A stretch of 54,427 bases of DNA from Treponemataceae bacterium (GTDB taxonomy: Bacteria > Spirochaetota > Spirochaetia > Treponematales > Treponemataceae): positions 1 through 54,427 of the forward strand of contig JAILBN010000118.1 of assembly GCA_024680915.1 (NCBI GenBank), read 5' to 3'. The translations under genes were made by a program, and so were the position numbers. Under the pieces are notes generated by a model. The model had not been told where the DNA came from. It ran no database searches and saw only the letters and a program-made list of their open reading frames with translations. This document shows, in pieces, positions 1 to 54,427 of this stretch; position 1 is the first letter of the stretch; every line of letters begins with the position of its first letter.

Positions 1-931
1 ACTTCTTGAATCCTTAGGCATTAAATCAACAAAGCAGCGTGATGAGATTAATGATAAGATTATCATTCTTGAGTCTCCTACAATTGGTGCCCACAAGAGG
101 ATAATGGTTCATTTCATTAAACGTTCGGATATTCCGGATGGTTCCCTGACCTTTGATGGAAAAGACCTTAAGTCTATTCAGCCTGGTAATGGCGTGCAGA
201 TAAAATGCACTGATCTTCCAAAATCAATCCAAATAAGGATAAGCTGGAATACTGTATGGTGGAACTTCACTTCTGCCTGGGTACGTGGAGAGCTGGGTAA
301 GGGCTTCCTCAACAGTATAATTTATACCGTTATATCCACTTTCCTTGTCGTTATGCTTGGTCTTATGTTGGGATACGGAACCACGAAATTCAAGTACAAG
401 AAAACTGCGGCGATCGTTTCTGCTTTAATTGCCCTTGGATACCTCCTGGATATCAACCAGCTTATAGTTCCTCTCTTCCTTATGCTGACAAAGCTTGGTC
501 TTACCGACACTCATATTGGTATAATCCTTGTATATACAGCATTTGGTCTTCCTATGGCAGTAATGCTTTCATCCACATACATCAAGGGGCTGCCGGACAG
601 CTTGGTGGAGTCTGCCTATATTGATGGTGCGACTCCCTTCAGAACCTTCATAAGCATCGTTGTTCCTATGACGGTTCCTGTTATAGTTACAATCAGTATC
701 ATGACAGCTCTGGGTATTTGGAACGAGTTCCTTCTTGTTCTTGTTATGGCTTCCAAGGAATCCACAAAGTCATTGCCTGTCGGAGTTTACTCTTTCTCAA
801 GCCGAACAGGTGTTCAGCTTGGCTGGCAGATAGCAGCTCTTGTTATAGCCACACTTCCTGTTCTTGTAGTTTACTTTATTTTCCAGAAAAAACTGGCAGA
901 AGGTGTTGCAGGAGGAGCAATAAAAGAATAA
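1..931 (+). CDS. Sugar ABC transporter permease, MalG-like (5' truncated)
   Basis: The reading frame is already open at base 2, so the gene starts before the window. The C-terminal two thirds is a binding-protein-dependent sugar permease of the MalG class: several membrane segments and the cytoplasmic coupling (EAA) loop ESAYIDGATPFRTF, then a terminal GGAIKE tail typical of MalG-type subunits. It would form the inner-membrane channel with a partner permease, an ATPase and a binding protein encoded upstream. The visible N-terminal part (about 100 residues before the first visible membrane segment) is polar and beta-rich, with SPTIGAHKRI and GSLTFDGKDL. That is much longer than the usual first periplasmic loop. 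It is the last gene of its operon, followed by hairpins. The substrate cannot be told. Family call is firm; the meaning of the N-terminal part is inference. Confidence 0.85.
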   Translation, partial: LLESLGIKSTKQRDEINDKIIILESPTIGAHKRIMVHFIKRSDIPDGSLTFDGKDLKSIQPGNGVQIKCTDLPKSIQIRISWNTVWWNFTSAWVRGELGKGFLNSIIYTVISTFLVVMLGLMLGYGTTKFKYKKTAAIVSALIALGYLLDINQLIVPLFLMLTKLGLTDTHIGIILVYTAFGLPMAVMLSSTYIKGLPDSLVESAYIDGATPFRTFISIVVPMTVPVIVTISIMTALGIWNEFLLVLVMASKESTKSLPVGVYSFSSRTGVQLGWQIAALVIATLPVLVVYFIFQKKLAEGVAGGAIKE

Positions 932-936
932 AATAG

Positions 937-985
937 GGGTGGCACAATCAGCTGGCGATTGTGAAACGAGATCGCCATGCTGCCC
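937..985 (+). other. Alternative stem-loops after the permease gene
   Basis: Two mutually exclusive folds are visible. In one, 937-944 pairs with 978-985 (8 bp with two wobbles) and encloses GGCGAT 954-959 pairing with ATCGCC 971-976. In the other, CACAATC 943-949 pairs with GATTGTG 957-963. A short A/T run follows at 986-995, so the first fold could act as an upstream terminator before the clear one at 1013. Confidence 0.4.
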
Positions 986-1012
986 AAAAATTTTTCGTTT
1001 TTCTCCCTTGTT

Positions 1013-1047
1013 GGATGTCTGGACGTTGTTCAGACATCCTTTTTTTT
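1013..1047 (+). terminator. Rho-independent terminator of the permease operon
   Basis: A perfect 9-bp stem (GGATGTCTG 1013-1021 with CAGACATCC 1031-1039), a 9-nt loop and eight T residues (1040-1047). It closes the operon ending with the truncated permease gene. Confidence 0.9.
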
Positions 1048-1147
1048 CCTGAAATTATTCATAAGTAGCCCGTCGCCCGGCTCGCACAGCGCAAGGCTGC
1101 CCCATACTTGTCTCCGCTCAGCCCTCAGTAATTCCTCTAGGTGATGT

Positions 1148-1250
1148 GCAGCGACATTGGACGCAGGCAGGCCGCCTGTGTGCAATGCTTGACGAGCGTA
1201 GCGAGGAACTCGCATTGGCACACAGGAAGCCTGCGGGAAAATGTCGCTGC
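1148..1250. repeat. Long imperfect inverted repeat, intergenic
   Basis: This is the main content of the gene-free stretch 932-1312. Four nested paired blocks form one long hairpin: GCAGCGACATT 1148-1158 with 1240-1250, CGCAGGC 1162-1168 with 1229-1235, CCTGTGTGC 1175-1183 with 1218-1226, and AATGC 1184-1188 with 1212-1216, about 32 bp in all. The stretch is visibly richer in G+C than its flanks. It looks like a REP- or MITE-like intergenic element. I see no transposase gene and no obvious target-site duplication. Bases 1048-1147 hold nothing else I can support. Confidence 0.6.
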
Positions 1251-1301
1251 AGACTGCCCGCACACAGGAAGCCTGCGGGAAAATGTCGCTGCAGGCTGCC
1301 C
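1218..1301. repeat. 42-bp tandem duplication, two copies
   Basis: Copy 1 (1218-1259) and copy 2 (1260-1301) differ at one base (A versus G near the end). The unit corresponds to the right arm of the inverted repeat at 1148-1250, so that arm has been duplicated. The second copy ends 11 bp before the stop codon of the beta-mannosidase gene. Confidence 0.85.
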
Positions 1302-1312
1302 GCAAGTAGACC

Positions 1313-3913
1313 TTAGTATATATCCCGCAGCGTCGTGACAGACAGCTTTTTCTGCAAAGCCTGCGCCGTCAGCTTTCTTTTTTCTGTCAGACGGAAGGTC
1401 AGACTTTCTGTCTTGCCAGGAAGAAGCGTGAGCATATTACGGCTGAAAATACCAGGAAGCTTGTCCGCATCCAGTGCCAGGTAGAAAGCTGGCTTATCCG
1501 TCTTGAGGGTGATGGTGAAATCTCCGGTTTTATTCTTGCGTACGCTGATTTTTACCTTGGAGCTTTCAAGCTCGCATTTTTTAGGCTGGATACAAAAAAG
1601 TGTGGTCTCCGAGCGGATTTTTCCCCAGGTCATTTCCGCATAGATAAAGAAGGAATCAGGTGAGAAGCCCAAATCCTCAATTTGCTTGCTGTAGACGCAG
1701 GTGCTGCTTTCACCTGGGTAGTTCTGATCAGATATCTCTTCTTCCCTCAGCACTTTTCCATTGAAGTCGATAAGAGAAAGCTTTATTATCGGCTTTATTG
1801 AAAGAGCAGTGTCATTCAATAGGAAGCATTTTACTTCTCCATCTTTTTTGTATAGGGAGAGTCCTATAGGAGCGAAGAACTCTTTTGCCGCATAGTGAAG
1901 AAGCTTCCATTTTCCTGAGTACTCTATAGAAGACCAGGAGGATACAGGCCATAAGTCATTGAGCTGCCAGATTACCGCACCCATGCAAAGAGGTTTTAGG
2001 GAACGCCAGTAGTCTACCGCTGTCTTTATGGCCAAGGCCTGCTGTACCTGACTTAGGTAAAGCATATGCTTAAAGGAGGAAGGTACTCTGAAGTAACGGG
2101 CGAAATTCTCAAAAATTATGGAGTTTCCTCCGGGAGAACGCTGATGGAATTCAAAGACAGGGCTCGTTATGTTGAAGTCTTTTTTCTCATCAGCGAAGGT
2201 TTTCGTCTCCGATAGTGAGGGAAGGGATTGATAGCCGAATTCCGAGACGAAGCGTGGTTTAATATCATAATAGGCTTCGAAGGGCTTTTTCTCGTGCCAT
2301 ACACTCCAGTAGTGCATATCTCCCCGGCCGTCTGAATGCCAATTGTCAGCGAAGTCATCGTCACCGGAGCAGGGAGAGCTTGACCACCAGGCTCGGGAGG
2401 GGTCGTTCTTTCGAACTTCGTCTCCTACGGTTCCTTCATTTAGTCTGTCGTAATCAACAAGGTAAAGATCCCGGTTTTCCCTTGATTCCTTGTACCAGGT
2501 TATGGCTCCTAAATTCTCATTGTTGCCGCACCAGAGGGCTATTGATGGATGATGGCTGAGTCTGCGGACTTGGTGGCGTATCTCAAGCCTGACATTGTCC
2601 AGAAAGTCTTTGTCAGCAGGGTAGGTGGAACAGGCGAACATACAGTCATGCCATATAAGAATACCTTTTTTGTCACATAGATCGTAGAAAAGATCTTTTT
2701 CATAAAGGCCGCCACCCCAGACGCGGATGCAGTTCTGATTTGCTTCGACAAGGGCAGAAAGCAATGCCTCATATTTGTCTTTTGTCTGGCGTTCCGGAAT
2801 AGCGTCACAGGGAATCCAGTTGGAGCCTTTAGCAAAGACAGCTTTTCCATTGACCTTGAAATAAAGGGAGCGTCCGTACTCGTCTTTCTCCGAGACGGTC
2901 TCCAGGGTTCTGAAGGCTAGATTCTGCTTTATTAAAGCGCCAGATGCCTTTGTCGTCAGGGTGTATATCGTATTGTCCTTCAGCAGGGGAAGGCCTTTTT
3001 TTTCTATGTTTTTTTCGTCCTCAGGACTAGATCCGGCCGGCCACCATATATCTGGTTTTTTTACGGTTAGAGTTTCTTCTATTATATTCTCTCCCGGAAT
3101 TAGTTCCACAGAGACGGTCTTTTCTGCCAAAAGGGCCTTTCTTTTCTCTCCTCCCTTGGAGCTGTCCTTTGCGCCTTCAGAGGACACAGGAGCAGAAATA
3201 CTGAAGGAAAAGCTGGTTTTCGTAGCTTTGAGGCTTTGATATATGGCTTTTATGTGAACCTTCCAGTTCTTTCCTTTCCCTTCCGGCTCCGTAGTCGTCT
3301 GAACGTAGTCAAGGAAGCCTGTAGCTGTTTGTATAAGCTTTATGGGATTGTATACACCACAGACCATGAGGCATATGCCCCAGTCCCAGCCAGCATTGCA
3401 TTGGGTTTTTCTTACAAGGTTCCTATGGGGCGAGAATATGTCGTATACAGAGCAGGGGGCTGGATGGGAAAGACTTGCGGCCTTTTCACAGGCATGACCT
3501 TCCGAAGACTCGAAGACAAGGCGTAGTGTATTCTTACCTTCATGAAGATAGTCTGTTATTTCAAAACGCCATTTTCTGAAAAAGTTCTGGCACAGCCCGA
3601 CTTCCTTCTTGTTTATGAAAACACGGATGAAGGTGTCCGCCTCTTCCAGTTCTATGAACTGCCTGCCTCTTAGAAAGCTTGGAGCAACATTGAATTCTGT
3701 CTCTGCCTGCCAGTCGGTTTTTCCGACCCACTGAACCTGAAGCTCGTTCATCCTATAATAGGGATCGGGGATACATTTGTTCCTCAGCAGAGTTGAATGG
3801 ATGTCGCCGGGAAAGGTCATGGTCATTTTTTGGGGGAGTTTTATTCCTGTCGGAATATCAGATTTATTGCATGGAGAAAGGGAGAATATCCCTTTTATTG
3901 GTATCGTTTTCAT
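1313..3913 (-). CDS. Beta-mannosidase, glycoside hydrolase family 2
   Basis: An 866-residue enzyme that would release mannose from the non-reducing end of beta-mannosides, as in mannan or glycan breakdown. The N-terminal sugar-binding domain has the GDIHSTLL..IPDPYYRMNE signature of GH2 beta-mannosidases, followed by the TIM barrel. The acid/base glutamate is probably E466 in WCGNNEN and the nucleophile E558 in VSEFGYQS; both sit at the expected family positions. A W-rich segment near QLNDLWPVSSW is also typical. No signal peptide is seen, so it is probably cytoplasmic and acts on imported oligosaccharides. The C-terminal part is beta-sandwich-like. It is transcribed toward the permease gene at the window's left edge; whether they share a pathway is unproven. 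The upstream bases show no strong ribosome-binding site. Confidence 0.92.
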   Translation of the reverse strand: MKTIPIKGIFSLSPCNKSDIPTGIKLPQKMTMTFPGDIHSTLLRNKCIPDPYYRMNELQVQWVGKTDWQAETEFNVAPSFLRGRQFIELEEADTFIRVFINKKEVGLCQNFFRKWRFEITDYLHEGKNTLRLVFESSEGHACEKAASLSHPAPCSVYDIFSPHRNLVRKTQCNAGWDWGICLMVCGVYNPIKLIQTATGFLDYVQTTTEPEGKGKNWKVHIKAIYQSLKATKTSFSFSISAPVSSEGAKDSSKGGEKRKALLAEKTVSVELIPGENIIEETLTVKKPDIWWPAGSSPEDEKNIEKKGLPLLKDNTIYTLTTKASGALIKQNLAFRTLETVSEKDEYGRSLYFKVNGKAVFAKGSNWIPCDAIPERQTKDKYEALLSALVEANQNCIRVWGGGLYEKDLFYDLCDKKGILIWHDCMFACSTYPADKDFLDNVRLEIRHQVRRLSHHPSIALWCGNNENLGAITWYKESRENRDLYLVDYDRLNEGTVGDEVRKNDPSRAWWSSSPCSGDDDFADNWHSDGRGDMHYWSVWHEKKPFEAYYDIKPRFVSEFGYQSLPSLSETKTFADEKKDFNITSPVFEFHQRSPGGNSIIFENFARYFRVPSSFKHMLYLSQVQQALAIKTAVDYWRSLKPLCMGAVIWQLNDLWPVSSWSSIEYSGKWKLLHYAAKEFFAPIGLSLYKKDGEVKCFLLNDTALSIKPIIKLSLIDFNGKVLREEEISDQNYPGESSTCVYSKQIEDLGFSPDSFFIYAEMTWGKIRSETTLFCIQPKKCELESSKVKISVRKNKTGDFTITLKTDKPAFYLALDADKLPGIFSRNMLTLLPGKTESLTFRLTEKRKLTAQALQKKLSVTTLRDIY

Positions 3914-3975
3914 AGGGATATTTTACCTTATTTGCAATTCTTTTGATAGCTGTGGAGGGCTTTACTGCACTTATT

Positions 3976-5109
3976 TTAGAATCCTATTGATATATACATA
4001 GATAAATTCGTATAGAAGGATCCATCAATAATAGGAATGAATTGACTTACGTTGAATAATAATTTTGATTTTTTTATGAAAGGAATATCCAAATCAAAAG
4101 TCCATTGGATTCCGTTAAAAATAATGTCTTTTGTCTCAGAGAGACTCATGAATGCTCCTACGTCACAAATAAGCTTGACATCATTTTCTGTTATATGATC
4201 AAAGAATAAACTTGGTTTTATGAGGTTCGTATACAACAAAGAAGAACCTTTGTCAGCATGTATGACTGAAAGCTGCTTGAAATGGGAGAAATTGTCTGAA
4301 TAACCGGAGGCATATATGATTTTTCCTCCGAAGTGGGTTTTATCTATGGTATATTCCATGCTGGCGAAGGAAAGATTCGCCATATGGCCGAATTCATTGT
4401 TTTCATTTGTCCATGACAGGGTGGTGCACAAGGTATAAGGAATAAAATAGAGGAAATTGCCGTCTATACGGACCATGGTATACAGCCTGTTCTGTGTCTT
4501 CTCTGCGGGATTGAATGCTCCCAGGACTTCTAGTCCTATGGATTTGTCTTCATATATGTCGGGCAGATATGTGAAGAAATCGGCCGTGATATAAGTGGGG
4601 GAGGTGGGGTATATTCCTGTGTTGGTGAGAGTGGGCATCATAGGGTTATGGCGTGCATTGAGGAAGCCTGTGTAACCACCGTAGAGATGGGCCTTTATTG
4701 ATGGCGATTCCAAGATGAAGCGGACTCCGTCAAGCTTCTGGCTGAATATAAGCTCCGTACAGTCTTTTACGGAGAAACGCCCCATTTCAAAGGAACCGAA
4801 GGCACTTTCAGAAAGCGGAATAGCCATGATAAGGGATAATTCCGTGCAGTCTGCTATAGGATCTAATTCTGTGGAATTAACTTGCCATAAAAGAGAGAAG
4901 TCCCCGGCGATTCTTAGATTTGTGTTTTTATTAAAATCAAGAGGAAATTTAAGCCCTAAATTGGCATTTCCTGTCTCAAATATATCAATTGTGTTGATAC
5001 TTGCTGTTCTACCGGCTGTAAGGGAAGAAACGGAGCCATTAATCTCGAATGCAGATGCCGTCATTGTCATAAAAGCTGCCAGTAAAAGCAAAGATATCGC
5101 TTTTCTCAT
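3976..5109 (-). CDS. Exported beta-barrel-like protein, probably outer membrane
   Basis: I do not recognise a named family. The 377-residue protein begins with a clear Sec signal peptide (MRKAISLLLLAAFMTMTASA, cleavage likely after ASA). The rest alternates hydrophobic and polar residues in strand-like stretches, has no further membrane helices and ends in aromatic phenylalanine (YISIGF), the usual outer-membrane barrel end. The start is supported by a good Shine-Dalgarno site (AGGAG, about 8 nt upstream) and by a promoter at 5130-5158. It is transcribed divergently from the CHASE2 cyclase gene and is followed directly by the beta-mannosidase gene on the same strand. A porin-like role is possible but not shown. 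Confidence 0.7.
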   Translation of the reverse strand: MRKAISLLLLAAFMTMTASAFEINGSVSSLTAGRTASINTIDIFETGNANLGLKFPLDFNKNTNLRIAGDFSLLWQVNSTELDPIADCTELSLIMAIPLSESAFGSFEMGRFSVKDCTELIFSQKLDGVRFILESPSIKAHLYGGYTGFLNARHNPMMPTLTNTGIYPTSPTYITADFFTYLPDIYEDKSIGLEVLGAFNPAEKTQNRLYTMVRIDGNFLYFIPYTLCTTLSWTNENNEFGHMANLSFASMEYTIDKTHFGGKIIYASGYSDNFSHFKQLSVIHADKGSSLLYTNLIKPSLFFDHITENDVKLICDVGAFMSLSETKDIIFNGIQWTFDLDIPFIKKSKLLFNVSQFIPIIDGSFYTNLSMYISIGF

Positions 5110-5129
5110 TAAAAATACTCCTGTTCTTT

Positions 5130-5158
5130 ATTATCGGCTATTTTATATGATAACACAA
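5130..5158 (-). promoter_or_regulatory. Sigma-70-type promoter of the barrel-protein gene
   Basis: On the minus strand, -35 TTGTGT (5153-5158) and -10 GATAAT (5130-5135) are separated by 17 bp, upstream of an AGGAG ribosome-binding site and the start codon at 5109. Predicted by eye. Confidence 0.55.
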
Positions 5159-5179
5159 ATGAATTAGCAAAAAAAGTGA

Positions 5180-5218
5180 TTTTGTCCGGCATGATTACGT
5201 GCTATAATATAGAGTATG
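5180..5218 (+). promoter_or_regulatory. Promoter and leaderless start of the cyclase gene
   Basis: A perfect -10 TATAAT lies at 5203-5208; the best -35 at 17 bp spacing is the poor TTTTGT (5180-5185). The start codon at 5216 follows after only 7 nt, where transcription should begin, and no Shine-Dalgarno site exists. The mRNA is therefore probably leaderless. Confidence 0.6.
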
Positions 5219-8017
5219 AATTCAATTGAGTCGAAAAAATTAAAAGTACATCGCGATGCGATCGTGTCGTTGATCGTTATTCTATTTGTCTTCATTTTGA
5301 GTGTCACCGGACTTATAGAACCTTTCGAGCTGAAGGTGTATGACCTTTTGATGAAGCTAAAACCGGCGACTACGGAGCTTGAGGATGTGGTTATCGTGGC
5401 GATAGATGACGCTTCGATTGCAGAGATGGGTACATTCCCCTGGCAGCGTGATAAAGTTGCTGATGGTATAATAAGGATGAGGGAGTTGGGTGCTTCCAGT
5501 GTCACCTTCGATATTGAGTATACTTCTCCCTCTGCACTTGGTGTCAATCCTGATGCGGAAAGCAAGCTTTCAACCAAGTTCAATACTGTTGACGAGAATA
5601 TAAGTTCATACATACAGGAACTTTCGGATGCAATCGCCTCCGGATATTTCACGAATGAAGAAATCTTGGGACTCATCGATGAGATCTTGAATTATGGAAT
5701 TAAGCCGGAAATTCAAGGTTTACATGATTCCGTCTCAACGGAAGTCACCCGTGATAACGATGAATATTTTGCTAATTCTCTTGCTTTTTTCGGTAATTCT
5801 TGGCTCACCATCAATGTGGGCGATATGGATATAAAGGTTTCCGATGAGCTTCTGGATTACGTCAAAGAGAATATCCTGCTTGATAATGTAAAAGATGACG
5901 GTGGTTATATACATCCTGAGTGTGAGGAGTATCTTGATGAGCTGGGTATTGTCCGTGGCCTTACTCCTGCCCTTTATTCTATGCTTGAGAAATCAGCCGG
6001 GGCTGGTTTTACCAACATCGTGCTTGATAGTGACGGAACCCGCCGCAGGGTTAAGCTCTTGTTCGATGAGTACGACAAGTATGCGGCTCAGCTTGTTACA
6101 GCCCCTCTCCTTAATATAGTCAAGCCTTCCAGTATAGAGCGGACCGGGAATAAGCTTATATTCCACGATGCTATGAGACCTGGTGCGGACAAGGCTGTTG
6201 ATATTGTCATCCCACTTGATACCGAAGGAAACATGCTGGTGAACTGGATAAAACAAGACTTCAAGAACAGTTTCAAATATGAATCCTTCTTGTTCCTTAA
6301 ACAGTTGGATGACTATGAGAAACAGATTATCAATATCCTCAGAAGTCTCGCGGCCCAGGATCAGTTCATAGATCAGTATGGTGATTATCTCCCCTTCTAT
6401 AGTGCTGCTGTATATCTGCTTGCGGAATATGATGATATAACTGCTACTAAAGAGGAACTGCTTGCCAGTGCTGATGCTACTTCCCGTGAAGATCCTAGAT
6501 TCGAGGAATACTTTGAGGCAAGGCGCATTTTCTTTGAGGAATGTGCGGAGCTTAATGATTCTTATTATATGGAAAACATCAGGGAATTCCTTGTGAAATA
6601 TGCGGATGAGGAGACTCAGGAGAGGTTTGAGACATTCTTTACTTTCCTTTTTGATAATTATGAGCTTTATCTTGAATACTACAACGAGGAGTTCCAGAAG
6701 CTTCACGAAAGCTATAACAATGCATTTTGTATAATAGGTCATACTGCGACCGCATCTACGGATCTTGGAACCACTCCTTTCGAGAATCATTATGCCAACG
6801 TGGGTACCCATGCCAACGTGTACAACACTATTATGACTGGAGAATTCATCACTCCTGTTCCCTGGTGGTATAGCGTGGCTGCCGCAGCTTTAGCTCTTCT
6901 TGTCATGACCTTCTTTTCCCATTTCAGCCGTGCCTTCATACAGAATCTTCTTGGCATACTGGGGATAACGATTTGTCTTGTCGTATGTATTTTGCCTATG
7001 GTTCTTTTCCGGGTGTACATACCTGTGGTCCCTCCTTTCCTTATCATGATTCTTGGTTACATCGCCTGCACAGTATACCGCTTTATTTATGCCGAGCGTG
7101 ACAAGAAGTTCCTCAGGAGCACCCTGTCGACTTATGTTTCCGCGGATGTAGTAAACGAAATCGTCAATGACCCTGCGAAGCTTAAGCTTGGTGGAGAGGA
7201 AAAGAACATAACGGCCATATTTACGGATATAAGGAGCTTCTCCACTATTTCTGAGAAGGTAACCCCTACGGAGCTTGTAAGCTTCCTGAATCAGTACCTT
7301 TCCCTGCTCAGCGACATTATCCTGGAGAATGGCGGTACAATCGATAAGTATGAGGGTGATGCCATCATCGCCTTCGTAGGAGCGCCTGTCTCTTACGCGG
7401 ATCATGCCTGGAGGGCCTGTATCTCTGCTGTAAGGATGAAGCAGGCAGAAGCTAAGTTCAACGAGGAGATGCTTGCCAACGGTACTATTCCGAACAAAAT
7501 CTGTATGCCTATATGCACCCGCATCGGTATAAATACAGGTGATATGGTCGTGGGCAACATGGGTACTGAGAACAAGATGAATTACACCATGATGGGAAAT
7601 GCCGTAAACCTTGCCGCCCGCCTGGAGGGAGTCAATAAAGTTTACCATTCCTGGGTTCTTGTATCGGAGACTACATGGAATGCGGCCGACTCTGGTGAGC
7701 ATAAGGGTATTCTCCTTGCCCGCCGCCTTGATAAGGTCCGGGTCGTCGGAATAAATACCCCTGTTCAGCTCTACAATATTCTTGGTATAAAATCTGAGTT
7801 GGATGAAGCCCTTTTGGAGTCTGTCAAGCTTTTCCACCAGGGACTTGATTTATACTTGCAGAAAGAGTTTTCCAATGCGAAAAAGATATTCGATATGGCC
7901 ACCAGAAAGTACCCTGATGACCAGACTGCCGCCGTGTTCTCGGCTCGTTGTATGTCCTTTATGGAGAAGGGTGTCCCTGCGGACTGGGATGGAGTCGTCA
8001 ACATGACTTCCAAGTAG
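5216..8017 (+). CDS. CHASE2-domain class III nucleotide cyclase with C-terminal TPR-like helices
   Basis: A 933-residue membrane sensor-cyclase that should make cAMP (less likely cGMP). Order: one membrane helix (about 15-38), an extracytoplasmic CHASE2 domain (VYDLLMKLKP.., then VVIVAIDDASIAEMG) running to about residue 540 with a long acidic insertion, three membrane helices (about 545-630), a class III cyclase domain (about 650-860) and a helical tail resembling TPR repeats. Metal-binding aspartates D671 (FTDIRSF) and D715 (GDAIIAF), the adenine-contacting lysine K711 and the transition-state pair N798/R802 are present. The position where adenylyl cyclases usually have aspartate is N795 (MMGNAVN). 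It is a single-gene unit with a promoter ending 7 nt before the ATG. Family call firm; nucleotide and signal unknown. Confidence 0.92.
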   Translation: MNSIESKKLKVHRDAIVSLIVILFVFILSVTGLIEPFELKVYDLLMKLKPATTELEDVVIVAIDDASIAEMGTFPWQRDKVADGIIRMRELGASSVTFDIEYTSPSALGVNPDAESKLSTKFNTVDENISSYIQELSDAIASGYFTNEEILGLIDEILNYGIKPEIQGLHDSVSTEVTRDNDEYFANSLAFFGNSWLTINVGDMDIKVSDELLDYVKENILLDNVKDDGGYIHPECEEYLDELGIVRGLTPALYSMLEKSAGAGFTNIVLDSDGTRRRVKLLFDEYDKYAAQLVTAPLLNIVKPSSIERTGNKLIFHDAMRPGADKAVDIVIPLDTEGNMLVNWIKQDFKNSFKYESFLFLKQLDDYEKQIINILRSLAAQDQFIDQYGDYLPFYSAAVYLLAEYDDITATKEELLASADATSREDPRFEEYFEARRIFFEECAELNDSYYMENIREFLVKYADEETQERFETFFTFLFDNYELYLEYYNEEFQKLHESYNNAFCIIGHTATASTDLGTTPFENHYANVGTHANVYNTIMTGEFITPVPWWYSVAAAALALLVMTFFSHFSRAFIQNLLGILGITICLVVCILPMVLFRVYIPVVPPFLIMILGYIACTVYRFIYAERDKKFLRSTLSTYVSADVVNEIVNDPAKLKLGGEEKNITAIFTDIRSFSTISEKVTPTELVSFLNQYLSLLSDIILENGGTIDKYEGDAIIAFVGAPVSYADHAWRACISAVRMKQAEAKFNEEMLANGTIPNKICMPICTRIGINTGDMVVGNMGTENKMNYTMMGNAVNLAARLEGVNKVYHSWVLVSETTWNAADSGEHKGILLARRLDKVRVVGINTPVQLYNILGIKSELDEALLESVKLFHQGLDLYLQKEFSNAKKIFDMATRKYPDDQTAAVFSARCMSFMEKGVPADWDGVVNMTSK

Positions 8018-8069
8018 CTGGCTGCAAAGGCTTGCTGTGTTTTGTGCTTCTTGTTGTGTCGTATCGAGA

Positions 8070-9815
8070 TCAGAAGGGTGGGGGATTGGTGAACTTCATA
8101 CGCTTTCCTGTGACGGGATGGTCGAATTCCAGCATACAAGCATGGAGCAGCAAGGAGGAAGTCCTGTTCTTGTCCTTTACGGCAGGGGAAAAGCTTCCCC
8201 TGCCGTAAAGGGAATCGCCTACTATGGGAATTCCCAGCCCGTGTTCGTCCGCAGAATGGAGACGCAGCTGGTGGGTTCTGCCGGTGAGGGGCGTGAAGCT
8301 TATCCTTACCCTGCCGCCTTTTTCGTAGCGTAGGAACTCCCATTCAGTTATCCCTATTTTTCCGCAGCTTTCATCGTAAATCTGCCGGGGGCGGTTCTCT
8401 ATGTCCAGGCGGAATGGAAGCTCCAGTCTTCCCCTGGTGGTCCCCCCTTTTATGCAAAGTGGAATTCCGTCAAGAACTGCTTCATAGCGTTTATTTACGC
8501 GGCCTTGTTCGAACTGCATACTCAAGTTTCTGTGGGCTTCTTGGGTCAAGGCCAGGACCAGTATGCCTGAAGTTTCCATATCCAGACGGTGTACGGAAGG
8601 CTGCTGTATGCAATGGGGGCGGGGCAGACTGTCCCTGGCTCCGGTAGACTTTTCTGCAGCCTTTTCCTGGGAATCACACCAGCCTATATCTCCTCCAAAA
8701 AGGAACTTGATTCTGTTGACGACGCAGTCCTGCTTGTCTGCCCCTCTGCCAGGAACGGAAAGAAGCCCCGAGGGTTTTTCCACCACCACTATGTCCTGGT
8801 CCTGATAAAGAACTTTCAGTCCCAGCATTTTGGGTAGAAGAGGGCCGCATTTCTCATCGCAGGGTTCATAAAAGGCTTTGTGCTTTTTCCCGCCAGATAT
8901 GCTTTCTTGTCCATAATAGAATTCGGCAAGACTTAAGGGCCTGAGTCCCAGCTTATATGCCAGCGCTATCAGTTTGGGAGCACAGCATTCGCCCGCTCCA
9001 GTCGGGGGCATTTTTCCGGTAGTCATGGAGCCGGCCATGTCCTGCTCTTTTGCGGTCCTGGAGGGCTGGCTTTTCCCGGGATCTTTTTCTTCCCTTCGCC
9101 CGGCTAAATCACTGTAAATTCCATCACCGTAAAAGGAGAAGATGCTTTTGTATTCGAATACTGGGCGGAGCTTATAGCGGGGATATTGTTTCCCGTTTTT
9201 GGGATTTGTCCAGCTGTATGACTCTGCCGTTTCCAGAGCGGCAAGAACAGGTACCTTGTAAAGGGCGAATATCTCCTGCATGGAGCTTTTTGAGGCAGCA
9301 TGTCTTTTTTCTTTAAGCATCCGCAGTTTTTCATCGTTCTCCACAGATGAAGGTTGCTTTTCTAGTGACTCAATCTGTGAGGAAAGCTCGTGAATCTCCT
9401 TGTCTGTTTTCTCCGTCAGCTCTGCGAATTCCCTTTCTGAGAGCAAGGGGGGCGCCCATCCCTTTATATTCCATACAGAATTGAATTGTCCCGAGAAAGC
9501 TTTTAGAATAACCTCCCTGCCGTTTTTGTCTGTGCAGACCAGGACTCCGAACATCTGTCCGTCGGGGCGGTCCGGCTTTTTCGCATATACTGATGTGCAG
9601 CTGGTGCCCTGAGGTGGAAAAGCTTCGGCTGAGGCTGCCGGGAGGACTGATGCATCTGCGGTATCCCTTGAAGCAGCAGTTTGCTCGAAATCTGACCAGG
9701 CCTGAGAATCCATGAAAGCGTGTGCCCCTGCAAGAGAGACACCATTCTTATCGAAATATTCTTGGAGTGAAAGACAGTATTTTTTTGCGATCGAAAGGTT
9801 TAATGGTGAAAACAA
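8070..9815 (-). CDS. RluA-family 23S/tRNA pseudouridine synthase, long form
   Basis: A 581-residue enzyme converting a uridine in rRNA or tRNA to pseudouridine. The C-terminal half is the RluA catalytic domain: LLSVPGRG, the catalytic HRLDMETSGI with D412, and LTGRTHQLRLH. About 330 residues precede it; the part with GECCAPKL.AYKLGLRP.LAEFYYG matches the N-terminal domain I know from the long RluA-like proteins of Bacteroides and Vibrio, with a coiled-coil stretch near residues 130-170. The start codon is TTG at 9815, chosen because AAAGGA lies 6-7 nt upstream; the nearby ATG at 9820 is out of frame. A 17-bp perfect palindrome (8174-8211) lies inside the coding region near the C terminus, in what looks like a short insertion. 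The exact target base is unknown. Confidence 0.88.
   Translation of the reverse strand: MFSPLNLSIAKKYCLSLQEYFDKNGVSLAGAHAFMDSQAWSDFEQTAASRDTADASVLPAASAEAFPPQGTSCTSVYAKKPDRPDGQMFGVLVCTDKNGREVILKAFSGQFNSVWNIKGWAPPLLSEREFAELTEKTDKEIHELSSQIESLEKQPSSVENDEKLRMLKEKRHAASKSSMQEIFALYKVPVLAALETAESYSWTNPKNGKQYPRYKLRPVFEYKSIFSFYGDGIYSDLAGRREEKDPGKSQPSRTAKEQDMAGSMTTGKMPPTGAGECCAPKLIALAYKLGLRPLSLAEFYYGQESISGGKKHKAFYEPCDEKCGPLLPKMLGLKVLYQDQDIVVVEKPSGLLSVPGRGADKQDCVVNRIKFLFGGDIGWCDSQEKAAEKSTGARDSLPRPHCIQQPSVHRLDMETSGILVLALTQEAHRNLSMQFEQGRVNKRYEAVLDGIPLCIKGGTTRGRLELPFRLDIENRPRQIYDESCGKIGITEWEFLRYEKGGRVRISFTPLTGRTHQLRLHSADEHGLGIPIVGDSLYGRGSFSPAVKDKNRTSSLLLHACMLEFDHPVTGKRMKFTNPPPF
8174..8211. repeat. Perfect 17-bp palindrome inside the RluA gene
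   Basis: Bases 8174-8190 are the exact reverse complement of 8195-8211, with a 4-nt AAGC loop. It encodes roughly residues 535-548 (within GRGSFSPAVKDK), just before the last conserved block. No T run follows on either strand, so it does not look like a normal terminator. Confidence 0.9.
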
Positions 9816-9952
9816 AACATATCCTTTGTCAGATTTCCGGAATTTTAGCGTTTTGTCTTTTTTTCGACAAGCTGTATTATGGGAATTATCGGGAAGACTC
9901 CCTCTGAAGCCAGACGGACTTCCTGTCGCTTATGACGGAAGAAGGGTCAAGC

Positions 9953-9981
9953 AAAAAAAAAGCCGGACTAAAAATCCGGCT
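9953..9981 (-). terminator. Rho-independent terminator of the small exported protein genes
   Basis: On the minus strand, AGCCGGA (9975-9981) pairs with TCCGGCT (9961-9967) around a 7-nt loop, followed by eight T residues (9960-9953). It ends transcription from the genes at 10070-10796. Confidence 0.85.
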
Positions 9982-10033
9982 AAGGCCCATCTGTCTGCTC
10001 GTTAAAAGGACAGAATAGTATTTTGTCTTCTAT

Positions 10034-10066
10034 ATTTATAAATTATTTATAAATTATTTATAAATC
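10034..10066. repeat. Three tandem 11-bp palindromic AT repeats
   Basis: The unit ATTTATAAATT occurs at 10034-10044, 10045-10055 and, with one change, 10056-10066. Each holds the self-complementary ATTTATAAAT. The 11-bp period is about one helical turn. It lies between the stop codon of the small exported protein gene and its terminator. Confidence 0.8.
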
Positions 10067-10069
10067 ACA

Positions 10070-10453
10070 TTAAAAGCCATAAGAGCTGTAAATGTCAGCA
10101 TATGCACCCATCAAAGCTGAGTAATCATCAAGAGTGGGTGTGGTCGACATAGATTCTGCCAACTGTGCTACCGCTATATTGTAGCGGTTTGTAAGCTCTG
10201 AGTAGAGCATGATATCTGTGTAAGTCCATTCTGAGGAATCGAGCTCTGCATAGTCTTCAAGAAAATCGTTGTAGGCCGTAAGGAATTCCGCATAACCTGC
10301 ATAATTACCGGTTTCGGCTGCTTCTTCAACGCTTTCTACGAATTTTTCATAAGATTCGAGGAATTCCTCTGTTGTCATTGTCTCTTCTGCAAAAATGCAT
10401 GCCATAGTGAGAAATAAAAGGACTGCCATAATAAAAGTGATTTTTGCTTTCAT
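10070..10453 (-). CDS. Small exported helical acidic protein, paralogue of 17511-17876
   Basis: Not a family I recognise. The 127-residue product has a signal peptide (MKAKITFIMAVLLFLTMACIFA; cleavage probably after IFA), then an acidic, largely helical mature part of about 105 residues. It shares with the protein at 17511-17876 the MKAKI start, EEFLESYEKFVESVE.AAE.G, an EFL..Y..F.E repeat of the same motif, WT followed by LT.RY..A...LA, and the end YGF. The two are plainly paralogues. It lies downstream of a lipoprotein gene on the same strand, 31 bp apart, and has a CTTTCT-rich 5' leader with an AAAGGAG-like site. A cysteine in the signal region (MAC) raises a weak possibility of lipidation. 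Function unknown. Confidence 0.75.
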   Translation of the reverse strand: MKAKITFIMAVLLFLTMACIFAEETMTTEEFLESYEKFVESVEEAAETGNYAGYAEFLTAYNDFLEDYAELDSSEWTYTDIMLYSELTNRYNIAVAQLAESMSTTPTLDDYSALMGAYADIYSSYGF

Positions 10454-10484
10454 AGTCTCATTCTCCTTTCTAGTTAAAGTCAGC

Positions 10485-10796
10485 TTAATAGATTACCTGG
10501 TTCGAGAATTTCCAAGTAATGGGATCAGAACCGGTCTTCTTACTGTAGACGTTGTTATTGTTTGAATCTTTTGTAGGATAAGAGATCCTAACTTCTTCCC
10601 CTTTTTTTACCGGTACAGCTATTTCTTGGTTTGCAGGAAGGTTTACTGTTTGTGTCTCGCCGGCACAGGTTACGGTTACCTCAAAATAACCGCTACAAGT
10701 GTTCTGAAGTACAACCTCCGTCTTGAGTAATCCGCATCCTGAGAATGCAATAAGAAGAAGTCCTATAAGACAAACTGCCAATACTGTTTTTTTCAT
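10485..10796 (-). CDS. Small lipoprotein, hypothetical
   Basis: A 103-residue protein with a lipoprotein signal peptide and lipobox (LIAFSGC, cysteine at about residue 21), so likely membrane-anchored by lipid. The mature part is about 80 residues, predicted beta-rich, with TVNLPANQEIAVPVKKGEEVRI, which resembles small Ig-like or carboxypeptidase-regulatory folds; I cannot name a family. A strong GGAGG site precedes the ATG. The next gene on the strand is the small exported helical protein; together they probably form a two-gene unit ending at the terminator at 9953-9981. It is divergent from the two-component system gene at 11028. Confidence 0.7.
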   Translation of the reverse strand: MKKTVLAVCLIGLLLIAFSGCGLLKTEVVLQNTCSGYFEVTVTCAGETQTVNLPANQEIAVPVKKGEEVRISYPTKDSNNNNVYSKKTGSDPITWKFSNQVIY

Positions 10797-10921
10797 TCAC
10801 AAACCTCCGCGTTTTTTGTCCGCCGACAGTATGTTTGCGTATATGCGCGATATTTATAACTTTTTTTTTGATAAAATCGACTTTAATTATATAAAAGTTT
10901 TTTTTCTTTGCTAGTTTGCGG

Positions 10922-10970
10922 ACTCACAAAAAAAGTGTGAGTTGACTCATGTTTTTTTTACGGATATTAT
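10922..10970 (+). promoter_or_regulatory. Promoter with operator-like inverted repeat for the two-component pair
   Basis: The -35 TTGACT (10942-10947) and -10 TATTAT (10965-10970) are 17 bp apart, a good sigma-70-type promoter. An inverted repeat, ACTCACA (10922-10928) and TGTGAGT (10936-10942) with a 7-bp spacer, abuts and touches the -35 box. That is where a regulator such as the LuxR-type protein could bind. The gap to the divergent lipoprotein gene holds both transcription starts. Confidence 0.6.
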
Positions 10971-11027
10971 ATTTCATAAGTGGAAATACATATTTTTATG
11001 TATTTGGACTTTTTGTTTTTTTTGACG

Positions 11028-11675
11028 ATGAAAAGACTTATTCTGATAGATGATCATAAACTGCTTCGAAAGGGAATCAGCGCCTACATAACCGAAAAAT
11101 CTGATTGGATTATCAGCGCTGAGGCTGAAAGTTTGTCTGAATTGGATTCTGTCATCAGAAAAATAAATGCTGAGACAAAAGCTTCTCAAGGCTCCTCTGA
11201 AGATATAATAGTCGCCATCGTTGATCTGCAGCTAAAAGACAGCCCTGGAGACTTTTCAGGCGGATTCCAAGCCGTTAAAATCCTTTTGAGCCATGGAATT
11301 CCGAGTGTGATTTTTTCCAGTCATGATACAGGAACCTGTGTTGAGAGGGCAATGAGCGCAGAAGTGGGCGCCCGTGGCTTTGTCTCCAAAGTAAGCGATG
11401 AGAAAATGCTTTTGACGGCTATTGATGCAGTGGCTGACGGTAATTTGTTCGTTCAACCTGATCTGGTCTCGGCTATGCTGGAGAAGCGTTCTCTTTTCTC
11501 TGCCCTTACCAAAAGGGAGCAAGAAGTAACGAATCTTATTGCCGAAGGGCTTACGAATCTGCAGATTGCTGAAAAGCTCAATATAAAATTGACGACTCTT
11601 GAGAATTACATCAGTATCATTTATGCAAAATTCGGCTGTAAAGACAGACTGGAGCTTCTTGAGAAATTAAAGTAG
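11028..11675 (+). CDS. Response regulator, NarL/LuxR type
   Basis: A 215-residue DNA-binding response regulator. The receiver domain starts KRLILIDDHKLLRKG; the phosphoacceptor is probably D66 in VAIVDLQLKD, with S/T and K positions in SVIFSS and FVSKVS. The C terminus is a LuxR helix-turn-helix (LTKREQEVTNLIAEG..NLQIAEKLNI..TTLENYIS). I start it at the ATG at 11028, because the receiver begins there and the transcript from the 10942-10970 promoter starts just before the upstream GTG at 10980. That GTG would add 16 hydrophobic, non-conserved residues. It is 3 bp upstream of the histidine kinase gene, so the two form one signalling pair. Confidence 0.9.
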   Translation: MKRLILIDDHKLLRKGISAYITEKSDWIISAEAESLSELDSVIRKINAETKASQGSSEDIIVAIVDLQLKDSPGDFSGGFQAVKILLSHGIPSVIFSSHDTGTCVERAMSAEVGARGFVSKVSDEKMLLTAIDAVADGNLFVQPDLVSAMLEKRSLFSALTKREQEVTNLIAEGLTNLQIAEKLNIKLTTLENYISIIYAKFGCKDRLELLEKLK

Positions 11676-11678
11676 TTT

Positions 11679-12959
11679 ATGAAAAAAATCCTTGGGTGCA
11701 GAATCTTTTCTCTTCCTCAAAGCGCAAGATCTTTCTTTCTTTTTTTCCTTCTGTTCATTTTTTTTATGTCATGCGAGGGAGCTTTCGCTGCAGAAAAAGG
11801 AAGTGAAGCCAGACTGCTGGAAAGCTGGAAGGCTTTCTTTGATTCATACCGTGAGAACTCCGGACCTATAAATGAACTTGAAGCCCTTTGCCGTGAGCTT
11901 TCTTTAGCCGATAACCCGGATTTTTACTCCTCTGAGTCTTTGGATTCCGTTCCCGATGCCGCTGTTTCCATTCATAATGCCCGTATCCATGCGGAGAAAG
12001 CCTTGGAGACAGTCTCCTCCCCTGAGCTTTTTGAAGAAGAATGTTCTCTTTTGGCCTTCCATATGAACGATTATCTCTTGTCGACTGTAGAATCCAACAG
12101 ATTATATCTTTTTCAGTTCGTGGAACTTTTGACTATTATTTCTATTCTGAGCGTGGTTTTTGTATTCGGAGGAATCGCCTGGGTGAAAAGCAAGAAAAAA
12201 ATGGAGGCTCTTGCTGAAAAATACAGACAGGAGCAGCTTGTTACAGCCACCATAGCCAAGGTTCAGGAAAGTGAGCGTAACCGTATTTCCCACGATCTTC
12301 ATGATACCGTGACCCAGGATATCCGAACTGCCCTTATGTTCGTCCGTCAGCTTGACAATTCCCAGTCATTGACTGAGGATCAGAAGATAATCGTGTCAAA
12401 AATCAAGCATCTTGATGAACAGAATATGAAGAACATAAGGAATATTATCCGTAACCTTACGCCTCCTGAGATTGAGAATTCAAATTTTACCACACTGCTG
12501 GCGGATTTTTCTGCTTCTGTTCGGGAAACAAGCGGGATAACCTGCAAGTTTTATGCAGAAGAAAGTGAGCTTTATAAAAAGCTGAGCTCAGATCAGAAGC
12601 TTCATATTTTCAGAATCGTGCAGGAGTGCGTGAATAATGCCATAAAGCATTCAGGTGCTGGTGAGATAAGCATCATAGTAAGGGAGGAGAGCAATCCGGA
12701 CGATGGAGGGAAAAGTCTCTCGGCCGACAGAAATCCCCTTTCCGGCAGATGCCTGGTCTTTTTGGTCAGTGATGATGGCTGTGGAATAGCGACGTCAAAA
12801 AGTCAGCGTGAAGCTGAGAATGTGGTGGAAATCTTGGAGAGGAATACTCATCTTGGCATCAATGGTATGAAAAGCCGGGCTTCCATGATCGGCGCCAAGC
12901 TTGAGATACAAAGTGACGGTGAGGTAGGAACCTTGGTCAGGCTTTCCGTGCCGCTGTGA
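11679..12959 (+). CDS. Sensor histidine kinase, NarX/DegS class
   Basis: A 426-residue membrane kinase that should phosphorylate the adjacent response regulator. It has an N-terminal signal/anchor (about 15-38), a short extracytoplasmic helical domain (about 40-140), a membrane helix (about 145-166), then the HisKA_3 box ERNRISHDLHDTVTQD with H205 as likely phosphoacceptor. The ATPase domain shows the N box (ECVNNAIKHSGA), DDGCGI and HLGINGMKSRA. The start lies 3 nt after the regulator's stop codon, so translation is probably coupled. The 3' end overlaps the convergent membrane-protein gene by 23 bp. The signal it senses is not evident; exported proteins of unknown role surround the pair. Confidence 0.9.
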   Translation: MKKILGCRIFSLPQSARSFFLFFLLFIFFMSCEGAFAAEKGSEARLLESWKAFFDSYRENSGPINELEALCRELSLADNPDFYSSESLDSVPDAAVSIHNARIHAEKALETVSSPELFEEECSLLAFHMNDYLLSTVESNRLYLFQFVELLTIISILSVVFVFGGIAWVKSKKKMEALAEKYRQEQLVTATIAKVQESERNRISHDLHDTVTQDIRTALMFVRQLDNSQSLTEDQKIIVSKIKHLDEQNMKNIRNIIRNLTPPEIENSNFTTLLADFSASVRETSGITCKFYAEESELYKKLSSDQKLHIFRIVQECVNNAIKHSGAGEISIIVREESNPDDGGKSLSADRNPLSGRCLVFLVSDDGCGIATSKSQREAENVVEILERNTHLGINGMKSRASMIGAKLEIQSDGEVGTLVRLSVPL

Positions 12960-13524
12960 GAAGCTTTTTTATTCCTTTATGGCACAAATATCCCAAAGAA
13001 ACGCATATTCCCTTGTCCAGGATATTTACAGGCACACGGGGGAGCAGGGCTGAAACGAATACGGGCAGATTATTCCTGGAAAGAAAGCTGTACATAAAGC
13101 GGACCTGGGACTCTTCTCTGTAGGTGTTCAGCACATTCATCACTGTAAAAATCAGAGCTCCTTCTATACTGATTATAATCGCCATGATGAAGATTATAAG
13201 GAGTATATCCAGAAACTCCTGTTTTTTCCTTTTCCTTACATAGAGACGTATTATAAGGACAACTGTATAGCTGCATAGGGACCATACAAGCCCAGATGCG
13301 TTCTTTTCGACAATAATCGAGCATACCACATGGTGCAGTGTTGCGCAGATACTGCCGCAGAGACCACCGAAAAAAGAGGCAGCGATTGTAAAAATGGTGT
13401 CCATGTACAAGGGAATAGGGTTTAAGTCCTGAAGAAATTTTACCCCCAGGTTCAAGGCTGCAAAAAGAAAGCCAAGAATTATTTGAGTAACTATTGGTGT
13501 TTTTGTGTTCTCTATTTTTGTCAT
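12937..13524 (-). CDS. Polytopic membrane protein, ECF S-component-like
   Basis: A 195-residue integral membrane protein with about five hydrophobic helices. The segment IPLYMDTIFTIAASFFGGLCGSICATLHHV resembles (split here: LYMDTIFTIAASFFGG, then a G-rich turn) the first conserved part of substrate-capture subunits of energy-coupling-factor transporters and related sensor modules; no ECF ATPase or T gene is nearby. The mid-protein R/K-rich loop LYVRKRKKQEF is cytoplasmic by the positive-inside rule. The ATG at 13524 lacks a Shine-Dalgarno site and has a -10 element 8 nt upstream. The 3' end overlaps the histidine kinase gene tail to tail. Assignment is tentative. Confidence 0.55.
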   Translation of the reverse strand: MTKIENTKTPIVTQIILGFLFAALNLGVKFLQDLNPIPLYMDTIFTIAASFFGGLCGSICATLHHVVCSIIVEKNASGLVWSLCSYTVVLIIRLYVRKRKKQEFLDILLIIFIMAIIISIEGALIFTVMNVLNTYREESQVRFMYSFLSRNNLPVFVSALLPRVPVNILDKGICVSLGYLCHKGIKKLLTAARKA

Positions 13525-13560
13525 ATCTTATTATATTACGATTTTATATGATAATTGCAA
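13522..13560 (-). promoter_or_regulatory. Promoter giving a probable leaderless mRNA for the membrane-protein gene
   Basis: On the minus strand, -35 TTGCAA (13555-13560) and -10 TAATAT (13533-13538) are 16 bp apart. The ATG at 13524 follows the -10 after 8 nt, with no ribosome-binding site. An overlapping TATAAT (13530-13535) is an alternative -10. Confidence 0.5.
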
Positions 13561-13582
13561 GTCGGTCACCTCCAGTTCTGCA

Positions 13583-14950
13583 CTATGGCTGTTGCAGGGA
13601 AAGCTGGACGGAATCAGAATGGCTTCCGTCTCCTGGCCATCTGGGGCCGATGTTTGAATTACTGAAGTGCCAGCCGCTTCCAAGGGCAAGGAGATTCCAT
13701 TTAGGACAGACCTCCTCTCCTGCGATATTTATCTTTTTCGTGCTGGCGGTAAGGGTGGCAGCTGTTTGACCTGAAACCATATTCAAGGTGTATGTACCGA
13801 CTATTGTGTCAGATCCCCAGGTCAGATTGAATGATTTGTTTTGATTCATTACCAGACTGACTTCTGCGGGGCTGTCGCCATTGTTGCCTGTATATGTTCC
13901 AGTGTAGGTGTGATCTGCTATGGTGTCCGTTATTTCTTCCAGGTTATTTACCCTGAATTTATAAATCTCTCCGGCTGTGGCAGGGGCATTGAAGGTGATG
14001 CCATAGTCGGAGGAGTCCGGGCTGTCGCTCTGGGTTATGCCATTTACGTCTTGGTCGTCTTTATTCTTTGCCGTGATAGTGGTCGGGTTTGAAGAGCTTC
14101 CTGTCTTCCAGTCGTCTGTTATTCTCACCTTGAATTTTATCTGCAGGTTTTTGGGACAGAAGCTTAGTTTATTTTTTGGAAGATAACAGGCTTCTGACAG
14201 GGATGTATCTGTATTTATACCAGTTACCTTTCTGTAATCTAAAGTACTGATATGGTTTTCCCCAGATAAAAGGGTGGTATCCATATAAAAATAACCGTTT
14301 TCATCCTGCAGCCGTATTTCGCTGCCCTGAATAGCATCAGGAAGTGCATGGCTTAAATCGATTACAGTGTCTTTGGCAGGGAATTGGATGACGAAGAACT
14401 CCTTGTAGTTAAGGTTGACCTCGCTCTTTCTTCCTCCGTTTACCGACCACACCCTTATTTTATTCGTCATGGTGTTTTTTAGATTATCTGTTGTGGTGCC
14501 CTGCTGAATTGACACATACTTATTGTCATGATTGGAGTTTTTATAGCCATAGAGATAGTCCTGGCTGCTGCTTGTCTCTTTCGGACATAAAATAAGTGTA
14601 AGGGTTTCTCCTGGTGTCCATTTCCAGACTTCAGGTGGCTGGAAGTACTTTGCCTCAGCAGCCCCGGAGGCACTGCTTTGGGTTATAGGATCATTCTTTT
14701 CTATAATGATGTATTTTTGGGTATCGAGAATGTTGGGATAGTCGGAGTAATTAGGATTTCCTGCCGAAATGTAAATTTTTTCAAAATATTCACCGATTGT
14801 AGCTGCGTCGTTCAGTTTTATGGCTACCTTTATCTGTGGCTCTTTCGGGGCTGCATCTGAAGGACATCCTGACAGTGCCGTAAGACATAAGAAGGCTGCT
14901 GCCAATTGTAATAAGGTCAGCGGCTTTGTGATTATGTTCTTTGCTTTCAT
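13583..14950 (-). CDS. Large hypothetical lipoprotein with C-terminal beta-barrel-like domain
   Basis: A 455-residue predicted lipoprotein; I do not recognise the family. The signal peptide ends in a lipobox (LTALSGC, cysteine near residue 29). The mature protein is beta-rich, with a fibronectin-like stretch in the first half. The C-terminal 120 residues include HTYTGTYTGNN.., EVSLVMNQNKSFNLTWG and GTYTLN, reminiscent of lipocalin-like domains in gut-bacterial lipoproteins. The ATG has an AGGAG site 6 nt upstream. It stands alone on the minus strand between the membrane protein and the divergent methylase gene. Likely surface exposed; function unknown. Confidence 0.7.
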   Translation of the reverse strand: MKAKNIITKPLTLLQLAAAFLCLTALSGCPSDAAPKEPQIKVAIKLNDAATIGEYFEKIYISAGNPNYSDYPNILDTQKYIIIEKNDPITQSSASGAAEAKYFQPPEVWKWTPGETLTLILCPKETSSSQDYLYGYKNSNHDNKYVSIQQGTTTDNLKNTMTNKIRVWSVNGGRKSEVNLNYKEFFVIQFPAKDTVIDLSHALPDAIQGSEIRLQDENGYFYMDTTLLSGENHISTLDYRKVTGINTDTSLSEACYLPKNKLSFCPKNLQIKFKVRITDDWKTGSSSNPTTITAKNKDDQDVNGITQSDSPDSSDYGITFNAPATAGEIYKFRVNNLEEITDTIADHTYTGTYTGNNGDSPAEVSLVMNQNKSFNLTWGSDTIVGTYTLNMVSGQTAATLTASTKKINIAGEEVCPKWNLLALGSGWHFSNSNIGPRWPGDGSHSDSVQLSLQQP

Positions 14951-15053
14951 GTTTTCTCCTGGACGACTTAGATATTTTTTGTTTGAAATTCCAAAATATG
15001 AAATATTATTTCTCTCCAGTCTAACACAAAAAAAATAAAAAAACAGGATGCTG

Positions 15054-15085
15054 GGAATTCTCCTTGTTGTCAGAAGGGGAATTCT
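15054..15085. repeat. 12-bp inverted repeat upstream of the methylase gene
   Basis: Bases 15055-15065 (GAATTCTCCTT) pair with 15074-15084 (AAGGGGAATTC) through one wobble, with an extra G-T pair outside and an 8-nt loop. It contains two EcoRI-type GAATTC palindromes. It lies about 65 bp before the methylase start. It could be an operator or an mRNA hairpin; no T run follows. Confidence 0.6.
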
Positions 15086-15150
15086 GGGCTATGATGTCTC
15101 ATCTGCCGTGTGTTTAACGCAGGTAATGTCCAGGTCAAAAAGAGAGTCTC

Positions 15151-16257
15151 ATGTCTGTTTCTGAAAATCCTGATTTTCTGTCTACACAAATAATCACCTA
15201 TATAGGTAATAAAAGAGCTCTTATCGGTCTTATTCAGGATGAGATTGTCCGTATAAAAAAAGAAGCAGGCTTGCGCTTTTGTTCCTTGGCGGATCTTTTC
15301 TCCGGTTCTGGTGTGGTCGCCCGTATGATGAAAGCCCACGCCTCCCATCTTTTGGTGAATGATCTGGAACAGTATTCCTATTTGGTGAATTCCTGCTATC
15401 TGACCAATAAAAGCTCCTTTGATCAGACTGAGTATATGCGGCTGAAGACTTCGATAGAGGAGGAGTGCCGGCTTCATAAAAGATATGGAATCATATCTGA
15501 GATGTATGCACCAAGGGATGAAAACTGCATAAGTCCGGAAGACAGGGTTTTTTATACAAAAGAGAACGCCCTCCTTATTGATACTTACCGGGCTCTTATT
15601 GATGAGTTAGTGAAGGATGGAGAAATGAGGAAGTTTTTCCTTGCTCCCCTTATAACTGAGGCTTCCGTACATACCAACACAAGCGGTGTATTCAAAGGCT
15701 TCTATAAGGACAAGACAGGCAGGGGCTGCTACGGAGGAAGTGGTAAGAACGCCCTTTCCCGGATTCTTGGCCGTATAGAACTGAAGCAGCCTGTACTCAG
15801 CCGCTTTGAATGTCCTTTCGAAGTCCTGAAGTGTGACGCCGTGACTCTTTCCCATGAACTTGCCGAGACAGATATAGTTTACCTTGATCCCCCTTACAAT
15901 CAGCATCCCTACGGCTCCAACTATTTTATGCTGAACACGATTATTGAGAATAAAATAACTGCTCCTGTAAGCAAAGTCTCTGGCATCGTCAGTGGCTGGA
16001 ACCGTTCTGTTTTCAATAAAAAAGAAGCTGCTCTCTCATCTCTGGAAGAGATAGTCTCATCCCTGAAGGCCCGCTACATTATAATCTCCTACAATTCAGA
16101 AGGCTTCGTTTCCTATGATGAGATGGTATCCATGCTTGGTAAGTACGGAGAGCTATCCACCAGGGAGATACCCTACAATACCTTCCGGGGCAGCAGGAAT
16201 CTTTCGGGGCGGAGCATCCATGTCTCGGAGTATCTTTTCACGATTAAAAAATATTGA
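15151..16257 (+). CDS. DNA adenine-N6 methyltransferase, D12 class, orphan
   Basis: A 368-residue DNA methylase that transfers a methyl group from S-adenosylmethionine to adenine N6. The D12/Dam-class motifs are in the right order: TYIGNKRAL near the N terminus (AdoMet site), LFSGSGVVAR (motif I) and the catalytic DPPY (D246-Y249, followed by NQHPYGSNYF). A closing motif ITYN-like IISYNSEG is also present. No restriction endonuclease or specificity gene lies beside it, so it looks like an orphan methylase, perhaps regulatory or anti-restriction. The next gene, a lipoprotein, starts 12 bp after its stop. Target sequence unknown. Confidence 0.85.
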   Translation: MSVSENPDFLSTQIITYIGNKRALIGLIQDEIVRIKKEAGLRFCSLADLFSGSGVVARMMKAHASHLLVNDLEQYSYLVNSCYLTNKSSFDQTEYMRLKTSIEEECRLHKRYGIISEMYAPRDENCISPEDRVFYTKENALLIDTYRALIDELVKDGEMRKFFLAPLITEASVHTNTSGVFKGFYKDKTGRGCYGGSGKNALSRILGRIELKQPVLSRFECPFEVLKCDAVTLSHELAETDIVYLDPPYNQHPYGSNYFMLNTIIENKITAPVSKVSGIVSGWNRSVFNKKEAALSSLEEIVSSLKARYIIISYNSEGFVSYDEMVSMLGKYGELSTREIPYNTFRGSRNLSGRSIHVSEYLFTIKKY

Positions 16258-16269
16258 TATATTCACTTC

Positions 16270-17454
16270 ATGAGAAAAACTTCAGGAATTGTAAAGGCAG
16301 TGCCGGTGGTTCTGCTTGCATTATTTCTGCTGATATCCTGCGGTCCGGAAGAGTATAACGGTTTCAACCTTACTAAAAATAAGGGCGTGATGTGCGTTGA
16401 GCTTCCGTTTCCTTCGGGCAGTGATGCTTTTGTAACTATTCCCCTTTCTTATTATCAGATCTCAGAGGTACATATAAAAAATCTGGCTGATTTATACAAC
16501 CGTTTCAATCTGGAGGCGGATGACACTATTGCGTTCTATAAGACGATCGCTGGTCAATTGGCGGATTTTGACTCAGAAATCATACTGGAGGATGACCGCC
16601 GAAGCTTTGAAAAATGGAAGTCTGCGATGTATGGGCAGAATCTGTCTGATGCAGCCCCCCTTGCTGAGAAAATATCCGGAAGTATAGAAAGCCTTGTTTC
16701 TGTCATAAGAGAATTGAGCGGTCAGGATCCTCTCTTGAACACAACCTTTACCGCTGAGGATTTTTTTAATGCCAGGGGCAAAACAGAAGAGATTAAGGCT
16801 GCCTCTGCTTTTATCTCTCATTTATATCCGGGAGTCAAAATAATATCGGAATTCTCAGAGCGGACACCCTTCGTGCTTGATGAGACCCTGTACATAGATT
16901 TTCCTTTGGTTGCGTCTGTAAACGAGGAGGGGGAGTCTTTGCTCCTTCTTCCTGAAAGCGGAAAGTTCCCGTCGATTAAAATGCCCCGGCTTTTTTATGA
17001 AAAAATCCACTCTATTGCAAAAAAAATGGCAATTTACTATAATTCCTTTTCGGAAACTGATCGACAGGTTGTAACTGAGCTTTTTGAGGGCTCTTCCGAA
17101 TTGCATTTACTAGAATATAACCTTTTAGATTTTTTCCCCATGGACAAAGACAGGGTCATTCTTCTTGATTGGTTACGTTACGTCATGTCTCTTCCTCGGA
17201 ATGAGGCATTGTCGCTTACAGGCGGACTCAAGGCCTTTTGCAGGGCACAATGGCTTTATTCCTATAAGATTATCTCAGTTCTGGATGATATAAACTGGAA
17301 TTGCTCTTATTATGGAGATAAAGATGTGGCTGTTCGAAAGACATGGACTGACTATGTGTATAAAAAACAAGATTTTCTGGATGCTCTGGTATTTTTTGAG
17401 GAGAGTTTTCCTGATATAGCGTTTGTAAGAAGTCTTGATGAAAAAATACAGTAA
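16270..17454 (+). CDS. Hypothetical lipoprotein, alpha-helical
   Basis: A 394-residue predicted lipoprotein of no family I recognise. The signal peptide ends in LFLLISCGPEEY, cysteine near residue 24. The mature part is mixed, mostly helical, with many aromatic and acidic residues and no clear repeats. There is no Shine-Dalgarno site; a TATATT lies 6 nt before the ATG with a poor -35 (TTTCAC) 16 bp further up, so it may have its own leaderless transcript or be cotranscribed with the methylase gene 12 bp upstream. A 10-bp perfect inverted repeat covers its stop codon. Confidence 0.65.
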   Translation: MRKTSGIVKAVPVVLLALFLLISCGPEEYNGFNLTKNKGVMCVELPFPSGSDAFVTIPLSYYQISEVHIKNLADLYNRFNLEADDTIAFYKTIAGQLADFDSEIILEDDRRSFEKWKSAMYGQNLSDAAPLAEKISGSIESLVSVIRELSGQDPLLNTTFTAEDFFNARGKTEEIKAASAFISHLYPGVKIISEFSERTPFVLDETLYIDFPLVASVNEEGESLLLLPESGKFPSIKMPRLFYEKIHSIAKKMAIYYNSFSETDRQVVTELFEGSSELHLLEYNLLDFFPMDKDRVILLDWLRYVMSLPRNEALSLTGGLKAFCRAQWLYSYKIISVLDDINWNCSYYGDKDVAVRKTWTDYVYKKQDFLDALVFFEESFPDIAFVRSLDEKIQ

Positions 17455-17479
17455 TTCTTGGATATGGTACAAGAATTAC
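17451..17479. repeat. 10-bp perfect inverted repeat at a lipoprotein stop codon
   Basis: GTAATTCTTG (17451-17460, containing the TAA stop) and CAAGAATTAC (17470-17479) flank a 9-nt spacer. No T run follows, so it may be an operator of the next gene or an mRNA-stabilising hairpin. Confidence 0.75.
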
Positions 17480-17510
17480 AAAGATGCTTTTCATTATGGA
17501 GGTTTTTTAG

Positions 17511-17876
17511 ATGAAAGCTAAGATTTGGGCTATTGTATGTGTTCTTTTGGTGCTTTGCATGGGAAGTGTTTTCGCTCAGGATTCTATTGATTTTTCAGAT
17601 TTGACAATCGATGAATTCCTCGAGGCCTATGAGGATTTCGTTATTGATGTGGAAATTGCCGCAGAAGAAGGTGATGGATCAGCTTATTATGAGTTCCTTG
17701 AGGATTATACGGAATTCGTTGAATTCTGTGATCAGATAGATGCTTCTAACTGGACTGTTGAACAGCTTCAGTTCTTCAACGATCTTACATTGCGTTATAC
17801 AGCTGCCGCTACAGAGCTTGCTAACTACGTAAGCTATGATGACATACTGTCTGCATACGGAACTTATGGATTCTAA
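17511..17876 (+). CDS. Small exported helical acidic protein, paralogue of 10070-10453
   Basis: A 121-residue protein with signal peptide (MKAKIWAIVCVLLVLCMGSV, then FA, cleavage before QD). The mature acidic, helical part contains DEFLEAYEDFVIDVE, YEFLEDYTEFVEF, NWT, LTLRYTAAATELA and the end YGF, matching its paralogue on the other strand position by position. Two internal EFL..Y..F motifs suggest an old duplication of a helical hairpin. A strong ATGGAGG site lies 7-8 nt upstream of the ATG. It stands between a lipoprotein gene and leuS and could be transcribed into the leuS leader. Function unknown; likely periplasmic or secreted. Confidence 0.75.
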   Translation: MKAKIWAIVCVLLVLCMGSVFAQDSIDFSDLTIDEFLEAYEDFVIDVEIAAEEGDGSAYYEFLEDYTEFVEFCDQIDASNWTVEQLQFFNDLTLRYTAAATELANYVSYDDILSAYGTYGF

Positions 17877-18052
17877 ATCATTTAGTCAAGGCATATCTGC
17901 ATTTATGCATTGAGCCTTGGCTTAGACTATATAAGCCGTACTTATATACGGATTATACTGGGCGTCCAGATGCGGTCTAGCTTCCAGTTTCTCCTGGAGG
18001 ATAGGGGTACAAGTCATCAGGGGGCCCTGTTTTATTTTTAAAGGCGGAGAAA
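17877..18052 (+). promoter_or_regulatory. Structured leader between the small protein gene and leuS
   Basis: The 176-nt gap can fold into several hairpins: AGTCAAGGC 17884-17892 with GCCTTGGCT 17914-17922 (9 bp, one wobble) enclosing TGCA/TGCA, then a short CAGGG/CCCTG element (18018-18029) followed by TTTTATTTTT (18030-18039). A 23-codon frame (ATG 17970 to TAA 18041) with two adjacent leucine codons ends on that T-rich run, 12 nt before leuS. An attenuator is possible; no T-box motif is present. The hairpin could equally terminate the upstream gene. Confidence 0.35.
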
Positions 18053-20578
18053 ATGGCAAAATACCCTTTTGATACAATCGAGCCTAAATGGCAGGCTTAC
18101 TGGGAAAAAAACAAGACATTCAAAGTAAGGGAGGATAAGTCCTTTCCTAAGGAAAAGCGTCGCTATGTCCTTGATATGTTCCCTTATCCATCAGGAGCAG
18201 GTCTCCATGTAGGCCATCCAGAGGGATATACGGCAACGGATATCTACTGCCGTTATCTCAGAATGAACGGTTATAATGTTCTTCATCCCATGGGATACGA
18301 TGCTTTCGGTCTTCCGGCGGAGAATTACGCCATAAAGACAGGAACACATCCTTCTGTCACTACTAATGCGAATATAGAGAACTTTACCCGGCAGATTAAA
18401 TCCCTGGGCTTTTCCTATGATTGGGACCGCTGTGTCTCAACCTGTGAGAGCGACTATTATAAATGGACTCAGTGGATTTTCCTTCAGTTGTATAAAAAGG
18501 GTCTGGCTTACGAGGCTGAGACTCCCATCAACTGGTGCCCCAGCTGCCTTACGGGGCTTGCCAACGAAGAGGTCAAGGACGGTAAGTGTGACCGATGCGG
18601 TGCTACCGTAACCCATAAGACTATCCGCCAGTGGATTCTTAAAATAACCGATTACGCCGACAAGCTCCTGGAGGATCTTGATTCCCTGGACTGGCCTGAG
18701 AGCGTGAAGCTCATGCAGAAAAACTGGATAGGACGCAGTGAGGGAGCTGAGGTTACCTTTACTATCGCTGACAAGGATGGAAAAGCTACCGCCGATTCTC
18801 TTACAGTTTATACCACCCGTTGTGATACTCTGTTCGGAGCCACCTATATGGTTGTCGCTCCTGAGCACAAGCTTGTCTCAAAGCTTACTACCCCGGAGCA
18901 GAAGGCTGCTGTGGAAGCCTATATAGACCAAGCCGCGAAGAAGAGTGATCTTGAGCGTACCGACCTTGCCAAAGACAAGACAGGTGTTTTCTCCGGAAGT
19001 TATGCCATAAACCCTGTGAACGGAACCCTTATTCCTATTTGGATAGCCGACTACGTACTTATTTCCTATGGAACAGGTGCTATCATGGCTGTTCCTGCCC
19101 ACGACGACCGTGACTGGGAGTTCGCCAAGAAGTTCAATCTTCCTATAATCGAGGTTCTTAAGAGCCAGGTGGATGTTCAGGAGCAAGCTTGGACTGAGGA
19201 TGGAATCCATGTGAACTCAGGCTTCCTGGACGGCCTCAACAAGGCTGATGCCATAGCAGCCATGCTTAAATGGCTTGCAGAGAAGGGCTGTGGCAAAAAG
19301 GCCGTAAACTATAAGCTCCGCGACTGGATTTACAGCCGCCAGCGCTATTGGGGTGAGCCTATTCCTCTGGTCCACTGCGAAAAGTGCGGCTGTGTTCCTG
19401 TTCCTGAGGAAGAGCTTCCTGTAAAGCTTCCAGAGGTAAAGAGCTACCAGCCCACAGGAACTGGTGAGAGCCCTCTGGCTGCCATCACAGACTGGGTAAA
19501 CTGCAAGTGCCCCAAGTGTGGTGGCCCCGCCAAGCGTGAGACGAACACAATGCCTCAGTGGGGTGGTTCCTGCTGGTATTATCTTCGCTACCTTGATCCT
19601 GTGAACGACAAGGCTTTCGCATCAAAAGAGGCTATTGACTACTGGATGCCTGTTGACCTTTATGTTGGCGGGGCCGAGCATGCCGTCCTCCACCTGCTTT
19701 ACGCCCGTTTCTGGCACAAGGTTCTGTATGACTTAGGCTATGTCAATACTAAAGAGCCCTTCCAGCGCCTTATCAACCAGGGGCTTATCACTTCTTTCGC
19801 CTATCAGCGCAAGAACAAGACCCTTGTTCCTATAGACGAGGTTGAGGAGCGTGACGGAGCCTTCTATGAGAAAGCCACTGGCGAGAAGCTGGAGAGCGTT
19901 ATAGCCAAGATGTCAAAGTCTCTTAAGAATGTCATCAATCCTGATGACGTCATAAAGGAGTACGGGGCAGACAGTGTCCGTATGTATGAGATGTTCATGG
20001 GACCTCTTGAGGTTTCAAAGCCATGGAACACGAAAGGACTCATCGGTGTGAGCCGTTTCCTGGAGAAGGTCTGGGCCGTAAGTGAGAAGCCTCTTTGTGA
20101 TGATGATATGTCCGCTGACATGCGTAAGCTTCTTCACAAGACTATAAAGAAAGTCACGGAGGACACTTCTACCCTTAACTTTAATACGGCCATAAGCCAG
20201 ATGATGATTTTCATAAACGAAGTCTCGAAGCTGGATAAGATGCCCAAGGCCTTGTGGACGGATTTCGTCAAGCTTCTTTCTCCTTATGCCCCTCACCTGG
20301 GCGAGGAATTGTGGTCTAAGCTTGGTAATTCCAATACGATCGCCTACGAAGCCTGGCCTGTCTACAAGGAGGAATTCTGCAAGGACAGCTCTGTCACTGT
20401 AGTCGTTCAGGTGAACGGCAAAATTCGTGACAAGCTGGAGGTGGAGCCTAATACTGATAAGGCTGAGCTTGAGAAGGCCGCTCTTGCTTCAGAAGGTGCC
20501 AAGAAGTTTATGGAAGGAAAGACAGCTGTCAAGGTTGTTGTCGTTCCGAATAAGCTTGTTAATATAGTCGTGAAATAA
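18053..20578 (+). CDS. leuS: Leucyl-tRNA synthetase
   Basis: An 841-residue class I aminoacyl-tRNA synthetase that charges tRNA-Leu. The N-terminal part has [16 protein letters not shown] (HIGH-type motif at HVGH) and the zinc-type cysteines NWCPSC..CDRCG. The editing (CP1) domain spans about 225-420 and includes [14 protein letters not shown]. The core resumes with [15 protein letters not shown], and the KMSKS loop is KMSKSLKNV near residue 623. The C terminus ends with the small QVNGKIRDK domain. The length is normal for bacterial LeuRS. The ATG is preceded by AAGGCGGAG. It is a single gene ended by the terminator at 20622-20651. Confidence 0.98.
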
Positions 20579-20621
20579 TTTTTTCATAACCGCAAACCGT
20601 TTTTTTATAATCCTGTGAAAG

Positions 20622-20651
20622 GCTGTCTGATTTTATCAGGCAGCTTTTTTT
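20622..20651 (+). terminator. Rho-independent terminator of leuS
   Basis: GCTGTCTGA (20622-20630) pairs with TCAGGCAGC (20636-20644) through one wobble around a TTTTA loop, followed by seven T residues. Confidence 0.88.
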
Positions 20652-20732
20652 GTTTTTTTGCCTTTTATTGCTTTTTTTTGCCAGTATTTTAAGTTTTTGT
20701 TCGTTTTTGCTAGATTTTTCTGATAATTTGCA

Positions 20733-20761
20733 TTGTTTTTACTCGGTTTGTGTTTGATAAT
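20733..20761 (+). promoter_or_regulatory. Promoter of the rhamnogalacturonan operon
   Basis: The -35 TTGTTT (20733-20738) and -10 GATAAT (20756-20761) are 17 bp apart. They sit 59 bp before the first ATG, which has a strong AGGAGG site. No operator-like palindrome is evident near it. Confidence 0.5.
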
Positions 20762-20820
20762 GGGTGTAGAAAAAGGCAATCGGTAAATTCCCTTAACTTA
20801 GTGGCTTTATAGGAGGTTTC

Positions 20821-21780
20821 ATGAAGAATAAAAATGCGGATGCCGTTGTTGATAAGAATCTGGCGCATTCCAAAAAAAACAGCTTCCTTTCCTATTTTAA
20901 ACAGCATAAATGGCTTTATATAATGCTCATACCAGGAGCGTTATATTTTATTATCTTCAGATATATTCCCATGGGTGGAATAATAATAGCTTTCAAGCAG
21001 TATAGTCCTTTCCGCGGAATCTGGGAGAGTCCCTGGGTAGGTTTCAAGCAGTTCCAGCTGCTTTTCTCAGGAACAGATTTCTGGCTTCTTCTTAAGAATA
21101 CTCTTGCTCTGTCTCTTATGAATCTTGTTTTTTATTTCCCTATGCCTATCATAATCGCTCTTCTTCTGAACGAAATAAAAAATCAGATATATAAACGTGT
21201 CATCCAGACTTTCATCTATATTCCTCACTTTGTCTCATGGGTTATCGTAGCTTCTTTGACCTTCACCCTCTTCAACGTGACTGATGGTGCCATAAACGGT
21301 TTTGTAAAATCAATCACAGGCAAAACCATCAATTTCCTAGGTCTTCCGGAGTATTTCCGTCCGTTGATTATTGGTCAGGTGATATGGAAGGAGACAGGTT
21401 ATGGTACTATTATCTTCCTCGCCGCTCTTGCCGGAGTGGATCCCAACTTGTACGAGGCTGCCAAGGTAGACGGAGCTGGGCGCTGGAAAATTATGTGGCA
21501 TATAACCTTGCCAGCCTTGAAGGGGACAATCATAATGATGCTGATTCTTCGTGTGGGTTCAATCCTTAACACAGGTTTCGAGCAGATTTACCTTATGCGT
21601 AATGATCTTAACCTTTCGGCTTCTGAGGTTTTCGATACCTTCGTTTATCAGCGAGGTATTATAAACGGACAGTTCTCTTATTCAAGTGCGGCTGGACTTT
21701 TCAAATCCATCGTTGGTCTTATTCTTGTCCTTTCTGCTGACAGGTTGGCTAAGAAAGCCGGTGAGTCCGGAATATATTAA
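20821..21780 (+). CDS. Oligosaccharide ABC permease, LplB/YteP type
   Basis: A 319-residue inner-membrane permease of the LplB-like branch, which imports complex oligosaccharides. After a charged N-terminus come about six membrane helices; KWLYIMLIPGALYFIIFRYIPMGGIIIAFKQY (read in parts: LYIMLIPGALYF and YIPMGG) is typical of the LplB group, as is WVGFKQF. The EAA loop is LYEAAKVDGAGRWKIMWHITLP. It pairs with the YtcP-like permease that starts 11 bp after its stop. With the binding protein and the PL11 lyase downstream, rhamnogalacturonan oligosaccharides are the likely substrate. No ATPase gene is in the operon; such systems usually borrow a shared MsmX-like ATPase. Confidence 0.92.
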   Translation: MKNKNADAVVDKNLAHSKKNSFLSYFKQHKWLYIMLIPGALYFIIFRYIPMGGIIIAFKQYSPFRGIWESPWVGFKQFQLLFSGTDFWLLLKNTLALSLMNLVFYFPMPIIIALLLNEIKNQIYKRVIQTFIYIPHFVSWVIVASLTFTLFNVTDGAINGFVKSITGKTINFLGLPEYFRPLIIGQVIWKETGYGTIIFLAALAGVDPNLYEAAKVDGAGRWKIMWHITLPALKGTIIMMLILRVGSILNTGFEQIYLMRNDLNLSASEVFDTFVYQRGIINGQFSYSSAAGLFKSIVGLILVLSADRLAKKAGESGIY

Positions 21781-21791
21781 GGCGGTTATTT

Positions 21792-22661
21792 ATGAGAAGA
21801 ACTTCAGTTTTGGAAGATGTCGGAACAGCTATCATTTATATTACTCTTGGTTTATGTGCCATAATAACGCTCCTGCCTTTTGTATACATCGTGGCTGGTT
21901 CCTTTTCAACAGAAAGAGAGCTTGTGGAGCGGCCTTTCTTTATAATACCCCGTTATTTTTCTCTTAACGCATATAGGTATATCATAGAGACAGGTGAGAT
22001 TTTCAACGGTCTTAAGAATTCTTTCTTTATAACGATTCTGGGAACTATCAGTACCCTTTTCTTTACTTCAACCTTTGCCTATCCGCTTTCAAAACGGACT
22101 TTCAAGGGTCGCAACGTAATTTTGAACTTCGTAATCGTCACTATGCTTTTCTCAGGAGGACTCATACCGACCTTCCTGCTTGTGAAGAGCCTTGGCTTGT
22201 ATAACAGCTATGCCTCCATCATTCTTCTGGGAGCCATAAGTCCCTTCAACATGATTATAGTGAAGAACTTTTTCAGGAATATTCCTGATGAGCTGGAAGA
22301 GGCCGCTATCATAGACGGTTACTCAGATCTTGGTGTTTTCGTTAAGATCGTGCTGCCTCTCTCAAAGCCTGTCCTTGCGTCTATCGGTCTTTTTACAGCT
22401 GTTGGTTTCTGGAATGACTATTTCAATGCTATGATTTATCTGCAGGACTCCTATAAGGAGACAGCCCAGGTCGTTCTGCGCCGTATAGTACTTCTTTCTG
22501 AAAGTATGGATGCTGAGATGCTGTTCGCCGTGGAGACTCCTCCGGATAAGGCTGTGCGTATGGCGGCAACTGTCGTGGCCACAATCCCTATTCTTGTGGT
22601 CTACCCCTTCCTTCAGAAGCATTTCGCCCAGGGTGTTATGGTGGGTGCTGTAAAAGGTTAA
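21792..22661 (+). CDS. Oligosaccharide ABC permease, YtcP type
   Basis: A 289-residue permease, the partner of the LplB-type subunit just upstream. It has about six membrane helices, with ITLLPFVYIVAGSFSTERELVERP early on and the EAA loop ELEEAAIIDGYSDLGVFVKIVLPLS. It ends GVMVGAVKG, the typical tail of the YtcP/MalG class. The start ATG has only a modest AAGGCGG site. It is followed by two small hairpins (22664-22682 and 22707-22726) before the binding-protein gene, which suggests separate control of the abundant binding protein. Confidence 0.92.
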   Translation: MRRTSVLEDVGTAIIYITLGLCAIITLLPFVYIVAGSFSTERELVERPFFIIPRYFSLNAYRYIIETGEIFNGLKNSFFITILGTISTLFFTSTFAYPLSKRTFKGRNVILNFVIVTMLFSGGLIPTFLLVKSLGLYNSYASIILLGAISPFNMIIVKNFFRNIPDELEEAAIIDGYSDLGVFVKIVLPLSKPVLASIGLFTAVGFWNDYFNAMIYLQDSYKETAQVVLRRIVLLSESMDAEMLFAVETPPDKAVRMAATVVATIPILVVYPFLQKHFAQGVMVGAVKG

Positions 22662-22663
22662 TA

Positions 22664-22726
22664 AAAGCTTAGTAAAAGCTTTATATAATATTATTTTTTA
22701 TGGGAAAAATACTGATAACAGTATTT
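22664..22726 (+). other. Two intercistronic hairpins before the binding-protein gene
   Basis: AAAGCTT (22664-22670) pairs with AAGCTTT (22676-22682). AAATACTG (22707-22714) pairs perfectly with CAGTATTT (22719-22726) around an ATAA loop. The second ends 8 nt before AGGAGG of the next gene. They could be processing or stabilising structures. A TATAAT at 22684-22689 has no good -35. Confidence 0.6.
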
Positions 22727-22743
22727 AACATAAGGAGGAAACT

Positions 22744-24264
22744 ATGAAAAAGGTTCTTATTGCTTTTCTGATGATTGCTCTTCTTGCAACTTCAGTTTAT
22801 GCAGGTGGTAAGAAAGAAAGCAAGACTGTTTCTGCAAATGGTCGTGCAAAAATTACTTTTATGACACAAGACTTCGAGGGAAGTCCTTTGACAGGCGACT
22901 ATGCAGATCAGATCAAACAGAAGATGGCTGAATACACCAATACTGATGTTGAATTCATCTGGGTAGGAAACGATGCTTATACAGAGAAGACATCCCTTAC
23001 TCTCGCAAGCCCTGAGACAATGCCTATGATCATGAGTATCGGTGGTATGACAATGCCTATCATCGATGCAGCAAATGCCGGTGCATTCTGGGATCTCAGC
23101 GAATTCATCTATGATTCTGCAAAATATCCTAACCTTTCACAGGCTAACAAAAACGTAAACAAGAGTCTTACAGTCGGTGGAAAGCTCATCGGTATCTACC
23201 GTGCCCGTGATATCGGACGTCAGTCTCTTGGTTATCGTGCTGACTGGGCTGAGAAACTCGGACTCGGCGAGCCTAAGACTGTTGAAGATGTATACAACAT
23301 GATGTATCAGTTCACATATGGCGATCCTGATGGAAACGGAAAAGACGATACATACGGTCTTGCTCTTTGTAAGTACACAGGTCCTCTTGACATAATCCAG
23401 ACATGGTTCGGCTGTGGTAACGGTTGGGCTGAGGAGAATGGAAAGCTTGTTCCTGTTCACCAGACAAAAGAATACAAGAATGCTCTTGACTGGATCCGTA
23501 AGATGTATGAAGACGGTCTCGTATATTCAGACTGGGCAGTCCGCGACACATCAACATGGGAAGACTCTGTTAAGAAGGGTGAGTGCGGTATGTTCTGTGA
23601 TACACTCGATGGTTCACGCCGCTGCTGGGACTACTTCATCAACAACAACATTCCTTCTGTAGTTGATCCTTCTCAGCCTGCTTCAATGAAGCTCCTTTCA
23701 AACGTAGCTGGAAAGACTCTCGCAACAAGTGGTTACAACGGATTCTTCGTAATCACACAGGCTGCTAAGACAAAGGCTGATGTTGAGGCTTGTCTCCACT
23801 ACCTGGACAAGATGTGTGACAACGATATGATTATTCTTGCTGCATATGGTCTTGAGGGAATCCACTGGGAGAACCAGGATGGTTATCTTGTAGACCTGGA
23901 TTCTTCTGACAAGCTCAGCTCAAAGAACTACGCTGCTCTTAACCAGACACAGGCTTTCATTCCTCTTGGAGAACCTAACAATCCTCCTGTAAAGAAGTCT
24001 GACACAAAGCTTGTTGAGGTTGCTACAAAGGCGGAGGCTGCAAAATACGCTGTATTCAATCCTGCACTGTCATACCTTATCAACTCACCTACATACGCAA
24101 CAAACGGTGGTGTTCTTGATGAGATCATCTCTTCCGCACGTACACAGTATGTATGTGGACAGATCGATGAAGCTGGTCTCAAAGAAGCTTGGGACAAGTG
24201 GTCAAAGCAGGGTGGTGCTGACGTTATCAAAGAAGTCAACGAGCAGTACGCTAAGAATAAATAA
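22744..24264 (+). CDS. Oligosaccharide-binding protein of the ABC importer
   Basis: A 506-residue extracellular solute-binding protein, family 1, of the LplA/YtcQ type, with a signal peptide ending in TSVYA and a mature start GGKKESK. No lipobox cysteine is seen. Conserved features include EFIWVGNDAYTEKTSL, the DGNGKDDTYGLAL region and W/Y-rich ligand loops. It should capture oligosaccharides in the periplasm and deliver them to the two permeases upstream. Codon use is strongly biased to a few codons (ACA, AAG, CTT), unlike its neighbours, which fits very high expression. A strong AAGGAGG site precedes the ATG. Its cistron is preceded by hairpins and followed by a large structured region. Confidence 0.93.
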   Translation: MKKVLIAFLMIALLATSVYAGGKKESKTVSANGRAKITFMTQDFEGSPLTGDYADQIKQKMAEYTNTDVEFIWVGNDAYTEKTSLTLASPETMPMIMSIGGMTMPIIDAANAGAFWDLSEFIYDSAKYPNLSQANKNVNKSLTVGGKLIGIYRARDIGRQSLGYRADWAEKLGLGEPKTVEDVYNMMYQFTYGDPDGNGKDDTYGLALCKYTGPLDIIQTWFGCGNGWAEENGKLVPVHQTKEYKNALDWIRKMYEDGLVYSDWAVRDTSTWEDSVKKGECGMFCDTLDGSRRCWDYFINNNIPSVVDPSQPASMKLLSNVAGKTLATSGYNGFFVITQAAKTKADVEACLHYLDKMCDNDMIILAAYGLEGIHWENQDGYLVDLDSSDKLSSKNYAALNQTQAFIPLGEPNNPPVKKSDTKLVEVATKAEAAKYAVFNPALSYLINSPTYATNGGVLDEIISSARTQYVCGQIDEAGLKEAWDKWSKQGGADVIKEVNEQYAKNK

Positions 24265-24280
24265 CGATATATAAGTCTTG

Positions 24281-24407
24281 ATGGACTAAGTGAAATTGGG
24301 CTGTGAACTGTATTGTGCAGTGCGAGCAAAAGTGACTTGTCACTTGCGAGTCAAATACCTTGCGCCGGGCACTGACAGTTCATCAGACCAAAGCAGTGTA
24401 AGTCCAT
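24281..24407 (+). other. Nested structured RNA between the binding-protein and lyase genes
   Basis: Several stems nest inside each other: ATGGACT 24281-24287 with AGTCCAT 24401-24407; TGAACTGT 24304-24311 with ACAGTTCA 24375-24382; CAGTGC 24318-24323 with GCACTG 24369-24374, adjoining the previous stem; and AAGTGAC 24330-24336 with GTCACTT 24339-24345 at the tip. Together they form a long rod with a 7-bp closing stem. I recognise no known riboswitch. It could protect the upstream mRNA or be a small inserted palindromic element. Confidence 0.6.
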
Positions 24408-24433
24408 GGAGCTATTAGTTATCGTATACTGAT

Positions 24434-24466
24434 AAGGGGATGCCGGAATTTTCTGAGCATCCCTTT
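24434..24466 (+). other. Hairpin upstream of the lyase gene
   Basis: AAGGGGATGC (24434-24443) pairs with GCATCCCTTT (24457-24466), 10 bp with one wobble and a 13-nt loop. Only three T residues lie at the 3' side, within the stem, so it could be a leaky terminator. The lyase ribosome-binding site follows 10 nt later. Confidence 0.55.
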
Positions 24467-24487
24467 GATGTATCTGGGGGAAAGGAC

Positions 24488-26917
24488 ATGATAAAAGATT
24501 TTAAGATTGCAGATATTGAGGAGAATTCAATCTCACTTGAGTGGGATAAGGATGATAATGCTGATTCCTATAAGCTTTATTGGGCTGATGCGAATCTTCC
24601 CACTACAAAATTCCAATGCATAGCAGATACGACAGGTACTAAAGTAAAAGTCTCAAAATCCACACACGTTCCCCATTATTTCAAAATAGCCTCTGTTAAA
24701 AATGGAAAAGAAATCGATGTTAGTGAAGTAATTCATTCATCTCTTAAAAAGCATTTCTCTCCTCAGCTGGAGAAGCTTTCCCGTGGCCTTATCGCTGTAA
24801 AGACTCCTGATGGAATAATGCTTTCCTGGAGGCTTTTCCTGGAAGAGACAAAGGGTTGGTCAGATACTGGAATGACTGGTGTAAATTTTGCTGTTATCAA
24901 GAACGGAAGCAAAATCGCGGAGGTCAGTGACAGCACGAATTATCTTGATAAGTCGGGTACTGTTGAGGATTCATACTCCGTGGCCCCCCTTCCTGATGGA
25001 AAACCCTGCGAAGCCGTGAAGGCATGGAGCTCAGGCTCCAATTACATTGAGATACCTATGCAAATACCGGAGGGAGGTGTAACTCCTGCCGGCGAGCATT
25101 TTACTTATACAGTGAACGATATGAGTATAGGAGACATAGACGGAGACGGGGAGTACGAATATTTCGTGAAATGGGATCCCACCAACAGTCATGATGTTTC
25201 CCACAGGGGCTATACCGGTCATTGTTATATAGACTGCTACAAGCTTTCAGGAAGGCTTTTGTGGCGTCTTGATATGGGAAATAATATCCGTGCCGGAGCC
25301 CACTATACCCAGTTCATGGTTTTTGATTTCAACGGTGATGGTAAAGCCGAGATGAGTCTGAAGACTGCTCCCGGAACCTGCATGACTCTTTATAATGAGG
25401 ATGGTTCCGTAAAAAGCAAGTCCTTTGTGACTCTGCCGGAGCGTGATGTAAAAAAAGGCATCAGTCACGAGGATAATTACGTTTGTTCTGCGGCTGATTA
25501 TCGGACCCATATAACTGACCTTTTCAAGAATTGGCATAAGCATCCTGAGGTTGTCCGCGGTCAGTGGCCAGCTACCTTGGAGGAATGCTTCGGTATAGAA
25601 AAGCAGTATCAGTATCCTCTTTCTGACGGGGATGCGGAAAAGCTCACCGACTATTTCTTTGACGTATATGCTCCCTCCAGAAGCCCCAAAAATGAGCTTA
25701 AGAAATTCGAGGGCTTTATATACGAAGGTCCTGAGTACATGACCATGTTCTCTGGTGTAGGGGAGGAAATCGAGACCATAGACTTTCCCTTCCACCGTGT
25801 GGATGATGGACTTATGTGGGGCGACTATGCCTGGAACCGCATAGAGCCCTGTAACCGTGTTGACCGCTTTCTTTCTGGAGTGGCATACCTTGACGGGGAA
25901 AGACCTTACCTTATCGTCTGCCGCGGCTATTATACAAGAGCCTGTGTGGCGGCCTACAGCTTTTTTGACAACCACTTCAAAGAGAAGTTCATAACAGATT
26001 CCGGCTTTGTTCCCATGAAAAACCCCTTCAAGGGTACAGGGGAGCTTTTGGATGGTACCGATCCCTTGTACGGTTCCCTTGCCGGTCAGGGAAACCACAG
26101 TCTTGCCGCGGCAGACATAGACGGAGATGGCTGCCATGAAATACTGTACGGAGGTGCGGCCATAGACCAGGACGGCTCAATCTTATACAGCAGTGCGGCC
26201 CCTATGGAAGGTTCCGGCGGAAAGCCCGTTAAGTTCGGCCACGGTGATGCCATGCACACTGCGAAAATTGACCCGGACAGACCAGGTCTGCAGACCTTCA
26301 ACGTTTTTGAGGGAGGCTCTTCTGTTCCTTATGGCTACGCCTTACGGGATGCTGCCACTGGAGAAGTCCTCTTCGGAGAGAAGGCAGACTGCGACTTGGG
26401 CCGCTGTATGATCGGAGCCCTTGATCCCGCCCGTCGTGGTCTCCAGGTATGGGTTTACAAAACCCTCTCCTGTACAGGGGAGGAGACCGGCATCCCTCTT
26501 ATGGGGACTAACCAGTCAATACGCTGGGCTGCTGACATGACCACTCAGATTCTAGACGGCAACGACATCTTCGGTAACCATGCCGGGGTCATAAATGATT
26601 CCCGCCGGGGTCCCATGCTGATCCCTGAGGGAATGGCCACGAACAACGGAACTAAGGGGAACCCCTGCCTTGTAGCAGACCTTTTCGGGGACTGGAGGGA
26701 GGAGCTTATCCTGCGTAAGAAAGACAACTCAGCTATCCGTATCTACACCAATACTGAGATAACATCCCATAAGCTTTTCACCCTTATGCATGATATCCAG
26801 TACAGATGCGGTGTGGCCTGGCAGAATAACTGCTATAACCAGCCCTGCTACACGAAATTCTATTTTGCCCCGGATACGGATTGGAAGTATGTCTTGCCTG
26901 AACTGGCAGAATTATAG
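24488..26917 (+). CDS. Rhamnogalacturonan lyase, polysaccharide lyase family 11
   Basis: An 809-residue PL11 enzyme, which cleaves the rhamnose-galacturonate backbone of pectin (rhamnogalacturonan I) by beta-elimination. The N-terminal part (about 1-200) holds fibronectin-III-like segments (SISLEWDKDDNADSYKLYW). The PL11 beta-propeller follows, with calcium-type motifs DIDGDGEYEYFVKWDP, DFNGDGKAEMSLKTAPGT and DIDGDGCHEILYGG, and a YTGHCYIDCY loop. I start it at ATG 24488, which has GGGGGAAAGG just upstream; the in-frame ATG at 24440 lies inside a hairpin with no such site. No signal peptide is seen, so it probably works in the cytoplasm on imported oligosaccharides. It is 8 bp upstream of the deacetylase gene. 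Confidence 0.93.
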   Translation: MIKDFKIADIEENSISLEWDKDDNADSYKLYWADANLPTTKFQCIADTTGTKVKVSKSTHVPHYFKIASVKNGKEIDVSEVIHSSLKKHFSPQLEKLSRGLIAVKTPDGIMLSWRLFLEETKGWSDTGMTGVNFAVIKNGSKIAEVSDSTNYLDKSGTVEDSYSVAPLPDGKPCEAVKAWSSGSNYIEIPMQIPEGGVTPAGEHFTYTVNDMSIGDIDGDGEYEYFVKWDPTNSHDVSHRGYTGHCYIDCYKLSGRLLWRLDMGNNIRAGAHYTQFMVFDFNGDGKAEMSLKTAPGTCMTLYNEDGSVKSKSFVTLPERDVKKGISHEDNYVCSAADYRTHITDLFKNWHKHPEVVRGQWPATLEECFGIEKQYQYPLSDGDAEKLTDYFFDVYAPSRSPKNELKKFEGFIYEGPEYMTMFSGVGEEIETIDFPFHRVDDGLMWGDYAWNRIEPCNRVDRFLSGVAYLDGERPYLIVCRGYYTRACVAAYSFFDNHFKEKFITDSGFVPMKNPFKGTGELLDGTDPLYGSLAGQGNHSLAAADIDGDGCHEILYGGAAIDQDGSILYSSAAPMEGSGGKPVKFGHGDAMHTAKIDPDRPGLQTFNVFEGGSSVPYGYALRDAATGEVLFGEKADCDLGRCMIGALDPARRGLQVWVYKTLSCTGEETGIPLMGTNQSIRWAADMTTQILDGNDIFGNHAGVINDSRRGPMLIPEGMATNNGTKGNPCLVADLFGDWREELILRKKDNSAIRIYTNTEITSHKLFTLMHDIQYRCGVAWQNNCYNQPCYTKFYFAPDTDWKYVLPELAEL

Positions 26918-26925
26918 GAGGTAAT

Positions 26926-27735
26926 ATGTTTAAGAAACCAACGACAATATACTATTGTTTTCCGGGTGGAAAGCACAAAGCTCTTACCATGAGCTATGAT
27001 GACGGTCGTGAGGAGGATAGAAAGCTTGTTTCTATTTTCAACGAGAATGGAATAAAAGGAACCTTCAATGTCAATTCCGGCATCCGTCAGGATGAACACA
27101 GAATTCCCCTGGAGGAATATGCAGAACTCTATAAAGGTCATGAGATAGCAAGCCATACCCTTACCCATCCGACCATAGAGCGTTGTCCTATAGAGCATGT
27201 TGCCTACCAGCTCTTGGAGGACAGAAAGGAATTGGAAAAATATGCGGGCTATCCTGTGCGCGGCCTTGCCTATCCCAACGGCTCCTACAACGATGAGATA
27301 AAGAAGCTTCTTCCCATGACTGGAATCCGTTATGCCCGTACGGTAGGAAGCTCTGACAACTTTGGTATGCCAAAAGACCCCTATGAGTGGAAGGCGACCT
27401 GCCACCATAACCACAATCTGCTTGAATTGGGTGACCAGTTCCTGGGTCTTTTCAAAACTCAGTATCTTTACCTGATGTATGTCTGGGGTCACAGCTATGA
27501 GTTCACCGACAAGCAGAACTGGGACTTAATCGAGACCTTCTGCAAAAAAATGGGTGGTAAGGATGATATCTGGTATGCCACCAACATAGAGATAATAGAT
27601 AATATGGAGGTATGCAAGCGTCTTCAGTTCTCTGCGGATGGTTCTTTCGTCTACAACCCGTCGGCAGCTTCTGCTTGGCTTAATGTGGGAGGACAGATAA
27701 TCGAGGTTAAGGGCGGACAGGAGATTTATCTTTAG
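26926..27735 (+). CDS. Polysaccharide deacetylase-like protein, CE4 (NodB) family
   Basis: A 269-residue NodB-homology enzyme. The metal triad is visible: D26 in TMSYDDG (a variant of TFDDG), H77 and H81 in ASHTLTHP. A further motif, RGLAYPNGSYND, matches the family's arginine/proline region. It has no signal peptide. Genes of this family remove N- or O-acetyl groups from carbohydrates. Its place 8 bp after a PL11 lyase suggests removal of acetyl groups from rhamnogalacturonan oligosaccharides inside the cell, which is inference. The last 50 residues form a small extra domain (FVYNPSAASAWLNVGGQIIEV) not typical of the core. An AGGAGG site precedes the ATG. It is the last gene of the operon. 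Confidence 0.85.
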   Translation: MFKKPTTIYYCFPGGKHKALTMSYDDGREEDRKLVSIFNENGIKGTFNVNSGIRQDEHRIPLEEYAELYKGHEIASHTLTHPTIERCPIEHVAYQLLEDRKELEKYAGYPVRGLAYPNGSYNDEIKKLLPMTGIRYARTVGSSDNFGMPKDPYEWKATCHHNHNLLELGDQFLGLFKTQYLYLMYVWGHSYEFTDKQNWDLIETFCKKMGGKDDIWYATNIEIIDNMEVCKRLQFSADGSFVYNPSAASAWLNVGGQIIEVKGGQEIYL

Positions 27736-27796
27736 TCAGGTAAGAGCCTGGGCAAGCAGCCTGCGGCAACTTACGACCCAAAAAAGCCTGGGCTTC

Positions 27797-27834
27797 AATG
27801 GTGCCCCACTTAAAAGTGGAGGCACCATTTTTTT
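27797..27834 (+). terminator. Rho-independent terminator of the rhamnogalacturonan operon
   Basis: AATGGTGCC (27797-27805) pairs with GGCACCATT (27821-27829), enclosing CACTT/AAGTG, followed by a T run to 27834. The T run touches the stop codon of the convergent permease gene. Confidence 0.9.
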
Positions 27835-29734
27835 ATTTGACCTCAAGCTTTTTATCTGCCTTTTTCCTGTGAAAGAGCTTGTCGAAGAAGGCTTTCCTTT
27901 TTGCCTTATGCTCCAGCCGCTCCGCCAGGTCCCTGGCACCCACTCCATATACAAGGTAGAGCACGATTCCACTTATTATCATTATGAAGACGGTGGAGGC
28001 GCAGCGGCGTCCGGAAGCATTGACGTTATAGCCATAAAGGCCTTCCTCAAGGCACATGGACTGGATGACCATGGCGTAGGTGGTTCCGTAGGTGGAAGCG
28101 AAGGTTGCTGACATGTCGTATTCCGTGAAAAGCGCATTGAAGTTAAGTGCAATTACGGCAAGCACGCTGGGCATTATTATGGGCAGCTTGACCTTTAGGA
28201 AGGTGATTACCGGAGAAGCTCCCAGGTTCTTGGCCGCATCCTCCAGCTCCTCGTCAATGGCATAGAAGGCAGCCTTTATCATTCGTAAGCTGAAGGGCAG
28301 CTTGACCACTGTATAGGCCAGAATCATCAGTACTCTTACGTTGGGGCCGTAGTATAGGTTCTGTCCGAAAACATACCAGACCTCAGAGCTGTTGAAATAT
28401 ATCCTGTATGAATAGCATATGAGAATTGTGGGCAAAAGCCAGGGGAAGAGCAGGGAGTATTCCAGCACCATTCCCTTTTTCTTGTGCTTGAAAATATAGG
28501 AACAGGCTACGACGACTATCACTGCCGCAAGTACAGCCGCAATGGCCGACAGTATAAAGCTTATCTTTATACCACCTAAGGTAGCGTCATTGGAGAATAC
28601 TCCGGATATGGAGCCTTCACGTATTTTATATACGCCGCGCGAGGTAAGGTAGGAATAATCCTCTTTGCCGAAGAAGTTTACGAAGGTCCATCCGCTCAGG
28701 TCTATTGTCTTCATCCTTATGGCGCTGTAGGTCTGGAAGGAGAATATTATTATCATTACGACCGGCGTCATATATATGACGAAGAGAATATAGGCATAAA
28801 TGTGGGCAATGACATTCGCCACAGGATTGTTGATTTTCTGCTTCTGAAGCTTTGCCTTTGTTTTTGATACAGAAAGGTAGTGACCCTTTCTTTCATAGGC
28901 GGAAAGAACTGTAAGAAGTACTATGGTGAAGGTGGCAAGGATGATTGAAAGCAAGGCTGCACGTGCCTGGGGGAAGGATTCGTCTGCTGAGGAAGAGCCT
29001 GCAAGACGGACAATCTCCGGATTGATGGAGTCATAGCCCAAAAGAGTCGGGGCTGACATAGCACAAAGTCCGGTGATGAAGGTCATGATCGTCAGAGAGA
29101 AGAGGGTAGGCAGCAGAGTGGGCAGAACGATTTTCCACAGGACCTTGAAGGGGTTTGCGCCCATATTGCGGGCAGCTTCTACTGTGTTGTAGTCGATTCC
29201 CCGGATGGCGTTGCGTAAAAAGAGCATGTGGTTGCTGGTACAGGCGAAGGTCATGGTGAAGAGGACGGCGTTGAAGCCCGAGAACCAGTTGGGATCAATG
29301 TCAGGGAAAGCATTGGTCAGCAGGTTTGTGATTATTCCGTCATTATCGTAAAGGAACATATAACCTGTGACGAGGGCGACACCACTGTATATGAGGGTCG
29401 TCATGTAGCCCATCCTGAGTATTTTGGCACCCTTTATATCGAAGTATTCCGTAAGAAGGACTATGGAGATACCAACGACATTTACTGTTATTACAAGGCA
29501 GATGGCGAGCTTGAGGGAGTTCCATACGAAGCTTCCCATTTTTCCGGCCAGGAAGAACTTAATGACTGCGAAGGGGTCCGTGCTTCCGTCTGCATTCTTC
29601 ACGTTGAATATACTGGTAAGGGTGTTCAGACAGGGCATGAGCATGAAGCCGAAGAAGAGATAGGCGAAGAATAATCCACCAAGAATAATAAGCAGGGTCT
29701 GGGGCTCAATTTTTTTAGCGGAGAGAGATTTCAT
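27833..29734 (-). CDS. Double-length ABC permease, ferric/putrescine type
   Basis: A 633-residue inner-membrane permease made of two fused permease halves, as in FbpB/AfuB-type importers. The halves carry separate coupling loops: NTVEAARNMGANPFKVLWKI in the N-terminal half and EELEDAAKNLGASPVITFLK in the C-terminal half, with about 12 membrane helices in all. A long extracytoplasmic loop (about 345-385) sits in the middle. It directly abuts the ATPase gene (no gap), and together with the binding protein gene upstream forms a full importer. Families of this shape carry ferric iron, 2-aminoethylphosphonate or polyamines; the exact substrate cannot be read. The C terminus is lysine-rich. Confidence 0.88.
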   Translation of the reverse strand: MKSLSAKKIEPQTLLIILGGLFFAYLFFGFMLMPCLNTLTSIFNVKNADGSTDPFAVIKFFLAGKMGSFVWNSLKLAICLVITVNVVGISIVLLTEYFDIKGAKILRMGYMTTLIYSGVALVTGYMFLYDNDGIITNLLTNAFPDIDPNWFSGFNAVLFTMTFACTSNHMLFLRNAIRGIDYNTVEAARNMGANPFKVLWKIVLPTLLPTLFSLTIMTFITGLCAMSAPTLLGYDSINPEIVRLAGSSSADESFPQARAALLSIILATFTIVLLTVLSAYERKGHYLSVSKTKAKLQKQKINNPVANVIAHIYAYILFVIYMTPVVMIIIFSFQTYSAIRMKTIDLSGWTFVNFFGKEDYSYLTSRGVYKIREGSISGVFSNDATLGGIKISFILSAIAAVLAAVIVVVACSYIFKHKKKGMVLEYSLLFPWLLPTILICYSYRIYFNSSEVWYVFGQNLYYGPNVRVLMILAYTVVKLPFSLRMIKAAFYAIDEELEDAAKNLGASPVITFLKVKLPIIMPSVLAVIALNFNALFTEYDMSATFASTYGTTYAMVIQSMCLEEGLYGYNVNASGRRCASTVFIMIISGIVLYLVYGVGARDLAERLEHKAKRKAFFDKLFHRKKADKKLEVK

Positions 29735-30763
29735 TTAAGCCTCCTCTGTTTTTGGCGGGTAGCTCATGATATTTGACGGCAGGAAATTTATGGTAACCTT
29801 GTCGCCCACGCTGTAGGGGGTGCTTCCGTCGTTTTTCTCTATTACCTTCACGGACTGCTCGGCAAGAGTAATCGTGTATTTTATGTAAAGTCCGTAATAT
29901 TCCATGCTCTCCACACTTCCTTCGAAGCTTACGGAGTCTTTTTCTGGTGTATTGTTTACGTGGATTCTTTCCAATCTTATATAGTGGTGGAAAGAAGGAT
30001 CAAGTTTTGCGCCTGTTTTGTTCAGTGTGGAGACCATTCCGTCAGAGAAACGGTTTATATCTCCGATAAAGTTACATACGAATTCCGTGGCGCTGTGGTT
30101 ATATATCTCATTGGGTGTTCCTATCTGCTCTATGTTTCCCTTGTTGAATACGGCGATTCTGTCGGAAAGGGTAAGAGCCTCCTCCTGATCGTGGGTCACA
30201 TAGATAGATGTGATGCCGAAGTCTTTCTGCATTTTCTTCAGCTCGTTCCTGAGCTGGACCCTGAGCTTGGCGTCCAGGTTTGAAAGCGGCTCATCAAGAC
30301 AGATGATGCTGGGGTTAGTGACAAGGGCGCGGGCAATAGCGACACGCTGCTGCTGGCCTCCTGAAAGCTGCGATACGGCTTTTGCCAGTTGCTCGTCGGA
30401 AAGGTCTACCTTCCGTGCGATTTCGTGGACCTTTTCTTTTATCTCGTCTTTTTTCAATTTCTGTATTTTAAGTCCGAAAGCTATGTTGTCATAGACTGTC
30501 ATAGTGGGGAAAAGAGCATAGCTCTGGAAAACGATTCCTATATTCCTTTTCTCAATTGGAACATGGGTTATGTCATTATCTTTCATCATTACAGAACCAG
30601 AAACCGGTTCAATGAAGCCAGTTATTGTCCTCAGTGTCGTAGTTTTTCCACAGCCGGAAGGCCCTAGAAAAGTGAAGAATTCTCCTTCCTTTACATGGAC
30701 GTTTATATTTTTCAGCGCCGTAAAATCTCCGAATTTTACAACAATATCATTTAACTTGATCAT
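29735..30763 (-). CDS. ABC transporter ATPase, PotA/FbpC type
   Basis: A 342-residue ATPase powering the double-length permease beside it. Walker A is GPSGCGKTT (about 34-42), the Q loop VFQSYALFP, the signature LSGGQQQR, Walker [13 protein letters not shown] and the switch VTHDQEEAL. The C-terminal 100 residues form a TOBE-like regulatory domain ([16 protein letters not shown]). The start has AAAGGCGG 6-7 nt upstream. Two strong hairpins separate it from the binding-protein gene upstream, so it may be expressed at a lower level. Firm as a family. Confidence 0.93.
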
Positions 30764-30795
30764 TATTAACCGCCTTTCGAGTTCTGTTTGATAAT

Positions 30796-30880
30796 AAAAA
30801 AAGGGGCTGTATTGTAAGCTCCCTCCGCATCATCCTCTCTCCTTTTCATGCTCGGAGTGGTGTGTTTTGGGTACAGCCCC
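30796..30880 (-). terminator. Terminator-like structure between the binding-protein and ATPase genes
   Basis: On the minus strand, GGGGCTGTA (30880-30872) pairs with TACAGCCCC (30811-30803), followed at once by seven T residues (30802-30796). The 60-nt loop has its own hairpin, with 30857-30848 pairing with 30830-30823 around a 2-nt bulge. Lying inside an operon, it probably acts as a leaky terminator or attenuator. Confidence 0.7.
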
Positions 30881-30890
30881 TGAAAAACAT

Positions 30891-30935
30891 CATGCGCCGG
30901 TCTGTACACAACGATGTTACAGCCGGCAGTGCATG
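30891..30935 (-). other. Long hairpin directly after the binding-protein stop codon
   Basis: On the minus strand, CATGC and CTGTA/CCGGC blocks pair in the span 30935-30891: 30935-30931 with 30895-30891, and GCCGGCTGTA (30927-30918) with TACAGACCGGC (30906-30896) through one bulge. T5 follows at 30886-30882. It begins on the base after the stop codon, so it may also block 3' decay of the upstream mRNA. Confidence 0.65.
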
Positions 30936-32144
30936 TTATTTCTTCTGTGTAAGAATTGACCAGTCAAGATTGTCCCAGTCTGGCTCTGGAACTGCTTTGG
31001 AGGCGTCTGCCCAGTAGAAGCCCAGGTTTGTCATTATGTTCGTCCATTCAGCATTGTGTTCGGCGACATAAGAAGCGTAGTTCATGTTTGTTCCAGGAAC
31101 TGTATTGAGGGCGAAGTTCTTTATTGTATAGATGACAGGAATCTCATCGTAAACGAGGGCAGAAGCTTTCGTGTTACAAGGATATGAATCGAATTCCTCT
31201 GACCATGCTGCCTGAAGATCCGCACCGCCGAACCAGTCTACGAAGGCTTTTACGGCTTCAGTCTGCTCTGCTGTTCTTCCAGCCTTGTCAACGATACCGA
31301 TGTACTCTGCTATGTAGTATGTACCATCCTCAATATCAACCAGCTTCCAGTTGTCTGCTGTTATAGGAGTCTTTGAGCCTTCTGCCGCAGCGTCGATTTT
31401 TCCGTAAAGGGAGCTTGAATAGAAGGTTGATACCTGGACATCACCTCTGTTAAGAGGATCAAATCCGTATTTGTCACCGGTGTAGATACCCTGCTCGCAG
31501 TATTTCCAGAGTTTCTTCCAGCCTTCAATGGAGATACCACCGGCTGGGGAAGAAGGATCTGTGTAAGGATAGAGCATTGAGTTGTTGATGTTGGCGTTCG
31601 TTGTTCCACCGACTTTACCCTGGCGGTACCAGGTGTAGCCGCTGTCAGCGATGTCTGTCCAGTGCTTGAAGCTGAGTGTCTTTCCGTTTGTTCCAAGAGC
31701 GTCTGTCCTGTAGAGCATAAGAATATTCTGGATAACAAGACCATATGCCTTTCCGTCGAATTTGAAATCGCCAACATCACCGCCCCATGATGGAACGTAG
31801 TCTACCAGCTTGATATTCTCATACTGGCCGTTTATAAGCTGACCCCAGCGAGTTTCGTTCAGACCGAAAATAACGTCACCGTCTTTTTTCTCGTTTGCAG
31901 CCTGTACAGCGGCTGTGTCTCCACTTATAACAGAGTTATCGTCAATAGAGATGCTGAAGCCGGCAGCTTTTGCTTTTTCTATAAGCCACGTGGTTCTTTC
32001 TGTTGAATTTGAGTTGGAATAAATCCTGATAGTGTAACCGGAATAGTCTTTTGTTTCCGGGACTTTTGTTTCTTTCTTGCCACCTGCTGACACCATTGTG
32101 AATACACATGTGATAATGACAAGAATAGCTGTAATTTTTCTCAT
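30936..32144 (-). CDS. ABC importer substrate-binding protein, FbpA-like
   Basis: A 402-residue exported binding protein of the ferric/polyamine class, first gene of the three-gene importer. The signal peptide ends near TMVSA and the mature protein starts GGKKETK, the same AGGKKE junction as the unrelated oligosaccharide-binding protein at 22744. Family-like features are YTIRIYSNSNSTERTTWLIEKAK (read in two parts: TIRIYSNSN and RTTWLIEKA) and the DVIFGLNETRW loop. No clear tyrosine pair for iron can be assigned by eye, so the substrate stays open. The ATG has AGGAGG 5-6 nt upstream. Two hairpins follow the stop codon. Confidence 0.85.
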   Translation of the reverse strand: MRKITAILVIITCVFTMVSAGGKKETKVPETKDYSGYTIRIYSNSNSTERTTWLIEKAKAAGFSISIDDNSVISGDTAAVQAANEKKDGDVIFGLNETRWGQLINGQYENIKLVDYVPSWGGDVGDFKFDGKAYGLVIQNILMLYRTDALGTNGKTLSFKHWTDIADSGYTWYRQGKVGGTTNANINNSMLYPYTDPSSPAGGISIEGWKKLWKYCEQGIYTGDKYGFDPLNRGDVQVSTFYSSSLYGKIDAAAEGSKTPITADNWKLVDIEDGTYYIAEYIGIVDKAGRTAEQTEAVKAFVDWFGGADLQAAWSEEFDSYPCNTKASALVYDEIPVIYTIKNFALNTVPGTNMNYASYVAEHNAEWTNIMTNLGFYWADASKAVPEPDWDNLDWSILTQKK

Positions 32145-32294
32145 TCGTTCCTCCTACGAAATAGTAAAACGGTTTATGCCGTACAAAAGTTAATTATAAG
32201 GCTAGAATCGTAAATCGTGCAAATAAAAAAAATCAATATATCTATAAAATCAAATAATAGCATATCAGAAGGGGTGATTATAGTTTTGTTTTTA

Positions 32295-32333
32295 TGGACA
32301 GAAATATGTTATTTGCGTTATCATATGAAAATG
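32295..32333 (+). promoter_or_regulatory. Promoter and leaderless start of the HAD gene
   Basis: The -35 TGGACA (32295-32300, five of six consensus bases) and -10 TATCAT (32319-32324) are 18 bp apart. The ATG at 32331 follows after 6 nt, where transcription should begin; another ATG at 32325 would be upstream of the predicted start site. No Shine-Dalgarno site is present. Confidence 0.5.
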
Positions 32334-33005
32334 GACGTAAAGGAAATAAAGGCCATAGCATTTGACATCGACGGAACGCTGTACTCCAACGCACGGCTTT
32401 ATCTGCGCATTGCCCCTTTTTTCCTCCGTCATCTCTTTTTTTTCATCAGATATAATAAAGTCCGTAAAATCCTCCATAGAACAGGACCTTTGCCCGATTT
32501 TTTCGAGTACCAGGCCCGACTCTTTGCAGACGGAACCTTGATGACTTCTGTTCAAGCAAGAAATAAAATAGACGAAGTCGTATATCATGGTCTGACACCC
32601 TATTTCAAAGATCTTAGATCCTATCCTTATGTTTATGATTCTTTCCTGGCGTTTAAGAAAGCAGGCCTTAAGCTGGCTATTTTGTCTGACTTTCCTCCAC
32701 GCCAGAAAGGCGATATATGGGGGACACTGCCCCTTTGTGATGTGGTCATGGGGTCCGAGGAATGCGGGGCCTTGAAGCCTTCTGTCTATACCTTCGGTGT
32801 TCTTGCCCAAAAGCTGGGCCTTCCTGCCGAATCTATACTCTATGTAGGCAATAGTATCCGTTCAGATATTCTGGGGGCTCATAAAGCAGGGATGAAAACA
32901 GCCTATATTCTCCCCTTGTGGAGAAAAATCTTGAGAATCCCCCTTAAAGAAGCAGATATTTGTTTCTCAAACTATCGCCAATTACAGAAAATTGTGTTAA
33001 AGTAA
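32331..33005 (+). CDS. HAD-superfamily hydrolase
   Basis: A 224-residue phosphatase-like HAD protein. Motif I is AFDIDGTLYSN, with the nucleophile aspartate followed by the acid/base aspartate two residues on. Motif II lies in LAILSDFPP, the motif III lysine in GALKPSVYTF, and the motif IV region is ILYVGNSIRSDILGAHKAGM, where the usual acidic pair appears as N and D. The helical cap lies between motifs I and II. The start at 32331 is chosen from the promoter position; an upstream in-frame start at 32217 would add 38 low-complexity residues. Substrate not predictable. It may be cotranscribed with the coiled-coil gene 70 bp downstream. Confidence 0.85.
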   Translation: MDVKEIKAIAFDIDGTLYSNARLYLRIAPFFLRHLFFFIRYNKVRKILHRTGPLPDFFEYQARLFADGTLMTSVQARNKIDEVVYHGLTPYFKDLRSYPYVYDSFLAFKKAGLKLAILSDFPPRQKGDIWGTLPLCDVVMGSEECGALKPSVYTFGVLAQKLGLPAESILYVGNSIRSDILGAHKAGMKTAYILPLWRKILRIPLKEADICFSNYRQLQKIVLK

Positions 33006-33075
33006 AAGGGGGTTTTTTTCATTTTTTTTGAGAGACCCTGAAAAGTTATCGAAAAAACATTCTTGGGTGGGACAA

Positions 33076-36000
33076 ATGTTTTTAAATATCGTTACTATGG
33101 TGGTATGTCTTGCTGCTTTGTTTGTGTTCAGGCAGCTTGACAAGAAAAACCGGTCAATTGAAAAAGTAAAAAAATTCACTGACAAAGTTTTTTCTGATTT
33201 TGATTCCTATTTCACGGAAAAAAGCCGAGACATGCAGAATTCGGGGGCAGAGCTTTCGACTGCTCAAAGCGAGGCTGTCGCTGCTATAAAAAGACTTGAA
33301 AAAATAAAGCAGGAGACAGAGGAGCATATTGCAGGTCTTGATCAGACTAATTCCGCGGTCATAGAGATCCAGGATCGCATAAATAAATTCGACAGTATCA
33401 TAAAAGACGTTATCGAAATGACAGGAGCCGCGGAGGAGAATATGCTCCGGCTTCAGAATGAATCACGTTTCCTTGATAAGACCGCGAAACGTATCCAGAC
33501 TCAGAAGGAACAATTGGAATCGATAGAAGAGAAGCTGCCCACCTTAACCGAGGAATTCAATAGAACGAATGCAGACCGTCTCAAGGAAGAGAGCGACTCT
33601 CTTAGAAATTATCTTGAGACTACGAAAGAAGAATTGAAAGCAGGAACTGAAGAAGCTATCCGTAAAAATTCGGAGCTGCTGGCTACCATTCAAAGTACTT
33701 ATGAAGTCGCTTTTTCCGCAGCATCGGAGAAGTCTGGTGAGATTGAGGCAGAGGCTTTCCGGCGTATGCGGGAGGAGACCGATGCGAAAGTAAAGAATTG
33801 TAATGAAATCCTTTGTGCCGAAATAGAAAAATTCAGGCAGGATACCAAGACCATGCTGGAGAATCACAAGACAGCTACGATTTCTACGGCAGACGCTTTT
33901 AAGAAAAGTCTTTCTTCCCGTCTGGACAAGCTTGAGAACAAAGTTGAGTCTGCTGTGCAGAAAGCGACGGATAAGACGGATTCTGTTATAAATGCGGCAG
34001 AGACCAGGCTTAACGGAGCTGTTTCCCAATCAGAAGAACGTATGAAGACGGTTCTTGATGATGTGGTGAGAAAAACGGATGAGGCTGTCTCCGGAGTTGA
34101 GGAGCATACATCTTCTGCTGTTGCCGACATACGTGATAAGAATGAAAGCCTCTCTTCGGCTATAAAGGCTGAGATAGAAGAGAAAGTCAGCCTTTTCAAG
34201 GAGGAAACGGAACAATTCCTGCAGAATGTACGGAATGATACTGTCGAGAAGACAAGTGCCTGTACCAGTTCTTTAGTTGATGATGTGGCCTCCTTCAAGA
34301 CAGAGACAGATGGTAATCTTTCTAAGTTCCGTATTGAGGCTCAGGATTCCCTGAAGACTGTTCGTGACGAGGCTTTTGAGAATATCGCTTCCGTAAGGGA
34401 AGAAGCTGCGGAGGAGCTGGCTTCAGTTAAGAACGAAGCTTTGGAGAATATAAAGTCCCTTCAGTATGAGGCTGCTTCGAATCTTGAGACCGTGAAGAAA
34501 GAAGCTTCGGAAAATACCGAGTCGGTGCGTCAGGAGGCTCTTGATAGAATCACTGCGGTGCAGAAGGAGGCTTCAGAGAATATTCTTACAGTCAGAAGAG
34601 AAGCTGTTGAGGGAGTCGCCGCTGTACAGAAAGAAGTTTCTGCCAGTATCACAGCGATGCAGACTGGTACTTCCGATGGAATTGCCCGCTTGAAGGCTGA
34701 TACAGAGACGGATGTCGCGGCTGTCCGCAAGGAATCTGCAGATAAGCTTTTCGCTATAAAACGCGAGACAATGGACGGAATCGCAGCTTTGCAGACTGGT
34801 ATGGCCGCTGCTTTTGCCGTTCTTAGAAACGATACCGAAAGCGAAGTGAATGGTCTTAAGAACTTTACCAAGGATGAGCTTGCTGAGATCCGCAAGGTAA
34901 CTGCAAAGCAGCTTGGGGAGATACAGGAAGAAGCCAAGCAGAATGTCGAGGCTTTGGGAGCCGGTGTCAACTCCGATATGGCGAAAGCCCGTGAGGAGAA
35001 TAATCATACAATAGATATAATCAGGCAAGAGATAAGCGAACAGATTGACGGTCTGAAGGAGCTTACGCAAACTTCAATCTCAGACTTTAAGACTGAAACA
35101 GATGCCTCCATAGCTTCTTTGAAGGAAAATTCTGAGCAGCAGCTTTTGTCAGCAACGGAAGAGGCAGTTTCCAGAGCTGGCCAGCTAAAGGAAGAGACAC
35201 TTTCTTCTATAAATAGCATCAATGATGATGTAAAAAATCGGGTCGAAAAGCTTCTTTCAGAAATTATTGATCTTGAGACTGTCGTTCGTGAAAGAGCCAG
35301 AAATCATGAGCTTTCTGTCGATACAGAATTCACGACCTTGCTTGAGGATCTGCGGTCAAAGTTCATGGATCAGCTGAATGGATTCAATGTAGAGTCCAAG
35401 CTTATGCTTTCTAACCTTCAGACCGAGGTTCAGGAAAAATTAGATGAAATAAGGCAGGAGACCGTTTCTCTCTCACGGGAAGTTGAGAACGGTGCTCAGC
35501 AGCAGAATTCAGTCATTGAGGAAATGCTTAAGGATACTGATTCTAAATATGAGCGGATCGCGGCTGATAATTCACGTAAAGCGGATGAGCTTGAACGTAA
35601 TATTGCAGAAAGGACGGGTAAGGTTAATCAGAATCTTGAGGAACGGACCGTTGAGCTGGACCGGCAGATTGCTGAGAGAACCAGTGAGCTGGACCGGCAG
35701 ATTGCTGAGAGAACCAGCGAGCTTGACCGGCAGATTGCTGAAAAAACCAGTGAGCTGGACCGGCAGCTTGTTGAGAAAACTGGGGAGCTGGACAAGCTCC
35801 TTGCCGAGACTACGGACGGACTTGATAACGCTATAAATGAAAAAACGACTACGATTGCTAGAATCCTTGATGAAAAGACTGGCTCCCTTGATCAGAGAAT
35901 TGATGATCGTATTGATGAGATTAACCGTAATCTTGATGATAAGACATCCGAATCCAGGACGCTCATTGAGGCCTTCAGACTTAATTTTGATGAGGATTCA

Positions 36001-38913
36001 AGCCAACTTCTGGGAAATGCGAAAGAGACCTTGGATAAAATGGTACAGGATTGTGAATCTCAGATGTCCGAGATACATGAACGCAGCGCCAGAATAGAAA
36101 AGGAGCTTGATGAGCTTGCTCAAAGTACGGAGCAATTCAGGGCCAGCTCGAATGAGGAGCTGGATTCTCTTAGGCACATGCTTTCTGATACTTCTTCAGA
36201 GCTCAGGGCATCCCTATCATCCACATCGGAATCTATTCAGAACCGTGTGGAGAATACGGAAGCCGAACTTAGGTCTACTGTGGAGGAAGCCCTGGAAAAA
36301 TTCAAGACGGTAGCTCTCAATACGGAAGAGTCCTTGCAGTCTTTGATGGCAGAAACTGATAACCGGCTGTCAAAATCTCTTTCGGACATGGTTTCTAAAG
36401 AAGAAAACCACTGTGATGAGACTCTTGCCCAGCTTTCTGACAGGATGAGCAAGAAGGCAGATAGTATAGAGTCTGATTTTAACCAGAGGACCACGACATT
36501 TGCATCTTCCACAGAAAAACTGATAAAAGACTTGGATGAGAAAGTCGGGACTTCTGTTTCTGATTTGGAGAAGACTCTTAAGGATAGGACCGCTCAAAAT
36601 CAGGCGCATTGCGAGGAATTAATGAATAGTATAGAGGCTATGGTCCGGGAGCGCAGCGAAGGAATAAATGCAGTCTTGGATAAAGCCTTGAAAGAGACCT
36701 CCACCGTTTATTCGGAAAGGGAGAAAAAGCTTTTTGCCGAGCTTGATGAGAAGCTGGAGGAATACAAGAAAGATGCCTCTTACAGACTCAGCCGGCTGGA
36801 TGAAGCAGGTACGGAGATAGAAGGGCTTGAGCAGACACTCAGGACAAGCATTGATAATGCTGCTCTCCGGGCTGATGCAGAATTCGCAAAATATATACAG
36901 AAGCAGCAGCTTGCACAGGCTAATTTCGTCCAGGATATCTCTTCGCAGACAGACTCCATCACCGCCAAAGTGCAGTCTTTGGAATCATCCCTTAATGAGC
37001 TTAAGGAAAAAGCCTATGATAATGTCTCTGAGAAGCTGAAACTCTTTGAGGATGATTTCTTCAGGGATCTTGCGAAACGCAGTGATTTGATTGACGAGAA
37101 TATAAATCAGTGGAAGACGAGCTTTGACAGCCGGCTTTCGGGAATGGCTGATGAATATGAGAACTCCAGACGGACTATTGAGAACGAATACAGCGAGAAT
37201 CTTAAGGAACGCCTCCTTGCTGTACAGAATAAATTCCGGGAGCAGTCTGGCCGTCTGGAAGAGCTTGTAAAGAACTCTGAGAAAATGATACAGGAGAGGA
37301 TCGGAACTAACGAGCTTACAATACGTTCTTTCTTTGAGCAGCAAAGGGTAGAGCTGGAGAATACCGGTAATGCTGCCAGCGAATTCCTGCAGAAGGAGCT
37401 TGCTGCACAGAAGAGCGCAGCTGATGATCTTCTGAAAAAATATGAGAGGGAACTTTCATCCCGGCTTGAAGCTCTTGCCCAGAATGTTAACAATGCCCAG
37501 GAAAAAACGGACAGCTTCCTTGACAATGTTTTCAAAGATTTTGATTCATGGCGCGACCGTATGAATAATCAGTTCGATGAGTCTAAGGGGCTCTTCTCCG
37601 AAAAGCTGGAAAGCCTGAGTAAAAATGCGAATGACCTTATCGTTCAGGTTCAGCAGACTTTTGAGACGGATTTGGTCGATTTCAACAGGAAACGTGAAGA
37701 GGATCAGAACTCAACCCTTTCCCAAATGTCTGCCCTTAAGCAGGATGTGAACAGCGCGATTTCCTCTTATGAAGAGAAAAGTGCCCAGATTATGGAGCAG
37801 CTTCAGCAGTCATATAATGCTATGCTTGCGGAAACCCAGCACAATATCAGCGAGACGAATGCTGATTCAGAAAAGAAGCTTCGTGAGCTTAAGACCTTGG
37901 TCCAGGATATTCGTTCCAAAACGGATGATATTCAGGAAAAGGCTATGCACAAGATTCAGTCTGAGACCAATGCCCTCAACCTTACCCTGGATGAGCTTGA
38001 GAAGAGACTTAAGCAATATGCCAACCAGGCTCAGCTGATAGAGAAGACAGAGGATATGAAGAATAAGCTGGAGGAGCAGATCGGCATACTCCGTACAGAT
38101 TCTGCCAAGTTTGAGAACTTCCTGCAGGTTGCTGATGATGTGGAGCAGCATTTCTTGAAGGTACGTAAGATAGAGGAGGAAGTGAATGCCAAGGTTCAGC
38201 GTTTCTCAAGCGAGAAGAAGCGTATAGACCTTATGGAGGCAGACTTCAACAACCTTATGGTTCTGTCTAATACCATGGGACAGAAGATTAATGAGCTTCA
38301 GAACAGCCATGATGATCTTCAGGTCGTTCAGACCGATATACGTAAATTCCAGGATGCGGTGACGGAGCTTTCTGGAAAATATGAGCGTATAGAGAAAAAG
38401 AATCCAGTTTTGGATCAGACGATAATTAATCTGGATAAGTCCTTTGAGAATCTTCAGGAGCTGGAAAAAAGACTTGAGAACTGTAATACCGCCACTCAGA
38501 AAATTCCTGAGAAGCTGAGTGATATCCAGAGCGACATTTCGAAAATTCTGAATGCCGGGCCTAGAATCAATTCTGCTGTGGAGAAGCTTTCCTCTCTTGA
38601 CCATATAATAGCGGAGACAGAGACAAGGATGGAGGACCTTCAGAATTCCAGGATGCTTATCTCTAATACTGAGAACAGATTGCAGCAGCTTTCGAAGGAG
38701 GCTCAGGAACAGGTTAAGCTTCTTCATGATATTACGAAGGCAAACCAGGCAAGGCCTAAAAACGGCAAGGAGCATGCTCCGCCTATCGGTGTAAGGGATA
38801 ACGTAATAGAATTGGCCCACCAGGGATGGAAACCGGAGGAGATTGCCAACGCCCTGAAGCTTTCTATTTCGGAAGTTGAGTTGATTCTTGATTATAAAGG
38901 CTTGAAATCATAA
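33076..38913 (+). CDS. Giant membrane-anchored coiled-coil protein, SpiroCoCo-like
   Basis: A 1945-residue protein matching what I know as the spirochaete SpiroCoCo coiled-coil family. It begins with one membrane helix (MFLNIVTMVVCLAALFVF) and a basic RQLDKKNRS stretch, so the long rest is likely cytoplasmic. Residues about 275-725 are 41 unbroken 11-residue repeats with hydrophobic positions 1, 5 and 9; further coiled coil continues in shifted registers to about 1880. A near-identical ELDRQIAERTS array lies at 35653-35817. The last 45 residues (NVIELAHQGWKPEEIANALK..EVELIL) look like a helix-turn-helix. I start it at ATG 33076, which has GGGTGGGA upstream and places the helix at the N terminus; a TTG at 33028 is the alternative. 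It overlaps ispDF tail to tail. A structural role in the cell envelope or periplasmic flagella is speculation. Confidence 0.85.
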   Translation: MFLNIVTMVVCLAALFVFRQLDKKNRSIEKVKKFTDKVFSDFDSYFTEKSRDMQNSGAELSTAQSEAVAAIKRLEKIKQETEEHIAGLDQTNSAVIEIQDRINKFDSIIKDVIEMTGAAEENMLRLQNESRFLDKTAKRIQTQKEQLESIEEKLPTLTEEFNRTNADRLKEESDSLRNYLETTKEELKAGTEEAIRKNSELLATIQSTYEVAFSAASEKSGEIEAEAFRRMREETDAKVKNCNEILCAEIEKFRQDTKTMLENHKTATISTADAFKKSLSSRLDKLENKVESAVQKATDKTDSVINAAETRLNGAVSQSEERMKTVLDDVVRKTDEAVSGVEEHTSSAVADIRDKNESLSSAIKAEIEEKVSLFKEETEQFLQNVRNDTVEKTSACTSSLVDDVASFKTETDGNLSKFRIEAQDSLKTVRDEAFENIASVREEAAEELASVKNEALENIKSLQYEAASNLETVKKEASENTESVRQEALDRITAVQKEASENILTVRREAVEGVAAVQKEVSASITAMQTGTSDGIARLKADTETDVAAVRKESADKLFAIKRETMDGIAALQTGMAAAFAVLRNDTESEVNGLKNFTKDELAEIRKVTAKQLGEIQEEAKQNVEALGAGVNSDMAKAREENNHTIDIIRQEISEQIDGLKELTQTSISDFKTETDASIASLKENSEQQLLSATEEAVSRAGQLKEETLSSINSINDDVKNRVEKLLSEIIDLETVVRERARNHELSVDTEFTTLLEDLRSKFMDQLNGFNVESKLMLSNLQTEVQEKLDEIRQETVSLSREVENGAQQQNSVIEEMLKDTDSKYERIAADNSRKADELERNIAERTGKVNQNLEERTVELDRQIAERTSELDRQIAERTSELDRQIAEKTSELDRQLVEKTGELDKLLAETTDGLDNAINEKTTTIARILDEKTGSLDQRIDDRIDEINRNLDDKTSESRTLIEAFRLNFDEDSSQLLGNAKETLDKMVQDCESQMSEIHERSARIEKELDELAQSTEQFRASSNEELDSLRHMLSDTSSELRASLSSTSESIQNRVENTEAELRSTVEEALEKFKTVALNTEESLQSLMAETDNRLSKSLSDMVSKEENHCDETLAQLSDRMSKKADSIESDFNQRTTTFASSTEKLIKDLDEKVGTSVSDLEKTLKDRTAQNQAHCEELMNSIEAMVRERSEGINAVLDKALKETSTVYSEREKKLFAELDEKLEEYKKDASYRLSRLDEAGTEIEGLEQTLRTSIDNAALRADAEFAKYIQKQQLAQANFVQDISSQTDSITAKVQSLESSLNELKEKAYDNVSEKLKLFEDDFFRDLAKRSDLIDENINQWKTSFDSRLSGMADEYENSRRTIENEYSENLKERLLAVQNKFREQSGRLEELVKNSEKMIQERIGTNELTIRSFFEQQRVELENTGNAASEFLQKELAAQKSAADDLLKKYERELSSRLEALAQNVNNAQEKTDSFLDNVFKDFDSWRDRMNNQFDESKGLFSEKLESLSKNANDLIVQVQQTFETDLVDFNRKREEDQNSTLSQMSALKQDVNSAISSYEEKSAQIMEQLQQSYNAMLAETQHNISETNADSEKKLRELKTLVQDIRSKTDDIQEKAMHKIQSETNALNLTLDELEKRLKQYANQAQLIEKTEDMKNKLEEQIGILRTDSAKFENFLQVADDVEQHFLKVRKIEEEVNAKVQRFSSEKKRIDLMEADFNNLMVLSNTMGQKINELQNSHDDLQVVQTDIRKFQDAVTELSGKYERIEKKNPVLDQTIINLDKSFENLQELEKRLENCNTATQKIPEKLSDIQSDISKILNAGPRINSAVEKLSSLDHIIAETETRMEDLQNSRMLISNTENRLQQLSKEAQEQVKLLHDITKANQARPKNGKEHAPPIGVRDNVIELAHQGWKPEEIANALKLSISEVELILDYKGLKS
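33898..35250 (+). repeat. 41 consecutive hendecad (33-bp) coding repeats
   Basis: Reading in steps of 33 bp from FKKSLSSRLDK to INDDVKNRVEK, positions 1, 5 and 9 of nearly every unit are hydrophobic or Ala/Thr (for example VRDEAFENIAS, VREEAAEELAS, VKNEALENIKS). The register never slips in this span. The units have diverged in DNA, so the constraint is on the protein. Confidence 0.85.
35653..35817 (+). repeat. Five near-identical 33-bp tandem repeats in the coiled-coil gene
   Basis: Units at 35653, 35686, 35719, 35752 and 35785 encode ELDRQIAERTS-like hendecads. The first two differ only in the last base and the later ones drift. This is a recent tandem expansion and a likely site of length variation between strains. 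Confidence 0.9.
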
Positions 38914-40137
38914 ATGGGATATGAGGCAGGTGACCCAGGCTTCTACTGCCTCGCCCCTGCCTATTTTTCCGATTTTCTCGCCGGTCTTTGCCTTGACGAA
39001 AACACTTTCTGCCGGACATTCCAGAACACTAGCGATGCTTTCTCTGACTTGCAGACGGTAGGGAAGGAATTTTGGTCTCTCCAAAGCTATTACACAGTCG
39101 ATATTTTCCAGCTTCCAGCCCTCGTCTTTGACTTTTTGCCAGGCTTCTTTCAAAAGCTTACGGGAGTCTGCTCCCTTCCAACGGTCATCGGAGGGCGGGA
39201 AAAGCTCTCCGATATCGCCAAGGCCGGCGGCTCCTAAAAGGGCATCCGTTATTGCATGAAGCAGGACATCTCCATCGGAATGGCCGTCCTCTCCTTTCTC
39301 GAAAGGAATATCCACACCTCCGATAATAAGCTTTCTGCCTTCCGTAAGCCTGTGAAGGTCGTAGCCCAGTCCTGTGCGTATTTTCATAGTGGTGCCTCCC
39401 GGAATATCAGTGGCGAAGGTTATTTTTTTATTTGCGGTGGATCCTTTTGAAAGATGGACGGGTCCGTAGTAGGCAGTCCAGACTGTGGTGTCATCAGTGC
39501 AGTCGTTGCGGTTTTCTCCTGCGGCAGCGCGGTGGGCGGCAAGAAGCTTCTGAAAGTCGAAGCATTGTGGTGTCTGAAGGCAGAATATGCTTTTTCTGTC
39601 TAAGTATGACCTGATAATCTTTTCCTGCCCATCCAAGCCTTTTCCCCCATCAAGACTTTCCGTGGCGGCTAAAGTATCTGTCGCAGGCACGGCTGGTACG
39701 GCGGCTCCGTATTGTTCTGCCGCTTTACACACATCCTCAATTATCTCTGTATTTACCCAGGGACGGGCAGCATCGTGGATGAGAACAAAGCCTGTCTGCT
39801 CTCCCGATTCTGTTTCCGCCAAGGCCTCAAGGGCTTTTCTTACTGATTCCTGCCTTGTGCCGCCGCCTTCAGTGAAAATAAGCTTTATGGAATGTTTTTC
39901 CAGTAATCTTCTGATATCAGGATCCGAGAAAAAAGCTTCTTCGGTTTGAGTTCTTTTGTCCGCAGGGTAAGTAATAACTATTATTGAGAGTTTTTTTCCC
40001 AGGGTCCTGATAAAAATAGAACAGGCTTCAGAAAGAACACTTCCCTTTCCCAGGGGAAGAAATTCTTTTTTTATGCCTGTTCCTATTCTTGTTGATGAGC
40101 CTGCAGCTGTCAAAACAAGGGCTGCTTTATTCCTCAT
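38908..40137 (-). CDS. ispDF: Bifunctional IspD/IspF isoprenoid enzyme
   Basis: A fusion of two enzymes of the non-mevalonate isoprenoid pathway, acting at steps 3 and 5 (CTP transfer to methylerythritol phosphate, and cyclisation to the cyclodiphosphate). The IspD half has LTAAGSSTRIGTGIKKEFLPL and VLIHDAARPWV; the IspF half starts near TGLGYDLHRLTEGRKLIIGG, with zinc ligands D and H in YDLH, then GHSDGDVLLHAI and ALERPKFLPY. About 409 residues, normal for the fusion. The start at 40137 (MRNKAALVL) lies inside the 3' end of carD, overlapping by 11 bp, so translation is coupled; an in-frame ATG at 40143 is also possible. Its stop overlaps the coiled-coil gene's stop on the other strand by 6 bp. 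Confidence 0.96.
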   Translation of the reverse strand: MRNKAALVLTAAGSSTRIGTGIKKEFLPLGKGSVLSEACSIFIRTLGKKLSIIVITYPADKRTQTEEAFFSDPDIRRLLEKHSIKLIFTEGGGTRQESVRKALEALAETESGEQTGFVLIHDAARPWVNTEIIEDVCKAAEQYGAAVPAVPATDTLAATESLDGGKGLDGQEKIIRSYLDRKSIFCLQTPQCFDFQKLLAAHRAAAGENRNDCTDDTTVWTAYYGPVHLSKGSTANKKITFATDIPGGTTMKIRTGLGYDLHRLTEGRKLIIGGVDIPFEKGEDGHSDGDVLLHAITDALLGAAGLGDIGELFPPSDDRWKGADSRKLLKEAWQKVKDEGWKLENIDCVIALERPKFLPYRLQVRESIASVLECPAESVFVKAKTGEKIGKIGRGEAVEAWVTCLISHL

Positions 40138-40765
40138 CTCCGTCATCATCGTCATCTTCTTCCATGTCGTCTACTGCGCCCACATCCTCATCGTCCATGA
40201 ATTCTGAGTTCTCATCATCAAAATCGTCATCATCGTTGGAGGAGACTTTACTGTCTTTTGCCAGTCCAAGAGGCTCCAGCTTAGCATGTATCAGGGCTTC
40301 GACTTCTTTCACGGATTTTGAGAGCGCGAAGGAAATTTCATCTTCCAGTAATTTTTTAGCAGAGTCATACAATTTTCGCTCAAGTATAGGAAGCTCCTTT
40401 ATTTTGCTTCTGTGGTAAAGGCAGCGGACAATAGAGGCTATGTCCTGTACAGAACCTTTTTTGAGCAGATCCAGATTCATCTGGTATCTTAATTTCCAGT
40501 CCGTAGTTACAGGTTCGAATTCTTCGCCTATCATATCCAGAGCTTTCTGAGCTTCTTCCGCAGAAACGATGGCCCGTATTCCCAGCTCCTCGCTGCGGCT
40601 TACAGGAACAAGCACCGTCATGTCGGATACTTCAAGGTATATGACATAGTAAAGAATCATGGTATCCTTGAATTTTCTTTCTTTGATTTCGATTATTTTA
40701 CCAACACCTTGGCTTGGATAGACAATCTTCTGATCAACTTGAAACGTTGGTTTTGTGTTACTCAT
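40127..40765 (-). CDS. carD: CarD-family RNA polymerase-binding regulator with acidic tail
   Basis: A 212-residue CarD/CdnL-type protein, which binds the RNA polymerase beta subunit and steadies open promoter complexes. The N-terminal RNAP-interaction (Tudor-like) domain is QKIVYPSQGVGKIIEI..YYVIYLE..MTVLVPV. A helical DNA-contact domain follows (about 75-170). The last 38 residues are an acidic tail with 24 D/E, unusual for the family, encoded by a GAT/GAC-rich stretch in which the ispDF start lies. It has its own near-consensus promoter, with -10 only 8 nt before the ATG. carD also lies beside ispD and ispF in mycobacteria, so the pairing is old or repeatedly selected. Confidence 0.93.
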   Translation of the reverse strand: MSNTKPTFQVDQKIVYPSQGVGKIIEIKERKFKDTMILYYVIYLEVSDMTVLVPVSRSEELGIRAIVSAEEAQKALDMIGEEFEPVTTDWKLRYQMNLDLLKKGSVQDIASIVRCLYHRSKIKELPILERKLYDSAKKLLEDEISFALSKSVKEVEALIHAKLEPLGLAKDSKVSSNDDDDFDDENSEFMDDEDVGAVDDMEEDDDDDGDEE

Positions 40766-40802
40766 ATATCTCCATTATACCATAAATTGCAATCAGGGTC
40801 AA
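40763..40802 (-). promoter_or_regulatory. Strong promoter and leaderless start of carD
   Basis: On the minus strand, -35 TTGACC (40797-40802) and -10 TATAAT (40774-40779) are 17 bp apart, close to consensus. The ATG at 40765 lies 8 nt after the -10. GGAG occurs directly after the -10, but upstream of or at the predicted start site, so it cannot serve as a ribosome-binding site from this promoter. Confidence 0.7.
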
Positions 40803-40838
40803 AAGACTTTTATACTTTACATATAAGATTATAAAAGA

Positions 40839-42371
40839 TTAAAGGTTAAACTCCGAGACAGTAGCTGTTACTTCCCTGAAATAAAGATACTTGAAGGGAT
40901 GTATGTCCAAAGCGTTGGGAAACCAGCCTCCGATTTCTTCCAGATCAATGCAGTTTGTCGTTATTAAGTGGCAAAGGGGTATGATAACCGCGTCATCAAG
41001 CATCAATTGTTCCGCTTCTGCCAGTTTTTCATATCTTTTTGTGGTGTTGGTAATGGAATTCGCCTCATTCAGCAGATTGTCGAATTTTTCATTCTTCCAA
41101 TTGGTCACGTTCAGGTTTGAATCACTCTTGAAAAGCTCCAGGAAAGCTATGGGGTCTGAGAAATCTCCTATCCATGAGTATAGGAACATATCTCCGGTGG
41201 AGAAATCTTTTTGGTAATAGGTGGCAGGGTCTTTTATCTTTATATCAAGTTTTACGTTGAGTTTTTCCCAAGCCTTCTTAATCTCCTCTGCTATGAAAAG
41301 GAGAAAATCGTTCTCAGGAATTTCTATAAGGACTGTGAAGGCTCCGTCAGGGTAACCCGCTTCCTCAAGAAGCTCCTTTGAAAGCTCTATATCATTATCT
41401 CCTATGCCGGGTATAGCTGGATAATCCGACAGGGGGAATACGAGAGTGTCCGCGGGAATGTTGAAGGATTCCCGGATATCATCCCAAGGGACAGCAGAAA
41501 GGAGGGCATTGCGGACAAGGCTGTTGCTCAGGGGCTCGCTCCTCAGGACGAAGAATAGATATTGGGTACCGAACAAGACGGAATCATAGAGGGCTTCCTG
41601 ATTGTATATGTCATCCTGATTAAAATCGTCCAAGAGCCAGTTTGCTTTTCCTGTGTTGAAAAGATAGTTGTTCTCCTCTGCATCTGAAGAGAGTAATATT
41701 TTGATTGACGGGATGGATACATGCTCGACCCCGTAGAAATAAGGGTTCTTTGACAAGAGAAGCTCTGATTCAGAGACAGAATCTATGACGTAGGCTCCTG
41801 AGAAAACACCTTCTTTTTCAGAGACCGCACTGAAGGCATGATGGCAAAGTATTCTGTCCAGGTAGGCCACCGGAGAGGAGAGTCTTACAGTAAGCTTGTT
41901 GTCTGTTACTATTATCTTTACATCTTCTGCCTTGCCTCTTCCTTTCCTATATTCAGCGGCTCCCTTTATGCAATCCAGCAGTGAGGCATAGGGGGCGTCG
42001 TCTCCCAGGGCAAGAAGCGACAACCAGCTTTTTTTTATTGATTCCGCTGTTATGGGGCTTCCATCACTGAAAAAAATGTTATCCCGCATTATGAAGGACC
42101 AGGTTTTTTTATCCCTGGATATCTTGTATGAGCTGATCAGTCCCTTTTCCGCTTTCAATGATAAGGGATTATAGGTGAATAATCCCTCATACATTGCCGT
42201 AAGAATTTGTGCTTCATTGCTATAGGATGCTGTATGGGGGTTAAGATCAGGAAGGGTCGAGGTCATTATGACTGTCAGTTCCTTTTGTTCTTCTGCTACT
42301 TGGGCTGACATTGCCAGCGAGAATGTTAGAAAGCACAGTAATAGCACTGCTTTTTTTATTGATTTATACAT
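40839..42371 (-). CDS. Peptide/nickel-type substrate-binding protein (SBP_bac_5), orphan
   Basis: A 510-residue exported protein of the OppA/DppA class, with signal peptide (KAVLLLCFLTFSLAMSAQ) and the family start LTVIMTSTLPDLNPHTASYSNEAQ (read in two parts), TAMYEGLF and WSFIMRDNIFFSDGSPITAESIKKSW. It should bind peptides or related ligands outside the cell. No permease or ATPase gene lies nearby. Its ATG overlaps by 8 bp the stop of the unknown 470-residue protein upstream, so the two are translated together. The gap to carD (40766-40838) is AT-rich with no clear terminator. Confidence 0.88.
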   Translation of the reverse strand: MYKSIKKAVLLLCFLTFSLAMSAQVAEEQKELTVIMTSTLPDLNPHTASYSNEAQILTAMYEGLFTYNPLSLKAEKGLISSYKISRDKKTWSFIMRDNIFFSDGSPITAESIKKSWLSLLALGDDAPYASLLDCIKGAAEYRKGRGKAEDVKIIVTDNKLTVRLSSPVAYLDRILCHHAFSAVSEKEGVFSGAYVIDSVSESELLLSKNPYFYGVEHVSIPSIKILLSSDAEENNYLFNTGKANWLLDDFNQDDIYNQEALYDSVLFGTQYLFFVLRSEPLSNSLVRNALLSAVPWDDIRESFNIPADTLVFPLSDYPAIPGIGDNDIELSKELLEEAGYPDGAFTVLIEIPENDFLLFIAEEIKKAWEKLNVKLDIKIKDPATYYQKDFSTGDMFLYSWIGDFSDPIAFLELFKSDSNLNVTNWKNEKFDNLLNEANSITNTTKRYEKLAEAEQLMLDDAVIIPLCHLITTNCIDLEEIGGWFPNALDIHPFKYLYFREVTATVSEFNL

Positions 42372-43776
42372 TCGTGATACCGAGTTTTTTCAGTTGGGCT
42401 TCTTCCTCAACTACAGAGTTATATTCCGCTTTTCTTTGATTTGTTCTAACCAAGGTATTTTTTATAGCTGTAAGCTCCATTTGGATACTTCTCATCTTGT
42501 TTTTGTCTGCAGGCTGGGCAGAGGCTTTATAGTAATCATTGAAGGCAGTCAGCAGTACCATCACGTGATGGCTTTCAGAAAGCTGCTTGGCAAGATACTC
42601 ATAAATGACAGATTCATCCTGATTCTCAAGCTTCAAGAAGCCCGGGCTTTTTCTTGCGGCAAAAGCTGTGTATATCCTTATGCGGCGGGAAACATCAGCA
42701 TGAAATTCGTTGTAGTCAACATCTTCCCGCCTTTTTGTCTGGGTAAGGGCATCTGTTATGTACAGCTGGTACACAAAGGGCTTTTCCGGTATACCAAAGG
42801 CTTTTCGGAAAAGCTGCTTGAGTTTTTCCCAGAAGGTGCTGTGCTCATCAAGGATTACCTCATGGTTTTCTTCAATCTTGGCGACTGCGCTTTCCAGCTG
42901 GGGAGGAAGGGCTCCCAGTGTCTTTATCGCCTCAAAGAGCATTTCCTTTGTGTTTATGGCAGCATGTTTTTTCTCTTGTTTAGTCTCTTGTATAGAGAAT
43001 TTCTCAAGAAGGATTTGCCTTGCTTTTTCTTTATTATCGCCGAATTCCTCTTCGGAGATTTCATCTACAAGCTCTGGATAAAAAGGTATCTTTCCCATAA
43101 GAATTGGGAAAAGCTTTCTTATCTGGGTTGAGGAATCTGAGGGGGAAGTTACTTTTGCCGACTGGAATTGAGGTGAGATAAGCAGCTTTTTTCTTATCTC
43201 TATTTTATACAGCTCTTTTTGGAAGTCGGTGATTCCCTTTAATATCGCATTGATTCTACCTATGGATTTCGCGCTTTGCGTCAAGCAGTCCGTGACCATG
43301 TTTACGGCCAGCTTGTCGCTTCCCATCTTTACAGATGCTATTATTTCCGCAAGTCCTTTCGTGTTGGCCTTTTGGGATGTAGGCACCACCGCCGACCACT
43401 GTATATAGTTATTTACACCAAGGAGAATCTTTATTTGGGACATATTCGTATTCTGTATGGTGAACTTATGGATATTGCAGATATAATCGATCATGCTCTC
43501 GTATTCGGAAAGTCTTGCTCCCATTACCATAGAGCGTTCATTGTCAAGGAAAGGACCTTCTGATGGAATTGCCACGGAGGAAATCTTCTTTTCGCTTTTG
43601 TAAGGATCCGGCTGTATAAGACCTTTTTTTTCGAGAAGATTTATTAAATTGTTCAGAGTTGTGTGGAACGTCCTGTATTCATTTTGCAGATGCTGGAACT
43701 CTACGTTTTCAAACCAAGCCTGTTTGGCATCCGCAGCAGAAAATAAGGAGCCGTTGAACGACGTATCTACTTCCAT
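42364..43776 (-). CDS. Hypothetical helical protein, partner of the SBP_bac_5 protein
   Basis: A 470-residue protein I do not recognise. It is mostly helical, without signal peptide or membrane helix, so cytoplasmic. It begins MEVDTSFNGSLFSAADAK and includes WFENVEFQHLQNEYRTFHTTL, an I/L-rich middle and a K/E-rich C terminus (MELTAIKNTLVRTNQRKAEY, then VVEEEAQLKKLG) that may form a short coiled coil. The start has no Shine-Dalgarno site; GATAAT lies 6 nt before the ATG with no good -35. It overlaps the next gene by 8 bp (ATGTATAA), a sign of coupled translation. Likely spirochaete-restricted. Confidence 0.7.
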   Translation of the reverse strand: MEVDTSFNGSLFSAADAKQAWFENVEFQHLQNEYRTFHTTLNNLINLLEKKGLIQPDPYKSEKKISSVAIPSEGPFLDNERSMVMGARLSEYESMIDYICNIHKFTIQNTNMSQIKILLGVNNYIQWSAVVPTSQKANTKGLAEIIASVKMGSDKLAVNMVTDCLTQSAKSIGRINAILKGITDFQKELYKIEIRKKLLISPQFQSAKVTSPSDSSTQIRKLFPILMGKIPFYPELVDEISEEEFGDNKEKARQILLEKFSIQETKQEKKHAAINTKEMLFEAIKTLGALPPQLESAVAKIEENHEVILDEHSTFWEKLKQLFRKAFGIPEKPFVYQLYITDALTQTKRREDVDYNEFHADVSRRIRIYTAFAARKSPGFLKLENQDESVIYEYLAKQLSESHHVMVLLTAFNDYYKASAQPADKNKMRSIQMELTAIKNTLVRTNQRKAEYNSVVEEEAQLKKLGITNV

Positions 43777-43834
43777 AGCTTGATTATCGGCAGAAACCCC
43801 CGATAACTTTAAGAAGCTGTTGAATTTAACATAG

Positions 43835-44749
43835 TCAGATTGTAAAAGTCAGTCCGTCGTAGGCCGGAGAAACAGGTGTTTCCTTAAGAGAGGGATATTG
43901 CCCCTTGTGCTCTGAAATCCATTTTTTTATTTGCTCATGGGAGTTGTTGTGGCATATATGGGTAAGCCAGACGTGTCTTGCTTGGATTTTAGCGGCACAT
44001 TCCAAGGCTTGGGCAAAGGAGAAATGGGTAGAATGGGGGCTTTCTCTGAGACCGTCTATGACAAGATGCTCACAGCCCTTTACCAGGGTTATGCTTTCCT
44101 CTGGTATAAAGCTGCAGTCTGTCAGGTAAGACAGGGATTTTTCCGGGGCAGCTCCTTTTTCCCGGATATTCCAGCCCACCACATCAAGGGTACCGTGCTT
44201 CATGGGGACAGGAAAGCAGAGCAGCTCCTTCTGCCTGCTATTCCGGGAGAGCTTGTCCGGGGAGGCTTCCAGGTCTTCCTGATGACAAGTGACCAGCACC
44301 GGTTTTTCTTTTGAATAATCCTCTGCTTTTTTCAGATTCAGCAGGGGTTTTCCTCCCCCTTGCTGCGTGTTCTTGTATATATAGTCAAAGCGATTGTAGA
44401 TGTCGTTTATAGTGGGATTGTTGGCATATATATTCAGGGCATTCTTCGTGGCCTTCTTTTTGTCGGAGGAGGCCGTGTGGGAGAATATGCGCAGGTCATC
44501 CAGTCCGTTCAGGTGATCAGCATGGGAGTGAGTTATAAGGACGGCATCCAGGTGCTTTATTTTGAATTCCAGTGCCTGGATACGGAATTCAGGACCGGTG
44601 TCTATGACTATGGCAGTATTATCCGTATGAATGTATGCGCTGCATCGGTTCCTTTTGTCGTGGGCATCTTCCGAACGGCAGACAGGGCAATCGCACCCTA
44701 TTACTGGAATTCCGTGGCTGGTACCTGTTCCTGTCAGCGTTACAATCAT
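43835..44749 (-). CDS. Metallo-beta-lactamase-fold hydrolase, PhnP-like
   Basis: A 304-residue MBL-fold phosphodiesterase-like protein. It opens with GTGTSHGIPVIGCDCPVC, whose cysteine cluster (C19, C21, C24) with a later RNRCSAYI is typical of the PhnP subgroup with a structural zinc. The metal-binding HxHxDH is THSHADHLNG. Later metal ligands lie in MKHGTLD, LTDCSFI and THICHNN. PhnP hydrolyses cyclic phosphodiesters made in phosphonate breakdown, but no phn genes are seen here, so the substrate is open. Its ATG is 3 bp after the uvrB stop codon, so it shares the uvrB transcript. Confidence 0.85.
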   Translation of the reverse strand: MIVTLTGTGTSHGIPVIGCDCPVCRSEDAHDKRNRCSAYIHTDNTAIVIDTGPEFRIQALEFKIKHLDAVLITHSHADHLNGLDDLRIFSHTASSDKKKATKNALNIYANNPTINDIYNRFDYIYKNTQQGGGKPLLNLKKAEDYSKEKPVLVTCHQEDLEASPDKLSRNSRQKELLCFPVPMKHGTLDVVGWNIREKGAAPEKSLSYLTDCSFIPEESITLVKGCEHLVIDGLRESPHSTHFSFAQALECAAKIQARHVWLTHICHNNSHEQIKKWISEHKGQYPSLKETPVSPAYDGLTFTI

Positions 44750-44752
44750 CTT

Positions 44753-46750
44753 TTAAGCTCCGTACTGTTTTTTCAGCTCTTCTATGGTGTCGCGTATAGA
44801 TGCGGCTTCCTCGAACTCCAGCTTCTCCGCATGGTCCAGCATTTGTTTCTCCAAGGCCTTGAAAAGCTTTTTCCTGTCTGCCGGCTTGAGCAGGTTATGG
44901 CTTTTTATCAGGACGGAGGTCTCTGTCTGGACGTCAAGCTGCTTTTCCTCCGTCTGCCGGGTGAGGATGTCGTCTATTGCCTTGGATATGGTCTTGGGTG
45001 TGATTCCGTGGGCTTTGTTGTAGGCCTCCTGGACTTCACGCCGGTGCTTGGTCTCGTTTATTGCCTCTTTCATGGCTGGGCTCACCTGGTCGGCGTACAT
45101 GACCACCTTTCCGTTCACGTTGCGGGCGGCTCGTCCTATTATCTGGATAAGACTGGTGGTGGAGCGGAGGAAGCCTATCTTATCGGCATCAAGAATGGCT
45201 ATGAAGGATACCTCCGGCAGGTCTATACCCTCTCTGAGCAGGTTGATTCCCACAAGAATGTCGAATTCTCCCATACGCAGTCCCTTGAGAATCTCCACCC
45301 TCTCTATGGTGTCCACCTCGGAATGAATATATCTTACCTTAAGATTCATCTCCGTAAGGTAATTGGTAAGATCCTCTGCCATTTTTTTAGTCAGGGTAAG
45401 GAGGAGACAGCGTTCCTTCTGCTGGACCCTGTCTTTTATCTCGGAGTATATATGCTCCATCTGGCCCTCGCTGGGGTGTACCTCCACCAGTGGATCAAGG
45501 AGTCCTGTGGGGCGGATAAGCTGCTCCACGATACGGCTGCTTCTTTTTTTCTCTTCCTCCCGGGGCGTGGCGGAAACGTATATGACCTGATTCATCAGGG
45601 CTTCGAACTCCGCCAGCTTCAAGGGTCTGTTGTCCAGGGCTGAAGGAAGCCTGAAGCCGAAGTTTATAAGGTTCTGCTTGCGGCTCCTGTCACCCTCGTA
45701 CATGGCTCCCACCTGGGGCAGGGTGACGTGGGACTCGTCTATCATGCAGAGAAAATCCTCGGGGAAGTAGTGGAGGAGGGTAGCGGGAGGCTCCCCGTGC
45801 TGCCTGCCGGAAATGGGACCGGAATAGTTTTCTATGCCGGAGCAGTAACCCATCTCCTGTATCATCTCTATGTCGTAGCTGGTACGGGTTTTAAGGCGTT
45901 CCGCCTCCAATACTTTTCCTGACTGCTGGAAGGCTTCCACACATTCTTCCATCTCTGCCTGTATGCGGGAGACTGCATCCTTTATCATGCTTTCCGGCAC
46001 GACGAAGTGCTTGGCCGGGTATATCACAGTTTCATCAAGCTCTCCTGTAACCTCTCCCGTTATCACATTGAAGCGGCAGATACGGGAAACCTCGTCCCAG
46101 TCCAGCTCTATGCGGTAGGCTTCGTCCGTCTCCATGTAGGCTGGAAAAACCTCAAGAATGTCTCCCCTGATGCGGAAACGTCCCCGCTCCAGAACCATGT
46201 CGTTGCGGTCGTATTGAAGGGATATAAGCTGGCGGGCGAACTTCTGGAAGTCCAGGGTCTGGCCTTTCTCCACATGGAGTCTCATGCCCTTGTAGACCTC
46301 AGGCATACCAAGACCGTAGATGCAGGAGACTGTGGCCACCACTATTACGTCCCTGCGCTCCATAAGACTGTAGGTGGCGGCGAGCCTCATGCGGTCAATC
46401 TCTTCGTTTATGGAAGCGTCCTTCTCAATATAGAGGTCCCGGGCGGGAACATAGGCTTCTGGCTGGTAGTAGTCGTAGTATGAGACAAAGTATTCCACGG
46501 CGTTGTCCGGGAAAAAAGACTTGAATTCCCTGTAAAGCTGGGCAGCCAGGGTTTTGTTATGGCTGAGTATCAGAGTGGGTCTTTGAACCTTCTCTATGAT
46601 TTTTGCCATGGTGAAGGTTTTTCCAGAGCCGGTGACACCCTTCAGGGTCTGATATTTATCACCGGCAAGAAAGCCGGTCGCTAGTCTTTCTATGGCCTCC
46701 GGCTGGTCACCGGAAGGCTCGAAGGGAGATACTACCTTGAATGGACGCAT
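44753..46750 (-). CDS. uvrB: Excinuclease ABC subunit B
   Basis: A 665-residue DNA repair helicase of the UvrABC nucleotide-excision system. It checks damage handed over by UvrA and recruits UvrC. Walker A is GVTGSGKT (K44), the DNA-probing beta-hairpin is YYDYYQPEAYVP, and other signatures are CMIDESHVTLPQ, YVSATPREEE, the helicase motif QIIGRAARNVNGKVVMYAD and the C-terminal UVR domain (about 625-660). The ATG at 46750 has no ribosome-binding site; a -10-like GATAAA ends 8 nt upstream, so the mRNA may be leaderless. It is divergent from the MATE gene. I find no LexA-type palindrome in the 96-bp gap. The MBL gene follows in the same operon. Confidence 0.98.
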   Translation of the reverse strand: MRPFKVVSPFEPSGDQPEAIERLATGFLAGDKYQTLKGVTGSGKTFTMAKIIEKVQRPTLILSHNKTLAAQLYREFKSFFPDNAVEYFVSYYDYYQPEAYVPARDLYIEKDASINEEIDRMRLAATYSLMERRDVIVVATVSCIYGLGMPEVYKGMRLHVEKGQTLDFQKFARQLISLQYDRNDMVLERGRFRIRGDILEVFPAYMETDEAYRIELDWDEVSRICRFNVITGEVTGELDETVIYPAKHFVVPESMIKDAVSRIQAEMEECVEAFQQSGKVLEAERLKTRTSYDIEMIQEMGYCSGIENYSGPISGRQHGEPPATLLHYFPEDFLCMIDESHVTLPQVGAMYEGDRSRKQNLINFGFRLPSALDNRPLKLAEFEALMNQVIYVSATPREEEKKRSSRIVEQLIRPTGLLDPLVEVHPSEGQMEHIYSEIKDRVQQKERCLLLTLTKKMAEDLTNYLTEMNLKVRYIHSEVDTIERVEILKGLRMGEFDILVGINLLREGIDLPEVSFIAILDADKIGFLRSTTSLIQIIGRAARNVNGKVVMYADQVSPAMKEAINETKHRREVQEAYNKAHGITPKTISKAIDDILTRQTEEKQLDVQTETSVLIKSHNLLKPADRKKLFKALEKQMLDHAEKLEFEEAASIRDTIEELKKQYGA

Positions 46751-46786
46751 GGAAAGAGTTTATCACGCTGGGCACTTCCTGTGCAA
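46748..46786 (-). promoter_or_regulatory. Promoter giving a probable leaderless uvrB mRNA
   Basis: On the minus strand, -35 TTGCAC (46781-46786) and -10 GATAAA (46759-46764) are 16 bp apart, with 8 nt to the ATG at 46750. TAAACT, 2 bp further on at 18 bp spacing, is an alternative -10 that would make the distance 6 nt. Confidence 0.45.
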
Positions 46787-46809
46787 TCAGCGGACAAAAA
46801 TTCACCTGA

Positions 46810-46849
46810 TAGACTTTTTTATAAGGCTGTGCTTATAATATCCCTTATG
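46810..46849 (+). promoter_or_regulatory. Promoter and leaderless start of the MATE gene
   Basis: A perfect -10 TATAAT (46834-46839) follows a TAGACT -35 (46810-46815) by 18 bp. The ATG at 46847 is 7 nt after the -10, the same distance as in the CHASE2 cyclase gene. No ribosome-binding site is present. Confidence 0.55.
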
Positions 46850-48220
46850 CTCCGATTCTCAAGAATCCATCTAAAAAAAAGCGTCGATATGACGCAAGGC
46901 TCTATTATCGGTAATATAATAAATTTTGCTCTGCCTCTTTTTTGCGGAAATATCTTTCAGCAGCTTTACAACACAGTGGACAGTATTGTGGTGGGAAACT
47001 TCGTAGGCAAGGAAGCTCTTGCCGCCGTGGGCTCTGTGGACTCCGTCATTTTTACCTTCATAGGCTTTTTCGTGGGTATGTCCACGGGAGCCGGTGTGGT
47101 TATTTCCCAATACTTCGGTGCCAAGGACGAGAAAAATGTAAGTGTGGCGGTGCATACGACCATAGTCTTCACCTTTATTCTCAGCGTTATCTGTACAGTA
47201 AGCGCCCTGCTTGCCCTTCCTCTTTTCCTTAAGCTGCTGGCTATTCCTGACGACGTCTATGAGGAGTCCAGGGTTTATCTTCAGCTTTATTTCGCAGGGG
47301 TCTCCGGTATGCTTTTCTACAATATGGGCTCCGGCATTCTGCGTGCTGTGGGCGATTCCCGCCGGCCTCTCTTTTTCCTGCTTTTCTCTTCCATACTTAA
47401 TATTGGACTTGATCTTCTTTTCGTTGCCGTGTTCCGGATGGGCGTGGCTGGTGCTGCCTGGGCCACGATAATATCCCAGTTCTTATCTGCCATACTTGTC
47501 CTTGTGGTGCTTTTCCGGGAGAAGGAAATATACAGGCTCCAAGTGAAGAAGCTCCGGCTGGACAGATTCATGCTGAGGAATATTGTGAAAATCGGTTTGC
47601 CCGGTGGCCTTCGAATGATGATAGTGGCCTTCTCCAATGTTTTCGTCCAGTCCTATATCAATGCCTTTGGTTCTGCCGCCATGGCAGGCTGGTCCAGCTA
47701 CGGGAAAATCGACAAGATATGTATCCTTCCCTCCCAGAGCATAGACCTGGCCATAACCACCTTCGCCGGACAGAATCTTGGCGCCGGGGATGTGGAAAGG
47801 ACCAAAAAAGGAACCAGGACGGCCCTGCTTATGAACTGGGCGGTATCCTTCTTTCTTATAGTCGTGACTATGGTATTCGCGGAGAAGCTGGTTCTCTGCT
47901 TTAATCAGGATGCGGACGTGCTACGTTTCGGTACCATGTTCATCCGCTACCTTATGCCCTTTTATATGGTTCTCAGCGTCAACTCCACCTTCTCTGGTTC
48001 GCTTCAGGGTGCGGGAAACACAAGAATCCCTGTGGCTATTATGATGGGAAGCTTTATACTTGTCCGTCAGATTTACCTTTTCGTGGTGTCCAGAATGACA
48101 ACTTCTGTTCTGTGGATTGTGCTGGGCTATCCGGTAGGCTGGTGCGTAAGCAGCATCCTTATGACTATCTACTACCACCGAACCGATCTCAGCCGCTACA
48201 GGATCATTCGTCAAGGATAA
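46847..48220 (+). CDS. MATE-family multidrug/solute exporter
   Basis: A 457-residue inner-membrane antiporter with about 12 membrane helices. The N-terminal KKSVDMTQGSIIGNIINFALPLF and FQQLYNTVDSIVVGNFVG are typical of bacterial MATE exporters, as is LNIGLDLLFVAVFRMGVAGAAWAT in the middle (cited in parts). It would expel drugs or metabolites using a sodium or proton gradient. The start at ATG 46847 is chosen because it lies at the expected distance after the promoter; a GTG at 46781 is in frame but upstream of that promoter, and the later ATG at 46889 would lose the conserved KKSVD. Its 3' end overlaps the convergent htrA-like gene by 17 bp. Confidence 0.92.
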   Translation: MLRFSRIHLKKSVDMTQGSIIGNIINFALPLFCGNIFQQLYNTVDSIVVGNFVGKEALAAVGSVDSVIFTFIGFFVGMSTGAGVVISQYFGAKDEKNVSVAVHTTIVFTFILSVICTVSALLALPLFLKLLAIPDDVYEESRVYLQLYFAGVSGMLFYNMGSGILRAVGDSRRPLFFLLFSSILNIGLDLLFVAVFRMGVAGAAWATIISQFLSAILVLVVLFREKEIYRLQVKKLRLDRFMLRNIVKIGLPGGLRMMIVAFSNVFVQSYINAFGSAAMAGWSSYGKIDKICILPSQSIDLAITTFAGQNLGAGDVERTKKGTRTALLMNWAVSFFLIVVTMVFAEKLVLCFNQDADVLRFGTMFIRYLMPFYMVLSVNSTFSGSLQGAGNTRIPVAIMMGSFILVRQIYLFVVSRMTTSVLWIVLGYPVGWCVSSILMTIYYHRTDLSRYRIIRQG

Positions 48221-49460
48221 CTGTAAGATTCTCCTGCTTTCTTCCTCTCTGCACTGTAAGCACCACTTTGTCGCCGGGACGCTTGCTTTCCAAGAGAGAG
48301 TAGTAGTCGGCGAAGGAGGTTATAGCCGTTCCGTCAACTGCGGTTATAACGTCGCCACCCAGGTAGATGGTGGTGTAATTATAGCGGCTGCCGTATTGCA
48401 CGGCCTTTGTTCCTGCTGTAAGCCCTGCTTTCACCGCATTGCTGGAGGAATCCAGCTCAGAGACAAGAAGTCCTGATGAGACTGCAAGATCCGCATATTC
48501 AGCTATTTGAGATGTAAGTTGTATGAGTTTTCCGTTTATAGTGCCGCGGTGGACTTTACCATATTGTATAAGATCTGCCACGACTCTTTTTGCCGTGTCT
48601 ATGGAGACAGCGAAGCCTATTCCGGCGGAGCTTCCAGAGGTGGAGTAGATCATGGTGTTTATACCTATCATACGGCCCTGGGTATCAAGAAGGGGGCCTC
48701 CTGAATTACCAGGGTTGATGGCGGAGTCAGTCTGGATCATGTTCCTGATTATGGTACCCTCTTCGTTCTTTATAGGCCGGCCCAGTCCTGAGACGATTCC
48801 TGTGGTTAATGTCCTCTCAAAGCCGAAGGGGTTTCCTATGGCCAGGACTTTTTGTCCGACCTTAAGATTCTCTGAGCTTCCGAAGGGAATAGTCGAAAGC
48901 TCCGTGCCTTCCGGCGGCGTGAACTTGAGGACGGCTATGTCGGAGGCGGAGTCTGTCCCTACTACGGTCCCTTCGTACTGGGAGCCGTCGGACAAGGATA
49001 CGTAGATTTTATATGCGTTTTCTATTACGTGAAGGTTGGTTACTATGTAGCCCCTCTTGTCTATTATGGAGCCTGAACCTGAGCCAGAATCCTGGGGGAC
49101 CGCGTTGAAGAACCAGTCGTAGGCCATGACCTGAGTGCTTATGTTTACTACTGCCTCATTGCATTTTTCGTAGACGCTTATATTCTGCAGCTCGTCTTGG
49201 GTATAATTTGCGGAGGCTGTTGAGGCCTGCATGGCCGTTTCTGCCCTGGGGTTCTGCTGCAGTGTGGCAAGAAAGGCATCCGCTTCATCCATGGCAGAGA
49301 TTTTTTCACTTATTTCTTCTTTTTCCTGTAAAATAGAGCTTTCCTCTGGGGAAGAGGTACTGCTTGTTATTCTGTAGGTGATTACACCTGTAATGACAGC
49401 TACGGCTGCGACTGTGATTATTAAGGCGGTAAGGAAGTGCTGCCGTGTATAAAGTTTCAT
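48204..49460 (-). CDS. HtrA/DegP-like serine protease with one PDZ domain
   Basis: A 418-residue membrane-anchored protease for envelope protein quality control. It has an N-terminal helix (about 8-30), a variable acidic linker, then the trypsin-like domain with catalytic triad H144 (VTNLHVIENA), D174 (ASDIAVLKF) and S253 (GNSGGPLL). A single PDZ domain at the C terminus (about 335-410) includes GGDVITAVDGTAITSFADYY. The ATG is preceded by AGGAGG. It is convergent with the MATE gene, and the small barrel-protein gene starts 94 bp away on the other side. DegS/DegQ-type function is inferred from the single PDZ and anchor. Confidence 0.93.
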   Translation of the reverse strand: MKLYTRQHFLTALIITVAAVAVITGVITYRITSSTSSPEESSILQEKEEISEKISAMDEADAFLATLQQNPRAETAMQASTASANYTQDELQNISVYEKCNEAVVNISTQVMAYDWFFNAVPQDSGSGSGSIIDKRGYIVTNLHVIENAYKIYVSLSDGSQYEGTVVGTDSASDIAVLKFTPPEGTELSTIPFGSSENLKVGQKVLAIGNPFGFERTLTTGIVSGLGRPIKNEEGTIIRNMIQTDSAINPGNSGGPLLDTQGRMIGINTMIYSTSGSSAGIGFAVSIDTAKRVVADLIQYGKVHRGTINGKLIQLTSQIAEYADLAVSSGLLVSELDSSSNAVKAGLTAGTKAVQYGSRYNYTTIYLGGDVITAVDGTAITSFADYYSLLESKRPGDKVVLTVQRGRKQENLTVILDE

Positions 49461-49554
49461 GAAAACCTCCTGTCTCCGAAAAAAAAGAGAATTCTTTTTA
49501 AATATAGCGATAAAGTGATGGAAAAGGCAAGATAATGTGATAAAATGAAAAAAT

Positions 49555-50115
49555 ATGAAAAGAATAATATGTTTTATAGTTGCCCTTTCTTGTTTTGCGG
49601 CAGTATCCGCTGCTGTGGATTTTGATTTTACATGGGCTCTTGGATCTTCTGCAACATTTTATGGTGATTCAGAATTTTCCAATCAAATTGAAGAAATAAA
49701 AGATGCAGGAAACAAAAATATCGTACTTTCTGGGGAATTGGGATTACGTTTGGGATTCGTGAAGAATTTGTATTTCTGCTTGAATGCGGTAGTCAGCGCA
49801 GATCTACTTACTTCAATTGTTGTCAATTACTTTTTCTTAGATTATGGAATATCTGGTGGTTTCAAGCTTTATACAGGCCTGGGTGGTTTGTGTTTAGGTG
49901 TCGAATATGAGACTGGAAGACGTACCAATATTATGCCGGAGGAGGGAGTTCATTCGACAGGTTGGGGAAACGGCTTCCGTTTTCTTATAGAATATGAGTT
50001 CAAAAATATAGCAAAATCCTTTTCTCCCTCCTTTGGACTGGGCTGGAAAAGGATGCCCCGGGGTAATAACTACGCGGACAATATTATTTCCTTCTATGTC
50101 AGAGCTCCATTTTAA
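49555..50115 (+). CDS. Small exported beta-barrel-like protein
   Basis: A 186-residue protein with signal peptide (MKRIICFIVALSCFAAVSAA) and a mature part of strand-like alternating segments ending in F (FYVRAPF), typical of small outer-membrane barrels. Glycine- and tyrosine-rich turns include GLGGLCLGVEYETG. I cannot name the family. There is no Shine-Dalgarno site; TAAAAT lies 8 nt before the ATG, so it may also be leaderless, though the -35 is poor. The PfkB kinase gene starts 9 bp after its stop, an odd partner for an outer-membrane protein. Confidence 0.65.
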   Translation: MKRIICFIVALSCFAAVSAAVDFDFTWALGSSATFYGDSEFSNQIEEIKDAGNKNIVLSGELGLRLGFVKNLYFCLNAVVSADLLTSIVVNYFFLDYGISGGFKLYTGLGGLCLGVEYETGRRTNIMPEEGVHSTGWGNGFRFLIEYEFKNIAKSFSPSFGLGWKRMPRGNNYADNIISFYVRAPF

Positions 50116-50124
50116 GGATTTTTG

Positions 50125-51045
50125 ATGAAAGACCAAAAACATTCGGTATTGAGTGTAGGAAATGTATCTGTAGATATAAAAGCATACAGCGGTGAGGATC
50201 CTGTTCCTGGAGCATACAGGGACGGTTCTATAGAGCTCGTTCCTGGTGGTGTCGGCCGAGGAATGGCTATAAACCTTAAGCATCTGGGTTTTCCCTCCGC
50301 TGTTTGTTCCGTCGTAGGAAAAGATATTTTCGGGGATTTCCTGAAGGCTGGTCTTGAAAAAGAAAATATAGGTACAGAGCTTTTGAAAACCAGTCCTTGC
50401 AATAAGACTGCTCTTTTCTCTGTCATGGCCTCTTCCGGGCAACCAGCTTTATGTGTTTATAGCACAAGAATCCTTCAGGAGATTGTTTTTGATGATCCTG
50501 TAAGAGAATACCTTGCTGACGGCAACTGTGACATCCTTTGTATGGATTCCAATCTGCCGGAGGAAAGTCTCGCTGACTTTTACAAATATGTTTCGGACAA
50601 GGATATTTTTGTTTTTCAGAATACCACCGCTCCTGATATAGCCCGTAAAAGCCTTCCCTATGCGAAGAGGGTAGACCTGTTCGGTTGCAACGAGTTTGAG
50701 GCTGCGGCTATTCTGGGAGAAGAGGCTTTTCCTGATCCTGCCTGCGCCGGGAAAATCGCGGCCCTGGGTTTCCGCCACTTCATAATTACCTTTGGTGACA
50801 GAGGAGTCATGGTATATAAGGATGGGGAGGTTTGGAACGAAAAGCCCTTTAATCCTTCTTATATAGAAGATACTGTAGGAGCTGGGGATGCTTTCGCCTC
50901 GGGATATATTTTCGGTTTTACTACGGGGCAGCCTGTAAAAAGATGCATTCAGTATGGCTTGCTTAGTGCACGAGAAACTTTGCACACAAGGCAGACGGTA
51001 AGCGAGTTCCTTTCCCCTGATTTTTTGGAATCTTACACTGATTGA
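50125..51045 (+). CDS. PfkB-family sugar/nucleoside kinase
   Basis: A 306-residue ribokinase-like enzyme that phosphorylates a sugar, nucleoside or similar alcohol using ATP. The N-terminal substrate site has LSVGNVSVDIKA and VPGGVGRGMAINLKHLG, and the C-terminal signature is DTVGAGDAFASGY with catalytic D255. FGCNEFEAAAILGE is the usual NxxE-type loop (NEFE). I use the ATG at 50125, preceded by AAGGA, rather than the TTG just before it. It is 9 bp upstream of the ASKHA gene and in one operon with the small barrel protein. The substrate cannot be read; a pseudouridine or ribose-type kinase is possible. Confidence 0.88.
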   Translation: MKDQKHSVLSVGNVSVDIKAYSGEDPVPGAYRDGSIELVPGGVGRGMAINLKHLGFPSAVCSVVGKDIFGDFLKAGLEKENIGTELLKTSPCNKTALFSVMASSGQPALCVYSTRILQEIVFDDPVREYLADGNCDILCMDSNLPEESLADFYKYVSDKDIFVFQNTTAPDIARKSLPYAKRVDLFGCNEFEAAAILGEEAFPDPACAGKIAALGFRHFIITFGDRGVMVYKDGEVWNEKPFNPSYIEDTVGAGDAFASGYIFGFTTGQPVKRCIQYGLLSARETLHTRQTVSEFLSPDFLESYTD

Positions 51046-51054
51046 TGGTAGAAG

Positions 51055-52200
51055 ATGCGTTGTGGTTTTGCAGTAGACATAGGTACCACCAATATTGAGA
51101 TAGCCCTATGGAATCTTGATGCGGAAGAAATGCTCTGCAAAAGGACCTTCCGTAATTGTCTTTATGTACGCGGGGCCGATGTCCTTTCCCGCATTCTCTA
51201 TGCTCATTACCGTTCTGTTGAGGAGCTTCAAGAAAAGCTGGCATTGCAACTGAGGGATTCCTTTAAAAGCATGATTGAATCTGCTGGACTGGAGTCTTCT
51301 GTCCCGGCTGTGGAGACTGCAGTTCTGACCGGTAATACGGTCATGCTGCATTTTATATGCGGTCTTCCGGTGACTGGCTTCGAGAAGGCTCCCTTTAGAC
51401 CGGCATCCTTATTCAGGGAGGAGGGACCGGCCTGGCCTCTTCCGTCTCTCAATGCTGGTGAGATTATAATTCCACCCTGCATAGGGGCTTTTTTAGGCGG
51501 AGATATAGTATGTGCCGGGCTTTGGGCTGAGAAGCTTTCTCTTTCAGAAAAGACCTGCGAAAACAGCAAGCCGGAGACCCTGTTCTCAGGAAAGCTTTCT
51601 TCCCTTGGAGCCCCCTATTTAGTGATAGATATAGGAACTAACACAGAAATCATGCTGGTTAAAAGCGATGGCAGCAGGGCTGCATGCTCCGCGGCCGCCG
51701 GACCCGCCTTTGAGGGCGGCGGACTAAGCGTAGGAATGAAGGGGGCTGCCCTGGTCTCTGCATTGGCGGCACTGCTGGATGAAGGAATCATGGACGAGAC
51801 CGGCTATATCGAAAAATCAGAAGCCAGCTGCCTTAGCCAGCAGGATATACGACAGCTGCAGCTTGCAAAGGGGGCGACCGCAGCCGCCGTGGAAGCCTTG
51901 CTGGAAAGCGAAGCTATAGCAGCAAAGGATATAAAGAAAAGCTTTATATGCGGTAATTTTGGCAATGCCCTGGATATAGAAGCTGTGAAAAAAACAGGAC
52001 TGCTTCCGGCTGCGGTTGCTGATAAAGCATTTTATGCCGGCAATGCCGCCCTGGCAGGTGCGGAGCTTCTTCTGCTTTCCAAAACCGCCGCCCTTGGGGA
52101 AAGCAGAAGAATAGCATCCTCCACTTCAATCCTGCAGCTTGCCGACAGTGCTTTTTTCGCTGAGAAATACATAGAAAGGATGAATTTTATCCCATTTTAA
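51055..52200 (+). CDS. ASKHA-domain protein like the RACo C-terminal region, no ferredoxin domain
   Basis: A 381-residue protein of the ASKHA (actin/Hsp70/sugar kinase) fold that matches the C-terminal part of RACo-type activators of corrinoid proteins. Phosphate loops are VDIGTTNIE (start) and VIDIGTNTEIML. Family marks are GNTVMLHFICGLPV, GPAFEGGGLSVGMKGA and CGNFGNALDIEAVKKTGLLP. Typical RACo proteins carry an N-terminal [2Fe-2S] domain and a linker; here the ASKHA domain starts at residue 1, so the electron-transfer part is missing or supplied by another protein. It should bind and hydrolyse ATP. The gene is 9 bp after the PfkB kinase gene and is ended by the terminator at 52222. Confidence 0.8.
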   Translation: MRCGFAVDIGTTNIEIALWNLDAEEMLCKRTFRNCLYVRGADVLSRILYAHYRSVEELQEKLALQLRDSFKSMIESAGLESSVPAVETAVLTGNTVMLHFICGLPVTGFEKAPFRPASLFREEGPAWPLPSLNAGEIIIPPCIGAFLGGDIVCAGLWAEKLSLSEKTCENSKPETLFSGKLSSLGAPYLVIDIGTNTEIMLVKSDGSRAACSAAAGPAFEGGGLSVGMKGAALVSALAALLDEGIMDETGYIEKSEASCLSQQDIRQLQLAKGATAAAVEALLESEAIAAKDIKKSFICGNFGNALDIEAVKKTGLLPAAVADKAFYAGNAALAGAELLLLSKTAALGESRRIASSTSILQLADSAFFAEKYIERMNFIPF

Positions 52201-52221
52201 GCAGGTCAATATCAGGTAGTG

Positions 52222-52243
52222 AGTCCCAAGGGACTTTTTTTTT
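52222..52243 (+). terminator. Terminator of the PfkB-ASKHA operon
   Basis: AGTCCC (52222-52227) and GGGACT (52230-52235) give a 5-bp usable stem with a CAAG loop, followed by nine T residues (52235-52243). Confidence 0.75.
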
Positions 52244-52260
52244 CTCCAATAAAGGTAAAT

Positions 52261-52301
52261 TGTGTCAAAATGCCTCGAAAAATCAGTAGCAAAATGACAC
52301 A
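52261..52301. promoter_or_regulatory. Candidate upstream activator site of the hsp20 promoter
   Basis: TGTGTCA (52261-52267) and TGACACA (52295-52301) are perfect inverted repeats 27 bp apart, about 180-215 bp upstream of the predicted sigma-54 start. A 12-bp palindrome CTTTCTAGAAAG lies at 52352-52363, about 115-125 bp upstream. Either could bind a sigma-54 activator. The rest of 52201-52450 is AT-rich, with a repeated AATAATATTTG at about 52364 and 52415. Confidence 0.35.
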
Positions 52302-52450
52302 GAGGGAACTTAGGGACAAAAAGTCCTCCTTTCTTTTTTTTGATTTTTTCCCTTTCTAGAAAGAATAATATTTGTAAAATATTTTTAACACCTTGTATTA
52401 TAAATAAATAGAAAAATAATATTTGAAAATCTCTCCCTGTTTTTAAATTT

Positions 52451-52467
52451 TGGCACGCTATTTGCAA
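52451..52467 (+). promoter_or_regulatory. Sigma-54 promoter of the hsp20 gene
   Basis: TGGCACG then CTAT then TTGCAA matches the -24/-12 consensus exactly, with GG (52452-52453) and GC (52464-52465) spaced as required. Transcription should begin near 52477, giving a 67-nt leader. No sigma-70-type promoter is evident in the same place. Confidence 0.85.
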
Positions 52468-52518
52468 TATTGTTAGTGTAAATGAAAGTGATGTGAGCTG
52501 GTGTTACCGGTGATCACT

Positions 52519-52544
52519 TAGAAAAATAAATTGGAGGTTTTCTA
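52519..52544 (+). promoter_or_regulatory. AU-rich hairpin holding the hsp20 ribosome-binding site in its loop
   Basis: TAGAAAA (52519-52525) pairs perfectly with TTTTCTA (52538-52544), whose last base is the A of the ATG. The 12-nt loop holds GGAGG (52533-52537). A second stem, AAGTGAT 52486-52492 with ATCACTT 52513-52519, lies directly upstream. Such weak stems could melt on heating. Confidence 0.55.
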
Positions 52545-52996
52545 TGAACACATTATCATTTTTTAATCCGAGGTTTACATCCGATCTTTTTGATGTTATC
52601 GACCGTAATTTTTCAGACTACGGATACGGTGAGTGCACAAAGACTACAGCTCCTCGCGTCGATGTAGCGGAACGGAAGGATTCTTACGTCCTTGACATGG
52701 AACTTCCTGGATTCACAGAGAACGACGTTGAGATCGACCTTAAGGACAGGGTTCTGACGATAGCATCTAAACTGAAGGATGCAAAGAAGGCTGAGAAAGA
52801 GGAGAAGAAAGAGAATGCTGATTCTGTTTACCTGATAAAGGAAAGACGGAATTCAACCTTCTCAAGAAGCTTCACTATGCCTGAGGATATCGATCCGGAG
52901 AAAGTTTCTGCTGCCTTCAAGAACGGACTTCTTACAATCGTTATTCCTCGTAAGGCCGAGGCTCAGAGTAAACGTATCATGATATCTGTGGCATAA
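52544..52996 (+). CDS. Small heat-shock protein, Hsp20 family
   Basis: A 150-residue ATP-independent chaperone that keeps unfolding proteins soluble. The alpha-crystallin domain (about 40-148) has the family marks VDVAERKDSYVLDMELPGF, VEIDLKDRVLTI, and the terminal FKNGLLTIVIPRK. A lysine/glutamate-rich insertion (KKAEKEEKKENAD) sits in the middle loop. It ends IMISVA with a short tail carrying an I-x-I-like MIS. The start follows GGAGG by 6 nt. It is a monocistronic gene with a sigma-54 promoter and a strong terminator downstream. Confidence 0.95.
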   Translation: MNTLSFFNPRFTSDLFDVIDRNFSDYGYGECTKTTAPRVDVAERKDSYVLDMELPGFTENDVEIDLKDRVLTIASKLKDAKKAEKEEKKENADSVYLIKERRNSTFSRSFTMPEDIDPEKVSAAFKNGLLTIVIPRKAEAQSKRIMISVA

Positions 52997-53046
52997 GCCT
53001 GATGTCACTGGTATAATCCTGAACAAAGATATCGTAAAGCTGAAAA

Positions 53047-53081
53047 GTCTGCTGGCTCCTTGAGCCGGCAGGCTTTTTTTT
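53047..53081 (+). terminator. Terminator of hsp20, possibly bidirectional
   Basis: GTCTGCTGGCTC (53047-53058) pairs with GAGCCGGCAGGC (53062-53073) through two wobbles, loop CTT, then eight T residues. On the minus strand four T residues follow, so it may also end the AraC gene transcript. Confidence 0.9.
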
Positions 53082-53122
53082 GCTTTCCTGGCCAGGAGAA
53101 AAAAGCTTGGGTAAATTATGAG

Positions 53123-54346
53123 TTAAATTTTGCTGTGCTTGCGGAATTCGCTGGGTGTCATGCCTTTTATACCCTTGAATACACGGGTAAAATAATTCAT
53201 GTCACTGAATCCCACGAAAGATGCTATGTCTTCTATACTTGCGTTGCTGGTTTCAAGAAGCTCGTAAGCTTTCTCGATTCTCTTTCTGTTTATATATGTA
53301 GAGATTGAGAATTTCGTCTCATGGTTGAATACTGCGGAAAGATAGTTAGGACTGACATTTATAGCTGCCGCAATCTCAGGAAGGTGAATGTCCGTGTTAA
53401 GGTGCGTGTTTATATAATTCAGAGCTTGCCTTACCATAGGCGTATACTTTATCAATGAATGCTGGGATACAAGCTTGCAATACTCCACGATGCAGTCTTC
53501 TTGAAGCTTCCTGAGCTCTTCTATGCTGTTTTTGCTTTCTATCATGGACATGATCTGGTTTGAAAGACTGTCTATATAAAGTGGGTGTACGTAGGCTTTC
53601 TCCACTGCCTTCCTGAGGATAGTGTTATGCACTATACAACTGTTTTTCGCATTCCTTAAGGATGTTATGAATCTTTTGTTGTTCTCCAGCTCTACACGAA
53701 GGATACACCAGGTTTGAAGCGCTCCTATGCTGTTTCCCTGTGTCACGTCGGCCTGCATTCTTGTCTCAAGCGAGTAGCGTCTTTCTGTCTGGGCCATATA
53801 GATATGCTCTTCTTCCTCAAAGAATTCAGCAGATTCTACCTTTTTCTCTGTTCCGAAGGGAAATACTGACCTGCATTCAGGTTCTCCTGTTATGCCATAA
53901 TAGTTGTTTATACAGCTTCTTGCGACTGTGAGCACCTTTGTGAAGGAGCATACAGGTATCGAGTGATAATACATTTTAAGAGGAGAAGCGTATGCAGCCT
54001 GAAGGTTGTTGCGTAAAAGGGATTTTTGCGTCAGGTTCTCAGGCATGGGGGATGTAAAATAAGGTCCTATTACCAGAAAAGCCGGATTTTTATGCTCTTC
54101 CATATCTGGCAGCCTTATTACTGCCCACTTAAGAAAGTAATGGTCTTCTATATCATACACAATTTTTTCTGATAATTTTAAAAGATATGTAAGTATGGCA
54201 TCCCCGTTATAGGAGGTTCCTGCCATAGGAGGCGTCAGTCGCGAGAAAAAGTCTCCTGCGGATTCCTTAGAGTTTTCAATGACAGAAACATTTACCGAAA
54301 GCAAAGTTTCAATAATTTCTTTTGTAAAAGGTATTATAGACTTCAT
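53123..54346 (-). CDS. AraC-family transcriptional regulator
   Basis: A 407-residue regulator with a C-terminal AraC/XylS DNA-binding domain (about 305-405): two helix-turn-helix parts, LPEIAAAINVSPNYLSAVF and IEDIASFVGFSDMNYFTRVFK, ending GMTPSEFRKHS. The N-terminal 300 residues have no clear cupin fold; they look mixed alpha/beta with many charged residues, like the uncharacterised sensor regions of treponemal AraC proteins. It is convergent with hsp20. Its target genes probably lie beyond the window's right edge. Only 81 bp of upstream sequence is visible (54347-54427), in which I see no clear promoter; an AGAGAG site lies about 10 nt before the ATG. Confidence 0.9.
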   Translation of the reverse strand: MKSIIPFTKEIIETLLSVNVSVIENSKESAGDFFSRLTPPMAGTSYNGDAILTYLLKLSEKIVYDIEDHYFLKWAVIRLPDMEEHKNPAFLVIGPYFTSPMPENLTQKSLLRNNLQAAYASPLKMYYHSIPVCSFTKVLTVARSCINNYYGITGEPECRSVFPFGTEKKVESAEFFEEEEHIYMAQTERRYSLETRMQADVTQGNSIGALQTWCILRVELENNKRFITSLRNAKNSCIVHNTILRKAVEKAYVHPLYIDSLSNQIMSMIESKNSIEELRKLQEDCIVEYCKLVSQHSLIKYTPMVRQALNYINTHLNTDIHLPEIAAAINVSPNYLSAVFNHETKFSISTYINRKRIEKAYELLETSNASIEDIASFVGFSDMNYFTRVFKGIKGMTPSEFRKHSKI

Positions 54347-54427
54347 GTTGATTTATCTCTCTTTATGTTTTCTGTACCTATAATTTTATTTCAAATTCTT
54401 AAAAAAAACAACAAATTCGTATTTTTT

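Follow-up and report, generated by a model that had tools for sequence, protein, structure and literature searches.

A conserved sigma-54 promoter with paired enhancer-type repeats upstream of a small heat-shock gene in Treponemataceae

The small heat-shock gene hsp20 of this Treponemataceae bacterium lies behind a sigma-54 promoter that is kept across its family and order, and it seems to be under a specific signalling pathway, not ordinary heat-shock control. In the 54,427-nucleotide stretch of DNA that was analysed (the window), the promoter and a pair of upstream inverted repeats can be read directly from the sequence, as can rpoN, the activator genes elsewhere in the genome, and the conservation and sharing of these elements. 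We consider it probable that hsp20 is transcribed by sigma-54 RNA polymerase through a kinase-driven NtrC-type response regulator acting on the repeats, and that this control is shared with a sigma-factor gene linked to groES.

The hsp20 gene (52544–52996, forward strand) encodes a 150-aa protein of the Hsp20/alpha-crystallin family, which exceeds the curated PF00011 cut-off (82.9 bits vs. 20.8; E = 1.9e-23); its closest named relative, 87% identical, comes from a Treponemataceae MAG. The genome itself (3.15 Mb in 134 contigs) is 95.7% complete. Upstream, across a 343-bp intergenic region, lies a RACo-like gene (51055–52200, assigned by gene-family search), and because a terminator-like hairpin (52221–52236, forward strand) ends that gene, hsp20 would form its own transcription unit. 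On the same strand, hsp20 has a GGAGG ribosome-binding site (52533–52537) and an intrinsic terminator of 17 pairs with a T tail (53042–53078), beyond which an AraC-type gene converges from the minus strand (53123–54346). Another terminator-like hairpin, with a weaker T tract, is present at 52313–52327, between the repeats and the promoter.

According to an earlier note on this DNA, a −24/−12 element precedes the hsp20 ATG (52544) by 77 bp, and this is confirmed. The element (TGGCACGCTATTTGCA, 52451–52466, forward strand) reads TGGCACG-CTAT-TTGCA, a perfect match with the invariant GG at 52452–3, the GC at 52464–5 and the correct spacing, and it is the one exact match to TGGCACGN4TTGC in the window. 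With two mismatches allowed, the window holds nine matches against 9.75 expected; as this is chance level, it is the perfection of the element and its context that count, not likeness alone. The same chance-level matches could be taken to mean that the hsp20 element is a fortuitous resemblance with no promoter function, but we give that reading practically no weight, since conservation already refutes it. The window's family (f1) was sampled over 20 genera, with hsp20 in 141 of 145 genomes and 75 hsp20 loci. An exact TGGCAYN6TGCW lies within 430 bp upstream of the hsp20 domain, on the coding strand, at 68 of the 75, whereas it occurs on the opposite strand at none and inside the domain at none (0/75 each). 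Such consistent placement goes far past anything chance would give. Near-matches are present at most of the other seven loci, and all six genomes of the genus that have hsp20 carry the element. In four other families of the order (f2–f5), a score of 22 or more out of 26.2 is reached by 38 of the 40 hsp20 loci examined; three further loci, truncated at contig ends, are not in this count. The element is imperfect at a few family loci, and one paralogue (L101) has none. Its flanks are conserved as well, with AAGT ahead of it and AGTGTAA some 12 nt beyond the GC (66 loci), and this, together with the pairing of the enhancer-type sites described below, also speaks against chance. The transcript is predicted to start at the A-G-T of AGTGTAA (52475–52477, forward strand), 12 nt after the GC element, a position conserved over the 66 loci.

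Most hsp20 transcription might instead begin at a sigma-70-type promoter within the 343 bp between the two genes, with sigma-54 transcription minor or conditional, and two weak sigma-70-like matches (9/12) at 52340–52369 and 52372–52401 could serve. We think this quite improbable: such matches are about as numerous as expected in shuffles, and no conservation of either was observed, in contrast to the sigma-54 element, the start region and a hairpin at the 5' end of the transcript, which are all conserved. The hsp20 message is best described as a putative monocistronic transcript, made by sigma-54 RNA polymerase from the 52451–52466 element.

The hairpin (52486–52519, forward strand) was found by folding the first 50 nt of the predicted transcript (52476–52525), which gave z = −2.6 in the window and a mean of −1.68 over 66 family loci, compared with −0.45 in control stretches. 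The first pair lies no more than 7 nt from the start at 58 of 66 loci vs. 31 in controls, and a hairpin so placed fits transcription beginning from the sigma-54 promoter. The stem sequences differ among genera, the fold is weaker in other families (z = −0.95), and no such hairpin was seen at the groES-linked sigma genes (z = −0.07). Small heat-shock genes elsewhere are often under RNA thermometers (ROSE, fourU and similar structures), and the 5' UTR of hsp20 does have a conserved hairpin; a classical heat-shock device, whether of this kind or HrcA/CIRCE, is nevertheless a weak and very improbable explanation here. The conserved hairpin stops before GGAGG and leaves it free, an Rfam search of the leader returned no match, and CIRCE has no match in the window at up to three mismatches. 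Folding of the whole 94-nt leader gave nothing significant, the longer fold, which pairs near GGAGG, having z = −0.51. Since the ribosome-binding site is left free, we read the hairpin as a probable 5' stabilising stem-loop and not as a thermometer.

Upstream of the promoter lie two enhancer-type sites on the forward strand: TGTGTCA-AAA-TGCCTCG at 52261–52277, whose left half is perfect, and AGTAGCA-AAA-TGACACA at 52285–52301, whose right half is perfect. Each matches about 11 of the 14 positions of a 17-bp inverted repeat, TGTRTCA-N3-TGAYACA, that recurs in the family; the two are 24 bp apart, centre to centre, the commonest spacing in the family, and the outer palindrome they form (52261–52301) is unique in the genome. 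The motif emerged when 7-mers were counted without bias over the 320 bp that precede the element: TGTGTCA/TGACACA ranked first (46 of 68 loci vs. 2.1 in shuffles), and palindrome scores of at least 12 were reached at 45 of the 68 family loci vs. 0.17 in shuffles. The repeats usually lie 135–290 bp upstream of the element, with a spacing of 23–24 bp in 20 of 34 site pairs. Single 17-bp repeats with three mismatches are near background genome-wide (80 vs. 63 per strand), so only paired, positioned and conserved repeats count. In one close relative with a perfect promoter (L016), no clear repeats were found within 250 bp. The paired inverted repeats would supply the upstream activator-binding sites typical of a sigma-54 promoter, and because they accompany a promoter conserved across the order, the proposal in the earlier note that hsp20 answers to a dedicated activator is well supported.

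The machinery for such control is encoded in the genome. RpoN (451 aa) scores 339.8 bits for TIGR02395 against a cut-off of 277 and also exceeds the cut-offs of PF04552, PF04963 and PF00309, and three AAA+ sigma-54 activators match PF00158 strongly. The absence of rpoN had been the main ground named for abandoning sigma-54 control, and with rpoN and three activators present the proposal has therefore passed that test. One activator is an NtrC-type response regulator (449 aa, contig C111) with REC, AAA+ (GSFTGA) and Fis-type HTH domains; another is of GAF type (510 aa, contig C97) and has all activator domains. The third (397 aa, contig C84) has an AAA+ domain with GAFTGA, and no C-terminal HTH was detected in it; it could act without enhancer sites. 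Proteins of this third type are conserved at about 370–400 aa in the family. The response regulator gene directly follows one for a soluble histidine kinase, whose PAS match is weak, in a run that also holds a CvpA (colicin-V-production) type gene and a DNA polymerase III delta-type gene, and no membrane-spanning partner of the pair was found. The AtcR system of T. denticola was considered as the regulator and rejected, because AtcR is a LytTR regulator and not a sigma-54 activator. At the activator-gene loci that were examined, repeats of this kind are absent except for weak ones at the third activator, so autoregulation gives no clue to which activator is used.

Across the 3.15-Mb genome, TGGCAYN5TTGCW occurs at four sites. 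Three are intergenic and correctly placed before genes, namely hsp20 and two sigma-70-family genes; the fourth falls within a histidine kinase gene. The earlier note had proposed seeking the same element before other chaperone genes, and at consensus level none of them has it in the 95.7% complete genome. A relaxed search with two mismatches gave 133 matches genome-wide vs. 99 in a backward control, and since such matches are at chance level in the window and close to it across the genome, we do not claim a wider regulon. One of the two sigma genes encodes a group-2-type factor of 279 aa that is divergent and adjoins groES (contig C82); the other encodes a 274-aa sigma-70-family factor (C5:13965). 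The groES-linked gene has the same repeats upstream as hsp20, often 40 bp apart, and its orthologues across the order have the same repeat motif. Orthologues of the C5 gene have the sigma-54 element in 20 of 20 genomes across the order, and the TGTRTCA pair was looked for upstream in these 20 and not found. The repeats are therefore specific, not a general property of sigma-54 upstream regions. A different motif (GTATAC/CTGTATAC) is enriched upstream of the C5-type genes, which suggests that they are served by a separate activator, perhaps the GAF type.

Covariation between families bears on which activator recognises the repeats. Half-sites of f1 and f5 have a purine at position 4, where T is enriched in f3 and f4 (TGTRTCA becoming TGTTTCA); repeats with TGTTTCA in one half also occur in g20 genomes (L092, L097, L112). 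The difference between families gives Fisher p = 1e-11 overall and 5e-7 for f5 vs. f3 and f4, values that overstate the covariation because one or two evolutionary events may underlie it; f3 and f4 may be sister families. The shift is paralleled by a change in the NtrC-type regulator's recognition helix, which reads RKTLHRKL in every f1 regulator examined apart from that of genome G025, RKTLHRKL in two and RKTLLRKL in the third of three f5 regulators, and RKTLYQK in f3 and f4. Sigma-54 control might be real and yet be exerted by the GAF-type activator, which is found in nearly all genomes examined with all activator domains and belongs to a class that often senses small molecules. We judge this unlikely, as its helix, IQRTY[VL]SRL, is unchanged between f5 and f3/f4, whose half-sites differ, and the GTATAC-like motif upstream of the C5-type sigma gene would give it a separate target. 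The NtrC-type response regulator is thus the best candidate for the activator at the repeats, a choice that, with few independent changes behind it, we infer rather than prove.

The exception, G025, is a reduced treponeme genome (1.14 Mb, one contig) without hsp20. Its regulator helix is RKTLYLKL, and its sigma gene has kept the −24/−12 element upstream and lost the repeats. The delta-like, kinase and regulator frames lie in the same order as in the window's genome; the kinase beside the regulator is in two overlapping frames (L330; C1:545000-564999, minus strand, approximately 17100–18600), and may be broken with the regulator intact. The same genome has a strong sigma-54-like element, TGGCATGGTTTTTGCT (L263; G025:C1:1136989-1137004), approximately 37 bp ahead of a frame whose first residues look like those of a Dps/TpF1-type ferritin; this frame overlaps other predicted ORFs.

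From these observations, we infer the following circuit. A cytoplasmic, soluble PAS histidine kinase would phosphorylate the NtrC-type regulator encoded just after it, dimers of which would bind the two 17-bp repeats at 52261–52301, about 150–190 bp upstream of the promoter. The phosphorylated regulator would then assemble and open the sigma-54 promoter of hsp20, and the same activator and repeats would serve a second sigma-54 promoter, that of the groES-adjoining sigma-70-family factor. One signal, presumably cytoplasmic, could in this way induce the chaperone directly and a wider gene set through the new sigma factor. By extending to a sigma-70-family factor, the circuit has the look of a stress branch that goes beyond a chaperone switch.

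Parts of this arrangement have counterparts elsewhere. E. coli ibpB is under partial sigma-54 control, with sigma-32 as the main factor; it resembles hsp20 in being a small heat-shock gene with sigma-54 input, but in the treponeme no further heat-shock element turned up, and the sigma-54 element hardly varies throughout the order. A 2025 regulon survey lists COG0071 (IbpA) among predicted sigma-54 targets, finds the IbpA chaperone cluster enriched in Planctomycetota and Bacteroidota, and names a different protease for Spirochaetia; its text does not mention Treponema (PMC12316311). The Desulfovibrio NtrC-family activators use enhancers of the TGT-N11-ACA type, to which TGTRTCA-N3-TGAYACA conforms in having TGT and ACA 11 bp apart, although organism and targets differ, and motif likeness there does not always follow likeness of the DNA-binding domains (PMC4641369). 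The literature we found on sigma-54 in spirochaetes concerns mainly Borrelia and Leptospira. Leptospira, also a spirochaete, has one GAF-type and one REC-type activator, EbpA/EbpB, known to act with sigma-54 on amtB and lipoprotein genes, which are linked to nitrogen and to survival in water; no small heat-shock gene is named (PMC12655853). The nearest system worked out so far is that of Borrelia burgdorferi, in which the HK2-Rrp2-RpoN-RpoS pathway uses a kinase-adjacent NtrC-type regulator to activate a sigma-70-family gene through sigma-54 (PMC4014564, PMC11109971); rpoS is said to be the sole sigma-54 promoter identified so far, with Rrp2 the sole activator (PMC11109971), and passages of that paper, with the title of its reference 25, describe Rrp2 activation as enhancer-independent. 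The treponeme genome likewise has a REC-AAA+-HTH regulator, sigma-54, and a sigma-70-family gene with a sigma-54 promoter, but differs in having putative enhancer sites in pairs and three genes for activators, and in that hsp20 is an apparent direct target. Since repeats precede both hsp20 and the groES-linked sigma gene, in place of the enhancer-less promoter of the Rrp2-RpoN-RpoS cascade, the treponeme circuit is not filed as a member of that cascade. No report linking hsp20 to sigma-54 in treponemes was found in the open-access literature, the scope of our search; the promoter is of a known kind, and the circuit is apparently undescribed in treponemes.

The role of sigma-54 in treponemes is little known, and these results provide a core regulon small enough to test, hsp20 plus two sigma factors, along with an exactly defined operator and a specific protein as candidate activator. 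On this evidence, one specific cytoplasmic signal, and not a heat-shock repressor or a heat-shock sigma factor, seems to govern both a chaperone and a sigma factor. More tentatively, and with somewhat less than even confidence, we propose that ancestral spirochaetes had a stress circuit in which a single cytoplasmic two-component system worked through sigma-54 enhancers to drive a small heat-shock chaperone as well as a secondary sigma factor. The Borrelia cascade and the G025 promoter, both enhancer-less, would be stripped-down remnants of that circuit. The enhancer-independent sigma-54 cascade of the Lyme spirochaetes might then have arisen from such a circuit.
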